Shown here piece after piece: positions 1 through 48,545 of a DNA stretch of 48,545 bases (position 1 is the stretch's first letter; every line of letters starts with the position of its first letter). Both the position numbers and the translations under genes were made by a program. Origin of the DNA: Candidatus Saccharimonadales bacterium (GTDB lineage: Bacteria; Patescibacteriota; Saccharimonadia; Saccharimonadales; UBA10212); the NCBI GenBank assembly GCA_025450575.1, contig JANWHE010000025.1:1-48545 (forward strand). Reading direction: 5' to 3'. Below the pieces are notes generated by a model. The model made no database searches and was not told where the DNA came from. It was given only the letters and a program-made list of their open reading frames with translations.

Positions 1-428
1 CTGCGGAACATGATTATCAATATGAAGGCGATAGCCACCACCGGCAGCACGCCGGTCAGCAACCCGTACCACAAGCCGCTGTTATTGGAAGCCGGCTTAT
101 TGACTATCGTCGACTTACCCTGTTTCAGCCCCTGCTCATAAATGCTGGAGCCCGCTTCTTTATAAGACTTTTCAGTAGGCTGGCTCTGGCCTTTGGGGGT
201 TATATCCAGCTCTTGGTCACCAGTGACGGTTATCTGGCTGATCCTACCGTTATTAGCATCAGAAATGACCTGCGAAAAGGGAACGGTTTTGAGCTGGCTG
301 GGAGTATTGACGGCAGCATATATTATCAGACCGAACAGAATAAGTAAGATTACGAAACCGGCATTCTTGAAGTGGTTTCGGCCTCCATCACCTCTGCGTC
401 CGCCCATGCGGAATGGTTTTTTCTCCAT
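1..428 (-). CDS. ftsH: ATP-dependent zinc metalloprotease FtsH, N-terminal part (truncated by window edge)
   Basis: Minus-strand reading MEKKPFRMGGRRGDGGRNHFKNAGFVILLILFGLIIYAAVNTPSQLKTVPFSQVISDANNGRISQITVTGDQELDI...LLTGVLPVVAIAFILIIMFRS has the FtsH N-terminal TM/periplasmic/TM layout. Adjacent to tilS, a classical neighbour. Not in the ORF track because the frame is open at the edge. Confidence 0.85.
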   Translation of the reverse strand, partial: MEKKPFRMGGRRGDGGRNHFKNAGFVILLILFGLIIYAAVNTPSQLKTVPFSQVISDANNGRISQITVTGDQELDITPKGQSQPTEKSYKEAGSSIYEQGLKQGKSTIVNKPASNNSGLWYGLLTGVLPVVAIAFILIIMFR

Positions 429-454
429 ACCCCAATATTATATCATCTGTTGCG

Positions 455-1345
455 TCACCTTAGCGGCCGGGGCTCAAAGCGGGCAGTCTTTTGGCCGATT
501 TGAAGGCTAAGATTCTTTTTTATGTGATGCCTGGAGTTGCTTTTAGCGGTTCGCAGCGCGACGTTAAGACGATCGATAGTCCGTTTATCGAAGTCCCGCA
601 GATCATTTTGGCGGAGCCAGTGGATTAGGACTTCATTGCCTAATTCGGCCGGCAGCGCGCTGAATTTGGATCTGTCGATCAAACGGCTGCGCCGGAGCAA
701 GGGTGAGAGCCGGGCTAGCTCGTCGTCGATTTCGGCTCCGCGTTCGGTGATGTTCTTCAGGTTATCTAAAAATTCCCGCCTTTGCTCGACGCTCATTTTA
801 GATACCAGCTTATGGCGCACGTAATTACGCAGATAATCCTGGTTGTCGTTGGTTGGGTCATCCCGCCACTGCAATTTACTTTTTTTGGCGTAGCTTGAAA
901 TTTCTTTTTTTGAGTAAGGTAAAAGCGGACGCAGAACGTTCTTATTGCTCGAGATGGCCGCTATGCCGCGGCGACCGGTACCGCGCAGCAGGTTGATAAT
1001 CGCCGTTTCAATCAGGTCGTCCTGATGGTGAGCGGTGATGAGGGCGCCCGCGCCGTATTTGGCCCGCACCATGTTCAGAAATTCATAGCGGGCCCGGCGG
1101 GCGGTTTCCTCGCTGGTGCCGGCGCCCAGCTCGCCACGGCCGGCTTCGAACGGCAAGCCTAAGACGGCCGCCGCGCCGGCTACCAGCTTTTCGTCTTCGC
1201 CGCTATCAGGCCGGATACCGTGGTTAAAATGCGCTACCACTAAGCTAATTTCCGGCAAATTACTTAACAAGTCAAATAATACCATGGAGTCCACGCCGCC
1301 GCTGACAGCCAGGATGTATCGGCCCTTTGGAATCTTCATGTCCAT
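455..1345 (-). CDS. tilS: tRNA(Ile)-lysidine synthase TilS
   Basis: SGGVDSMVL PP-loop motif near the N-terminus, AHFNHGIR, AHHQDDLIET; tilS-ftsH order. Confidence 0.93.
   Translation of the reverse strand: MDMKIPKGRYILAVSGGVDSMVLFDLLSNLPEISLVVAHFNHGIRPDSGEDEKLVAGAAAVLGLPFEAGRGELGAGTSEETARRARYEFLNMVRAKYGAGALITAHHQDDLIETAIINLLRGTGRRGIAAISSNKNVLRPLLPYSKKEISSYAKKSKLQWRDDPTNDNQDYLRNYVRHKLVSKMSVEQRREFLDNLKNITERGAEIDDELARLSPLLRRSRLIDRSKFSALPAELGNEVLIHWLRQNDLRDFDKRTIDRLNVALRTAKSNSRHHIKKNLSLQIGQKTARFEPRPLR
1260..1280 (-). repeat. Dispersed palindromic motif, copy 1 (inside tilS)
   Basis: TTACTTAACAAGTCAAATAAT; contains TTGACTTGTTAAGT on the minus strand. Confidence 0.8.
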
Positions 1346-1456
1346 ATCTGGTATAAATCTTAGCAGTATTGTCCATTTCGGCCGATAGATGTAAGTTATT
1401 TAACTTTAAAATCGACGGCTAATGATTTAATTAGTGTTAACTAATAGGAGAACGTT

Positions 1457-1708
1457 ATGCAGCCAATAGACGAACCGAACGACGAAGAACGCCAGGAAAA
1501 ATTACCAGGCGATTATTCCACGCCGTTCTCTCCTCCCGGCGGCATCAACGACACCACCGACGATACCCATCCGGACAGCGATACCGACGTGGACGTTCAG
1601 GAACACTATGATGCCGGTATTGCCGCGGCATCGGGCGCCGACGATCCCGGCAACCGCGGCGTCTTAGGCTATACTCCTCCCGATGATGACGAAGACGACG
1701 AAGAATAG
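1457..1708 (+). CDS. Small highly acidic hypothetical protein
   Basis: ATG preceded by aggaga; 83 aa rich in D/E/P; no family recognised. Confidence 0.6.
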   Translation: MQPIDEPNDEERQEKLPGDYSTPFSPPGGINDTTDDTHPDSDTDVDVQEHYDAGIAAASGADDPGNRGVLGYTPPDDDEDDEE

Positions 1709-1709
1709 T

Positions 1710-2231
1710 TCAGGCTGAGTGTAATCTATTCCGGTGGTTACGGTACTCGCGCTGCGTCAGATAAATTATCAGAAGGTCAAAGACCGTTAATAAGAACAGG
1801 CTGACTGAGAACTTGACCCAGGCCAATCGATAAATCTGATATATCGCGAACAATCCGACAACCGTGATTAACGCCAGATAAGCCCAGATCCGGTCATGCA
1901 GTACCTGCCAGACCAGTACTATTTTTACGATGCCTTGGGCTAAGAGGTAGATCGCGCCGAAAATCAGCGCTTTTCCAGTCAGACTGTGGGCGGTTTTAAG
2001 AATATGATTGGCCAGCCAGTCGTGCGGGTCAGACGACAGTTCGCTCTGGGTCAGCCAGCGGGCAAAATGATTTATCTCGGCGGGATTTACCAGCAGCAAC
2101 AAGATTCCGCCTAGTGTCTCCAGCACGCCGTCCAGCCCCTTTATATAAAGACTGTACCTAAAGGCCTTATCGGTCGCCGTCCGGGGATGTTCCGCCGGAT
2201 TATAGTCAGTGGATCTTTGTGCTTTTCCCAT
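1710..2231 (-). CDS. DUF2127-like integral membrane protein
   Basis: FRYSLYIKGLDGVLETLGGILLLLVNP plus four hydrophobic segments. Confidence 0.75.
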   Translation of the reverse strand: MGKAQRSTDYNPAEHPRTATDKAFRYSLYIKGLDGVLETLGGILLLLVNPAEINHFARWLTQSELSSDPHDWLANHILKTAHSLTGKALIFGAIYLLAQGIVKIVLVWQVLHDRIWAYLALITVVGLFAIYQIYRLAWVKFSVSLFLLTVFDLLIIYLTQREYRNHRNRLHSA

Positions 2232-2237
2232 AAATTC

Positions 2238-2314
2238 TGGTAGCAGGGGCGAGATTTGAACTCGCGACCCCAGGCTTATGAGTCCTGTGCTCTAACCAAC
2301 TGAGCTACCCTGCC
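2238..2314 (-). tRNA. tRNA with CAU anticodon (elongator Met or Ile2)
   Basis: Reverse strand GGCAGGGTAGCTCAGTTGGTTAGAGCACAGGACTCATAAGCCTGGGGTCGCGAGTTCAAATCTCGCCCCTGCTACCA; cloverleaf arms and encoded CCA visible; loop CTCATAA. Confidence 0.93.
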
Positions 2315-2322
2315 GTAAAAAG

Positions 2323-2352
2323 AACAGATGTAATTATATCATTACATCTGTT
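2323..2352. terminator. Perfect 12-bp inverted repeat AACAGATGTAAT/ATTACATCTGTT, terminator or tRNA promoter-associated palindrome
   Basis: Inverted repeat seen directly; on the minus strand it is followed by CTTTTT and contains TATAAT. Confidence 0.55.
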
Positions 2353-2374
2353 AATTAGGGACACTGGACTGGAG

Positions 2375-2455
2375 TCAGGCGTCCAGCAGTACCTCGTCGA
2401 CGGCCAGAATCTCCTCATTGGTCGTCGGAAGCAATATATAAGATAATTGCGGCAT
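2375..2455 (-). CDS. Possible 26-aa small protein (MPQLSYILLPTTNEEILAVDEVLLDA)
   Basis: Short ATG...TGA frame followed by a strong inverted repeat; weak upstream purine run only. Confidence 0.25.
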   Translation of the reverse strand: MPQLSYILLPTTNEEILAVDEVLLDA

Positions 2456-2677
2456 CTAAAGTTTTTCCTTTTTGTTTTTGTTAACCTGCTTAAGATTAAA
2501 CGTTAACGGACATAGGCTTGTCAAATAATTTCGATTGCTTTTTTACCGTATAAGTGGTTAACTTGCGATGTTAGGAGCTTATCTGTTCTTGGTGAGAATG
2601 TTCGGCCCTTGGTGCAAGAGTTCTAATACCAGACCAGTAAGGGTCGTACCTAGTAAGAATTAATAAGGAACTAATAC

Positions 2678-2950
2678 ATGTACAAAGTTTTTGTAGGTGG
2701 TCTGCCATTCAGCACCACCGATGACGAACTGCGCGAACTTTTTGCCGCCCACGGCAAAGTGGCTTCCGCCAACGTTGTCCGCGACCGCGAGAGCGGCCGC
2801 AGCAAGGGCTTCGGATTCGTCGAATTCGAAGACACCGAAGAAGGCAAAGCCGCCGAAAAGGCCCTTAACGGGTCTGATCTTGGTGGCCGCACGATTTCGG
2901 TCGCCGAGGCTCGTCCTAAAGAGGACCGCCCGCGCACTAACAACTGGTAA
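2678..2950 (+). CDS. RNA-binding protein, single RRM domain
   Basis: KVFVGGLPFSTTDDELRELFAAHGKV (RNP2) and SKGFGFVEF (RNP1). Confidence 0.95.
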   Translation: MYKVFVGGLPFSTTDDELRELFAAHGKVASANVVRDRESGRSKGFGFVEFEDTEEGKAAEKALNGSDLGGRTISVAEARPKEDRPRTNNW

Positions 2951-2965
2951 GTCCGGTCTTGTTAT

Positions 2966-2993
2966 AAAAAACTCCCGTTCTCGGGAGTTTTTT
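2966..2993. terminator. Rho-independent terminator, bidirectional
   Basis: AAAAAACTCCCGttctCGGGAGTTTTTT between convergent genes. Confidence 0.9.
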
Positions 2994-3327
2994 ATTTATG
3001 ATACTTATCGCCCCAGGCGGCCATGCTCTTCAACGTCGGTAATAGGTCGCGGCCCTTGGTGGTCAGCGTATACTCCACCCGCGGCGGCACTTCGGCGAAC
3101 GACTTCTTCGTAATAAGCCCGCAGTGCTCCATGTCGTCCAACCTTTGCGATAAGGTGCGGGGGCTGATGCCTTTCAGAGCCTGTTCTAAAGTGGAAAAGC
3201 GGGCGCAGCCTTCTGATAGCTCTTTGACGATCAAAGCCGTCCACTTATTGCCTAAAATGGCTAAAGCCGCGGCTACGCAGCCCGGCCGGTTCTCGATTTC
3301 AGTATCGGTTAAAACTTTCGCTTGCAT
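2992..3327 (-). CDS. HxlR-family winged-helix transcriptional regulator
   Basis: CVAAALAILGNKWTALIVKEL...RFSTLEQALKGISPRTLSQRLDDMEHCGLI...PPRVEYTLTTKGRDLLP. Start taken at MQAKVLT rather than the longer ORF start at 3372. Confidence 0.92.
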   Translation of the reverse strand: MQAKVLTDTEIENRPGCVAAALAILGNKWTALIVKELSEGCARFSTLEQALKGISPRTLSQRLDDMEHCGLITKKSFAEVPPRVEYTLTTKGRDLLPTLKSMAAWGDKYHK

Positions 3328-3338
3328 AGTTACTTTAC

Positions 3339-3376
3339 TTAATATACTATTGGAAGTATTAATACTATACAAATAA
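3339..3376. promoter_or_regulatory. Candidate HxlR operator in divergent promoter region
   Basis: Perfect 12-bp palindrome AGTATTAATACT plus nearby TACTTAATATACTATT between divergent HxlR and LUD genes. Confidence 0.5.
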
Positions 3377-3394
3377 TAGCATCAGGAGGGATAG

Positions 3395-4045
3395 ATGTCC
3401 AACGCAACTACAACACCAGGCCAAGCCATGGCCGCAAGTACTAAATACTCGCAGCCGGCCAGCGAGGCGCGGATCGTAAAAACTAAGGACGCGCTGCAAG
3501 CTAACGGTTTCAACGTGCTAGTGGTCGATAATCTCGACCAGCTTAAGGATGAGGTCTTAAAACTTATCCCGGAAAAATCCGAGGTCTTTACCGCTACGTC
3601 GCGCACGGTTGACGCGGCTGGCCTGACCGAGATCCTGAATTCCGACAAATATAAGTCTGTCCGAGACATGTTCATGCCGCTATATGGCCAGCCCGACAAG
3701 CAGAACGAGATGAAGCGTATCGGGTCAGCCTCGGACTACGCTATCGGGAGTGTCCACGCCATCACCGAAGACGGACAAGTGCTGATAGCTTCGGCTTCCG
3801 GCAGCCAGCTGCCTAACTATGTTTACGGCGCCCAGCACTTTATCTGGGCTGTCGGCTCGCAGAAACTGGTTAAAGATTTAAACGATGCCTTTGATCGGCT
3901 GGAAACTTATACTTTCCCGCTGGAAGACGAGCGCGCCCAAGAAGCTTACGGCGCCCATTCGTCCATCAATAAGATCCTGGTTTACCGTAAAGAAACCCAG
4001 GGCCGCGGCACGGTCATAATCATCCGCGAACCGGTCGGTTTCTAA
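3395..4045 (+). CDS. LUD-domain (LutC/YkgG-like) protein
   Basis: VFTATSRTVDAAGLTEIL...GSASDYAIGSVHAITEDGQVLIASASGSQLPNYVYGAQHFIWAVGSQKLV...VYRKETQGRGTVIIIREPVGF. Confidence 0.8.
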   Translation: MSNATTTPGQAMAASTKYSQPASEARIVKTKDALQANGFNVLVVDNLDQLKDEVLKLIPEKSEVFTATSRTVDAAGLTEILNSDKYKSVRDMFMPLYGQPDKQNEMKRIGSASDYAIGSVHAITEDGQVLIASASGSQLPNYVYGAQHFIWAVGSQKLVKDLNDAFDRLETYTFPLEDERAQEAYGAHSSINKILVYRKETQGRGTVIIIREPVGF

Positions 4046-4242
4046 GATTTCTCGGACGGAACTTTGGCGCCCTTTTTGCGGGCTTTGGACAAGCCGATAG
4101 CTATCGCTTGCTTTTGACTGGTAACCTTCCGACCGGTGCGTCCGCTGGTCAGCTTGCCTTTTTTGCGCTGGCGCTGAGCCTTTTCTACTTCCTTCTGAGC
4201 CATAGCTCCATATTTTGCCATACCACCCCTCCTCTTATCCAA
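4042..4242 (-). CDS. Small basic protein, DUF6496-like
   Basis: MAKYGAMAQKEVEKAQRQRKKGKLTSGRTGRKVTSQKQAIAIGLSKARKKGAKVP. Confidence 0.75.
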   Translation of the reverse strand: MDKRRGGMAKYGAMAQKEVEKAQRQRKKGKLTSGRTGRKVTSQKQAIAIGLSKARKKGAKVPSEKS

Positions 4243-4280
4243 GTTCAGGATAGCTCCCTGATGCCAGACGTGTATGTAAG

Positions 4281-4691
4281 CTACTTAACGACAATGGTGC
4301 CGCGCATCGAGGGGTGGATGCTGCAGTGGTATTGGAACGACCCGGTCTTTTCGAAGGTGAAGCTATAGCTTTGACCAGGGGCTATATCGCCGCTATTGGG
4401 ACCGCCGACATTACTAAGATCATCAACTACCGTATGGGTGATACTGTCATTGTTAGTCCAGGTTACGCTGCCGCCTTTGGCGATAGTTATCTGCGACGGC
4501 GTGAACATCATGTTATGAATGTTAATCTTGCCTTCCGCGGCCTGGTTAGAATTTGTTGTATTGCTTTGGCTGGAATTATTATTGCCACTGCCTGTCGAAG
4601 GGTTCGGGTTAGAGTTTTTACTTCCGAAAACCAGCCAGCCGCCGACCGCCAGAACTATAACTATCACAATCGCTATAAATGTCTTGATCAT
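4281..4691 (-). CDS. Membrane-anchored cupredoxin (plastocyanin-like) protein
   Basis: N-terminal TM, NQSxx linker, then MMFTPSQITIAKGGSVTWTNNDSITHTV...GSFQYHCSIHPSMRGTIVV with type 1 Cu ligands H/C/H/M. Confidence 0.9.
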   Translation of the reverse strand: MIKTFIAIVIVIVLAVGGWLVFGSKNSNPNPSTGSGNNNSSQSNTTNSNQAAEGKINIHNMMFTPSQITIAKGGSVTWTNNDSITHTVVDDLSNVGGPNSGDIAPGQSYSFTFEKTGSFQYHCSIHPSMRGTIVVK

Positions 4692-4809
4692 AGCTGTCTC
4701 CTCTTTATATTCCTGATACTACCACTCCCACCATTAATTACCAGTTAAACAACTTACAGAAAATAGCTTACGTTGACTTTTTATAGTACCTTGTATAACC
4801 TAGTATTGT

Positions 4810-5145
4810 ATGAACGATAATACCGCCGAGACCCAGATGCGCAAAGGCATGCTCGTTTATTGCGTCCTGCTTCTATGCAAAGACGGCAAGGTCTATACTA
4901 GCGAACTTATCCGCGCCCTGCACGGCGCCGAGCTGATTGTCGTAGAAGGGACACTATATCCCTTGCTGAACCGCTTAGCCAAAGACGGCTTGCTGGCCTA
5001 TGAATGGCAGGAAAGCGAACAGGGGCCGCCACGCAAATACTATTGGCTGACCGCTGAAGGCACCGAATTACTAAACGATTTACGCAACACGTACCACAAA
5101 CTGCACGCATCGATAACCTCGCTAGAGAAAGGAGCCAAAAAATGA
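4810..5145 (+). CDS. PadR-family transcriptional regulator
   Basis: MRKGMLVYCVLLLCKDGKVYTSELIRALHGAELIVVEGTLYPLLNRLAKDGLLAYEWQESEQGPPRKYYWLTAEGTELL. Confidence 0.93.
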   Translation: MNDNTAETQMRKGMLVYCVLLLCKDGKVYTSELIRALHGAELIVVEGTLYPLLNRLAKDGLLAYEWQESEQGPPRKYYWLTAEGTELLNDLRNTYHKLHASITSLEKGAKK

Positions 5146-6434
5146 ACGAAGTAACTAAAATCCACTTGGGCCGGCAGGCTCTTAACATATCGGTAGCTGC
5201 CCATAAATCCTTGCGCGCCTACATAGACGCCATAGCCAAGCAGGTCGGCGACGAGGATGTTGTAGAAGAGGTAGAACTGCGCATGGCCGAGCTGCTGGCC
5301 GAACGCGGCGTAAGCGGCGATAAGGTCATCTTAGTCAAAGACGTGGACTATCTAAAAAAGCAGTTGGGCGACCCTAAGGACTTTAAAGAAAGCGAAGAAG
5401 ACGCGTCGACCGCGAACGGCGGAGCGACGGACGCCAAGAGGCTGTTCCGCGATACCGATAACGCCATGATAGCCGGCGTAGCCGCCGGGCTGGCCAAGTA
5501 TTTTGGGATAGACGTGTTACTTATAAGAATCCTGTTTATCGTGGGGACCTTCGCCTGGGGCGGCGGCATACTGCTCTACATCGCCCTGTGGCTGCTGGTG
5601 CCGGAAGCCAGGACCTCCAGCGAAAAACTGCAGATGGCCGGTCGGTCGGTGACTGTGGGCAACCTAAAGGAAGTAGTGGGACGCGCCGACGTCAAGGGCG
5701 CGGCTCAGCGAGCTAATAATTCCATCGCCGGGCCTATCAATACTTTTTTCAGTCTGCTCGTGAAAGTGATTGGCATCGGCTTTATCTTGGCCGGACTGGC
5801 GGCTATATTCGGGCTGATCGCCATGACTACATATCTGCTGCTGCACACCGGCAACTTGGTCCAAGACAATCTGTTCCCCGTCGGATTCCGGGAGCATCTT
5901 CTACTGGATATCGGGGTGGCGGTGGCTACCCTGATCTCCATATTCATCGTGCTGTTCGGCCTGGCTATATTTAAGCGCCGGTGGCCCATCCGCACCTGGA
6001 TAACCGGCTTGCTGGTCGGCCTGCTATTCATCGGTCTGGCGGCCGGCGGAGCTCTGGCTGCCGATACGGTACCGCAGGTCCGCGACCGCTACGATGCCAG
6101 CCTGCATACCGTGACCCGTGCTCTGCCGGCCTTCACTCACGTGACAGTTGAAGGGGAAAGTGCGGAAGTGGAATTTCGATACGCTCCGACTTATTCAGCC
6201 AGTCTACAATACTATGGCGATACCGACCCCTCTAAGATCAAAACGACTGTGATCGACGGTAATTTAGTCATAGACTCGCAAAGTTTTGACTGGCACAAGT
6301 ACTGTGGCGCGGCCATATGCTTACCCAACGACTTCGATATGCACCTAACGATTTATTCGCCCAATGAGCCCGGGCTGGATTTCACGGGCCAAAGTAAAGC
6401 GATCTTCATGGGCCCGCACTATCCTGGCCTATAG
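5142..6434 (+). CDS. PspC-domain multi-TM protein
   Basis: LFRDTDNAMIAGVAAGLAKYFGIDVLLIRILFIVGTFAWGGGILLYIALWLLVPEA; ATGA overlap with padR. Confidence 0.9.
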   Translation: MNEVTKIHLGRQALNISVAAHKSLRAYIDAIAKQVGDEDVVEEVELRMAELLAERGVSGDKVILVKDVDYLKKQLGDPKDFKESEEDASTANGGATDAKRLFRDTDNAMIAGVAAGLAKYFGIDVLLIRILFIVGTFAWGGGILLYIALWLLVPEARTSSEKLQMAGRSVTVGNLKEVVGRADVKGAAQRANNSIAGPINTFFSLLVKVIGIGFILAGLAAIFGLIAMTTYLLLHTGNLVQDNLFPVGFREHLLLDIGVAVATLISIFIVLFGLAIFKRRWPIRTWITGLLVGLLFIGLAAGGALAADTVPQVRDRYDASLHTVTRALPAFTHVTVEGESAEVEFRYAPTYSASLQYYGDTDPSKIKTTVIDGNLVIDSQSFDWHKYCGAAICLPNDFDMHLTIYSPNEPGLDFTGQSKAIFMGPHYPGL

Positions 6435-6446
6435 ATGGCTAACAGA

Positions 6447-6475
6447 TTGACAAAACCGCTTTAACAGATTAGAAT
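6447..6475 (+). promoter_or_regulatory. Sigma-70-type promoter for structured RNA plus tRNA-CAU
   Basis: TTGACA (6447-6452), 17 nt, TAGAAT (6470-6475). Confidence 0.75.
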
Positions 6476-6481
6476 AACTAA

Positions 6482-6600
6482 CTGCTCATCCCTTTTGATA
6501 TGGTTTAAGGGAAAGGTAGTAGACACGGTTTCGCTTTAGCGAAATTCGGCTTGGCCGAAAGTGTCGTTGAAGGAAAACCGTAGGTTGTCCTTCAAAATTG
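6482..6600 (+). ncRNA. Structured leader / candidate ncRNA preceding tRNA-CAU
   Basis: Stems TCCCTT/AAGGGA (6489-6494/6507-6512), GACAC/GTGTC (6522-6526/6561-6565) enclosing TTTCGC/GCGAAA and TTCGGC/GCCGAA, then TTGAAGGA/TCCTTCAA (6567-6574/6588-6595). Confidence 0.5.
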
Positions 6601-6601
6601 T

Positions 6602-6676
6602 CGCGGGGTAGAGCAGTGGCAGCTCGCGTGGCTCATAACCACGAGGTCGCCGGTTCGAGTCCGGCCCCCGCTACCA
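6602..6676 (+). tRNA. tRNA-CAU, probably initiator fMet
   Basis: CGCGGGGTAGAGCAGTGGCAGCTCGCGTGGCTCATAACCACGAGGTCGCCGGTTCGAGTCCGGCCCCCGCTACCA; unpaired 1-72 (C x U) is typical of initiators. Confidence 0.92.
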
Positions 6677-6690
6677 AGTCTGAATAACAG

Positions 6691-6725
6691 ATACGGATTG
6701 GCAAAATAGTCAATCCGTATTTTTA
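6691..6725 (+). terminator. Rho-independent terminator
   Basis: ATACGGATTG...CAATCCGTATTTTT. Confidence 0.9.
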
Positions 6726-6762
6726 TTCCACTCCTGTTATTTGGATTCTAGTCGTGTTTGGT

Positions 6763-7905
6763 CTAATGTTCTAATGCATCCCTAACAGAATAATAGGCAG
6801 GCTTCGGTTGATAATTTTTATCAAACATCAATGGCATAGCGTCAGGAAGGCCTACGTAGTTATACCAGGTTTCTTTGTCCGTGATCCCTAGAAAGGCAAA
6901 GCTGTGGCACGCCTGTGATTCTGTGCATGCGCGTACCATATCGTAGTAAATTTTAGCTTCCTGTTGATCTTTCTGCTCCGTCGACCCTTTAACACCGTTC
7001 ATATTTACGTCAAATTCTGTAACATAAACACCAATACCTAACGCAGCGAACCGTTGCATATTTTTAATGACTGCCTCTTTTGTTGGCGGAGAGCTACCAT
7101 CCAAATGCATTTGCATTCCGATTCCATCTATTGGAACACCGCGTGCCTGAGCACCCTTAATATAGTCATACATAGCATTTGAAGTCTGGTTTATGGTTTC
7201 ATTATTAAAGTCGTTTAGAATCAGCTTTGAGTTCGGGTCGGCTTCTCTAGCCCAAATAAAAGCGGAGTCTATGTACCCATCCCCTCCTGTATTGTCGGCC
7301 CACCAGTCATGTAGGCCATAAAGGTGCTGACTGCGTGTAAATGCTTCATTTACCACGCTCCACTGAGCTATTTTCCCCCGGTAATGTTGCCCAACTGTCA
7401 GTATATGGTTTTGCATAATATTCATTAGCTGTTGCTTGCTATACCTGCCATTAATTAGCCAGCTTGGCAGCCATTTTTGTTCTCCCCATACATAATGATG
7501 GGCTTGTAGGGGCATTTGGTGGTCTTCAGCGAATTGTACAACCTGATCCATCTGTTTGAAATTGAAAGTCGTTGGTGAAGGCCTAAGCCCACCATCAGTG
7601 AAATACCAATTCGGCGTATTATCAGCTAAAGCAAAACTAAATTGCGAAGTCAAAATATCTGTATAAGGCTTATCGTTTAGATGGCTGAGTATGGCAAAAT
7701 TACCCAGTTCTAATCCCTTCGAGGATGCTAATTGTTTGAGGGGCGGTTTTGGAAGAACTGGTTCGTGTACACGATTCTCAATTTTGTATAATGCTACACT
7801 CACTATTCCGATAATAAAAAGGGGTAGAATAAATAAAAAAATCTTTCTTTTTCGCCATGCACTTCTCGGATTCTTAAACAACCTTTTAGACTTACTTGAC
7901 ATCAA
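6763..7905 (-). CDS. GH10 endo-1,4-beta-xylanase-like glycoside hydrolase, membrane-anchored
   Basis: N-terminal basic region plus TM; QWSVVNEAF (acid/base Glu), ILNDFNNE, IDGIGMQMHL, VYVTEFDVNM (nucleophile Glu). Confidence 0.92.
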   Translation of the reverse strand: MMSSKSKRLFKNPRSAWRKRKIFLFILPLFIIGIVSVALYKIENRVHEPVLPKPPLKQLASSKGLELGNFAILSHLNDKPYTDILTSQFSFALADNTPNWYFTDGGLRPSPTTFNFKQMDQVVQFAEDHQMPLQAHHYVWGEQKWLPSWLINGRYSKQQLMNIMQNHILTVGQHYRGKIAQWSVVNEAFTRSQHLYGLHDWWADNTGGDGYIDSAFIWAREADPNSKLILNDFNNETINQTSNAMYDYIKGAQARGVPIDGIGMQMHLDGSSPPTKEAVIKNMQRFAALGIGVYVTEFDVNMNGVKGSTEQKDQQEAKIYYDMVRACTESQACHSFAFLGITDKETWYNYVGLPDAMPLMFDKNYQPKPAYYSVRDALEH

Positions 7906-7985
7906 GCTTAGTCTACACCCGTTCCATTATCACCCGGTAGAGTAAGCTAACAGATTACCCTCACTAGTTAAACTCTTCCATCTAC

Positions 7986-8040
7986 TCAGCTCTGACAAGA
8001 GCTGGTTCTAATTCGAAGGGACCAGGGCTACCGAGAAAGA
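7986..8040 (+). repeat. Decayed tRNA-3'-end-like repeat copy B
   Basis: AGCTCTGACAAGAGCTGGTTCTAATTCGAAGGGACCAGGGCTACCGAGAAAGA; aligns with 9106-9160 and ends like the tRNA at 6602-6676. Confidence 0.6.
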
Positions 8041-8051
8041 ATTACAGATAG

Positions 8052-8078
8052 AGATTGGTTCCAAAACCAGTCTTTTTT
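8052..8078 (+). terminator. Rho-independent terminator
   Basis: AGATTGGTTccaaAACCAGTCTTTTTT. Confidence 0.8.
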
Positions 8079-8183
8079 GATTTAAGTCGGCACTCACCCC
8101 CGTTAATTAAGTTCGAGTCCTGCGTGGTCTGTTTATCAATTATATTGACAATATGTTGTGAGTGCGCAATAATACATTGCGTA

Positions 8184-8417
8184 ATGATATATAACAGGAT
8201 AGCGTTACTGCGTACTGAACAAGGTATTTCTCGTCAAGAGCTTGCCGATAAAGTAGGCGTAAATTATCAAACAATCGGTTTCATTGAGCGAGGAGATTAC
8301 TCGCCTAGTCTCGAGCTCGCTTTTAAGCTGGCTGAAATCTTTGGAGTTGAATTAACGACTATATTCTCGGATCAACCTTTTCAGCCGCTATTTGCTACTA
8401 AGAAGGAGAGGAAATGA
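8184..8417 (+). CDS. XRE-family (Cro/CI) small HTH regulator
   Basis: MIYNRIALLRTEQGISRQELADKVGVNYQTIGFIERGDYSPSLELAFKLAEIFGVELTTIF; start at 8184 rather than 8055. Confidence 0.93.
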   Translation: MIYNRIALLRTEQGISRQELADKVGVNYQTIGFIERGDYSPSLELAFKLAEIFGVELTTIFSDQPFQPLFATKKERK

Positions 8418-9082
8418 AACTATTTGGTCTAAAGACATCTTGGATTGTGTCTGGGTGTTTAGTGCTATGGGCAGCCGTACTATTTCTATTAGCAACCCCA
8501 GGAATAATCAACGCATTAGCGATATTACCAATAGTGTTACTTCTGGCTGTTTTGTCGTCTTTCCCTACTGCCTATATTTTGCTAAAGGGGATTAGTGACA
8601 GAAACCCAAGAGATGAAAGGTTTGTGGAAAGTCCATTAGCCAAAGTAATAAGTGCACTAATAATTCTTTGCTCAGCAGTAAGCGTAATAACGGCTATAAA
8701 AAGCTTATGGATTTCGCCTTCATTTAGTAAATATACCTATGAAAATACAGCAACGGGGACGATTTTTGCTGCATTTGTACTCTTGGCTATACTTACAGCT
8801 TTGCAGAAAGATATTTACTGGGTTACAACCAGAGCGAAAAGCCTAAAGCTCGATGAACGTCAACTTCAAGAAAGGCGACAAGTATTCGAAGTCAGCTATA
8901 AGCTAGGAGCCTTGATTGTACTGATAAGTGCATGGGCAGTTTCATCTTTTGGACATGATATCCCAGCAATAATTGCTAAAAATTATAATTCTGTACCAAG
9001 CCATCTATTTTATCCGGCTTTCAGTCTCGCTCTAACATTGTACGCATTGCCTTTAGCTGTAGCTGCATGGAGGAAGAGGTAG
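8414..9082 (+). CDS. Multi-TM hypothetical membrane protein paired with XRE regulator
   Basis: ATGA overlap with the XRE gene; several hydrophobic segments. Confidence 0.75.
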   Translation: MKLFGLKTSWIVSGCLVLWAAVLFLLATPGIINALAILPIVLLLAVLSSFPTAYILLKGISDRNPRDERFVESPLAKVISALIILCSAVSVITAIKSLWISPSFSKYTYENTATGTIFAAFVLLAILTALQKDIYWVTTRAKSLKLDERQLQERRQVFEVSYKLGALIVLISAWAVSSFGHDIPAIIAKNYNSVPSHLFYPAFSLALTLYALPLAVAAWRKR

Positions 9083-9105
9083 GGTTCCACTACTTTCCGC
9101 CTGTT

Positions 9106-9160
9106 TAGCTCTGATAAGATTGAGCTCCAATTCGAATGGACTTGGGCTACCAAGTTAGAT
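9106..9160 (+). repeat. Decayed tRNA-3'-end-like repeat copy C
   Basis: AGCTCTGATAAGATTGAGCTCCAATTCGAATGGACTTGGGCTACCAAGTTAGATTC. Confidence 0.6.
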
Positions 9161-9162
9161 TC

Positions 9163-9187
9163 AGAAGGCGCCTCTGCGCCTTTTTCT
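9163..9187 (+). terminator. Rho-independent terminator
   Basis: AGAAGGCGCctctGCGCCTTTTTCT. Confidence 0.85.
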
Positions 9188-9245
9188 GTTGAAATCAATC
9201 CTTAAAGTGGGCTCATTTGACCGGTTGGTGTAGTACTGGGGGTAG

Positions 9246-9839
9246 CTAGATCCACCAAGACGCTAAATCAGCTATTGCGTGGGCCATCCCAGATGCTACG
9301 AATGTACCGCTTAGGGACCTAATAACCCCCAGCCAAATCCCTACAGCAAAATCCAGCGGAACGATTCGCCAACCATAGAGAGGGATATGAAGGGCGGTAA
9401 ATAATATGGCCGCGATTATGACAGCCTCTTTTTCAGTCCGCCATTTCTTTATTACGTCAAATAACGCGCCTCTCAAAAATGCTTCCTCGGCGAAAGCCAC
9501 GGTAGTAGCTGCTGCCGCCCAGCTGAGGTAGCCTTTGCCTCCGTGCAGCTTACTGGAGCCTAAAAGATGAATAAACATGGCGGGCAGGCACAGAAATAAC
9601 CCACCAGCTATTCCGATAAGTACGACCTTCCGGTTGATTATCGCCCTTGTGCCAGCAGCGAGAGTAAGCAGCAGTAAGCAGCTGGCAAAAGCTAAGCCTG
9701 CGGGTATGGACTGAGCTACGCTATATCCTCCAAGGACAATCCGCAGCCCCAGCGAAGCCCCGAAACCTATCATCAAAACGCCCACCAGAAGCATCCGAGG
9801 CTTAACGAAAATAGCTTTGGGGTAAGTAACCGCGATCAT
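9246..9839 (-). CDS. CPBP-family intramembrane metalloprotease
   Basis: FAEEAFLRGALFDVI, FTALHIPLYG, GMAHAIADL motifs across TM helices. Confidence 0.85.
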   Translation of the reverse strand: MIAVTYPKAIFVKPRMLLVGVLMIGFGASLGLRIVLGGYSVAQSIPAGLAFASCLLLLTLAAGTRAIINRKVVLIGIAGGLFLCLPAMFIHLLGSSKLHGGKGYLSWAAAATTVAFAEEAFLRGALFDVIKKWRTEKEAVIIAAILFTALHIPLYGWRIVPLDFAVGIWLGVIRSLSGTFVASGMAHAIADLASWWI

Positions 9840-10579
9840 TGGCGGCCCTTTTTACTGCCGGAACGGATTACGAATATGATGGCTATCATTGCCGCTATGA
9901 TTATCAGAATACCGATAACCAGAGCTGTTTTAATTTTATGCTGGTGATGGATTTTACTAACGGTCGATTTAGGGATAACTAACGCATAATCGCCCACATC
10001 ACTTAACTGGGCCTCATAAATATCGTTGCCGACCTGGCTGGTCCCCACCCTCATCCAGCTTCCATTTACCGGCTTATGTTCCATGACCGGCTGGGATAGA
10101 AAGCCTTGGGGCAGCCGTAAATCAATATAGCTGGTACTACTATTTGCTAGAAACCTAAACTCGACAGTTCCAGTATTAGGCGTTATCGTCAGTCTATAAA
10201 CATTGCCAGCAATAGTGCCATCGCTTGGCTGAACGGTTGGAGCCAAGGGTACGGCTTTAATATCTACCGTCTTAGCTTCCGGCGATAAGATCAGGGAGTT
10301 CTCACCCAGGTTAACCGCTACCTGCGGGCCGGTTTCGTTACTGGAAACATAGAGGCCGTTCAGGTTGTTTGTCAAATCAGAGATATTGAATAGTCCAGCG
10401 GCGTCGGTCGGGGGCGAAGTCGACCGCTTTTGCGATGCTGGCGGCGAAACATAACGATACGGCTCATCGGGGTTGCCGATGCCGTCATAAATCGGCACGG
10501 CCTTGCCATTGATTAATGCGGCGGCTACAACGGCTAATCCAGCCACTAGAATCAGCTTTGTCTTCGGCTTGCGGGTCAT
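9836..10579 (-). CDS. Hypothetical exported protein with C-terminal TM anchor
   Basis: N-terminal hydrophobic segment, C-terminal TM followed by basic tail; overlaps both neighbours by 4 nt. Confidence 0.7.
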   Translation of the reverse strand: MTRKPKTKLILVAGLAVVAAALINGKAVPIYDGIGNPDEPYRYVSPPASQKRSTSPPTDAAGLFNISDLTNNLNGLYVSSNETGPQVAVNLGENSLILSPEAKTVDIKAVPLAPTVQPSDGTIAGNVYRLTITPNTGTVEFRFLANSSTSYIDLRLPQGFLSQPVMEHKPVNGSWMRVGTSQVGNDIYEAQLSDVGDYALVIPKSTVSKIHHQHKIKTALVIGILIIIAAMIAIIFVIRSGSKKGRQ

Positions 10580-12024
10580 AAATCTGAGATGTGGGCGCGC
10601 GTGCTTTCTTTAGCTTCGGCTACCTGTGAGTTGACGGGAATAATATAGCTTTCCTTACTCTTTTCTTTTACTAGGGGCTGGGCCAGGAGCCAAAGACTTA
10701 GCATGGTGTAGGCGACCATAGCGACGACCCAAGGATATTCCGCCCGTCTGGCAAGCACTATGTTTTTGTTAGACGACGCAAGATGGCGATGGGCTAAAAT
10801 CACGGCGACTACATGGACGAAGACGATAACAACGACAGAGAAATACCAGTAAAAACTGCTTGGCAGTAAGTGGGTATGGGGTTCAAAATTGTCATTGAAC
10901 GGATAAGCCAAGTGGATCGGCCAGCTCTCTTTGCCTATCGGATTACCAATCAAAGGGAACAGTAGCTGGCCGTTGACTATCAGATACTCAATGTTATGAG
11001 CCAGCAGATATCCGAATGATATGGGCAAAAGAGACGGCAGCAGCCCCGCTAACTCGGCGGTCCGGTTCATGGTGCGTCCGCCCGCCCGGCTGACCAAGCC
11101 CGCTATACTATCGAAGAACAACCAGATAATAAAAGCCAGGGCGGCGAAAATGAGAGTGGCCAAGAGCATATAAACTCCGGAGCCTATCGTTATGGAACCA
11201 GGCAGATGGTGCTGGAAGCGACTCCATAGCGGCGTAGACAATAGACCATCAAAACTTACGCTGACCAATAGCAGCAGAACGAAAGCTACGCGGCTGATGG
11301 TTGCTTCAAAAGGCACTTCTAAGCCGCCGGCAAAGCCTCTTTTGCCGGCCGAGCCAAAGCGGAGGACGCCTAACTTTCCCCAAGTGGAGTAGAGAACATG
11401 GAAAACTTCGCCTCTTTGCAGCCACGCCTGGCCATAGAGCAGGCCTAAGAAGGCGCTGGCAATAAAGTAGATGAGTAGCGCGCCTGCCGTTACGGCGGGC
11501 TTTACGGCTGTTTGGTTGTAGATAAGCTCTCCGCAGGCGATCAGGAAGAAAAGCGCGGCCGCCGGCCACCAGCCCAGCCAAGACGGCCATTTAAGGGCTT
11601 TACTCCTCCCGAGTAGCCTCTGCCTTAGTGAAGCTCTATCAGTTAATTGGGCTATGCTTACGAACGGGTTAAGCCGCTGTGTCCAATTTCCGACTACGCC
11701 GCAAGACAGTGGAACGGCGATCCAAATCACTAACCAAAATATTGTCGGGAGTATATTTTCCGGTATTTCCTGCGAGCCGAATAATCCCGTCGCAGCCAGC
11801 AGCCCAAGAATAATAATGCTTACGATCGCCCAAACCCAATTGAACTTTTTGAGGTGGATCTCCTCTTTTGCATATTTGGGCTGAGCAGACACTCTCCGCT
11901 GGATTACCAGCAAAAAAGACAGAAAGACTACGCTTGCGCCGCCAAGTAAGAATAACTTTAAAGATATCGGTAGCTCATAGCGCTGACCAAAAGCGTGAGC
12001 GAATACCGGCAACCCCATCTTCAT
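10576..12024 (-). CDS. Polytopic membrane protein, resembling actinobacterial proteins often auto-named fenitrothion hydrolase
   Basis: N-terminus HAFGQRYELPISLKLFLLGGASVVFLSFLLVI and about 10 hydrophobic segments; family assignment from memory. Confidence 0.55.
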   Translation of the reverse strand: MKMGLPVFAHAFGQRYELPISLKLFLLGGASVVFLSFLLVIQRRVSAQPKYAKEEIHLKKFNWVWAIVSIIILGLLAATGLFGSQEIPENILPTIFWLVIWIAVPLSCGVVGNWTQRLNPFVSIAQLTDRASLRQRLLGRSKALKWPSWLGWWPAAALFFLIACGELIYNQTAVKPAVTAGALLIYFIASAFLGLLYGQAWLQRGEVFHVLYSTWGKLGVLRFGSAGKRGFAGGLEVPFEATISRVAFVLLLLVSVSFDGLLSTPLWSRFQHHLPGSITIGSGVYMLLATLIFAALAFIIWLFFDSIAGLVSRAGGRTMNRTAELAGLLPSLLPISFGYLLAHNIEYLIVNGQLLFPLIGNPIGKESWPIHLAYPFNDNFEPHTHLLPSSFYWYFSVVVIVFVHVVAVILAHRHLASSNKNIVLARRAEYPWVVAMVAYTMLSLWLLAQPLVKEKSKESYIIPVNSQVAEAKESTRAHISDL

Positions 12025-12060
12025 ATTTTACATGATAGCAAATAATAAATACCTGATGAA

Positions 12061-12081
12061 TTAGGGCTACCAAGTCAGATT
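12061..12081 (+). repeat. Decayed tRNA-3'-end-like repeat copy D (short)
   Basis: TTAGGGCTACCAAGTCAGATT; compare TTGGGCTACCAAGTTAGATT at about 9142-9161. Confidence 0.5.
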
Positions 12082-12182
12082 TCAAAAGCCTCTTCAGAGA
12101 TTTTTCATTGTGATTTGAATCACGTTTATGCCTGGTCCCTGTTGTATACTATGCCTAAGCTAAAAAATAAAAAGGACTTAAA

Positions 12183-12746
12183 ATGGCGATCTCAAAAAAA
12201 GAACAAAGACGGGTAATTGATAAGGTTTTCATCTTATTGGGGGTAGCTACCATGCTGGTGCTGCTAGCCGCGGGCGGAATCGCCTGGAGAGGTTATACGT
12301 TCGCCACCGGCCAGGTCAAGTCGGAGCTTAGCTCGCAGAAGATATTCTTCCCGCCCAAAGGTAGCCCGGCCATCACCGCCCTGCCGCCCGCCGACCAAGC
12401 TCTGGTTAACCAATATGCCGGCCAGCAGCTTCTGACCGGCGACCAAGCCAAGGTTTACGCCAATAATTTCATCAATGTCCATCTTTCCGAGGTCGCCGGC
12501 GGTAAGACTTACGCCGAAGTCAGCACCGCGGCGATGGCTGACCCGACAAACGCCAAACTACAAGGCCAAAAAGCCGCTTTGTTCCAGGGTGAGACCCTGC
12601 GCGGCCTGCTGCTCAGCGCCGGGTATTCTTACTGGACGATGGGTATGCTGGCCCGGGACGCGGCTGTCGCCTTCTTCTCCGGCGCGGCGGTGATGGCGGT
12701 TCTGGTGCTGGCGGGTCTTAGCCGTCTAACTTTCGCTCGAAGATAA
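12183..12746 (+). CDS. Hypothetical protein with N- and C-terminal TM segments
   Basis: Good ORF and SD (aaaaagga); TM at both ends. Confidence 0.75.
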   Translation: MAISKKEQRRVIDKVFILLGVATMLVLLAAGGIAWRGYTFATGQVKSELSSQKIFFPPKGSPAITALPPADQALVNQYAGQQLLTGDQAKVYANNFINVHLSEVAGGKTYAEVSTAAMADPTNAKLQGQKAALFQGETLRGLLLSAGYSYWTMGMLARDAAVAFFSGAAVMAVLVLAGLSRLTFARR

Positions 12747-12763
12747 ACCTTCAGTCTCATCCC

Positions 12764-12792
12764 AAAAACTCCCCGTACACCGGGGAGTTTTT
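12764..12792. terminator. Bidirectional terminator
   Basis: AAAAACTCCCCGtacacCGGGGAGTTTTT. Confidence 0.9.
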
Positions 12793-12826
12793 CAGGTCGA
12801 AACTCTTCCTCTGACTAGCGAGAATC

Positions 12827-13486
12827 TTACCACCAGCCGTGGCTGACCCAGAAGTTGTAAGCTCCGGCCCAACCACCGTACTTACCGGCGTAAGCCGTAA
12901 AGAACGCGTTCTGGCAGGCATAGTCAGTGCCGCAGTACGCGAGCTTGCTGGCCGGACAGGCCTGGCCGATGCCGTAGCAGCCATTAGGGCTCATAGCGGT
13001 GGTCCGGCAGCCCGATTCATGGCTGTAGATATAATGCGCGTAGGAATTATCTCCGCAGCCGGAGACCGGCGCGGCCTGAATTACCGGAGGCGTAACTACT
13101 GGGGAAGAAACCTTATAGGCAGATGCGGCCGCGGATTGGGTGAAATCTTGAACCGGCGCGACTGCCGCTATAGGCAACTGGCGATCAGGTAACTGCTCGT
13201 CGGCGGCCGGGATACGGACTTTCTCGTCCGGATAAATCATATCAGGATCCGAAATATCGGTGTTGGCGTCGTACAGCCTGATATAGGTCGTCTGGTGAGC
13301 CGTAGCGATGCCGTCCAGCGTGTCGCCTTGGTTGACGGTGACAAAGTTCTGCTGGGCGCTGGCCTGCTTGACGTTTGCCTGCTTAACTTTATTCGTTGAC
13401 TGAGACTGCGCGTGAACGACCGGTCCATGGCCCATGGCTAAAACTACGGCCAATACCAGACCAGATGCAAAAGGCGCTAATTTCAT
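12827..13486 (-). CDS. Secreted LysM protein with C-terminal lysozyme/aggregation-promoting-factor-like domain
   Basis: Signal peptide; FVTVNQGDTLDGIATAHQTTYIRLYDANT...IYPDEKVRIP (LysM); YIYSHESGC...GCYGIGQACPASKL...YGGWAGAYNFWVSHGWW. Confidence 0.88.
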   Translation of the reverse strand: MKLAPFASGLVLAVVLAMGHGPVVHAQSQSTNKVKQANVKQASAQQNFVTVNQGDTLDGIATAHQTTYIRLYDANTDISDPDMIYPDEKVRIPAADEQLPDRQLPIAAVAPVQDFTQSAAASAYKVSSPVVTPPVIQAAPVSGCGDNSYAHYIYSHESGCRTTAMSPNGCYGIGQACPASKLAYCGTDYACQNAFFTAYAGKYGGWAGAYNFWVSHGWW

Positions 13487-13506
13487 TTGTACCCTCCTTG
13501 ACTAAT

Positions 13507-13570
13507 CAAAACTGCCTATGCGCGATCGGCATAGTTTAGAAAATTTCAGTTTTTCCAAAAAAGCAGTTTG
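13507..13570 (-). promoter_or_regulatory. Three-way-junction RNA leader upstream of LysM gene (candidate cis-regulatory RNA)
   Basis: P1 AAACTGC/GCAGTTT (13509-13515/13563-13569), P2 CTATGC/GCATAG (13516-13521/13529-13534), P3 GAAAA/TTTTC (13539-13543/13551-13555). Confidence 0.45.
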
Positions 13571-13728
13571 AAAGTCTGTATTAAAATTGTGTTTCCACCT
13601 CACAAGCAGAAGACACAAAGACCATCGTACAGGCACCCAAAAATATGTCAAGCGGATGCGCCCCGCCGCCCCAGTTAACCCTGTTGTAAATATGTAAAAT
13701 GCTTGTGTATTGTCCGCTTAGGCAAAGG

Positions 13729-14190
13729 TTAGTCGGTTGCAGCTTTCCGGCCAAGCAGAAAATCGCGCCAGGCTTCGATATTCCTGGTATAGCCGGGCCG
13801 ATTATCGATAGGCGTTACCGCGTTGTTATCGCGGTTATCGGCCAGGGCCGGATCGACGTACTTCATAGCCACGGATTTAGGGATCAGCAGTACTTGTTCG
13901 CCCGGGGCGGCCAGGCCGAGATTCTGCCGGGCCGATAATTCCTGATAAACTTCGGTATCATAAAACTGGTTCTGCAGGTAGGTGTTGTTATTCTGCAGAT
14001 GCAGCACGGCGTTCTGCTGCTGCAAGGCGGAAATCTGCTTCTGCAACTGGTAATTATTCTGGACTGTCCGGGCGCCGCTCCAGGCGATGGCCAGGACGAT
14101 TATCCCGAATATATAAAGCGCGATATTGCGGACATCGGCCAGCTGCCGGACTCTTTTGCTATTGAATAGTCTATAAATTTCGTCAAGCAT
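13729..14190 (-). CDS. Septum formation initiator (DivIC/FtsL-like) protein
   Basis: Single TM then coiled coil QLQKQISALQQQNAVLHLQNN...LGLAAPGEQVLLIPKS. Start moved from 14229 to the ATG at 14190 because the upstream part lies in the tRNA. Confidence 0.8.
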   Translation of the reverse strand: MLDEIYRLFNSKRVRQLADVRNIALYIFGIIVLAIAWSGARTVQNNYQLQKQISALQQQNAVLHLQNNNTYLQNQFYDTEVYQELSARQNLGLAAPGEQVLLIPKSVAMKYVDPALADNRDNNAVTPIDNRPGYTRNIEAWRDFLLGRKAATD

Positions 14191-14195
14191 AATCA

Positions 14196-14271
14196 TGGTG
14201 GGGATGGTTGGGTTCGAACCAACGACCAATCGGTTATGAGCCGACTGCTCTAACCACTGAGCTACATCCCC
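14196..14271 (-). tRNA. tRNA with CAU anticodon (elongator Met or Ile2)
   Basis: Reverse strand GGGGATGTAGCTCAGTGGTTAGAGCAGTCGGCTCATAACCGATTGGTCGTTGGTTCGAACCCAACCATCCCCACCA. Confidence 0.93.
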
Positions 14272-14310
14272 GCACGGCTAGTATAACAGATTGAGAGCTG
14301 AGATTTTCGT

Positions 14311-16506
14311 CTAGTGTTCCATAGCTTTTTCGATGTTCAGCGCGATAACCAGCAGGTCGGCGATATCGCCCTCGTATACCAAGTAATTGGGCTGCCAATC
14401 GGGATCGAACTTGTTTTTGAACTGCTCCAGGCCGCGGGCCGAAAAGCGGCCGGCGCCGAGCGTCTTGGCGATAGTCAGAAGCGGTCCTTTAGCCCGGGCG
14501 AACGGCACGAATCCCAGATCGAAATAAATCGACTGCTCTTTTGACCGCTCGATAGTTTTATAGAGCAAATAAGCCATGGAGTCACCGTGGTCCGGCGAGT
14601 AGCGCAGCAAATCGATCGTATCGGTCGACGCCTGCTTGAACTGCGGCAGCTGGTTGGTGAAGGCGATGATTTTCCGTTTATCGTCGACCAGATAGTGAAT
14701 AACGCACTTTTGGAGATAGTGGGCGTCAAAATAGCCCAGGGCGAAGCCTCTTTCGGCATGGCCGCCGGTCTTCAGCCAGGCGTCAGAGACCTTTTTAAGC
14801 TCGTAAACCAGGCGCCGGGGGTGCGGCGGAACCGACGCGCGGTATTCATAACCGCTTTTACGGGCTTTATTAAGGCGCCAGCGCCACCACTTGTCTTTAG
14901 CCGTACTGTTTAAAAACTTATCGATATTTATCAGCGCGCTTGAGCCTATCTGGAGGTTTTCCAGGCCGGCTTTCTGATATATGGACAGGCTCGTTCCGTA
15001 AACCGGCAGATAACATACCTTGAGACGGCGCCGGCGACACCAGTCATTAAATTGCTTGATTAGTTCCGAGGAATCCGGGCCGACAGGGTCAGCCAGCACG
15101 AAGGCTATGGCACCCACGACGCGATAAGCCACAAACCCCGTGCGGCCGGCCGCCCAGAAGTATTCCTTATCCTTCGGCCAAAGTTTGAAATAGTCTTCCG
15201 TGGAAACGGAATACTTTTGAAGTGTCTCTTCCACTAGCCCATAGTCTATGGGTGTCCGAGCAAGCCGCCGCGGCCTGAATAGCACCCACAGCACGGCGGC
15301 CAGGCTGGCCGCTAAGAATACCGAGATGCTATTAGCCAGTAAGACAGCCTCCAGATGACTATGGGGAGCCACATGAGCCTGGGTGACATAATCCGTTAAG
15401 TTATCTATCGCCCGGACGGTTATCAACGACGCCCGGCTGTCGCTGTCTAGGACCAGCAGGGCCGCCAGGACTGATATCAGCAACCCGGCGACTAAGAAGT
15501 ACAGGTCTTTCAGCCTGACGCGCCAGGTGGCCGCTATAGCCCCCCTATCAAAGTCATCACGCAGAACGAACAGACCGCAGAAGCTCAGCAGATAAAATAC
15601 CATCAGCCCGGCGTTAGGCGAAATGATGGCGTATTTTAAAGTTTCTACGCCGCTCAATAGTAAGAAAATCTGTCGGGCTCGGGCTTCGCCGCGCGCCAAG
15701 TGCCGGCTGAGATAAATCATTACGACCCCGATGATTACCCCGTGCTGAGCCAGCCACGCCGTATCGCCCGTAAAGTATAGGCCTTTGATGCGCCCCACTA
15801 AACTGATATGCGCCAGACTTATGACGATCGCCAAAACTCCATTAAGGAAAGCCCAGGCCGCTACCAGGCTTTTCACTAGCCGCTGCTCGTTCTCTGGCGT
15901 AGAGTAATTCTTTTCGGCAAGGATATCGCGCACATACCAGGCGAGCCAGACTAACAAAGCCGTCTGATAGACGAACTGGGCAGCCGTGTTGATAAGATTC
16001 CTGCTAGCCAGCTGGCTGATAAACAGCAGGCCGTATAGGAACTGGAAAGTCACAAAGCTGATTGAAATCAGTTTCCGCCGTCGCCAGGCATCATAGACGG
16101 CAATCACGAAAAAGAGAGCCGAAGTGAATACCGTCTCTATGGCGTGGAGCAAAAAGGAGAATGAAAAATATTCCTGGCAGCTATCGCCGACTATCCGGCA
16201 AGATGTACTCAGCAGCGGGTCTAGCATCAGACCTATACTGATAGCCAGCAACAGGCCGCCGGTGACTTTCTTGCCTTGTTTTAAGAACTGGAAGGCCGCG
16301 ATAAAAAGCAGGGCGCCAGCTAAAAAGTCCCCGGTTCTGAACAGCCAAGCGAACGGCTGGGACGGTAATTCGTACTGGCTTATCAGGCTGGTGCGGTATG
16401 ATAAGCCGTGATTAAAGTGGGGGGCCAGCAGCCAAGTGGTGCCAATCAATAAAAAGACCAGCTGCCATAAGACCACGTAGCGCCGGCGAGAAAATAGTGT
16501 CTGCAC
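14311..16506 (-). CDS. DUF998-like membrane domain fused to MprF/LysX-type DUF2156 aminoacyl-transfer domain
   Basis: N-term TM region with SLISQYELPSQPFAWLFRTGDF...DPLLSTSC; C-term YFWAAGRTGFVAYRVVGAIAFVLADPVGP...GHAERGFALGYFD...SIYFDLGFVPFARAKG. Confidence 0.8.
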   Translation of the reverse strand: MQTLFSRRRYVVLWQLVFLLIGTTWLLAPHFNHGLSYRTSLISQYELPSQPFAWLFRTGDFLAGALLFIAAFQFLKQGKKVTGGLLLAISIGLMLDPLLSTSCRIVGDSCQEYFSFSFLLHAIETVFTSALFFVIAVYDAWRRRKLISISFVTFQFLYGLLFISQLASRNLINTAAQFVYQTALLVWLAWYVRDILAEKNYSTPENEQRLVKSLVAAWAFLNGVLAIVISLAHISLVGRIKGLYFTGDTAWLAQHGVIIGVVMIYLSRHLARGEARARQIFLLLSGVETLKYAIISPNAGLMVFYLLSFCGLFVLRDDFDRGAIAATWRVRLKDLYFLVAGLLISVLAALLVLDSDSRASLITVRAIDNLTDYVTQAHVAPHSHLEAVLLANSISVFLAASLAAVLWVLFRPRRLARTPIDYGLVEETLQKYSVSTEDYFKLWPKDKEYFWAAGRTGFVAYRVVGAIAFVLADPVGPDSSELIKQFNDWCRRRRLKVCYLPVYGTSLSIYQKAGLENLQIGSSALINIDKFLNSTAKDKWWRWRLNKARKSGYEYRASVPPHPRRLVYELKKVSDAWLKTGGHAERGFALGYFDAHYLQKCVIHYLVDDKRKIIAFTNQLPQFKQASTDTIDLLRYSPDHGDSMAYLLYKTIERSKEQSIYFDLGFVPFARAKGPLLTIAKTLGAGRFSARGLEQFKNKFDPDWQPNYLVYEGDIADLLVIALNIEKAMEH

Positions 16507-16526
16507 CCTTAGATTTTATATTAAAA

Positions 16527-17477
16527 TCAAGCCGATAAGATTTTCAGGGCGTTTTCTGGAGAATCGGTCGCCATGAATTCAGCGCGTAGTTCGGCGGCGC
16601 CGTCAAAGCCATTTATATAAACTTTGCAGAACTTACGCAGCGCTTCAAAGCGGCGCTGGTGGTCTTGATAGGTGTCCGTATACAGCCGAATGTGTCTGGC
16701 GAAGAGTTCCAGCTTCTGCTCCTTCGTCCATTCATGCCAGGGGCTTTTTTGAGAAAAAGCGAACGGATCGTGAAAGATGCCGCGGCCGATCATGATGCCG
16801 TCTAAATTATATTCCGCGGCCAATTCTTCTCCATCCCGCCTATTCGTGACATCTCCGTTACCGACAATCAGCGTGGCGGGCGACAGGGAGTCGCGCAGTT
16901 GGACGGCTTGGCCGATAAGGCCCCAATCAGCGGGGACTTTGGACATTTCTTTGGCCGTGCGGCCATGAATACTTAACATGTCAAGTATTTTTGTGGAGAG
17001 CAGGAATTCAATCCACCCCATATCGACCGTTGTAAAACCGACCCGGGTTTTGACCGAGACGGGCAGGGAACCCCCTGCCGCTTCCCTGGTAGCCTCGATA
17101 ATCTCCCTTGCCAGCGGCCGATTGTTGATCAACGCGGCGCAGGCGCCGTTTTTAATGACTGTTTTTACCGGGCAACCCATGTTCAGATCTACCCCCGCAT
17201 AGCCCATCATGGCCAGTTCCTTAGTGGTCTTATAAAAATTTTCCGGCTCTAGCCCCCACAGCTGGGCGATGACCGGCTTCTCTTTATCGGTAATCTTCAG
17301 TTTAGGCAATAGATGTTCCCGGCCGGTGCTTTGCAAGCCGTCCACGTTCACGAATTCGGTGAAAAATAAATCAGGCCGGGCGCAATCAGCGACGATCTGG
17401 CGGAATACCGTGTCCGTGACATCGTCCATCGGCGCCAAAATAAAAAACGGCCTCGGTAGTTTGTCAGAAAAGGTCAT
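16527..17477 (-). CDS. dus: tRNA-dihydrouridine synthase
   Basis: FILAPMDDVTDTVFRQ, GVDLNMGCPVKTVIKNGACAAL, SVKTRVGF, IVGNGDV, DGIMIGRGIFHDP. Confidence 0.93.
   Translation of the reverse strand: MTFSDKLPRPFFILAPMDDVTDTVFRQIVADCARPDLFFTEFVNVDGLQSTGREHLLPKLKITDKEKPVIAQLWGLEPENFYKTTKELAMMGYAGVDLNMGCPVKTVIKNGACAALINNRPLAREIIEATREAAGGSLPVSVKTRVGFTTVDMGWIEFLLSTKILDMLSIHGRTAKEMSKVPADWGLIGQAVQLRDSLSPATLIVGNGDVTNRRDGEELAAEYNLDGIMIGRGIFHDPFAFSQKSPWHEWTKEQKLELFARHIRLYTDTYQDHQRRFEALRKFCKVYINGFDGAAELRAEFMATDSPENALKILSA
16968..16990 (-). repeat. Dispersed palindromic motif, copy 2 (inside dus)
   Basis: AATACTTAACATGTCAAGTATTT. Confidence 0.85.
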
Positions 17478-18220
17478 TCAGGCCGGCGGGTTAAATCTTC
17501 TTTTATCGCCCCGGCAAGAAGTTCGTTGGAGTTAACAGCGTTTTGAATCTCGGTTTTCCAGAAACCAGCGCGCACAGCCGCGCAAAGCGCCGCTTTATGC
17601 CAAAGGCTCGTCAGTTCATCATCCGGTTTGCGGCCCAGTCTTTCAATGATTTCTTCGCGTTCTTTTTCACGGGGCATTTTACCTGTGCTTTTTCTGGTAC
17701 CCCGTTTTTGCAACCACTTTAACCCCTCTAATGACTGTTTAGCTTCAAGATAGTCTGCTAATGTACCCAGAATCTCCGGCGTAGACTTTATCCTGTCTAC
17801 CGATGGCTGGAGATCTGCTTCGAAATTTTTGGCATCGTTGAGCTCTAGTATATGTTTGCTGGCTTGCTCGTAGTAGCCCTGAGCAGCCCCGTAATACGCC
17901 TCTGTTAAGGCCAAGGTGTTGTCGCTGACCTTACTAAGCACCCTATTTTCGCGGGTAGTTAGCCCATCCACCGCCATGGTCAGCTCGCCCTCTGAAAAAG
18001 GAATCCAGGTACTGAATGTCCGTTCAAACCGCTCACGCATTTCTTGCAACCGCACTCGTTTTGCATAGCGCTCGCTCTGTAGCGCCGCATTCTCTTTGCG
18101 TTGGTCTAATTCTTCCATGGATTCGGGCACAGGCAGTTCGGGTACGGGCACAATCGCTCCAGTTTGGTATTCACCAGGTTTGGGATGATGAAATAGAGGG
18201 GTTTCTTCGGGAGTAGACAT
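17474..18220 (-). CDS. Hypothetical soluble protein
   Basis: 248-aa ORF with ATGA overlap to dus; no family recognised. Confidence 0.7.
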   Translation of the reverse strand: MSTPEETPLFHHPKPGEYQTGAIVPVPELPVPESMEELDQRKENAALQSERYAKRVRLQEMRERFERTFSTWIPFSEGELTMAVDGLTTRENRVLSKVSDNTLALTEAYYGAAQGYYEQASKHILELNDAKNFEADLQPSVDRIKSTPEILGTLADYLEAKQSLEGLKWLQKRGTRKSTGKMPREKEREEIIERLGRKPDDELTSLWHKAALCAAVRAGFWKTEIQNAVNSNELLAGAIKEDLTRRPE

Positions 18221-18221
18221 C

Positions 18222-18794
18222 TTAGGCTTTCAGGGCGGCTTTAATACGGGCGGCGGCGGGCAGTTTTTTATCAACTTTTTTGAGGGCTTCGGCGGCGTCC
18301 TGCACAGAATACCCCAGGGCGACCAGGCCCTGCAGAGCTTCGTCGTTAGGGTTGGCGCTGGTAGTCAGAAAATCGGTGGCGTTTTCGTCAGCCGCTAAGC
18401 CTACTTTGTCTTTAAGGTCCACCACTACTCTTTCGGCCACTCGCTTGCCAACTCCGACGGCCTGCGAAATGAACTTGGTGTCGCCGCCGGCGATCGCCTG
18501 GCGCACCTGGCTGGAATTAGCCAGGCTCATGATAGATAAAGCCATTTTGGGTCCGACGCCGTTGACGCTCAGCAGCTGCTCGAAAAGCTGTTTGGTCTGC
18601 AGGTTACGGAAACCGAACAGGCTGTGTTCGTTCTCCCGGATATGCTCGTAAATATAAAGCTTAGTCTCCTCGCCGGTATTCAGAGTCCCGAAATCTTCGA
18701 ACGTCACCGCCACTCCATACCCTATCCCACCGCAGTTGATAATTATCAAATCTGCGATTTTTTCGCTGATTTTGCCAGTTAATGTCGCGATCAT
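18222..18794 (-). CDS. ruvA: Holliday junction branch migration protein RuvA
   Basis: MIATLTGKISEKIADLIIINCGGIGYGVAV...LLSVNGVGPKMALSIMS...VGVGKRVAERVVVDLKDKV. Confidence 0.97.
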   Translation of the reverse strand: MIATLTGKISEKIADLIIINCGGIGYGVAVTFEDFGTLNTGEETKLYIYEHIRENEHSLFGFRNLQTKQLFEQLLSVNGVGPKMALSIMSLANSSQVRQAIAGGDTKFISQAVGVGKRVAERVVVDLKDKVGLAADENATDFLTTSANPNDEALQGLVALGYSVQDAAEALKKVDKKLPAAARIKAALKA

Positions 18795-18799
18795 TAAGC

Positions 18800-19276
18800 C
18801 TATTTTACCTTAATCTGGGCCGCGTGGGTGAGCGCGGCGGCCAGGGCGTCGGCGCAGTCGTCCGGCCGCGGCACTTCTTTCAGCCCCAGCAGCACGCGGA
18901 CCATCTCCTGCATCTGCTTTTTTTCGGCCCGCCCATACCCGGTTAACGCTTGTTTGATCTGCAGCGGCGTGTACTCCGCTATCTCCAGTCCGGCCTGCCG
19001 GCCGGCTAACAATACCACTCCCCTGGCCTGCGCTACGGTCATGGCCGTCGTCACGTTCTGGGCAAAGAAAAGTTTTTCTATCGACATTTCTTGAGGATGA
19101 GTTTGGGCGATGATATCCGTTATCTCTTCAAAAATCGTCTGCAGGCGGACGGCGTCGTCTTCTTTGACCGGCGTGCGGATGACGCCGGCGTCCACCAGCT
19201 GATTCTTGCCGGCGTCGCTTTCTATGACGCCGAATCCTAAAATTCCCGTCCCCGGGTCAATCCCGATTATTCTCAT
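18800..19276 (-). CDS. ruvC: Holliday junction resolvase RuvC
   Basis: MRIIGIDPGTGILGFGVI, EMSIEKLFFAQNVTTAMTVAQARGVVLL, EYTPLQIKQALTGYGRAEKKQMQ, DDCADALAAALTHA. Confidence 0.97.
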   Translation of the reverse strand: MRIIGIDPGTGILGFGVIESDAGKNQLVDAGVIRTPVKEDDAVRLQTIFEEITDIIAQTHPQEMSIEKLFFAQNVTTAMTVAQARGVVLLAGRQAGLEIAEYTPLQIKQALTGYGRAEKKQMQEMVRVLLGLKEVPRPDDCADALAAALTHAAQIKVK

Positions 19277-19302
19277 ACATCTATAATTCTACTTCATAAA
19301 TG

Positions 19303-19344
19303 AGACAGCCCGGCCGGTTATTCGCCGGCCGGGCGTTGCTGTCT
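19303..19344. terminator. Very GC-rich hairpin 3' of gam-like gene
   Basis: AGACA-GCCCGGCCGG...CCGGCCGGGC...TGTCT. Confidence 0.65.
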
Positions 19345-19352
19345 CCGCGAGC

Positions 19353-19844
19353 TCACTTGATACGAAAGTACTCGGTCTTGTCGAGCCCGAGCCAGCGACG
19401 CAAGCTGGTGCTGGACTTCTGGAGCTCCTCGAGATCGGCCTTGACGTTGTTCTTCCTCAGCTCGATCTTGAGATACTTCGGCCAGTTCTTCAACCGAAGC
19501 AGCGCCCGCACAATCGATTCGAACCTTTCCTCGACGACAATCAGGCTCGAGCTCGACGGCAGCCGCCATTGAAGCTGGCGGCCGTTCGGCAGGGCGATGG
19601 TCTTGCGGCCGCGGCGATTCGCCTCGCCCCAGGCGTGCGCCAGCTTGAAATGCTGGTCGCGTGCTTCGATATGGGGCTGCTTGCGGTCGGCGTACTTCTG
19701 CTTGACGTCGGCCAGCTCCTGCGCCTCCTCGGCATCAAGCTGGTTCACCGCTTCGTCTTCTTTCACGAACTCCTGCGCGTGGTAGGCGACCTCTTCCTCG
19801 GTCTGCGGCACAGGCCTGGCGGGTACCGGCGTTGGTTTCGCCAA
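19353..19844 (-). CDS. Phage Mu Gam-like (host-nuclease inhibitor / Ku-like DNA end-binding) protein
   Basis: DVKQKYADRKQPHIEARDQHFKLAHAWGEANRRGRKTIALPNGRQLQWRLPSSSSLIVVEERFESIVRALLRLKNWPKYLKIELRKNNVKADLEE matches Gam layout. Probable TTG start at 19844 behind GAGGTG; the listed ATG at 19871 is less likely. Confidence 0.78.
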   Translation of the reverse strand: MAKPTPVPARPVPQTEEEVAYHAQEFVKEDEAVNQLDAEEAQELADVKQKYADRKQPHIEARDQHFKLAHAWGEANRRGRKTIALPNGRQLQWRLPSSSSLIVVEERFESIVRALLRLKNWPKYLKIELRKNNVKADLEELQKSSTSLRRWLGLDKTEYFRIK

Positions 19845-19917
19845 GTTACACCTCACTTCCGTTGCGTACAACAGAAACAGCTAAGATATTATAAAATTAC
19901 CGCTTCAATTTGTAAAT

Positions 19918-20649
19918 CTAAAGGCTAAGGCTGTCGGCCAGCTCGAAATTGGTATGAGTGGCGGCGACATCGTCTAAGTCTTCCAGGGCATCCATCAGCC
20001 GGATGACTTTGCGGGCGGTTTCCGGGTCGGATATCTCCATGGTGTTATTCGGCACGTAAGTCAGTTCGGCGTCGACAATCTCGATACCCGCGGCTTTAAG
20101 AGCGTCGCGGACTTTGGCCAGATCATTGGGGGCGGTATGGATAACTGTCTCGCCGGTCTCTTCTTCCTCGAAAATGTCCTCGGCCCCGGCATCGATAGCC
20201 GCCAGCTCCAGCTCGTCACCCCGCCCTTTCGCCCGGATAACTCCCTTGCGGCTGAACTGGAACGCCACACTGCCCGGCTCGGCTATACTGCCGCCGGTCT
20301 TACTGAAAGCGCTGCGGACTTCCGGGAGGGTCCGATTCTTATTATCGGTCGCCACTTCCACTAAGACCGCCACGCCTCCGGGACCATAGCCTTCGTACAT
20401 GGCTTCTTCTAGCTGAGCGGCCGATTTATCGGCGGCCCGCTGGATAGAGCGTTCAATGTTGGCGCCGGGCATATTGGCGGCCTTGGCTTTCTCAACTGCC
20501 AGGGCTAATGCCGAATTGGTCGCCGGGTCGGTGCCGCCGCGGGCGGCGATGGCAATCTGGTTGCCCAATTTAGTAAACAGCGCGCCTCGCTTAGCGTCGT
20601 TAGCGCCTTTTTGGCGCTTGATAGTAGCCCATTTACTATGACCTGACAT
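19918..20649 (-). CDS. yebC: YebC/PmpR-family protein
   Basis: MSGHSKWATIKRQKGANDAKRGALFTKLGNQIAIAARGG...EAMYEGYGPGGVAVLVEVATDNKNRT. Confidence 0.97.
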   Translation of the reverse strand: MSGHSKWATIKRQKGANDAKRGALFTKLGNQIAIAARGGTDPATNSALALAVEKAKAANMPGANIERSIQRAADKSAAQLEEAMYEGYGPGGVAVLVEVATDNKNRTLPEVRSAFSKTGGSIAEPGSVAFQFSRKGVIRAKGRGDELELAAIDAGAEDIFEEEETGETVIHTAPNDLAKVRDALKAAGIEIVDAELTYVPNNTMEISDPETARKVIRLMDALEDLDDVAATHTNFELADSLSL

Positions 20650-20717
20650 ATCTGTTATTTTATCACTTCTAAGGTGTTACGGCAATGTCTTAAGGTGTTG
20701 TACAGGGGTATAAAATA

Positions 20718-20746
20718 TTGACTTTTGATAGTTCTTATGCTATTAT
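20718..20746 (+). promoter_or_regulatory. Sigma-70-type promoter
   Basis: TTGACT, 17 nt, TATTAT, followed by tandem 5'UTR hairpins CCCAtCCTCgtGAGGTGGG and ATCCCC(TTCG)GGGAT. Confidence 0.8.
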
Positions 20747-20818
20747 ATACCCATCCTCGTGAGGTGGGCAATCCCCTTCGGGGATGTAGCTTCACTTCGC
20801 ATAAACCAGGAGGGCGCG

Positions 20819-21403
20819 TTGTTGCGCTTCGCTTTCACAGTTCTGGGTGTTACCTCTGTCGCAGCGCTGGCTTCGGCTGGCGCGCTGGCAGGCACCCCTC
20901 AGACCTATCCCCAGCCGGTCATCGGCACCTCGTACGCGGTCTCGGCGAACGCCGGTAGCTGCGTCAAGGTCGGCGACAAGCTGCAGGTCGTGAATGTCAT
21001 CAAGAACATGACGAACGCGCTCCAGCGCGTGAACATCTTCATCTACGGCATCGCCGACTCGAACGCTATCGGCACCCCGATGATGGAGGGCCCGACGCTC
21101 GACGTCAACACTGCCAAGAGCGGTCTGACGCCGACCTCCAGCCCGACTGTCTGGTTGTGGAGCATCGCGCTCCGCCCGGGCCTGTCGGTCACGCAGACCC
21201 TGTACGTGGACAAAGTGCCGCCGGGCTACTACCCGGCCAACTGGGACCCAGTCTGGGGGCCGGTGCCCTGGCCGATGCTCTACTTCGGCGGGACGGGTTA
21301 CGTGCGGTTCTCGCGCAGCCAGGTTCCGCTGTACGCGCAGATTCCATACTGCACGCTCGACGGGAGCATCCCATACACGATTCCTCCCAATCCAGGTCCG
21401 TGA
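20819..21403 (+). CDS. Secreted hypothetical protein
   Basis: Probable TTG start behind AGGAGG (20808-20813); signal peptide LLRFAFTVLGVTSVAALASAGALA. Confidence 0.75.
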   Translation: MLRFAFTVLGVTSVAALASAGALAGTPQTYPQPVIGTSYAVSANAGSCVKVGDKLQVVNVIKNMTNALQRVNIFIYGIADSNAIGTPMMEGPTLDVNTAKSGLTPTSSPTVWLWSIALRPGLSVTQTLYVDKVPPGYYPANWDPVWGPVPWPMLYFGGTGYVRFSRSQVPLYAQIPYCTLDGSIPYTIPPNPGP

Positions 21404-21411
21404 AGCAGCAC

Positions 21412-21440
21412 GAGGGCGGTCCGCAAGGGCCGCCCTCTCT
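21412..21440 (+). terminator. GC-rich terminator hairpin
   Basis: GAGGGCGGtCCgcaaGGgCCGCCCTC. Confidence 0.75.
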
Positions 21441-21468
21441 CAATTATATTAGCTTGGAGTAAGTCCGC

Positions 21469-21545
21469 TGGAGGGCCCAGTGGGATTCGAACCCACGACA
21501 CGCGGCTTAAAAGGCCGCTGCTCTAACCAACTGAGCTATGGGCCC
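21469..21545 (-). tRNA. tRNA-Lys(TTT)
   Basis: Reverse strand GGGCCCATAGCTCAGTTGGTTAGAGCAGCGGCCTTTTAAGCCGCGTGTCGTGGGTTCGAATCCCACTGGGCCCTCCA; loop CTTTTAA. Confidence 0.94.
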
Positions 21546-21606
21546 GCGGTCAGCGGGAAAAATAACACCTTACATTATCTGTTTTTTGACCGAAAAAATC
21601 AATCTG

Positions 21607-22095
21607 TTATTTATGCTTTTTGGAGTGCGCCTTGACATGGCCTACGCTGGCACTCCAGACCAGCAATAGGCTGGATAATAAGCCTAGGCCAACGATATAG
21701 GATTCGATATTCTGTAGGTCTTTCCAAAATGGCGAACTCGTAATGTCGACGTTCAGGGCACTATTGAACATCGGCCCGGCAACTACCGCCAGCAGACCGC
21801 CGGCGCATAAGGCCGGGAGTACCTGTAGCAGGGGTTGAAGTTTGCCGGATAACGATTTGAATGTCAGAAGCAGGGTCAGTAGCAAAGGAGCCAGCAACAG
21901 TCCTAGGTCCACATCATTCGAAGTCAAAGAGGTTATCTTGGTCTGTCCAACCAGGTGCTGGATGTCGCTGCCGCTTAAAGTGATGGCCGCGAAACCGCCG
22001 CACAATGCCAAAAAACCCAGCGCAGCATTACTCTTTAGAAAAAGGGTCAGTACGGCTGGCAGTAAGATCAGAATCGCTAAAAGAACATCGGCCAT
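21607..22095 (-). CDS. Hypothetical membrane protein
   Basis: 162 aa with about four TM segments. Confidence 0.7.
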   Translation of the reverse strand: MADVLLAILILLPAVLTLFLKSNAALGFLALCGGFAAITLSGSDIQHLVGQTKITSLTSNDVDLGLLLAPLLLTLLLTFKSLSGKLQPLLQVLPALCAGGLLAVVAGPMFNSALNVDITSSPFWKDLQNIESYIVGLGLLSSLLLVWSASVGHVKAHSKKHK

Positions 22096-22121
22096 TATGG
22101 GCTAATTTTAGCACGAGCGTT

Positions 22122-22661
22122 TTAGAAGACGACAGTCGTACCGATTTTCAAATTTAGCTCGGTAGAACGATTAGCTTTCAGCTCCAGCACGTACTGGGCT
22201 GGGGCTTTATTGACGAATTTGTCCGGATAGGTCTTTGGCGATTCATTAATTTCAATCGCTGCCACCCGATGAGCGGAGGTTATCCAGATGATATCGATGG
22301 GGAACTTCATGCCTTTCATCCAAAACGGATACTGGCCGGCCCTATTGAAGGCGAAGAACATACCTTGATTGGCTGGGATGCACGGCCGGCCGGCTAAGCC
22401 TTTATCGAATTCCTGTGAATCCTTAGCGATTTCAATGGTGATTTTCTGGCCGTTAATAACCACGCTGCCGTCATTGCGATAAGGTCCACAAGCCGTATTC
22501 ACGGTGTTTTTAGATAAGGTCGATGTTTTGGGTTTAGAGCCGCCAATCGTCAAGGCGACGATGACTGCCACGACTATCGCGAGAACAATTATTACAGGTA
22601 CTAACGAGCTGATTTTCAGCGAGGAGATAGACCAAAGCGATGTCTTGTCGTTTTTACGCAC
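22122..22661 (-). CDS. DUF192-family exported protein
   Basis: GLAGRPCIPANQGMFFAFNRAGQYPFWMKGMKFPIDIIWI...VLELKAN. GTG start at 22661 (overlapping the RimK stop) preferred over the ATG at 22730. Confidence 0.85.
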   Translation of the reverse strand: MRKNDKTSLWSISSLKISSLVPVIIVLAIVVAVIVALTIGGSKPKTSTLSKNTVNTACGPYRNDGSVVINGQKITIEIAKDSQEFDKGLAGRPCIPANQGMFFAFNRAGQYPFWMKGMKFPIDIIWITSAHRVAAIEINESPKTYPDKFVNKAPAQYVLELKANRSTELNLKIGTTVVF

Positions 22662-23574
22662 CGACGCGGTCCTTGCGCTGCCGGCCCTTGGCATTACGTT
22701 CGACGTATTCGATGATTTTCGTAGCGACATCGCGCTCGGTTACGGACTCCGGTGTCTTGATGCTGGCCGAAGAGTTAACTTCCAAGACCAACGGGCCCCT
22801 TTCGGAACGCATCATATCCACGCCGCATATCGGTAAGCCCATGGCCTTGGCGGCCTTGATTGCCGTCTTTTCCTCTTCTTCGGTCAGCTTCATGGCCCGC
22901 CCTACCCCGCCTTGGTGGGTATTCGACCTGAAATCGTCGTCCAGGCTCTGCCGTTTGATACTGGTCACCACCCGCCCGCCGACCACTATGGCCCGAATGT
23001 CAGTACCGGCCGATTCTTCTATGAATTCCTGTACCAGGAAGTTCACGCCTTCTACAAAGAAGGCCTGCATCACCGCCTTGGCGGCTTTTTTGGTTTCGGC
23101 TAAAACTACTCCGTTGCCGTGCGTGCCGCGGGCCACCTTGATAATTACGGGCGCGCCGCCGGCCAGCTCCAAAACGTCGTCAAAGTCGGCGGTCTCTCTG
23201 GCGAAAACCGTCTTAGGGACGCCCACCTCGTACTTAGCCAGCAACTGATAAGCTCTCAGTTTATCCCTGGAACGGACTATGGCTATCGAGCTGGCAGTAG
23301 TAAATACGCCCTGCATTTCGAACTGGCGCACCACCGCCGAGCCATACATTGTGTATCGCTGGGCGATCCTGGGGATGATGGCATCGATACCGGTCAGCTT
23401 TTCTCCCTTGTAATATACGACCGGATTGCCTCGTTCTACGGCCATGTAACACTTGGCGTAATTCACTACGCGAACTTCATGGTCACGTAGTTCCGCGGTT
23501 TCTTTCAGCCGCCTGGTCGTATAGTTTTGCGGACCTTTGGATAAGATTATGATCTTCATGCTTTTCTCTCCCAC
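22654..23574 (-). CDS. RimK-family ATP-grasp ligase
   Basis: DAIIPRIAQRYTMYGSAVVRQFEMQGVFTTASSIAIVRSRDKLRAYQLL...GAPVIIKVARGTHGNGVVLAE...LVQEFIEESAGTDIRAIVVGGRVV...GVDMMRSERGPLVLEVNSSAS. Confidence 0.93.
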   Translation of the reverse strand: MGEKSMKIIILSKGPQNYTTRRLKETAELRDHEVRVVNYAKCYMAVERGNPVVYYKGEKLTGIDAIIPRIAQRYTMYGSAVVRQFEMQGVFTTASSIAIVRSRDKLRAYQLLAKYEVGVPKTVFARETADFDDVLELAGGAPVIIKVARGTHGNGVVLAETKKAAKAVMQAFFVEGVNFLVQEFIEESAGTDIRAIVVGGRVVTSIKRQSLDDDFRSNTHQGGVGRAMKLTEEEEKTAIKAAKAMGLPICGVDMMRSERGPLVLEVNSSASIKTPESVTERDVATKIIEYVERNAKGRQRKDRVGA

Positions 23575-24041
23575 ATATTAAACACTTCGAGTTCTCTCTT
23601 CAGCCGCTTCTTCTTGTTCTCTTCAAGCTCTTTCAGCGGCGTGCCGCGACCGACATCGATTAAGAATTTGCCTTTAAGCAACTTGCGGCCGATAAGTATC
23701 GGATAGGTCTTACGGCTCCTGTCAGACAGAGTGAAGGTCGCGACCAGCAATTTGCCGCCTAATTTGATCTGCATCTTAACCACGTAGCGCAGTTCCTTAT
23801 GGCCGAACGAATTGGCCACTCGGGTCAGCAAGTAATGCGGGGCCGGTATAATTATCTCTTTGCCGGTATAGTGTTCGGACTTCGGACCGAACAGTTTGAA
23901 GCTTAATACGCCGTCCTGCTCTCGGATACTTGTGGCCCATAAGCTTGATAAATCTGCGCCGGAATCGATTTTGGCGTGCACGCCTTTAATCCCCAGTTCG
24001 GGGAATGATATTTTTTCCACCCTGCCGATTATTTGCATTTT
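23556..24041 (-). CDS. RimB/RimK-associated retropepsin-like protease (PF05618-type)
   Basis: IIGRVEKISFPELGIKGVHAKIDSGADLSSLWATSI...RKTYPILIGRKLLKGKFLIDV. Start given at the second Met (MQIIGR); the ATG at 24047 is also possible. Confidence 0.88.
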   Translation of the reverse strand, partial: KMQIIGRVEKISFPELGIKGVHAKIDSGADLSSLWATSIREQDGVLSFKLFGPKSEHYTGKEIIIPAPHYLLTRVANSFGHKELRYVVKMQIKLGGKLLVATFTLSDRSRKTYPILIGRKLLKGKFLIDVGRGTPLKELEENKKKRLKRELEVFNMWERKA

Positions 24042-24046
24042 CTCCA

Positions 24047-25312
24047 CTATATAAACTCCGCTTTAAAGCTTTCTTTGATAAAGCCTATCGATCTTCGAAT
24101 ATCATCATTTACTATCACTACAATAACATCTTCGGGCTTCGCTATCCGGGCCGCTCTCTCGATAGCCTTGTCTTCCCGCAAAATCCTTTCGACGTTGGGG
24201 TTCTTGGACTTGAGCGCTTCGGCGAAAGCCTTTGACACTTTACCGACAGTCTCTGGGAAGCTGCCTGTAGTGATCGCGGGTTTCTTCCAGTAGCCATCGA
24301 TCTTATCAAAGACTATGAACCTATCGTAGCTGTCGGCTATGGTCTCGCCGGTCTCCTGAATCAGTTTATCGGTCCTGTCTTTGGCTAGCCGGACCACGCC
24401 GATTACTTGGCCGCCGTCAGTGAGCCCCCGGGCCAGTTCGGCCACTTGTTTAAGCGAGACTTTTTCGTGGGCGTAATCCGCCAAGATGATGGCGCCGTTG
24501 CCGGCCTTAAGCAAGGTCAGACGGCCGCCATAGGGATCAAGCCTGACTGACTCAAACGCTTGCTTCAAATCCGATGGTATCGTCCCGGAGCAAAAAGCTA
24601 TCACCGCAGCCGCGGCGTGCATAAGATTGAATACCGAAGGTTTAAAAGCGCCGCCGAACGTCCAAGGGATATTGTTCAATTCGAACAGCTCCGTCTTACT
24701 GGACTTCTTGAGCAGCCACACCTTGCCTTCCTTGGCCGTAATTGCCATCCCGCCATTCTTAAGATGTTTATCAAGATCGTGATGACTGAAATCTAGTCCG
24801 CAAGGAATCAGGACCGCTTTTTTGGGCGCTTTACCCAGTTTCTTACAAACCAGAGGGTCATCGGCGTTAAAAACCGCGTAAGAATCATCGCGGTCGAGTT
24901 TTTTGAATATGAATTCTTTGGCGGCGGCTATGTCGTCCTTGGTTTTGAGCCGCGAAGATGACCCCAGGTGGTCTTCGAAAACGTTTAGGAATACTCCGAC
25001 TTTATGGTTCCTGTAACCTAGTCCGGCGGCCGCGCTGGAGCCTAGGGCGCACTCTAGAATCGCCACGCCGTTTTCCTTAAGTTCCGGATTTTGATGGAAC
25101 TCCCATAAATACCGACCCGGACAAACCGTCGGCACTAGCCGCCAAGTCTTCCTGGAATCGTCAAGCGTGCTTTTCTGCCGCCCATTGACATAGTGGCCGG
25201 TGGTATCGACCTTTAAGGTATTGTGCCCGAGTTTCCGCAAAACATCAGCAATCACGGCGACAGTAGTCGTCTTACCTTTAGTCCCGGTCACAGAAATAAT
25301 TGGCACACTCAT
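24047..25312 (-). CDS. Mur-ligase family protein of the cyanophycin-synthetase C-terminal type
   Basis: VPIISVTGTKGKTTTVAVIADVL...VAILECALGSSAAAGLGYRNHKVGVFLNVFEDHLG...YAVFNADDPLVCKKL...GAIILADYAHEKVSLKQV. Confidence 0.85.
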   Translation of the reverse strand: MSVPIISVTGTKGKTTTVAVIADVLRKLGHNTLKVDTTGHYVNGRQKSTLDDSRKTWRLVPTVCPGRYLWEFHQNPELKENGVAILECALGSSAAAGLGYRNHKVGVFLNVFEDHLGSSSRLKTKDDIAAAKEFIFKKLDRDDSYAVFNADDPLVCKKLGKAPKKAVLIPCGLDFSHHDLDKHLKNGGMAITAKEGKVWLLKKSSKTELFELNNIPWTFGGAFKPSVFNLMHAAAAVIAFCSGTIPSDLKQAFESVRLDPYGGRLTLLKAGNGAIILADYAHEKVSLKQVAELARGLTDGGQVIGVVRLAKDRTDKLIQETGETIADSYDRFIVFDKIDGYWKKPAITTGSFPETVGKVSKAFAEALKSKNPNVERILREDKAIERAARIAKPEDVIVVIVNDDIRRSIGFIKESFKAEFI

Positions 25313-25355
25313 AAGTGTTATACAATACCATATTTATCGAGTTTTGTATATAGTT

Positions 25356-25922
25356 TTAGAGGCTTTTCCCCAGTAGTTGCGGCAAACCTAGCGTGCCGCC
25401 TTCTTCGGGGTGGAATTGGGTGCCGAAGATCTTCTTTCTTTTGTGGCGGACGATTTCGATGCCGGATTCAGAAACTGCTAGGACTTCAAGTTCTTTCTCC
25501 GGTACCTCGGGGACATACCAGTAATGGGCCTCCACCTGGCTGATAACTTTTTCTTTCAGGGATTTTTGGCCGATGTCGGTAAGCTGGGTGGTTTTAAAGC
25601 CATAAGTAAGCTCCGGCCGGTAGTGCACTTTACCCCCAAATGCCTTGACGATGACCTCGAATCCCATACAAATTCCCAGAATCGGCGTTTCGGCATTCCG
25701 GACGAAATCGATTTCGTCCTGGTACCAAAGTTTCCCGCGGGTAACCTTATCCGTTATCTCGAGCCCTTCCCCGCCGCCGCCGGATAAGATAACCAGGTCC
25801 TTGCCGCTATCATTGATCTCAATGCCCGGACGGTAGTTCTGCATCTCAATTTCATGATCTTTCAATGAAGCAAACAGGGCTTCCAGGTGTTCGGTGTGAT
25901 TGTTAATGAGCAGTATCTTCAT
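25356..25922 (-). CDS. Class I glutamine amidotransferase
   Basis: LVILSGGGGEGLEI, PILGICMGFEVI (nucleophile Cys), IFGTQFHPEEGG (His-Glu). Confidence 0.88.
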   Translation of the reverse strand: MKILLINNHTEHLEALFASLKDHEIEMQNYRPGIEINDSGKDLVILSGGGGEGLEITDKVTRGKLWYQDEIDFVRNAETPILGICMGFEVIVKAFGGKVHYRPELTYGFKTTQLTDIGQKSLKEKVISQVEAHYWYVPEVPEKELEVLAVSESGIEIVRHKRKKIFGTQFHPEEGGTLGLPQLLGKSL

Positions 25923-26032
25923 TTTTGGTGGTTAAGGACCTGGGTAAAGACTAAATAGATTACGGCGCCAATCAACAGCAGGAATAGGATAAGCATTGGG
26001 ATGAAGCCGTTCTGGTCTTTGTTTTTACTCAT
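25919..26032 (-). CDS. 37-aa single-TM peptide (MSKNKDQNGFIPMLILFLLLIGAVIYLVFTQVLNHQK)
   Basis: Read from sequence; TGA stop overlaps the ATG of the amidotransferase (ATGA). Absent from ORF track. Confidence 0.7.
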   Translation of the reverse strand: MSKNKDQNGFIPMLILFLLLIGAVIYLVFTQVLNHQK

Positions 26033-26112
26033 AGTTTTTAATGTTGGTTATCTGATAAACATTATAAGCACAAGAAAAATTAAATTAAAGCACGTGGAGT
26101 AAAATAACTTAA

Positions 26113-26724
26113 ATGGGTTTCTTCGATTTATCCAACCTCAAGGAGGATTATGACTGGAGCTTGCAGCAGTTCGGGCCGGGCCCCAAGGCGCTGTTGTGGT
26201 GGGACTACCGGTCAATGGCCATCCGGTTTAGGGAATTAGTTAAGGATGTGCCGGTGGACGGCAAGAGCATCATGGACGCCGGCTGCGGCCTAGGGGACTT
26301 ATTGCCCTTTTTGTACGCCAAATCGGTCAATTTCAGATACATAGGCTATGACAGAAAGCCGGAATTCATAGACGAAGCTAAGAAGCATTTCGAAGGCCAT
26401 GATTTTAAAATCGGCGATCCTTTCAATAAGCGGCTAGGTCTCTATGATGTCGTTATTTCATCGGGCGCTATGAACGGCAATGTCAAAGACTGGCTCAAAA
26501 AACGCCAAAGAATGATTTCCAATCTGTTTGATCAGACCGGCGAAGTACTGGCGTTCAATATGGCTGGCGGCTTAAAACCGATTCCCAGCGACCCGCTGAT
26601 AGCCTACGCCGATGCTAACAAGATTTATCAATACTGCCGGACTTTGGCGGCCGACGTGAAACTTAACACCTCATACTTGGACAAAGACTTTACTATCGTG
26701 ATGTTCAAGAAAAAACCGGCTTAG
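26113..26724 (+). CDS. Class I SAM-dependent methyltransferase
   Basis: [39 protein letters not shown]. Confidence 0.85.
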
Positions 26725-27797
26725 GTTTCGCGCAGCGATTCCAGCAAGGCTCTCTGGTCTTTGGTGAGCTTGGTCGGAGTGTCGACGGCGATAGTCACAA
26801 TGTGGACGCCGCGGCTGTTTTTATTCAAATGGGGCACCCCGTGGCCGGACAGCTTGAAGTCAGTACCGCTCTGGGTGCCGGCCGGCACCTTCATGCGCAC
26901 CGGGCCGTCTACGGTAGAGACATCGATCTCGGTGCCTAGGGCGGCGTCGACCATCTCTATATGCTCAGTGGAAAGTATAAGATCGCCTTCTCGGGTGAAT
27001 TTCTTATGCGGCTTGACGCGGATATTAACATATAAATCGCCCTTTGGTCCGTGGGCGATGGCTTCGCCGTGTTCGCGCAGGCGGATAGTGGCGCCGTCGT
27101 CGACGCCGGCCGGGATCTTTAAGCGGACAATCTGGTTGCGCTTCTCGGTCCCCCGCCCTTTGCAGACAGTGCAGACTTTTTCGGGAATCTGGCCACGGCC
27201 CTCGCATTTAGGACAAGGCGCCGATTGCTGGATATTACCGAATACGGTGCGCATGACGTTGGTTACCTGGCCGCTGCCGCCGCAGTTATCACAGGTCTTT
27301 AAATCGTATCCGGGCTCGACGGTCGTGCCGGAACAGTGACTGCAGGTATCTTGCATGGTCAGGTTCAAATCGACTTCGGTGCCAAAGACAGCTTGCTCGA
27401 AACTGATTTCTATGGATGTCTCGACATCTTGGCCGCGGGCCTTGCGGCTGCGGCCGCCGCCCATATCGCCGCCAAAGAAACTGCCGAAGATGTCGCCCAA
27501 ACCTAGGTCCCCGAAATCAAAACTGAAGTCCTGGGCGCCACCGCCGAAACCAGCGAACGGGTTGCCGTCGCTGGCCGCGCTGCTGCCGACCCCGGCGTGG
27601 CCGAACTGGTCATAACGCTTGCGTTTAGCATCATCCTTAAGGATTTCGTAAGCCTCGTTAATTTCTTTGAATTTGGTCTCATCGCCGCCCCGGTCCGGAT
27701 GGTATTCGACGGCCTTTCGCCGGTAGGCTTTTTTTAGCTCATCGGCGCTGGCGCTCTTGCCCACCCCCAATACCTCGTAATAATCCCTCTTAGCCAT
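26721..27797 (-). CDS. dnaJ: Chaperone DnaJ
   Basis: [36 protein letters not shown]; four CxxCxGxG-type zinc motifs. Confidence 0.98.
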
Positions 27798-27951
27798 TTT
27801 TTTGCTTCTCTCGCTTTAAGATCTCAGCTTCTATGAACTTGCGGTCCTTGCTGACGTAATGGTCCTGGGCGTATTTGATGCCCAGCTTAACTCCCGCGGC
27901 TACAGCCACAGCGGGCAAGACAACATAGCGCAGGAAGTTAGCCGGCTTCAC
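27790..27951 (-). CDS. 53-aa hypothetical protein between dnaK and dnaJ
   Basis: GTG-initiated [53 protein letters not shown]; starts 2 nt after the dnaK stop and overlaps the dnaJ ATG. Absent from ORF track. Confidence 0.7.
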
Positions 27952-27953
27952 TA

Positions 27954-29867
27954 TTATTCTTTCTTGTCAGACTTGTCGTCGACGACTTCGCCTTCGATTG
28001 GTTCGTCCTTATCGGACTTTTTCTTGTCGCCCTCGCCAGAATCTTCGGCCGCAGCCTGGTCTTTCTGGGCCGCTTCATACATCTTGGCGCCGACCGGCAT
28101 TATCTTGTCGGATAGTTCCTTGGCGGCTTTCTCTAACTCGTCCTTATCAGTCGCTTCCAGGTGGGTCTTGGCTTCGGCGACGGCATCGTCCAAAGTTTTC
28201 AGGTCTTCTTCGGCCAGCTTGTCTTTGTAGTCGGTCTTCATCTTCTCGGCCTGGTAAACGGCGTTCTCCAAGGTGTTCTTAGCTTCGATAGCCTCGCGCT
28301 TTTTCTTATCCTCTTCGGCGTGAGCCTCGGCCTCCTTGGCGGCTTTTTCCACCTCGGCTTTGTCGAGATTGCCACTACCCTGGATGGTTATGCTCTGCTC
28401 TTTGCCGGTGCCCTTATCTTTGGCGGTGACGTTCAGGATGCCGTTAGCATCAATGTTGAAAGTAACCTCAATCTGCGGCACGCCGCGCGGCGCCGGCGGG
28501 ATGCCGTCCAGCACGAACCGGCCGAGCGATTTGTTGTCGGCGCTCATCTCGCGTTCGCCCTGTAATACATGGATTTCCACGCTGTTCTGATTGTCGGCGG
28601 CGGTGGAGAATACTTCGTTCTTGCTGGTCGGGATGGTGGTGTTGCGCTCAATCAGCTTAGTGGTGACACCGCCGAGGGTCTCGATACCCAAGCTTAGCGG
28701 GGTGACATCCAGCAACAGCACGTCTTTGACGTCGCCCTGCAGCACGCCGCCCTGGATAGCGGCGCCGACGGCTACCACTTCGTCCGGGTTGACTCCTTGC
28801 AGAGGGTCTTTACCGAAGATCTGCTTAACTTTTTCAATTACGGCCGGCATGCGGGTCATGCCGCCGACTAAAACGATCTCGTTGATGTCGGCGTTGCTCA
28901 GCTTGGCATCTTTGATGGCCTTTTCGCACGGTCCGGCGGTCTTATCGATGAGATCCTGGACCAGCTCGATAAGCTTGGCGCGGGTCAGTTTATATTCGAA
29001 GTGCTTTGGGCCTTCGGCGTCGGCTGTTAGAAACGGCAGGTTGATGTCGGCTACTTCGGTCGTTGATAGCTCCTTTTTGGCTTTTTCGGCCTCTTCTTTG
29101 AGCCGCTGCATAGCGGCCTTGTCGTCTTTGACATCGATGCCGGACTGGTTCTTGAACTGTTCCACGAAGTGGTTGACGATACGCATATCGAAATCTTCGC
29201 CGCCCAAGTGGGTGTCGCCGTTGGTGGAAAGCACTTCAAACACGCCTTCGCCTAACTGCAGTATTGATACGTCGAAGGTGCCGCCGCCGAGGTCAAAGAC
29301 GGCGATTTTTTCTTCTTTGCCTTTATCTAATCCATAAGCCAAAGCGGCAGCCGTCGGTTCATTGATAATCCGTTTGACTTCCAGTCCAGCGATCTTACCG
29401 GCATCCTTGGTGGCTTGGCGCTGGCTGTCGTCAAAATAAGCCGGCACGGTAATCACCGCTTCGGTGACCGGTTCGCCTAGAAAAGCCTCGGCGTCGGCTT
29501 TGAGCTTGCTTAGGATCATGCCGCTGACTTCTTCGGGGCTGTAGTCTTTGCCCGCCATCTCCACTTTGACGCCGCTGCCAGCCTTGACGATCTTGTAAGG
29601 CATCAGTTTGATGTCGCGCTGGACTTCCTCGTCGTCGAACTTGCGGCCGATTAACCGCTTGACGCCGAAAATAGTGTTAGTCGGGTTAGTGACCCGCTGG
29701 CGGTTAGCCACCTGGCCGACCAGCCGTTCGCCGTTTTTGTTGATTGCCACCACGCTGGGAGTGGTGCGGTTGCCCTCGCTGTTGGCGATGATTTCCGGTT
29801 TGCCGGACTGCATGGCCGCCATCGCGCTGTTAGTTGTTCCCAAATCGATCCCTATGATCTTTGCCAT
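27954..29867 (-). CDS. dnaK: Chaperone DnaK
   Basis: [57 protein letters not shown]. Confidence 0.98.
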
Positions 29868-30220
29868 TATTGTTCTCCTTTATCTGATTCATCATTTGCT
29901 ATTTTCTCTAAGCCTTCTAAAATATCTTCTACAGAAAAGTTTTCGGTCGTACCAGAAGATTGAGGTGCTGTGTCACTCCTCCGTAACTTTTCCATTAGTT
30001 CAGCCATCCTATATGCGGTCTCTCTTTCATGTGGGAGTAATGCTTCCAAGCGACGCTCAACATCTTCCTCTATGGCCGGTAATATACGGGCGGCTCTTTG
30101 AGACTCTAAGGGGTAAATATCCTGTTGATCTATATACAGCCTCTCTCGAGCGGCTTCATTTATAAGCCGCGCTACGGTTTCGATAGGATTTTTTGGTACA
30201 GCTTCGCTTTTTTCTAACAT
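29867..30220 (-). CDS. Hypothetical protein in heat-shock operon
   Basis: 117 aa, overlaps both grpE and dnaK by 1-nt stop/start junctions; no family recognised. Confidence 0.8.
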
Positions 30221-30684
30221 TATTTTTTATCCATCTTGACTTTGACCATGGCGTGGCGGATGACTTCATCACCAATAAGGTAGCCGGGTTGAAGTTCCTC
30301 GCAAACAACTTCAACCGTGCCATCGCCGTCTTCCATATGGACCGCCTCGTGCAGTCTGGGGTCAAAAACCTCGCCAACGGTCTTGATGCGCTTGACCCCA
30401 AGCTGGGCGAAACACTGTTCGAACTGCTTCAGCACGCCTTTCAGGCCTTTGACGTAGTCGTGGTCCTTCAGATCTTTGGGAGTGTGCTTGAAAGCTCGTT
30501 CCAGATTATCTAATGCCGGCAGCAGCTCCTGGACGACCATCGCCTTATAAAATTCGCCAAGCCGGGCTTTTTCCTGGTCGGTACGGCGGCGCAGGTTTTC
30601 GGCGTCGGCCCGTTCGCGCTGCAGCGCTCCCGTCAACTCAACAATTTGCTGTTCTAGCTCCTTAATCGTCGGTTTCCTAGACAT
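30220..30684 (-). CDS. grpE: Nucleotide exchange factor GrpE
   Basis: ADAENLRRRTDQEKARLGEFYKAMVVQELLPALDNLERAFK...VKRIKTVGEVFDPRLHEAVHMEDGDG. Confidence 0.95.
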   Translation of the reverse strand: MSRKPTIKELEQQIVELTGALQRERADAENLRRRTDQEKARLGEFYKAMVVQELLPALDNLERAFKHTPKDLKDHDYVKGLKGVLKQFEQCFAQLGVKRIKTVGEVFDPRLHEAVHMEDGDGTVEVVCEELQPGYLIGDEVIRHAMVKVKMDKK

Positions 30685-31399
30685 AGAGAGTCTCCTCTAA
30701 AGCTTTGCCGGCCCGGCCGACCAGGCTCATTACTTCCCGGTAACTCTGGCGAGTGGGGCCCAGGACGCCGATGTAGCTACGGTCGCTGAATGGGCTGCGG
30801 AAGCGGCTGATTATCAAACTGGCGCCGGCGCTGCGGCCGATAGGGTTCTCGCGGCCGATGTAAACGCTCAGCGGTTCGTTGGGCGCGGCTTCGTGCAACC
30901 AAGGCTCCAAGTTATCCAAAAGCCTTGCGACTTCCTGGACTTGGCCAGGGTGCATGAACTCCGGCTGGCCGAACAGATTCGATAAGCCGCTCATATAAAG
31001 CTGCGGGCCGATGGTGGCCAGACCCAGGTTATGGGTTAACTCTACCAGGGTGTCTACGGTGTTGCGGATGGTGCGCTCCGGATGGCCGCCGCTGGCCGCT
31101 CGGGCCTGCACGGCGCGTTCGGCGCGGCCCTCGGCCGGCTGGCCGCCAGCCTGGGAGAGATCATTGACATAAAACCGGTAGCCTTTATCGGTCGGTATGC
31201 GTCCGGCGCTGGTGTGCGGCTGCTGGATGTAGCCGGCGCGCTCTAGGGCCGCCATTTCGGAACGGATAGTGGCGCTACTGACATCGAATAATTTAGCCAG
31301 CAAACTGCTGCCCACCGGGCTGGCCACTTCGGCATACTGTTCGACGATGGCCTGTAAAATCTTAGCTTGTCTATCGGTCATTTGGCACTCCTGTGACAT
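30677..31399 (-). CDS. hrcA: Heat-inducible transcription repressor HrcA, short form (240 aa)
   Basis: ILQAIVEQYAEVASPVGSSLLAKLFDVSSATIRSEMAALERAGYIQQPHTSAGRIPTDKGYRFYV; C-term VYIGRENP...LGPTRQSYREVMSLV. Confidence 0.93.
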   Translation of the reverse strand: MSQECQMTDRQAKILQAIVEQYAEVASPVGSSLLAKLFDVSSATIRSEMAALERAGYIQQPHTSAGRIPTDKGYRFYVNDLSQAGGQPAEGRAERAVQARAASGGHPERTIRNTVDTLVELTHNLGLATIGPQLYMSGLSNLFGQPEFMHPGQVQEVARLLDNLEPWLHEAAPNEPLSVYIGRENPIGRSAGASLIISRFRSPFSDRSYIGVLGPTRQSYREVMSLVGRAGKALEETLYV

Positions 31400-31429
31400 T
31401 TCTGCCAGCGTGCTTATATTCTAGATAAA

Positions 31430-31456
31430 CTGGCACTCCAATGTCAAGAGTGCTAA
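31430..31456. promoter_or_regulatory. CIRCE operator (HrcA binding site)
   Basis: CTGGCACTC-CAATGTCAA-GAGTGCTAA; consensus TTAGCACTC-N9-GAGTGCTAA. Confidence 0.95.
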
Positions 31457-31494
31457 CTGTGGCGGTGAAATGATATGGCTGGTATAGTTTATAG

Positions 31495-32133
31495 ATGGAC
31501 GAACCAGAGGTAATCGACCGCGTGCGGGCTTGGCTGGGTCCCGGCGCAATCAATATATTCGGACCGCCTTTTGCCGGTAAAGACACCCAGGGGCAACGCT
31601 TAGCCAAAGCTTTAGACGCCCAATTGCTGGGCGGCGGCGATATCTTAAGAGGCAGCGATATTCCGAACAGCGTCAAGTCGCTGATGCGGGCCGGCGAGCT
31701 CATCCCTACTAATGATTATTTCGAACTGGTGCTGCCTTATCTTAAACAGCCTGAATTTACCGGTATACCGTTAATTTTGAGCTCTGTCGGGCGCTGGCAC
31801 GGCGAAGAGGCCGGTGTTTTAGAGGCCACCTCAGCCGCCGGACACCCTCTAAGAGCCGTTTTTTATCTCAATATCGATGAGCCTGTTGTATGGGAGCGCT
31901 GGGAGCGTTCCGACTCGCGCCGCTCCAGAGGCAAGCGGGCCGACGATTCTTACGAGGTTTTACAGATAAGGCTGGAGGAGTTCAGGCGCAAGACATTACC
32001 GGTAATCGAATTTTACCGCAGCCAGAAACTATTGATAGAGATCGACAGTAATCGGCCTACGGATATCGTATCTAAGGATATTTTAGACCGGCTGCTCCAG
32101 TTCTCCGAGTCGAGAGATCAGTCTATCACGTAA
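31495..32133 (+). CDS. Adenylate kinase-like nucleoside monophosphate kinase
   Basis: AINIFGPPFAGKDTQGQRLAKALDAQLLGGGDILRG...RSRGKRADDSYEVLQIRLEEFRRKTLPVIEFY. Confidence 0.85.
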   Translation: MDEPEVIDRVRAWLGPGAINIFGPPFAGKDTQGQRLAKALDAQLLGGGDILRGSDIPNSVKSLMRAGELIPTNDYFELVLPYLKQPEFTGIPLILSSVGRWHGEEAGVLEATSAAGHPLRAVFYLNIDEPVVWERWERSDSRRSRGKRADDSYEVLQIRLEEFRRKTLPVIEFYRSQKLLIEIDSNRPTDIVSKDILDRLLQFSESRDQSIT

Positions 32134-32812
32134 AGGTCAGCTCTTGCGAGATGCGCTGGGCTTCTTCGTGAGCCCTGGTTTCACGTTCCTGATCCACTTT
32201 GCCGTTCAAGAGCATGTTGGTCTGATGGACCGCCGCGTCCAGCTCGTCATTAAGGATGAAATGGATCTGTCCGTCGCTGAGCGCGAAATTGAATGAGAAT
32301 TTCGACTCTTTGAGCCGGCCCAGCAGCTGGTCGCGATCAAAGCTGATGCGCCCCAGCCTGTCCATCCATTCCAAAAAGGTCGGCGGCGTTATATATACGG
32401 TCAAAGTGTCGCTGAACCCCAGGGTGCGGAATTGGGGGACGACTTCGGCCAGGACGCCAAGCACGGCCATCCCCACCTGCGGATAAAGGCTGGCCCGGGT
32501 ACCATAAAAATCGCCGGTCGGTCCAACCGCGATCTGTACGAATTGACGGTTTTTAATATCATCGACCAGCTGCTGATAATCGGTATGGAAAAAGTAATCG
32601 AGGCCTTCTATCTCTTCCGGGCGCTTCGGCCTGGTAGTATCGGTCGGCACGTAAGGAACCCCTAGGCGCTTGATGACGCTGGTCTTGCCCACGCCAGAGG
32701 CACCGACCACCATCAGCAGGTCAACGTCGCTGATACGAGCCAGGGTCTGGGCCGGCGCCTGATAACTCTTAGCCAGATCGGGCAATATCTTCAAGAAGTC
32801 GTCGCGTGTCAT
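32126..32812 (-). CDS. Guanylate kinase-like protein
   Basis: DLLMVVGASGVGKTSVIKRLGVPYVPTDTTRPKRPEEIEGLDYFF. Confidence 0.82.
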   Translation of the reverse strand: MTRDDFLKILPDLAKSYQAPAQTLARISDVDLLMVVGASGVGKTSVIKRLGVPYVPTDTTRPKRPEEIEGLDYFFHTDYQQLVDDIKNRQFVQIAVGPTGDFYGTRASLYPQVGMAVLGVLAEVVPQFRTLGFSDTLTVYITPPTFLEWMDRLGRISFDRDQLLGRLKESKFSFNFALSDGQIHFILNDELDAAVHQTNMLLNGKVDQERETRAHEEAQRISQELTFT

Positions 32813-34593
32813 TAATCTCTTTTAAGCATAACAGCAAATGCTTCGGCGGGTATATCCACTTTGCCGAAACGTTTCATCCGCTCTTTCCCGCGCTTCTGCT
32901 TAGCCAGCACCTTCTTTTTACGCGAGACGTCGCCGCCGTAAAGGCCGGTGGTGACGTCTTTGCGGTAAGCGCTGATATCTTCGCGGGCGATGAATTTGCC
33001 GCCGATGGCCGCTTGCAGGGCCACTTTGAACTGCTGGCGTGGGATAACCTCTTTCAGCTTGGCCACGGCCGACCGGGCGACCGGTTCGGCTTCGTTACGA
33101 TGGACCATTATCGATAAGGCGTCCACCCGGTCGCCGGCCACGTAAAAATCCAGCCGGACCAAGTCTTCGGCGCGGTAACCGGACAGCTCGTAATTAAACG
33201 AGCCGTAGCCGCTAGTGATACTTTTGAGCTGATCATAAAAATCGGTCAGCAGGTTGGCCAGCGGCGCTTCAAAATCAATTACCGCCAGCTGGGCATCCAC
33301 GTAACTGATGTGCTTTTGCAGGCCGCGGGCGCCCACTATCATCTGCAGAACGCTGCCGACGTACTGGTTGGGGCAGACTATCTCGCCCTTGACCCACGGC
33401 TCGCGGATTTCGGCGATTAAGCTGGTGTCCGGCAGCTCGGACGCCGATTTGATATCGGTTTCCTGCCCGGAGGTAGACTTGACCTTGTAATCCGTGCTGG
33501 GGTTGGTGATTATCAGTTCTAGATTATATTCGCGCTCCAGCCGCTCACGGACGATGTCCATATGCAGCAGGCCCAAAAACCCGATTCTGAAACCAAAGCC
33601 CAACACCGGCGAGTTCTCGGGAGTATATTGCAAAGCCGAATCGCTTAGCGTCAATCTTTCGACGGCATCCTTAAGCGTCTGGTAGTTTTCGTGGCTGTCC
33701 GGGAAGAAACCGGCGTAGACGAACGGGATGACGTTTTTATAACCGGGCAGCGGCGCGACCGAGCCATAGGCGGCTAAACTGACCGTATCGCCGACCCTGG
33801 CTTCCCGGGTCGATTTCAGATTAGTGACGATGTAGCCGATCTCGCCGGCCGTCAAAGAGGCCGCCGGCCTCATTTCTGGGCTTAGGCTGCCGACTTCCAG
33901 CGCTAAACCCTCGGATTTGGTCCCCAGCATCCTAATTTGCGAATTTTTAGTGATTCCGCCGTCAAATTGGCGAACGTAGAGGATGACTCCGCGATAGTCA
34001 TCATAGTATGAATCGAAGATTAAGGCCCGGGCCGTTTCTTGAGCGCCGCCAGCCGGTGCCGGCACCTCCGTGATAACTCGCTCCAGCAGATCGTCGACGC
34101 CTTGTCCGGTCTTGGCGCTGACCAGCAGGATGTCCTCCTTTTTGCAGCCCAGCAGATTGATAACTTCGGCGCTGGTGCGCTCGATGTCAGCCGCCGGCAA
34201 GTCAATCTTATTCAGGACCGGGATAATTTTGAGGTCGGCCGCCAGCGCCAAGTAGACGTTAGCCAGCGTCTGAGCCTGGATACCCTGGCTGGCATCTACC
34301 ACCAGTACCGCCCCTTCCACGGCCGCCAAGCTGCGGCTGACCTCGTAGCTGAAGTCCACGTGGCCGGGCGTATCTATCAGATTAAGTTCGTAATCCCGGT
34401 ACTTCATCCGCACCGGCGCCAGCTTGATAGTGATGCCCCGCTCCTGCTCCAGGTCCATCTTGTCTAAAATCTGGGCCTTCATGTTGCGTTTTTCCACCGT
34501 ACCGGTCAATTCCAGCAGCCTATCGGCCAATGTCGATTTACCGTGGTCGATATGGGCAATGATGCAAAAATTCCGAATATGGTCCTGGTTCAT
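32812..34593 (-). CDS. lepA: Elongation factor 4 (LepA)
   Basis: IRNFCIIAHIDHGKSTLADRLLELTGTVE...QAQTLANVYLAL...KKKVLAKQKRGKERMKRFGKVDIPAEAF. Confidence 0.98.
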   Translation of the reverse strand: MNQDHIRNFCIIAHIDHGKSTLADRLLELTGTVEKRNMKAQILDKMDLEQERGITIKLAPVRMKYRDYELNLIDTPGHVDFSYEVSRSLAAVEGAVLVVDASQGIQAQTLANVYLALAADLKIIPVLNKIDLPAADIERTSAEVINLLGCKKEDILLVSAKTGQGVDDLLERVITEVPAPAGGAQETARALIFDSYYDDYRGVILYVRQFDGGITKNSQIRMLGTKSEGLALEVGSLSPEMRPAASLTAGEIGYIVTNLKSTREARVGDTVSLAAYGSVAPLPGYKNVIPFVYAGFFPDSHENYQTLKDAVERLTLSDSALQYTPENSPVLGFGFRIGFLGLLHMDIVRERLEREYNLELIITNPSTDYKVKSTSGQETDIKSASELPDTSLIAEIREPWVKGEIVCPNQYVGSVLQMIVGARGLQKHISYVDAQLAVIDFEAPLANLLTDFYDQLKSITSGYGSFNYELSGYRAEDLVRLDFYVAGDRVDALSIMVHRNEAEPVARSAVAKLKEVIPRQQFKVALQAAIGGKFIAREDISAYRKDVTTGLYGGDVSRKKKVLAKQKRGKERMKRFGKVDIPAEAFAVMLKRD

Positions 34594-34629
34594 CAGGATT
34601 TAAGTATAACAGAGGTAGAACAGATACGC

Positions 34630-36252
34630 TTATTGGATCTGGACCGGCTTTAAGACCAGTTTGCGCAGTTTGTCGATGACCGGCCGGACTTCTTCCAGCC
34701 CGAACAGGGCCGACAGCCAGATATGCAACACCAGCGTCGGGATGATGATAGATAGTAGTTTAGCCGACAGCTTTATAAATCCGCGGTCGGTGCTACTCAA
34801 AGGCACCAGCGTCACCATGATGTAAGTAATCAGTATGGTAAAGCCGGTAACCGACAGGATGCGGCTGAGGCCGCCCCAGAACTCGGCGTCGAACAGTTTA
34901 TGGTCGCGCCAAAGCATGATGGTCACCAGGATAAAGACTTCGGCGGCGGCCACCAGGGATTGGGCGATGGCCAGCCCCGCCAGGCCATAAGACGATGGCT
35001 TAGACAGGGTGAAAGCCAGAAAAATGTTGAGGGCGATCGCGAAAAGCGAGACGAACAGCGGCGTCCGGGTGTCTTTTTGGGCATAGAACCAGCGGCTGAT
35101 AAGCGAATAGACCGTCCTAAAGAAGATGGCTCCAATCAAGAATTGCAACACGATGGCGATGTCCGGCTGGGGGTTCTTGAATATCAAGCGCGCCAGATAA
35201 GCCCGGGTGAAGAAAGTGATGACCACTATCGGCACCACGATCCAGATGATAGCCCTTAGCACCATTAAAAAGTCGCGCCGGAACAGATCCGGTCGGCCTT
35301 GGGCTAAGCGGGCGTTCAGCCGCGGGAAGGCGGCCGTCGATATGGCCGTTCCGACCAGCAGGATAGGCGCCAGATGCAAAGTATACGCGTTCTCATAGAT
35401 AGTGATGGAACCGGGCGACAAGGTGCTGGCACGGTTGGTCTCTACGATACTGTTAATAGAGTCCAGTCCTTGGTCTATCGACCGCGGCGGCAGGTTGCGT
35501 AGCACGCCGCGGAAATCCGCGTCTTTAAAGTTGATCCCTCGCGCGTAGCGGAAACGCATCCCGACCAGCCCCAAAAGCACGATCAGCAGCTGCAGTATGG
35601 CGCCGGCCAAGGCACCGATGCCCAAGCCCACCAAGCCGATATTGTTCTTAAACACATAGACGCTGGCGATGATACAGCTGTTATAGATGATGGGGGCCAG
35701 AGCATAGAAGAAAAACCGCCCGAAAGTCTGCTGGAGGCTGGTCAGAATGCCGGAGATCGTAAAAAGCAAGGGGTTGAAAGCCACCAGCCTCATGATGAGC
35801 ACGGCGTCATGGGTCTGCGCCGGGCTTAGGTTGTGTCCCACCACCAGGCGCAGCAGCGGCTGAGTGAAAATCAGCAGCACCAGGCCGACGGCGAACATCA
35901 GCAATCCCAAGAAATTCAAAAGGCTGGAGGTTATTTTCCAGACCGATTGGCGATCGCCCTGCTGTAGCTTATCGGCCAGAAACGGCATGAAGGCCACGCC
36001 CAAGGCGCCGGCAGCGATGGTATAAAAGAAGAAATCCGGGATCTTAAAGGCCGCGAAATAAGCGTCAGTGGTGATATGCCCGGTGGTGTTGAAGTTTCCG
36101 TTGACCACCTGGGTACGCATAAAGCCCAGCAATTGTCCGGCCAAAGAAGCGCCCACCAGTAGTGCGGCGGCGTTGATTAGAGATACTCTCTGGTTGGCGC
36201 GGGTCAGCCATCGGTTCATGCTCAATCCAGTATATAGCTTCACGCCGGGCAA
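34630..36252 (-). CDS. murJ: MurJ/MviN-family lipid II flippase
   Basis: AALLVGASLAGQLLGFMRTQVV...DAYFAAFKIPDFFFYTIAAGALGVAFMPFLADKL; many TM segments. Confidence 0.9.
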   Translation of the reverse strand: MPGVKLYTGLSMNRWLTRANQRVSLINAAALLVGASLAGQLLGFMRTQVVNGNFNTTGHITTDAYFAAFKIPDFFFYTIAAGALGVAFMPFLADKLQQGDRQSVWKITSSLLNFLGLLMFAVGLVLLIFTQPLLRLVVGHNLSPAQTHDAVLIMRLVAFNPLLFTISGILTSLQQTFGRFFFYALAPIIYNSCIIASVYVFKNNIGLVGLGIGALAGAILQLLIVLLGLVGMRFRYARGINFKDADFRGVLRNLPPRSIDQGLDSINSIVETNRASTLSPGSITIYENAYTLHLAPILLVGTAISTAAFPRLNARLAQGRPDLFRRDFLMVLRAIIWIVVPIVVITFFTRAYLARLIFKNPQPDIAIVLQFLIGAIFFRTVYSLISRWFYAQKDTRTPLFVSLFAIALNIFLAFTLSKPSSYGLAGLAIAQSLVAAAEVFILVTIMLWRDHKLFDAEFWGGLSRILSVTGFTILITYIMVTLVPLSSTDRGFIKLSAKLLSIIIPTLVLHIWLSALFGLEEVRPVIDKLRKLVLKPVQIQ

Positions 36253-36350
36253 GCTCTAGTATTTTAAGGATGGCTTGCTCGGGCTCGGCATATAATTCTC
36301 CTTGATCAGTCGAATTATAAAGCTTAAGGAGAAGCCGTTAAAGCCAAAAA

Positions 36351-36371
36351 ATACTTAACAAATCAAGTATT
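36351..36371 (-). repeat. Dispersed palindromic motif, copy 3 (intergenic)
   Basis: ATACTTAACAAATCAAGTATT, 6-7 nt past the ABC permease stop. Confidence 0.85.
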
Positions 36372-36377
36372 CGACTA

Positions 36378-37487
36378 TCATTCCCAGCGGAAGACCCGGA
36401 AAGCGATGGCGTAAATGATAACCGCCCAAATAGCCGTAAGCCCCAGCTGCGGGCCGATATCCGTAAGGTGTTTGCCTTCTGTGGCGATCATCCTGATACC
36501 GTCGATGATAGGAGTCAGAGGTAAGAAGGCTGTGACATGCTGCAGCCATTCGGGCATAGCGTAGCGCGGAAAGAAGGTGCCCGATAAGAATAGCATCGGG
36601 AACACCACGATGTTGGCCAGCGGCGCCGCCTGGTTCTCGTTCTTAGCCCAGCCGCCGATAGCCAGACCGATACCGAATATGGTCAGGATGCCGAACATGA
36701 TGAATACGGCCAGTTCCAAGTAATTACCTACTATCTTGAAATGGAACAGCGGCGAGCTGGCGACCGCGATCATCACGGCGATTGAGAATAACCCGATAAC
36801 CGCGTTGGATAGCACACTGGAGACGAAGAATTGCCAAACCCGCAACGGTGTGATGTGCAGCCGCCGCAGTACGCCCTGCCTTTTCATCAGCGGGAAATAG
36901 TTGACTGGTCCAAAGATACCCAAGCCGATAATCGAGAAGCCGATCAGCCCCGATACCGTGTAATCCAGCTTGGACAGCCCTTGAGTATTGGTCGATTTAC
37001 TGACGACGCTGAAGGGCGCCGGGGCTTTCACCAGGCTGGCGTTAATGCCCTCGAATTCGCCCTTAATCACCGACTCGAGAGTCTGGGCCGCCTGAGCGCT
37101 ATTCTCGTCATAATAAATCACCGCTTGGCCGGTTGGCTGGCCGTTTCTGACATCGCCGAAACCGGGCGGCAGGACCAGGGCCGCGTCGATCTCGCTGCGG
37201 CTCATCTTGGCTTTGGCCTGAGCCAGGGTCGTCACCGTGTCATCTATCTTGAACATATTGCTACCCTTAGTGTTTCTGACGAACTTCTGAGCAAACGAGC
37301 TGTCGCTCTGATTAATCAGCCCGATATGGAATGAGACGCTGCCGTTCTTACTGAAACTGCCGAACACCACCAGGAAGATCAGCGGGAACAGGACCGTGAA
37401 AAATATAGCTACCCGGTCGCGGAAATAACGCCTGATACTGATTTTGGCGAACACCACCACGGTATACAGCCAGCTTGGCATTTTCAC
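36378..37487 (-). CDS. ABC-2 type transporter permease
   Basis: RRYFRDRVAIFFTVLFPLIFLVVFGSF; C-terminal TMs with FPMLFLSGTFFPRYAMPEWLQHVTAFLPLTPIIDGIRMI. Confidence 0.93.
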   Translation of the reverse strand: MKMPSWLYTVVVFAKISIRRYFRDRVAIFFTVLFPLIFLVVFGSFSKNGSVSFHIGLINQSDSSFAQKFVRNTKGSNMFKIDDTVTTLAQAKAKMSRSEIDAALVLPPGFGDVRNGQPTGQAVIYYDENSAQAAQTLESVIKGEFEGINASLVKAPAPFSVVSKSTNTQGLSKLDYTVSGLIGFSIIGLGIFGPVNYFPLMKRQGVLRRLHITPLRVWQFFVSSVLSNAVIGLFSIAVMIAVASSPLFHFKIVGNYLELAVFIMFGILTIFGIGLAIGGWAKNENQAAPLANIVVFPMLFLSGTFFPRYAMPEWLQHVTAFLPLTPIIDGIRMIATEGKHLTDIGPQLGLTAIWAVIIYAIAFRVFRWE

Positions 37488-38251
37488 CCCCTCAGCTCCT
37501 TGCCAGTCAGATCGATGAATACATCTTCCAGGTCGGCTTGTTCGACTTTGCGCTCTTTTTTAAAGCCCCTTTTAAGTAGCTGCCGGACCAGGTTTTCGGG
37601 CGTATCCAGCGCCACGATGGCGCCTTCGTCCATAATCGCCACCCGGTCGCATAACATCTCCGCTTCTTCCATATAATGAGTGGTTAAGATAACCGTCGTG
37701 CCCTGCTTCTTCACCATTCGGATAAGCTCCCATAAACGACGCCTGGCCTGCGGGTCCAGGCCGGTAGTCGGTTCATCCAGGAAAAAGACTTTGGGCTGAT
37801 GGACCAGAGCGGCGGCGATACTGAAGCGCTGCTTCTGGCCGCCGGATAAGTTCTCGACGTAACTGCTGGCTTGGCTTTCCAGATTAACGTCTTTCAATAA
37901 TTTCAGAGGGTCTATTTTCTCGCCGTAGGCCGCGGCCTGCTGTTCCAGCAGCTCGGTCAGTTTGACCTTGTCCATAAAGGCGGTCGATTGGGTCTGGACG
38001 CCTATCAGGTACCGGATTTTCTGAGGGTCGGCGGCTACGTTTATACCGTTGACCGTCACCGTCCCTTTATCTATCGGGCGTAGTGTCTCAATCATCTCCA
38101 GAGTGGTAGTTTTGCCGGCGCCGTTCGGTCCCAAGATACCGAAGGTCTCGCCCTGTTTGACATCAAAGCTGATGCCTTTTACGACTTCTCTATCGCCGTA
38201 GCTCTTATGCAGGTCTTTAACTTGGACGATGGCTTGGCTCACAGTTCCCAA
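37484..38251 (-). CDS. ABC transporter ATP-binding protein
   Basis: GILGPNGAGKTTTLEMIETL (Walker A), NLSGGQKQRF (signature), VFFLDEPTTGLDPQARR (Walker B). Confidence 0.97.
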   Translation of the reverse strand: MGTVSQAIVQVKDLHKSYGDREVVKGISFDVKQGETFGILGPNGAGKTTTLEMIETLRPIDKGTVTVNGINVAADPQKIRYLIGVQTQSTAFMDKVKLTELLEQQAAAYGEKIDPLKLLKDVNLESQASSYVENLSGGQKQRFSIAAALVHQPKVFFLDEPTTGLDPQARRRLWELIRMVKKQGTTVILTTHYMEEAEMLCDRVAIMDEGAIVALDTPENLVRQLLKRGFKKERKVEQADLEDVFIDLTGKELRG

Positions 38252-38258
38252 TTATAAC

Positions 38259-38285
38259 AAACAGGCCGCTTAGTGCGGCCTGTTT
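38259..38285. terminator. Terminator
   Basis: AACAGGCCGCttagtGCGGCCTGTTT. Confidence 0.8.
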
Positions 38286-38303
38286 AGTCTCGTAGTTTGT
38301 GTA

Positions 38304-38501
38304 TTATTTGCGCTTTAAGGTCAGGAACCCGTTGCGCGGGTTTTCGTTAACGCTACGGTCATCGGGCAGGTCCACGCCAGTGTCAGGCCTTTCATCTTTA
38401 GAAAAGTAGTAGATAGTCTGACTCTTTCCTCCGCGAAGTGTTACCTTCTTGGCATTTAGGTAATATGTGACACCCTTACTGTTAGTGTGCTTGTAAGCCA
38501 T
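38304..38501 (-). CDS. Small hypothetical protein (SKGVTYYLN...GGKSQTIYYFSKD)
   Basis: 65-aa ORF with leader and SD-like ggaaag; resembles small CPR proteins from memory. Confidence 0.75.
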   Translation of the reverse strand: MAYKHTNSKGVTYYLNAKKVTLRGGKSQTIYYFSKDERPDTGVDLPDDRSVNENPRNGFLTLKRK

Positions 38502-38690
38502 TTACTTTCCCTCTCTCCGTTAATTAGTAATGGTACCCCTAAAATACTCTTTAAAGATTTTACTTGTCAACCCCTATTCACACCTTAGGGATCTCGCGGA
38601 GCCGATATTAGGCCCTAAGGGGCTTGCACTATAAAACGCTTATGCGTTAGTATATGGGGGTATTAAAAATAACAAAAGGTGGTTCACATC

Positions 38691-39284
38691 ATGGAATTTA
38701 TGTCTCGGGGAGAACATAGAAGCGCTGCGGCGCAATCTTCGAAAACCGATTGGAACGGCAGGGCCGTTCGCATCGAATGGTTCGTCTTTACATCACTAGT
38801 AGCTTTGGTACTGCTAATCGCTATCGGCTGGCTGATCTTTAGCAACAGCTCGTCCAACGGCGAATCCAAAGAAATCAATACCAGTAAATACCAGGCGGTA
38901 TTCTTAAACGGCGGAGCCACCAGCGGCGCTGTGGCCTATACGACTTACTTCGGCCATGTCACTAAGATGACGGGCAGTTACGTAGTCTTAAAGGACGTCT
39001 ACTACCTGACGACCTCCAGCTCGACCGACCAGACGCAGGCTAATCCTCAGCTGACCAAGCTGGGCTGTCAGCAGCTGCACTCGCCATACGACGAGATGGT
39101 AATCAACCGCAGCCAGGTCGCCTTCTGGGAAAACCTGCAGGACAGCGGCAAGGTGGTCCAGGCCATCAAGACCTTCCAGCAGCAGAACCCGAATGGTCCT
39201 AACTGTACCAGCACTACAAGCTCGACTAACAGCACGACCAGCACTCAGAACAGCACGACTACGACCAACGCCACCAAGCCGTAG
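38691..39284 (+). CDS. Hypothetical single-TM protein with Ser/Thr-rich C-terminus
   Basis: ATG at 38691 (MEFMSRGEH); TM VFTSLVALVLLIAIGWLIF; STTSSTNSTTSTQNSTTTTN tail. Confidence 0.75.
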   Translation: MEFMSRGEHRSAAAQSSKTDWNGRAVRIEWFVFTSLVALVLLIAIGWLIFSNSSSNGESKEINTSKYQAVFLNGGATSGAVAYTTYFGHVTKMTGSYVVLKDVYYLTTSSSTDQTQANPQLTKLGCQQLHSPYDEMVINRSQVAFWENLQDSGKVVQAIKTFQQQNPNGPNCTSTTSSTNSTTSTQNSTTTTNATKP

Positions 39285-39302
39285 TTAAGACGCTATAAGT
39301 TC

Positions 39303-39333
39303 AAAATAAACCCCCTTCGCGGGGGTTTATTTT
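39303..39333. terminator. Bidirectional terminator
   Basis: AAAATAAACCCCCttcgcGGGGGTTTATTTT. Confidence 0.92.
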
Positions 39334-39923
39334 TTAAACTGGGACAGCAGTATTTTTGCCGCAAAGGCGACAAAAAAGATGGCGCTCAGCAGCAGCGTCC
39401 AACCGGCCAGGTCCGGAGACCAAGTAGGGCTTATAAAGTCGAACTCGTATAAACCGGCGGGGATGCGGATGTTGGCGCCGCTGACGCCGTGATTCACGGC
39501 GTAATTTTCGATGCAAGCCAGCCGGTCCGGGTCATAGGCGTTTGACGGCCCCGGGCAGGCGTTCTTGCCGTCGTTATATATCTTCTGGTTGGCGGCCTGC
39601 AGATCGTTATATTCGGCGTCATACAGCCGCTGGTAGGTGTATTTAAGCTGGATAGGCGGCTTGATAGTGGTTCCCGTAGACAGGCTGGTATTCATATGAG
39701 TGAAGACATAGCCGCGCAGCTTATTTAAAGCGCCGTTAACATCGCCGGCGCTCTTATCGACGGTATAGACCTGGTCGCGCAGTTTGACCATCGTCTGATT
39801 GTTATGGCGCAGAGCTACCACGCAGATAACCGCGGTAACCACGAAGAGGATTAGCCAAGCCTTAGCCGATACGGCCGCGATTTTGTGAAATATTTGTTTC
39901 ATAAGCTTATTTAAATGTAACAC
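39327..39923 (-). CDS. Hypothetical membrane protein (two TM)
   Basis: N- and C-terminal TM; central extracytoplasmic region with Cys pair. Confidence 0.75.
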   Translation of the reverse strand: MLHLNKLMKQIFHKIAAVSAKAWLILFVVTAVICVVALRHNNQTMVKLRDQVYTVDKSAGDVNGALNKLRGYVFTHMNTSLSTGTTIKPPIQLKYTYQRLYDAEYNDLQAANQKIYNDGKNACPGPSNAYDPDRLACIENYAVNHGVSGANIRIPAGLYEFDFISPTWSPDLAGWTLLLSAIFFVAFAAKILLSQFKK

Positions 39924-39958
39924 TTCACGCCCCCGCCTTCACACTGTAACCTATACTT

Positions 39959-41257
39959 ATGCATATCTACTTTTCGGGTATCGGCGGCACAGCTATCAGT
40001 TCCCTGGCGCTGATAGCTCACGAAGCCGGCTATGAAGTCAGCGGCTCGGACGCCCGGCCCAGCCAGTACCTGGACTACCTAAGAGAGCACGGCGTCACCG
40101 ATACGCATATGGGCGTAGACGCCGACTTTATCGCCTCCGTACATGCCAAAAAACCGATCGACTGGTTCGTCTACGGTTCGGCCCAGCCGATGGACTTCCC
40201 GGACCACCCCGAATTTGAATTCTGCCGACGCCAAGGTATCAAAATGAGCAAGCGCGACGAATTTTTAAGCCGCCTTATCAAAGACAAGGGCTTAAAGCTC
40301 ATCGCTGTCGCCGGCACCCATGGCAAGACCACTACTACCGCCATAGCTACCTGGATTTTCAAAAATTTCGGCGTACCGGTGTCTTATTCGGGCGGCGCCA
40401 AGCTAAGTTTCGGCGATCTGGCGGAGTATGACCCCAGGGCGGAATACTTCGTCTATGAGGCGGATGAGTATGACCGGAATTTCTTAAGTTTTTATCCGGA
40501 AATCGCTCTTATATCAGGGGTTGATTGGGACCACCCGGACATATATCCTACGCGTGAGGGCTATCTGGCGGCTTTCCGGGAATTCATAGATCAATCGGTT
40601 AAGACCTTTATATGGAACGACGACGCGCAGGAGCTTGGCTCAGAGGCTTCGGATTCAATAACTCCCGTAGACGAGCAAGACCCGGAAATCGAACGGCAGA
40701 TCAAGCTGGCCGGCCGGGTCAACCGACTGGACGCCTGGCTGGTGGCCCGCGGCCTTGGCAGTACCCTGGGCAAGAGCCAAGAAGAAATGATTGATTCGCT
40801 GAATAAATTCCCCGGCGTATCCCGCCGCTTTGAAAAACTCCAAGATAATCTGTTTACTGATTCAGCCCATACTCCGCCTAAGATTCGCGGGGCTCTGCAG
40901 ATGGCGCACGAGATCGCCGGCGACAACGTGGTGGTGGTCTACGAAGGCCTGCACAACACCCGCCAGCATTTTATAAAAGACGAATTGAAGGACTTGTTCA
41001 ACGGCGTGAAAGAACTTTACATCGTACCCAGCTATCTGGCTCGCGAAAATCCTGACTTAGAACTACTTACCCCTGATAAAATACTTGACTTGTTAAGTGA
41101 TTCCGCCAAAGAGAAAGCCCATGCCGCCCAGCTCGACGAGGGATTGAAACAATCTATCCAAAACCACCTGTCTAATGGTGACTTGGTTCTCTGCCTAAGC
41201 GCCGGCGGCGCCGGTTCCCTGGACGAGTGGCTCCGCCGGAACCTACCTGCCGGTTAA
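39959..41257 (+). CDS. MurC/Mpl-like Mur ligase
   Basis: MHIYFSGIGGTAISSLALIAHEAGYEVSGSDA, VAGTHGKTTTTAIATWIF, YEADEYDRNFL. Confidence 0.88.
   Translation: MHIYFSGIGGTAISSLALIAHEAGYEVSGSDARPSQYLDYLREHGVTDTHMGVDADFIASVHAKKPIDWFVYGSAQPMDFPDHPEFEFCRRQGIKMSKRDEFLSRLIKDKGLKLIAVAGTHGKTTTTAIATWIFKNFGVPVSYSGGAKLSFGDLAEYDPRAEYFVYEADEYDRNFLSFYPEIALISGVDWDHPDIYPTREGYLAAFREFIDQSVKTFIWNDDAQELGSEASDSITPVDEQDPEIERQIKLAGRVNRLDAWLVARGLGSTLGKSQEEMIDSLNKFPGVSRRFEKLQDNLFTDSAHTPPKIRGALQMAHEIAGDNVVVVYEGLHNTRQHFIKDELKDLFNGVKELYIVPSYLARENPDLELLTPDKILDLLSDSAKEKAHAAQLDEGLKQSIQNHLSNGDLVLCLSAGGAGSLDEWLRRNLPAG
41078..41102 (+). repeat. Dispersed palindromic motif, copy 4 (inside murC-like gene)
   Basis: AAAATACTTGACTTGTTAAGTGATT. 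Confidence 0.85.
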
Positions 41258-41258
41258 T

Positions 41259-41756
41259 CTATTTATAAGAGTAGATGGCGGCGGCAATCAATACGCCGGT
41301 CACCAGGACGGTTATAAAAATTATACCGACCGGAACCGAGCTGGTTTTTGTCGGCTGAAGTGAGGCGGCGGCTTGAGGCGCCTGGCGGGCAGCTGCCGGA
41401 GCGGGCTGGGGTACCGGTTGGGCGGCGGAGACATCCATTACCTTAGGCGTCGCGGCTGGGCGAGGCCCGGTTTTTGGCTTACGGCCAAACAGTGAGAAAC
41501 GCTTTTTAGTAATTTGGCGGTCGGCTTGTTTAAGTTCGTGGCCTATATCCTGCATTATGGTGTCCAGTTCGGCGTCTTCGTTCGGAGCGGCAGCCGGCGG
41601 CCTAGCCGGGGCATGCATGGGGATATTATCGACGATATTAGTAGTCGAAGCCGCGGCTGGTGGGGCGGCTTGAGGCACCAACGTGGGTCGGGCCGGAGTC
41701 TGGGCGGCATCGGGCATCGCTAGCGGTCGGGATTGGGTTACGGCAGTCGGGTTCAT
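41259..41756 (-). CDS. Ala/Pro-rich hypothetical protein with C-terminal TM
   Basis: Low-complexity A/P with VGIIFITVLVTGVLIAAAIYSYK tail anchor. Confidence 0.65.
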   Translation of the reverse strand: MNPTAVTQSRPLAMPDAAQTPARPTLVPQAAPPAAASTTNIVDNIPMHAPARPPAAAPNEDAELDTIMQDIGHELKQADRQITKKRFSLFGRKPKTGPRPAATPKVMDVSAAQPVPQPAPAAARQAPQAAASLQPTKTSSVPVGIIFITVLVTGVLIAAAIYSYK

Positions 41757-41823
41757 CTTTATGTTTATGCTTACTAGACGCTATTTTACCACTATCGAGC
41801 CGGTTTTTGCTTTAATTAACCTT

Positions 41824-42471
41824 ATGACATTCGCTCAGCGGCTGCGAACCGCCGAAGCCCAGCTTATCAAGCATGACAAGAAGCTGGCGCCGATTATCAA
41901 AGCCTCCGGACCTTGCCGGCTTAAACCGCATACCGACCACTATGGTGAGCTGGTCGGCAGTATCGTCGGCCAGCAGCTGTCGGCCGTGGCCGCCGGGACC
42001 ATCTGGCGGCGAGTCCTTGATATATTCGGTGGCCGGATGCCCGCTCCGGAAGAACTTATGAAAATCGACGACCAAAAGCTACGCGACGCCGGTTTAAGCT
42101 GGGCCAAAGTACGTTACGTCAAAGACTTAGCCCAACACGTACTGGATGGACGGCTTGACCTAAAACATATTTCCAAGATGCCTAACGAGCAAGTCATTGA
42201 GCAGCTGACCGCGGTTAAGGGCATCGGCGAATGGAGTGCCCACATGTTCATGATGTTCGGCCTGGGACGGCTGGATATCCTACCGGTGGGCGACTTGGGC
42301 GTCCGTAAAGCCGTGATGAATCTATATGGCCTGGACGAGATGCCTGACCCAGCCCGCATGGTGACTATAGCCGCCGAGAATAATTGGCACCCGTACGAAT
42401 CGGTGGCTAGCTGGTACCTGTGGCAGAGCTTGGATAATAATCCCCAGAAGAAATCCCGCCACGGGGCCTAA
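41824..42471 (+). CDS. DNA-3-methyladenine glycosylase (AlkA-type HhH-GPD)
   Basis: GSIVGQQLSAVAAGTIWRRV, LTAVKGIGEWSAHMFMMFGLGRLDILPVGDLGVRKAV. Confidence 0.92.
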   Translation: MTFAQRLRTAEAQLIKHDKKLAPIIKASGPCRLKPHTDHYGELVGSIVGQQLSAVAAGTIWRRVLDIFGGRMPAPEELMKIDDQKLRDAGLSWAKVRYVKDLAQHVLDGRLDLKHISKMPNEQVIEQLTAVKGIGEWSAHMFMMFGLGRLDILPVGDLGVRKAVMNLYGLDEMPDPARMVTIAAENNWHPYESVASWYLWQSLDNNPQKKSRHGA

Positions 42472-44222
42472 AGGCCGCCGTAGCCGCCGCCATAGCCGGT
42501 AAACACTTGCGCCGGCTTGTGGTAATCGCTGATTTTCAGCGGCATCTGTTTGCCGTCTTTATCCATGGCGTAAAGCTCGCTAGAGTTCTTGGAAACCAGT
42601 AGATAGTTATCGGTGTACCAGCCGTAGGTATCGTAATCGCTTAAAGTAGCGATCTGCTGGCCACTCTGACCTTCTCCGTCACCTATGAAGAGTGTGTTCT
42701 TGCCGTCGCGGGGCTCGCTCCAGAATGTCTTGCTGCCCGACGGTGACAGCAGGTAGGTAGGATAAGACGCCGTGTAAAAGTTATCGACGGTGGTCGCGTC
42801 ATCATTCTTAACCTGTCCGCCGGTATAGGTGTAGAAATTATCTTTGGTGCCGTCTGAAAAGTGAAGTTCGATGGAATCCGGAGCTTTGACCCGCGTATCA
42901 AGTGTAATATCCAAAGCCTGGGTCCCGGCGGCCAGCGCGAAGGAGCGGATGGCTTTTTTAGCTGAACCGTCGGGCTTGACGGAATTGAAGGTGGATTGCT
43001 TATTGACGAGGTCCGTCGGTGCCGACCCGCCGAACGATGCCGTCCAATTCATCACGTAAAATACCTGGTCGTCGTAAGCGTACACGTCGCCGACCAACTG
43101 GCTTAAGTAGTCAAAGCTACTAGTGCCGCTGGCCGTGGTCTGGTCCAAAACGGTTATTTTTTTGTCTACCGCGTTGAAACTTTTGATGAGCTGGCGCCCC
43201 GGCTGCCACAGCTGGATATCGCTGCGGGTAACCGTATAGATAAAGTCATCGCCAGCCCAGCCGGTAAGCGTGAAATCGACGCTGCCTGAATCAATGACCG
43301 TCGAGCTGTCATCGGCGGTATCGATAAGGTAAAGCGTAGGGTTGGAGCCGGCGCGGCGCGAAAGTAAAGCCAGATACTTCCAGTCGCGCGAGGCCAGCAG
43401 AACGGTATTGCGGTCGTCTTCGCTGCCAGTGCCGGCTAGAACGGTTTGGCGGTCGGTGCCGTCTAAATTAGTCTTGACGACATCGATCTTGCCGCTAAGT
43501 TTTGATAAGAAGTAAACTTTGCCGGCCGGCGTCAGGCTGAACTGGTTGTTCAAGACTTTGTCGGCGCTGACTTTTATAGTGCTGTCGGCGTCGTTATAAC
43601 CCTTCAGGCTTAAGGTGGCGCTTTGCTCCGTCTGGCCGGCCGGCAAAACCAAGGTGGCGCTGCCGCTGCCGTCGGTTTTGGCTGTCGTGCCGGCCGCCGA
43701 TATCTGGACGTCGCCCAGGGGAGCCTTATTGATAGCGTCCGTCACCGTCACTTTGACCGGCCGGCCGGTAGCCGTCACCGCGATAGCCGGCACGGTCTTT
43801 TGCTTAAGAATCGGAACGGTCACAACCAAACTCTTATCTTTGTAATATTTTTTGGTTACGATGACGGTATGGCGGCCGACGCCGATCCGTTTCAGCGTAG
43901 CCTCGCCGGCGGCGTCGGTATCGGCGCTGATGCGTCCCAGGCTGACCTGGGCGCCGCTGACTGGTGTGCCCGAAGTGTCGTCTACGATTTTTACTGTCAG
44001 GTCCTTTTTCACGACCGTGCCGGCTATCGCATAGCGGGTCGCGGGCAAGGCCGCCAAGATAAGTATCAGAACCACAATCGTAGCCGGAATCGACAATTTC
44101 TTATGGCCGCTATACCACGTTTTAAAACGCTCGACTTTGGACACCCCCTTTGGAGTTTCGTTCTTAACCGCCGGCTCCGGGGCTTCGGCGATGTTTTCGT
44201 TTTTGGGTTCTTCTTCGGCCAT
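42468..44222 (-). CDS. Membrane-anchored carboxypeptidase-regulatory/PEGA-like plus beta-propeller-like protein
   Basis: N-term TM; DDTSGTPVSGAQVSLGRISADTDAAGEATL; later repeats GKVYFLSKLSGKIDVVKTNLDGTDRQTVL. Confidence 0.7.
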   Translation of the reverse strand: MAEEEPKNENIAEAPEPAVKNETPKGVSKVERFKTWYSGHKKLSIPATIVVLILILAALPATRYAIAGTVVKKDLTVKIVDDTSGTPVSGAQVSLGRISADTDAAGEATLKRIGVGRHTVIVTKKYYKDKSLVVTVPILKQKTVPAIAVTATGRPVKVTVTDAINKAPLGDVQISAAGTTAKTDGSGSATLVLPAGQTEQSATLSLKGYNDADSTIKVSADKVLNNQFSLTPAGKVYFLSKLSGKIDVVKTNLDGTDRQTVLAGTGSEDDRNTVLLASRDWKYLALLSRRAGSNPTLYLIDTADDSSTVIDSGSVDFTLTGWAGDDFIYTVTRSDIQLWQPGRQLIKSFNAVDKKITVLDQTTASGTSSFDYLSQLVGDVYAYDDQVFYVMNWTASFGGSAPTDLVNKQSTFNSVKPDGSAKKAIRSFALAAGTQALDITLDTRVKAPDSIELHFSDGTKDNFYTYTGGQVKNDDATTVDNFYTASYPTYLLSPSGSKTFWSEPRDGKNTLFIGDGEGQSGQQIATLSDYDTYGWYTDNYLLVSKNSSELYAMDKDGKQMPLKISDYHKPAQVFTGYGGGYGGL

Positions 44223-44280
44223 AAGGATAAATTCTTAAGCTTAACTATAGGCTAAGGGGTCTGAATTTACCACTGTTAGC

Positions 44281-44853
44281 TTACATTTTGTCAATCAGCA
44301 AGTCGGCCAGCTGCCGGGTCTGGTCCAAGCTACGGTCAGCGGGAGACGTCGAGCCGTAACTTAAAACGTACCAATCATTATTCTTCAGAATATTCAGCTG
44401 GCCGTGCTCGGCGTCCCAGTAGGCGTGCTCGCCATAGCCATCGACGTCCTGGACGGTGGTCGGCTTAAGCGGCCCGAACTCGTTATCGTTGGTGGCTACG
44501 CCTTTGTCGGTTTTTGGCACCCGGGCCAATAAGGAAGCGGCTTTGCGGGCCGAAACGCTGATACCCGAACCGTTGGACTGGGTATAGGTACAGGTACTGA
44601 CGTCCAGATCGGCGGAAGTGGCGGCGACCAGGTTCGGGCCGCCCTTGACGCTATCCCCCAACAAGATCTTGGCTTCGGCCAGAGTGAATATCCGGCAAGC
44701 TTTACTTACGGATGCCGGGGCGGTGGAAGTAGCCGCCGGTCGGGAAACGGCTTTGTCGTCATGGCTTTTAGAGTCTTTGACGGCCAAGAATATCGCCACC
44801 GCAGCGGCCGCTATCAAAATCAGCCCTACCGCGTACCGACCTGTCCTTTTCAT
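44281..44853 (-). CDS. Hypothetical exported protein
   Basis: N-terminal TM, CRIFTLAEAKILLGDSVKGGPN... Confidence 0.7.
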   Translation of the reverse strand: MKRTGRYAVGLILIAAAAVAIFLAVKDSKSHDDKAVSRPAATSTAPASVSKACRIFTLAEAKILLGDSVKGGPNLVAATSADLDVSTCTYTQSNGSGISVSARKAASLLARVPKTDKGVATNDNEFGPLKPTTVQDVDGYGEHAYWDAEHGQLNILKNNDWYVLSYGSTSPADRSLDQTRQLADLLIDKM

Positions 44854-44886
44854 GCTACCGCCTTACTTATGAATGAATTGTATCAA

Positions 44887-44915
44887 AGAACGGGAGCTTT
44901 TTAGGCTCCCGTTCT
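44887..44915. terminator. Terminator
   Basis: AGAACGGGAGC...GGCTCCCGTTCT. Confidence 0.8.
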
Positions 44916-44936
44916 GGCCGTTGCCTGTCCCGTGAT

Positions 44937-45065
44937 TTAGGAATTGCCGGTATTCATGTCGTCGCTTTGGAAGCCGCCGCTGTTTTCGCCGCCTTTTTTG
45001 GCGGCCTCTGTCTTGCCGGCCGCTCCGCTATTCTTGCGCCCCCTTGGACTGCTCCTGTTGGCCAT
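44937..45065 (-). CDS. 42-aa small basic/Gly-rich protein (MANRSSPRGRKNSGAAGKTEAAKKGGENSGGFQSDDMNTGNS)
   Basis: ATG preceded by aggaggtg on the minus strand; absent from ORF track. Confidence 0.65.
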   Translation of the reverse strand: MANRSSPRGRKNSGAAGKTEAAKKGGENSGGFQSDDMNTGNS

Positions 45066-45172
45066 ATACACCTCCTTCGCTTATATGACCCTTATATTTT
45101 ATCGGGATACGGTCGCCGTCTCCATAAGATACTAGACAGGATTACAGTGGCAATCTTCACAGCCCGCCCCCG

Positions 45173-45928
45173 TTAATGAGCCGTAGCTACCAGCCAGACG
45201 CCGGATATCAGCATGAAGGCCACCAGCGCGTAGCGGGCGAACCGCTCGCCCTCGTGAAGGGCGAATTTAGACCCGATGAACCCGCCGCTTAAGCCGGCGG
45301 CCATGCCTATAAAGCCATACTCTACATTTATGAGCCCGGTGCCTGCCAAACCGGCCAGTACCACCACGTCAGAGACCAGCGAAGCTTTGCGTTTTATCAG
45401 GTTGGTTTCTAATACGGAGATGCCAAAGACAGCTATTAAAACCACGTTTATCAGGCTGCCGACACCACTGGCGAATATGCCCTGTAGCAACATCAGGACG
45501 ATAATGGCGGCAAAGCCCAGCCCCTGGACTATCTGGTGGCGCCGCCGGCTTTTAATCTCATGGTGTTTGATGAACAAAATAGGAATCATGACGAGATTTA
45601 AGGCACCCATCGCCAGCTGTAAGTTATCGTTCCTAAGATGCCTGATGGCAATAAAAGTCATGATTCCTACCGGCACGGATACCAGAGCTAGGGTTAAGGC
45701 CATCTTTTTTTGCTTGACGGCTTTTTTGCGGTAGGCAGTGATCGATCCGCTGTCGATACCGAGCGCCCATAATTTAACGGTTGCCACGGATTGCTGGGGT
45801 GTCAGGCCGATGGCAATCAGAAATGGCGTGATGACATAGCCTCCGCCGCCGCCGGTCATGCCAGACAAGATACTGGCCACGAAGGTCACGGCGAATATGA
45901 TATACGGTAAAAGCTCGTGCCAAATCAT
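45173..45928 (-). CDS. TauE/SafE-family sulfite-exporter-like permease
   Basis: VASILSGMTGGGGGYVITPFLIAIGLTPQQSVATVK; C-term GLSGGFIGSKFA. Confidence 0.9.
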   Translation of the reverse strand: MIWHELLPYIIFAVTFVASILSGMTGGGGGYVITPFLIAIGLTPQQSVATVKLWALGIDSGSITAYRKKAVKQKKMALTLALVSVPVGIMTFIAIRHLRNDNLQLAMGALNLVMIPILFIKHHEIKSRRRHQIVQGLGFAAIIVLMLLQGIFASGVGSLINVVLIAVFGISVLETNLIKRKASLVSDVVVLAGLAGTGLINVEYGFIGMAAGLSGGFIGSKFALHEGERFARYALVAFMLISGVWLVATAH

Positions 45929-45992
45929 GATTTATATAGCATTTTTTGTTTTTGCTTCCAGAGCTATTTTATAGTCCGTAGTTGATTTAGCA

Positions 45993-46017
45993 AAATACTT
46001 GACTTGTTAAGTATTTT
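45993..46017 (+). repeat. Dispersed palindromic motif, copy 5 (intergenic)
   Basis: AAAATACTTGACTTGTTAAGTATTT, about 11 nt past the MMPL stop. Confidence 0.85.
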
Positions 46018-46027
46018 ACTGAAGGAA

Positions 46028-48205
46028 TTATGAGTCTTTAGACAGCTTGGAAGGCCACCAGTTCCGCTTGCCCAACAAGGCTACGATTGACGGCACCAGC
46101 AGCGTACGCACGAAAAAGGTATCTAATAAAATAGCGAAAGCTACGCCGTAACCAATCTGCTCGGCTTGGTCGTTGCCGCCAACGATACCGAAAATAGAAA
46201 ACGTGCCGGCTAAAATCAAGCCGGCCGAAGTGACTGTGGTGCCGGTTATGCCAATCGCTTTAGTAATAGCCTCAAAAAGCGTTTTGCTGTGATGCGCTTC
46301 TTCACGGATGCGGCTCATCACCAGAATGTTATAGTCCTGCCCCAGCGCCATACCGAAGATGAACAGCAGAAACGGCAGCACGAAGTTAAGCCCGTCGTGC
46401 CCCAGAATGTGTACGAATAAGATCATGGCCATTCCTAGCGACGCAAGATAACTCAACCCGACCGTAGCGATCAAATACCACGGGGCGACCAGGCTACGGA
46501 GCAGTATCGCCAGCAGGACGGCGATTACCAGCAAGACAACCGGGATAATCCTCCTTAGGTCCTTATTGGTAGTTTGGTTGATGTCGTAGCCCACTGAGTC
46601 GGCACTGTAGATAGCGGTCTGATCCGCGCCGGCGCCGCGTCCGACTTGAGCCAGTTGCGTGCGCACTGACGGAATAGCCTGAAGCGCTGCCGTGCTGCCG
46701 GTTTTGCCGGCCTTAAGCACTCCGTAAAACTGGATCGTTTTGCCATCGGCGCTGATAAACTGGCTCAAAGCTTGCTCGGCGGGTGCCCCGCTGCCATGCA
46801 GTCTCTGCACTTGAGCGGGTGTTAAGCTAAGCCCGTTCAGATTAAGCGGTCCGCTGATAGAATTGAACAGTCCTGATGCTTGCAGCTGCGATTGAGACCG
46901 GGCGACTAGGGCGGGGTTGTCCCAGGCCGAAGATTTAAAGTGAAAGATTACCAACTGGGGGTTATCGTTGGCCGCCGGGAAATGCCGATCGATTAATTTC
47001 TGGCCTTTGGCCGAATCGCTGCCGGTCGGCGCGCTTTGGCTGCCAAAACCGGCCGCCTTGTAGCCGACCAATCCCGCCGACAAGCCGCCGAACACGATTA
47101 CTCCCAGCACCAAGATGACCACCGGTCGTTTAATCGCCTGGTCGGCCAGCCGTCCCCACAGACCGATTTTGTCTTCACGCTGGTGCGTCTTAGTCGGCCA
47201 AAAAGTCACCCGCCCCAATATCGATAACAAGGCCGGCAGAAAAGTTAAGGATATTAGCAGCATGATGCTCAGGCCGATAGCCAGCGCCGGGCCTAAGCCC
47301 TTGTAAAGCCCGAAGACCGATAGTACCAAACAAAGCAGCGCGCCGATCACGGTCGCCGCCGAAAACGTGATCGATTCGCCAACGTGAGATAGGGCTTCTA
47401 TAACGGCCGGTTTGGGAGCCAGGCCTTTGCGCATCTCTTCTCTCACCCTAAAGACCAGGAACAGCCCATAGTCCGTCCCGGCTCCAAGCAGAAGAATAAT
47501 AAGCAAAATCTGAGTAATAAATCCTACCTGCACGCCAATCTTAGTCGATTCGGCGATGACCGGCTGCGCTACGAATAGCGCCAAACCGGCCGGAATCAGA
47601 GTGACCAGCGGCGCCAACAGCGAGCGGAAGACTAACAGAAGAAGGATGAGGATCAAGATAACCGAATATACCTCGGTCTTATTACGCCCGGTGTTATTGG
47701 CGCTTTCCTGGTCGACGCCAACCGCCAGGTCCCCAGTCAGATAAGCGTTCAGTCCTTTCGGCAGGCCGGATCTGGTCACAGCGCTCCGGATATTGTGAAC
47801 GATATCGGTGGCGCCGCTGCCAAAAGCGGCGCCCGAAACCCCGACCAGATATCCATGTGCCTTGCCGTCGGCGCTGGCGCCCAGGTCTCTGATTTGGGTA
47901 ACCTCTTTCACGGCTTTGACGTTTTTCACCATTTGCGCCAGCGCCGCGTTATCGGATGGGCTTAAACCGCTCTTGTGGCTGGCGACGATTTCCGTATTGG
48001 TCGCCGTATCTTTGCGCTGAAATGCCGTTTCTAAATCGGACGCCTTGGCAGTAGGGCTGTTTTTAGGCAGAAAGTCCGAAGTGTTATTTTTCTCTACGTC
48101 GTTAAGTTTCGGGAAACTAGCGGTCAGTATGGGTACCAGGGCGATCCAAAAGATAATAATCGGCCAGCGAAACTTAACCGAAAACTTAGCGATCGCCTTA
48201 AACAT
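46028..48205 (-). CDS. MMPL-family RND transporter
   Basis: DYGLFLVFRVREEMRKG, LGQDYNILVMSRIREEAHHSKTLFEAI; two 6-TM repeats. Confidence 0.96.
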   Translation of the reverse strand: MFKAIAKFSVKFRWPIIIFWIALVPILTASFPKLNDVEKNNTSDFLPKNSPTAKASDLETAFQRKDTATNTEIVASHKSGLSPSDNAALAQMVKNVKAVKEVTQIRDLGASADGKAHGYLVGVSGAAFGSGATDIVHNIRSAVTRSGLPKGLNAYLTGDLAVGVDQESANNTGRNKTEVYSVILILILLLLVFRSLLAPLVTLIPAGLALFVAQPVIAESTKIGVQVGFITQILLIILLLGAGTDYGLFLVFRVREEMRKGLAPKPAVIEALSHVGESITFSAATVIGALLCLVLSVFGLYKGLGPALAIGLSIMLLISLTFLPALLSILGRVTFWPTKTHQREDKIGLWGRLADQAIKRPVVILVLGVIVFGGLSAGLVGYKAAGFGSQSAPTGSDSAKGQKLIDRHFPAANDNPQLVIFHFKSSAWDNPALVARSQSQLQASGLFNSISGPLNLNGLSLTPAQVQRLHGSGAPAEQALSQFISADGKTIQFYGVLKAGKTGSTAALQAIPSVRTQLAQVGRGAGADQTAIYSADSVGYDINQTTNKDLRRIIPVVLLVIAVLLAILLRSLVAPWYLIATVGLSYLASLGMAMILFVHILGHDGLNFVLPFLLFIFGMALGQDYNILVMSRIREEAHHSKTLFEAITKAIGITGTTVTSAGLILAGTFSIFGIVGGNDQAEQIGYGVAFAILLDTFFVRTLLVPSIVALLGKRNWWPSKLSKDS

Positions 48206-48291
48206 TTGCCTTTATAATAACAGTTAGGCAACCTGGGTTTTAGCGATGGCAGTCACATCTTTGCTTCAAAGATACTGCGAGTTCCCAGTGT

Positions 48292-48471
48292 TTACGCGGC
48301 TAACAGATGGTAAACCAAGAACGCCGGCCAGACCAAGGCTTTCAGCAGCGCCACGATACTGGGCCAGAAACCATAACTGACGTGCAGGTAATAAACCGCC
48401 GCGCCAATCATCCCCAAAAAATAAGCCCCGCCAGCGCCGCCTTTTTTAACCACTTTTACATTCTTGGCCAT
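48292..48471 (-). CDS. 59-aa small membrane protein
   Basis: MAKNVKVVKKGGAGGAYFLGMIGAAVYYLHVSYGFWPSIVALLKALVWPAFLVYHLLAA; aggagga SD upstream. Absent from ORF track. Confidence 0.75.
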   Translation of the reverse strand: MAKNVKVVKKGGAGGAYFLGMIGAAVYYLHVSYGFWPSIVALLKALVWPAFLVYHLLAA

Positions 48472-48545
48472 ATGTCCTCCTGATTCGATTTAATAATACT
48501 CGCTTTAATCGGACAGTGACAGCAATCACGCGTGGCGTAATGCAC

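Follow-up and report, generated by a model that had tools for sequence, protein, structure and literature searches.

The six minus-strand genes at positions 22,122 to 26,032 of the DNA that we analysed (a stretch of 48,545 nucleotides, hereafter the window) form one version of a conserved Saccharibacteria locus, in which RimB and RimK are the core and are accompanied by a changing set of additional peptide-bond-making enzymes. All six genes are present, profile searches against Pfam and NCBIfam gave the domains named in the first-pass annotation, and the locus extends to a constant downstream member:

25919..26032, minus strand: PEP, a 37-aa single-pass membrane micropeptide (translation; family alignment)
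25356..25922, minus strand: class I glutamine-amidotransferase-fold enzyme, GATase (PF00117, E 1.8e-23)
24047..25312, minus strand: Mur ligase of the CphA type, a stand-alone M domain (TIGR02068, E 4.8e-59)
23556..24047, minus strand: RimB, retropepsin-like aspartic peptidase (PF05618, E 3.6e-19; NF052261, RimB, best)
22654..23559, minus strand: RimK, alpha-L-glutamate ligase of the ATP-grasp type (PF08443, E 2e-55; likely ATG at 23559)
22122..22661, minus strand: DUF192 membrane-anchored protein (PF02643, E 5e-25; likely GTG at 22661)
21607..22095, minus strand: 162-aa protein, the constant downstream member (no Pfam family)

As had been described, start and stop codons overlap between most neighbors: PEP and GATase share 4 bp, the Mur ligase and RimB share 1 bp, and RimB and RimK share 4 bp when counted from the RimK ATG, the exception being a 43-bp gap between GATase and the Mur ligase. 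The ATG at 23559 is the more likely RimK start, since it forms an ATGA overlap with the RimB stop and the orthologues are 300–303 aa long, and the GTG at 22661, which overlaps the RimK stop, is the more likely start of the DUF192 gene. Since many genomes have these genes together, the cassette is not a chance arrangement, and the physical linkage proposed for it holds. A promoter scan returned sites no more numerous than in shuffled sequences, with promoter-like boxes before the PEP and Mur ligase genes recognized by eye only, and our literature search found no paper on a Saccharibacterial RimK or on this locus.

The RimB-RimK core and its slot

In Saccharimonadia, the usual gene order is dnaK, dnaJ, a slot of variable content, rimB, rimK, in some cases DUF192 (45 of 83 RimK loci), the 162-aa protein, comEC and yebC. 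RimK was present in 190 of the 245 Saccharimonadia genomes. The window RimK scored 242 bits against TIGR00768 (cut-off 143) and 314 bits against the S6 ligase equivalog NF007764, just below its cut-off of 331, and it matched PDB 7qyr (E 1.8e-90). RimB carries DSGA at the DTG site in the window, and D[TS]GA was found in 77 of 78 RimB domains from the locus. A homologue of the 162-aa protein occurred in 79/83 RimK loci; it is a predicted membrane protein (TM160) made up mostly of long helices (model pLDDT 89), for which a fold search gave no PDB match.

The slot holds different ligases in different genomes, namely CphA-type Mur ligases, CphA-type ATP-grasp enzymes, enzymes of the L-amino-acid-ligase type and extra RimK-like proteins, together with MATCAP-like and amidotransferase-like hydrolases. 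Ligases numbered 3.08 per 10 kb in the slot vs 0.05 in the flanks, an approximately 65-fold difference that is biased upward by our having chosen the families from the slot itself. Cargo differed between related genomes, and no recognized cargo was seen in 23 of 71 slots.

This arrangement resembles the Pseudomonas RimB-RimK pair and RimABK (PMC11957791, PMC7343187) in placing a retropepsin-like RimB beside a RimK alpha-L-glutamate ligase, which are moreover fused in one Saccharibacterial locus (L151, genome G146). Unlike RimABK, the Saccharibacterial locus showed no rimA, and it has accessory ligases in the slot beside rimB, the micropeptide and the 162-aa partner.

The Mur ligase and the amidotransferase-fold enzyme

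The Mur ligase had been called CphA-like from its motifs, and profile, PDB and fold comparisons all bore this out. The 421-aa protein contains Mur_ligase_M and Mur_ligase_C domains (PF08245 and PF02875); its best NCBIfam profile was that of cyanophycin synthetase (TIGR02068, model positions 478–860), its best PDB sequence match was CphA1 (7wac, E 1.6e-38), and its predicted model (pLDDT 94) had CphA1 as the best Foldseek match (7lgj, E 3.5e-30, TM 0.81). The P-loop begins at residue 9, the UDP-binding N-domain is missing, and the protein aligns to the middle and C-terminal domains only. By these profile, sequence and predicted-fold matches, it is a stand-alone homologue of the CphA M domain. 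Orthology to an ordinary peptidoglycan enzyme had been named as a finding that would speak against the first reading of the cassette; profile and fold pointed to the CphA M domain instead of MurC-F or MurT, and MurC-F was ruled out by the absence of an N-terminal UDP-substrate domain and by the better CphA profile.

Like CphA1 (7lgj, 7wac; PMC9427784), then, the window enzyme has the M-domain fold and belongs to the same sequence family, and sister genomes hold the G (ATP-grasp) domain as a separate gene. Unlike CphA1, the window protein has neither the G nor the N domain fused to its M domain, the N domain is absent, and a profile search of the source genome (87% complete) found no CphA-type ATP-grasp gene, its matches being RimK itself only. 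The substrate-site stretches have also diverged: ETARGGILR and DDDTRGR are not kept in the Mur alignment, so neither arginine nor aspartate chemistry should be taken for granted in this ligase. Separate CphA ATP-grasp genes accompany the Mur ligase in six other loci (L010, L011, L015, L017, L022, L023; TIGR02068 E 2e-29 to 2e-77), and in one relative the two are combined in a single 891-aa protein. We abandoned the earlier proposal of a split CphA with RimK as its ATP-grasp half: the true CphA-type ATP-grasp is a different gene, and RimK is found almost throughout the class, in genomes that have no Mur ligase. CphA-like enzymes thus occur separated and shuffled, with split genes in Saccharibacteria and Moranbacteria and a fusion in genome G352, which bears on the origin of CphA.

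Only 8 of the 245 Saccharimonadia genomes encoded the Mur ligase, and RimK and RimB were mostly present without it. Mur ligase, RimB and RimK are adjacent, with 1–4 bp overlaps, in the window and in L011, L012 and L017, and in L016 the Mur ligase lies between RimB and RimK and overlaps each of them by 4 bp. In the Mur tree, the Saccharibacterial enzymes formed two lineages (a 9-row clade, and L015/L016), both found within the RimB-RimK locus; the grouping of L015/L016 with Nomurabacteria was weak (91/77), and we do not claim transfer. Three Mur genes lying away from RimBK (L013, L014, L020) formed a derived clade. Outside this phylum, too, an ATP-grasp ligase neighbors the Mur ligase, and a retropepsin is usually present as well (L021, L022, L023, L025), and in L253 a fused CphA-like protein adjoins a RimB-like protein.

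The GATase retains the catalytic residues C85, H171 and E173, while its GxCxGxQ motif reads GICMGFE in the alignment, and its closest solved chain is 1wl8, subunit A of GMP synthase. A reading of it as a partner specific to the Mur ligase did not hold, because close relatives in one family lie beside PEP and RimB-RimK in genomes without a Mur ligase (the GATase gene occurs without one in G071, G075 and G119).

The micropeptide

PEP is, by its conservation, a real, unannotated and previously undescribed gene family with the motif NQxGFIP[ML]-TM-Y-x-RV, and the locus defines this conserved family of 37-residue membrane genes in Saccharibacteria along with the constant 162-aa partner. The search gave 58 strong matches in 57 of the 245 Saccharimonadia genomes, nearly all in the RimB-RimK locus, and for one pair among the 57 sequences collected, dN was 0.26 and dS 1.71. 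We rejected PEP as a graspetide precursor, since it is a single hydrophobic helix with basic ends and no acid-rich core. We also considered a G-to-F position as a possible prepilin-peptidase site; PEP is without the pilin Glu5.

Tail decoration and its alternatives

Our best reading, to which we give a probability of about 0.45, is that RimK builds an acidic tail, the Mur ligase decorates it and RimB trims it, in keeping with the ligase-plus-protease logic first suggested for the cassette. With RimK and RimB activities as given in the literature (PMC11957791), RimK would add L-Glu residues to the C-terminal carboxylate of ribosomal protein S6, of another protein or of both, and RimB would cut the poly-Glu back. 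According to the rim literature (PMC11957791), no bacterial target of C-terminal poly-alpha-glutamylation other than S6 is known. By analogy with the CphA M domain acting on poly-Asp (PMC9427784), we infer that the Mur ligase could spend ATP on forming an isopeptide bond between side-chain carboxylates of the tail and an amino acid or ammonia, and the GATase-fold enzyme might either supply the ammonia or hydrolyze gamma-glutamyl or amide linkages. If so, the chemistry of bacterial tails would be branched and written by enzymes.

Several observations argue for this reading: the overlapping Mur-RimB-RimK genes, the presence of both Saccharibacterial Mur lineages in the locus, the Mur ligase beside an ATP-grasp ligase in other phyla, its CphA M-domain fold and profile, the kept catalytic residues of RimB and the GATase-fold enzyme, and the acidic S6 tails of the group, which often have Glu as their last residue. 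Against it count the rarity of the Mur ligase among RimK/RimB genomes, the three Mur genes away from RimBK, the unkept CphA stretches and the RimK score below the S6-ligase cut-off. The S6 tails also count against it, being equally acidic in RimK-positive and RimK-negative genomes, which led us to discard them as a discriminating marker; no S6 was found in the source genome, which is incomplete (87%).

A broader version, which we consider rather unlikely, would make the locus a modular island for tagging proteins or peptides, comparable in bacteria to the tubulin tail code. Two constant members, PEP and the membrane-type 162-aa protein, would anchor it, interchangeable ATP-grasp, Mur and L-amino-acid ligases would write side chains onto the tail that RimK makes, and hydrolases of the retropepsin, MATCAP-like and amidotransferase-fold kinds would erase them. 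It is also unlikely that the product is instead a free poly-amino acid, cyanophycin-like or branched poly-Glu, serving as a storage or surface polymer, with the Mur ligase and CphA-type ATP-grasp together forming a split synthetase and the polymer being processed by RimK or RloC plus retropepsin. The accompanying ATP-grasp genes, the 891-aa protein and the stimulation by RimB of poly-alpha-Glu synthesis by RimK (PMC11957791) would fit such a polymer; the lack of a CphA-type ATP-grasp match in the source genome, the missing N domain and the diverged acceptor site do not, and most CphA-type ATP-grasp loci are without a Mur ligase (17 vs 8 of 83). Quite unlikely, in our view, is that the slot is simply an insertion-tolerant spot whose unrelated small-molecule ligases share transcription, but not function, with rimBK: cargo does vary among related genomes and is unrecognized in about a third of slots, yet it is skewed to carboxylate-amine ligases and peptidases (with the upward bias noted above), its junctions overlap, and the same associations recur in other phyla.

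That PEP is itself the substrate or membrane anchor, modified by RimK, the Mur ligase and other ligases and trimmed by RimB or a MATCAP-like peptidase, seems improbable. PEP occurs in 45/83 RimK loci, in the window it shares 4 bp with the gene that follows, and most RimK-negative loci retain it alongside other ATP-grasp ligases; however, its C-terminal end is basic (K, H, R or Q in most cases, with an acidic residue among the last eight in 3 of 57), it did not turn up in any sampled genome of f2, a large family that does have RimBK, and L159 has PEP without any ligase. Highly improbable, and already largely refuted, is amidation of lipid II by the GATase and Mur ligase in the manner of GatD/MurT. 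The cassette resembles that pair in that an amidotransferase-fold gene precedes the Mur ligase gene, but both partners belong to different families (the window has neither MurT_C nor a GATase_3-type GatD, the GATase being PF00117) and are unlinked in relatives, as in the three Mur-less genomes above. A true MurT_C and GATase_3 pair lies elsewhere in the class (L144), and the source genome has another, MurE-like ligase with both Mur domains (L002).

The RloABC osmotolerance operon (PMC12239564) offers a further comparison. Unlike RloABC, the window cassette genes showed neither a 7TM protein of the RloB type nor an inactive transglutaminase in a Pfam scan, whereas in the Moranbacteria-type loci L022 (which contains PF14402) and L023 the Mur ligase and CphA-type ATP-grasp are combined with a 7TM protein resembling RloB and with a fusion of RloC and a retropepsin.

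The RimB-RimK locus and its variable slot

Translation of the window and profile searches of its proteins bore out the positions and domains of all six genes proposed in the first-pass annotation for the minus-strand cassette (22122-26032), namely the 37-aa membrane micropeptide (PEP), the amidotransferase (GATase), the Mur ligase, RimB, RimK and the DUF192 protein, and the window sequence places the starts of RimK and of the DUF192 gene better at ATG 23559 and GTG 22661, respectively. The start/stop overlaps described between most neighbours were likewise found, the exceptions being a 43-bp gap between the GATase and Mur ligase genes and a 26-bp gap between the DUF192 gene and the 162-aa ORF. 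RimK scored 314 bits on the S6-ligase equivalog, below its cut-off of 331, and passed the RimK family model. Elsewhere in the window, the 731-aa protein encoded at 14311-16506 carries both a DUF998 domain and a phosphatidylglycerol lysyltransferase C-terminal domain.

To place the cassette among its relatives, we compared Saccharimonadia genomes, many of them incomplete assemblies, and found RimK (E <= 1e-60) in 190 of 245 and the Mur ligase in 8 of 245. Reading about 100 loci revealed a conserved order: dnaK, dnaJ, the micropeptide in some cases, a variable slot, rimB, rimK, sometimes the DUF192 gene, the gene for the 162-aa protein, comEC and yebC. Among 71 loci in which the interval between dnaJ and rimK was clear, hand-picked from the best RimK matches, 42 carried at least one additional ligase in the slot, while 23 lacked any gene recognised there as a ligase, MATCAP-like peptidase or amidotransferase. 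Per 10 kb, the slot held 3.08 ligases and the flanks 0.048, a ratio inflated by the choice of families, which were taken from the slot itself. The cargo included CphA-type ATP-grasp proteins, ATP-grasp_4 proteins of the L-amino-acid-ligase type with LAL_C2, ATP-grasp_3 proteins and MATCAP-like peptidases; these last, which belong to the tubulin tyrosine carboxypeptidase family, recurred in 15 of the 71 loci (e.g., L153:8336-9640).

A homologue of the 162-aa protein was present in 79 of 83 RimK loci. In the window this protein (21607-22095; homologue, e.g., L012:4921-5403) is a constant, helical, membrane-type product encoded downstream of rimK, and searches for a Pfam family or a PDB fold match returned none. 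We also observed a 471-aa RimB-RimK fusion in Saccharibacteria (L151:6517-7932), and the RimK open frames of three further genomes (G088, G101 and G200) are about as long as this fusion.

The Mur ligase and the split of CphA

The affinity of the Mur ligase to cyanophycin synthetase (CphA) that had been read from its motifs held up in both profile and structure comparisons. Its top profile was TIGR02068 cyanophycin synthetase (E 4.8e-59, model positions 478-860), with the MurE profile weaker at 1.1e-23, and its structural model (pLDDT 94) was closest in the PDB to CphA1 (7lgj; E 3.5e-30, TM 0.81), the top non-CphA match being MurE (1e8c; E 3.6e-21). The P-loop begins at residue 9, and the UDP-binding domain of MurC-F is therefore absent. 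Another Mur ligase encoded in the window's genome (L002) is MurE-like and has both Mur domains, and a genuine MurT_C and GATase_3 pair occurs in a related genome (L144). The CphA stretches ETARGGILR and DDDTRGR are not conserved in the Mur ligase alignment. The family assignment of the most diverged Mur rows (L026, L252 and L253) depends on long branches in the tree.

The first-pass annotation had further described the cassette as a CphA split into separate genes. At four loci (L010, L011, L015 and L017), the Mur ligase indeed shares the slot with a separate gene for a CphA-type ATP-grasp protein, whereas in the window's genome, which is 87% complete, the CphA-type ATP-grasp profile matched only RimK itself and no separate gene was found; the split is therefore true of the family and not shown for the window. 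In two Moranbacteria-type loci (L022 and L023), the Mur ligase and a CphA-type ATP-grasp protein adjoin an RloB-like 7TM protein and an RloC-retropepsin fusion, and in G352 the Mur and ATP-grasp domains lie in a single 891-aa protein adjoining a RimB-like protein. The CPR cluster around this fused CphA-like protein (L253:15-5541) also encodes a retropepsin-like fusion protein and a further CphA-type ATP-grasp gene.

Predicted chemistry of the cassette

The close relatives of the GATase (47-55%) were confined to the window's own family (G071, G075 and G119), where each has the micropeptide and RimBK as neighbours and the Mur ligase is absent. Its Cys-His-Glu triad is conserved, and the alignment shows a Glu at the GxCxGxQ position; human gamma-glutamyl hydrolase, which reads GTCLGFEE, likewise has Glu there. 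Judged from its sequence, the enzyme may act either as a glutaminase or as a gamma-glutamyl hydrolase.

RimK adds Glu to S6 and synthesizes poly-alpha-Glu, which RimB removes while also stimulating RimK (PMC11957791), and in CphA it is the M domain that attaches Arg to the side chains of Asp (PMC9427784, PMC9262961). The simplest interpretation, we infer, is that the Mur ligase would act on the side-chain carboxylates of a tail made by RimK, with a donor that may differ from Arg, given that the two CphA stretches named above are not conserved. Acidic S6 tails occurred in RimK-positive and RimK-negative genomes alike.

The micropeptide

A PEP profile built from 12 sequences had 58 strong matches, spread over 57 genomes; RimK lies within 6.1 kb of 50 of these matches. 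Among the other eight, two adjoin RimK on reading of the region (G027 and G211), five are in loci without RimK (G064, G065, G150, G172 and G193), and the eighth, at the end of a contig, is a second copy. In all five RimK-negative loci, PEP still lies between dnaJ and the 162-aa gene; other ATP-grasp genes were present in four of them and none in the fifth (L159, from G150). The peptide consists of the motif NQxGFIP[ML], a single hydrophobic stretch, Y-x-RV and then a basic end, and one close pair gave a dN of 0.26 and a dS of 1.71. In three genomes of one family (f1), the PEP frame is longer, with about 25 added residues (TQHL...LSA) between the NQxG motif and GFIPM:

Longer PEP frames in family f1
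L139:9141-9347, longer PEP frame
L145:8477-8668, longer PEP frame
L146:4195-4377, longer PEP frame
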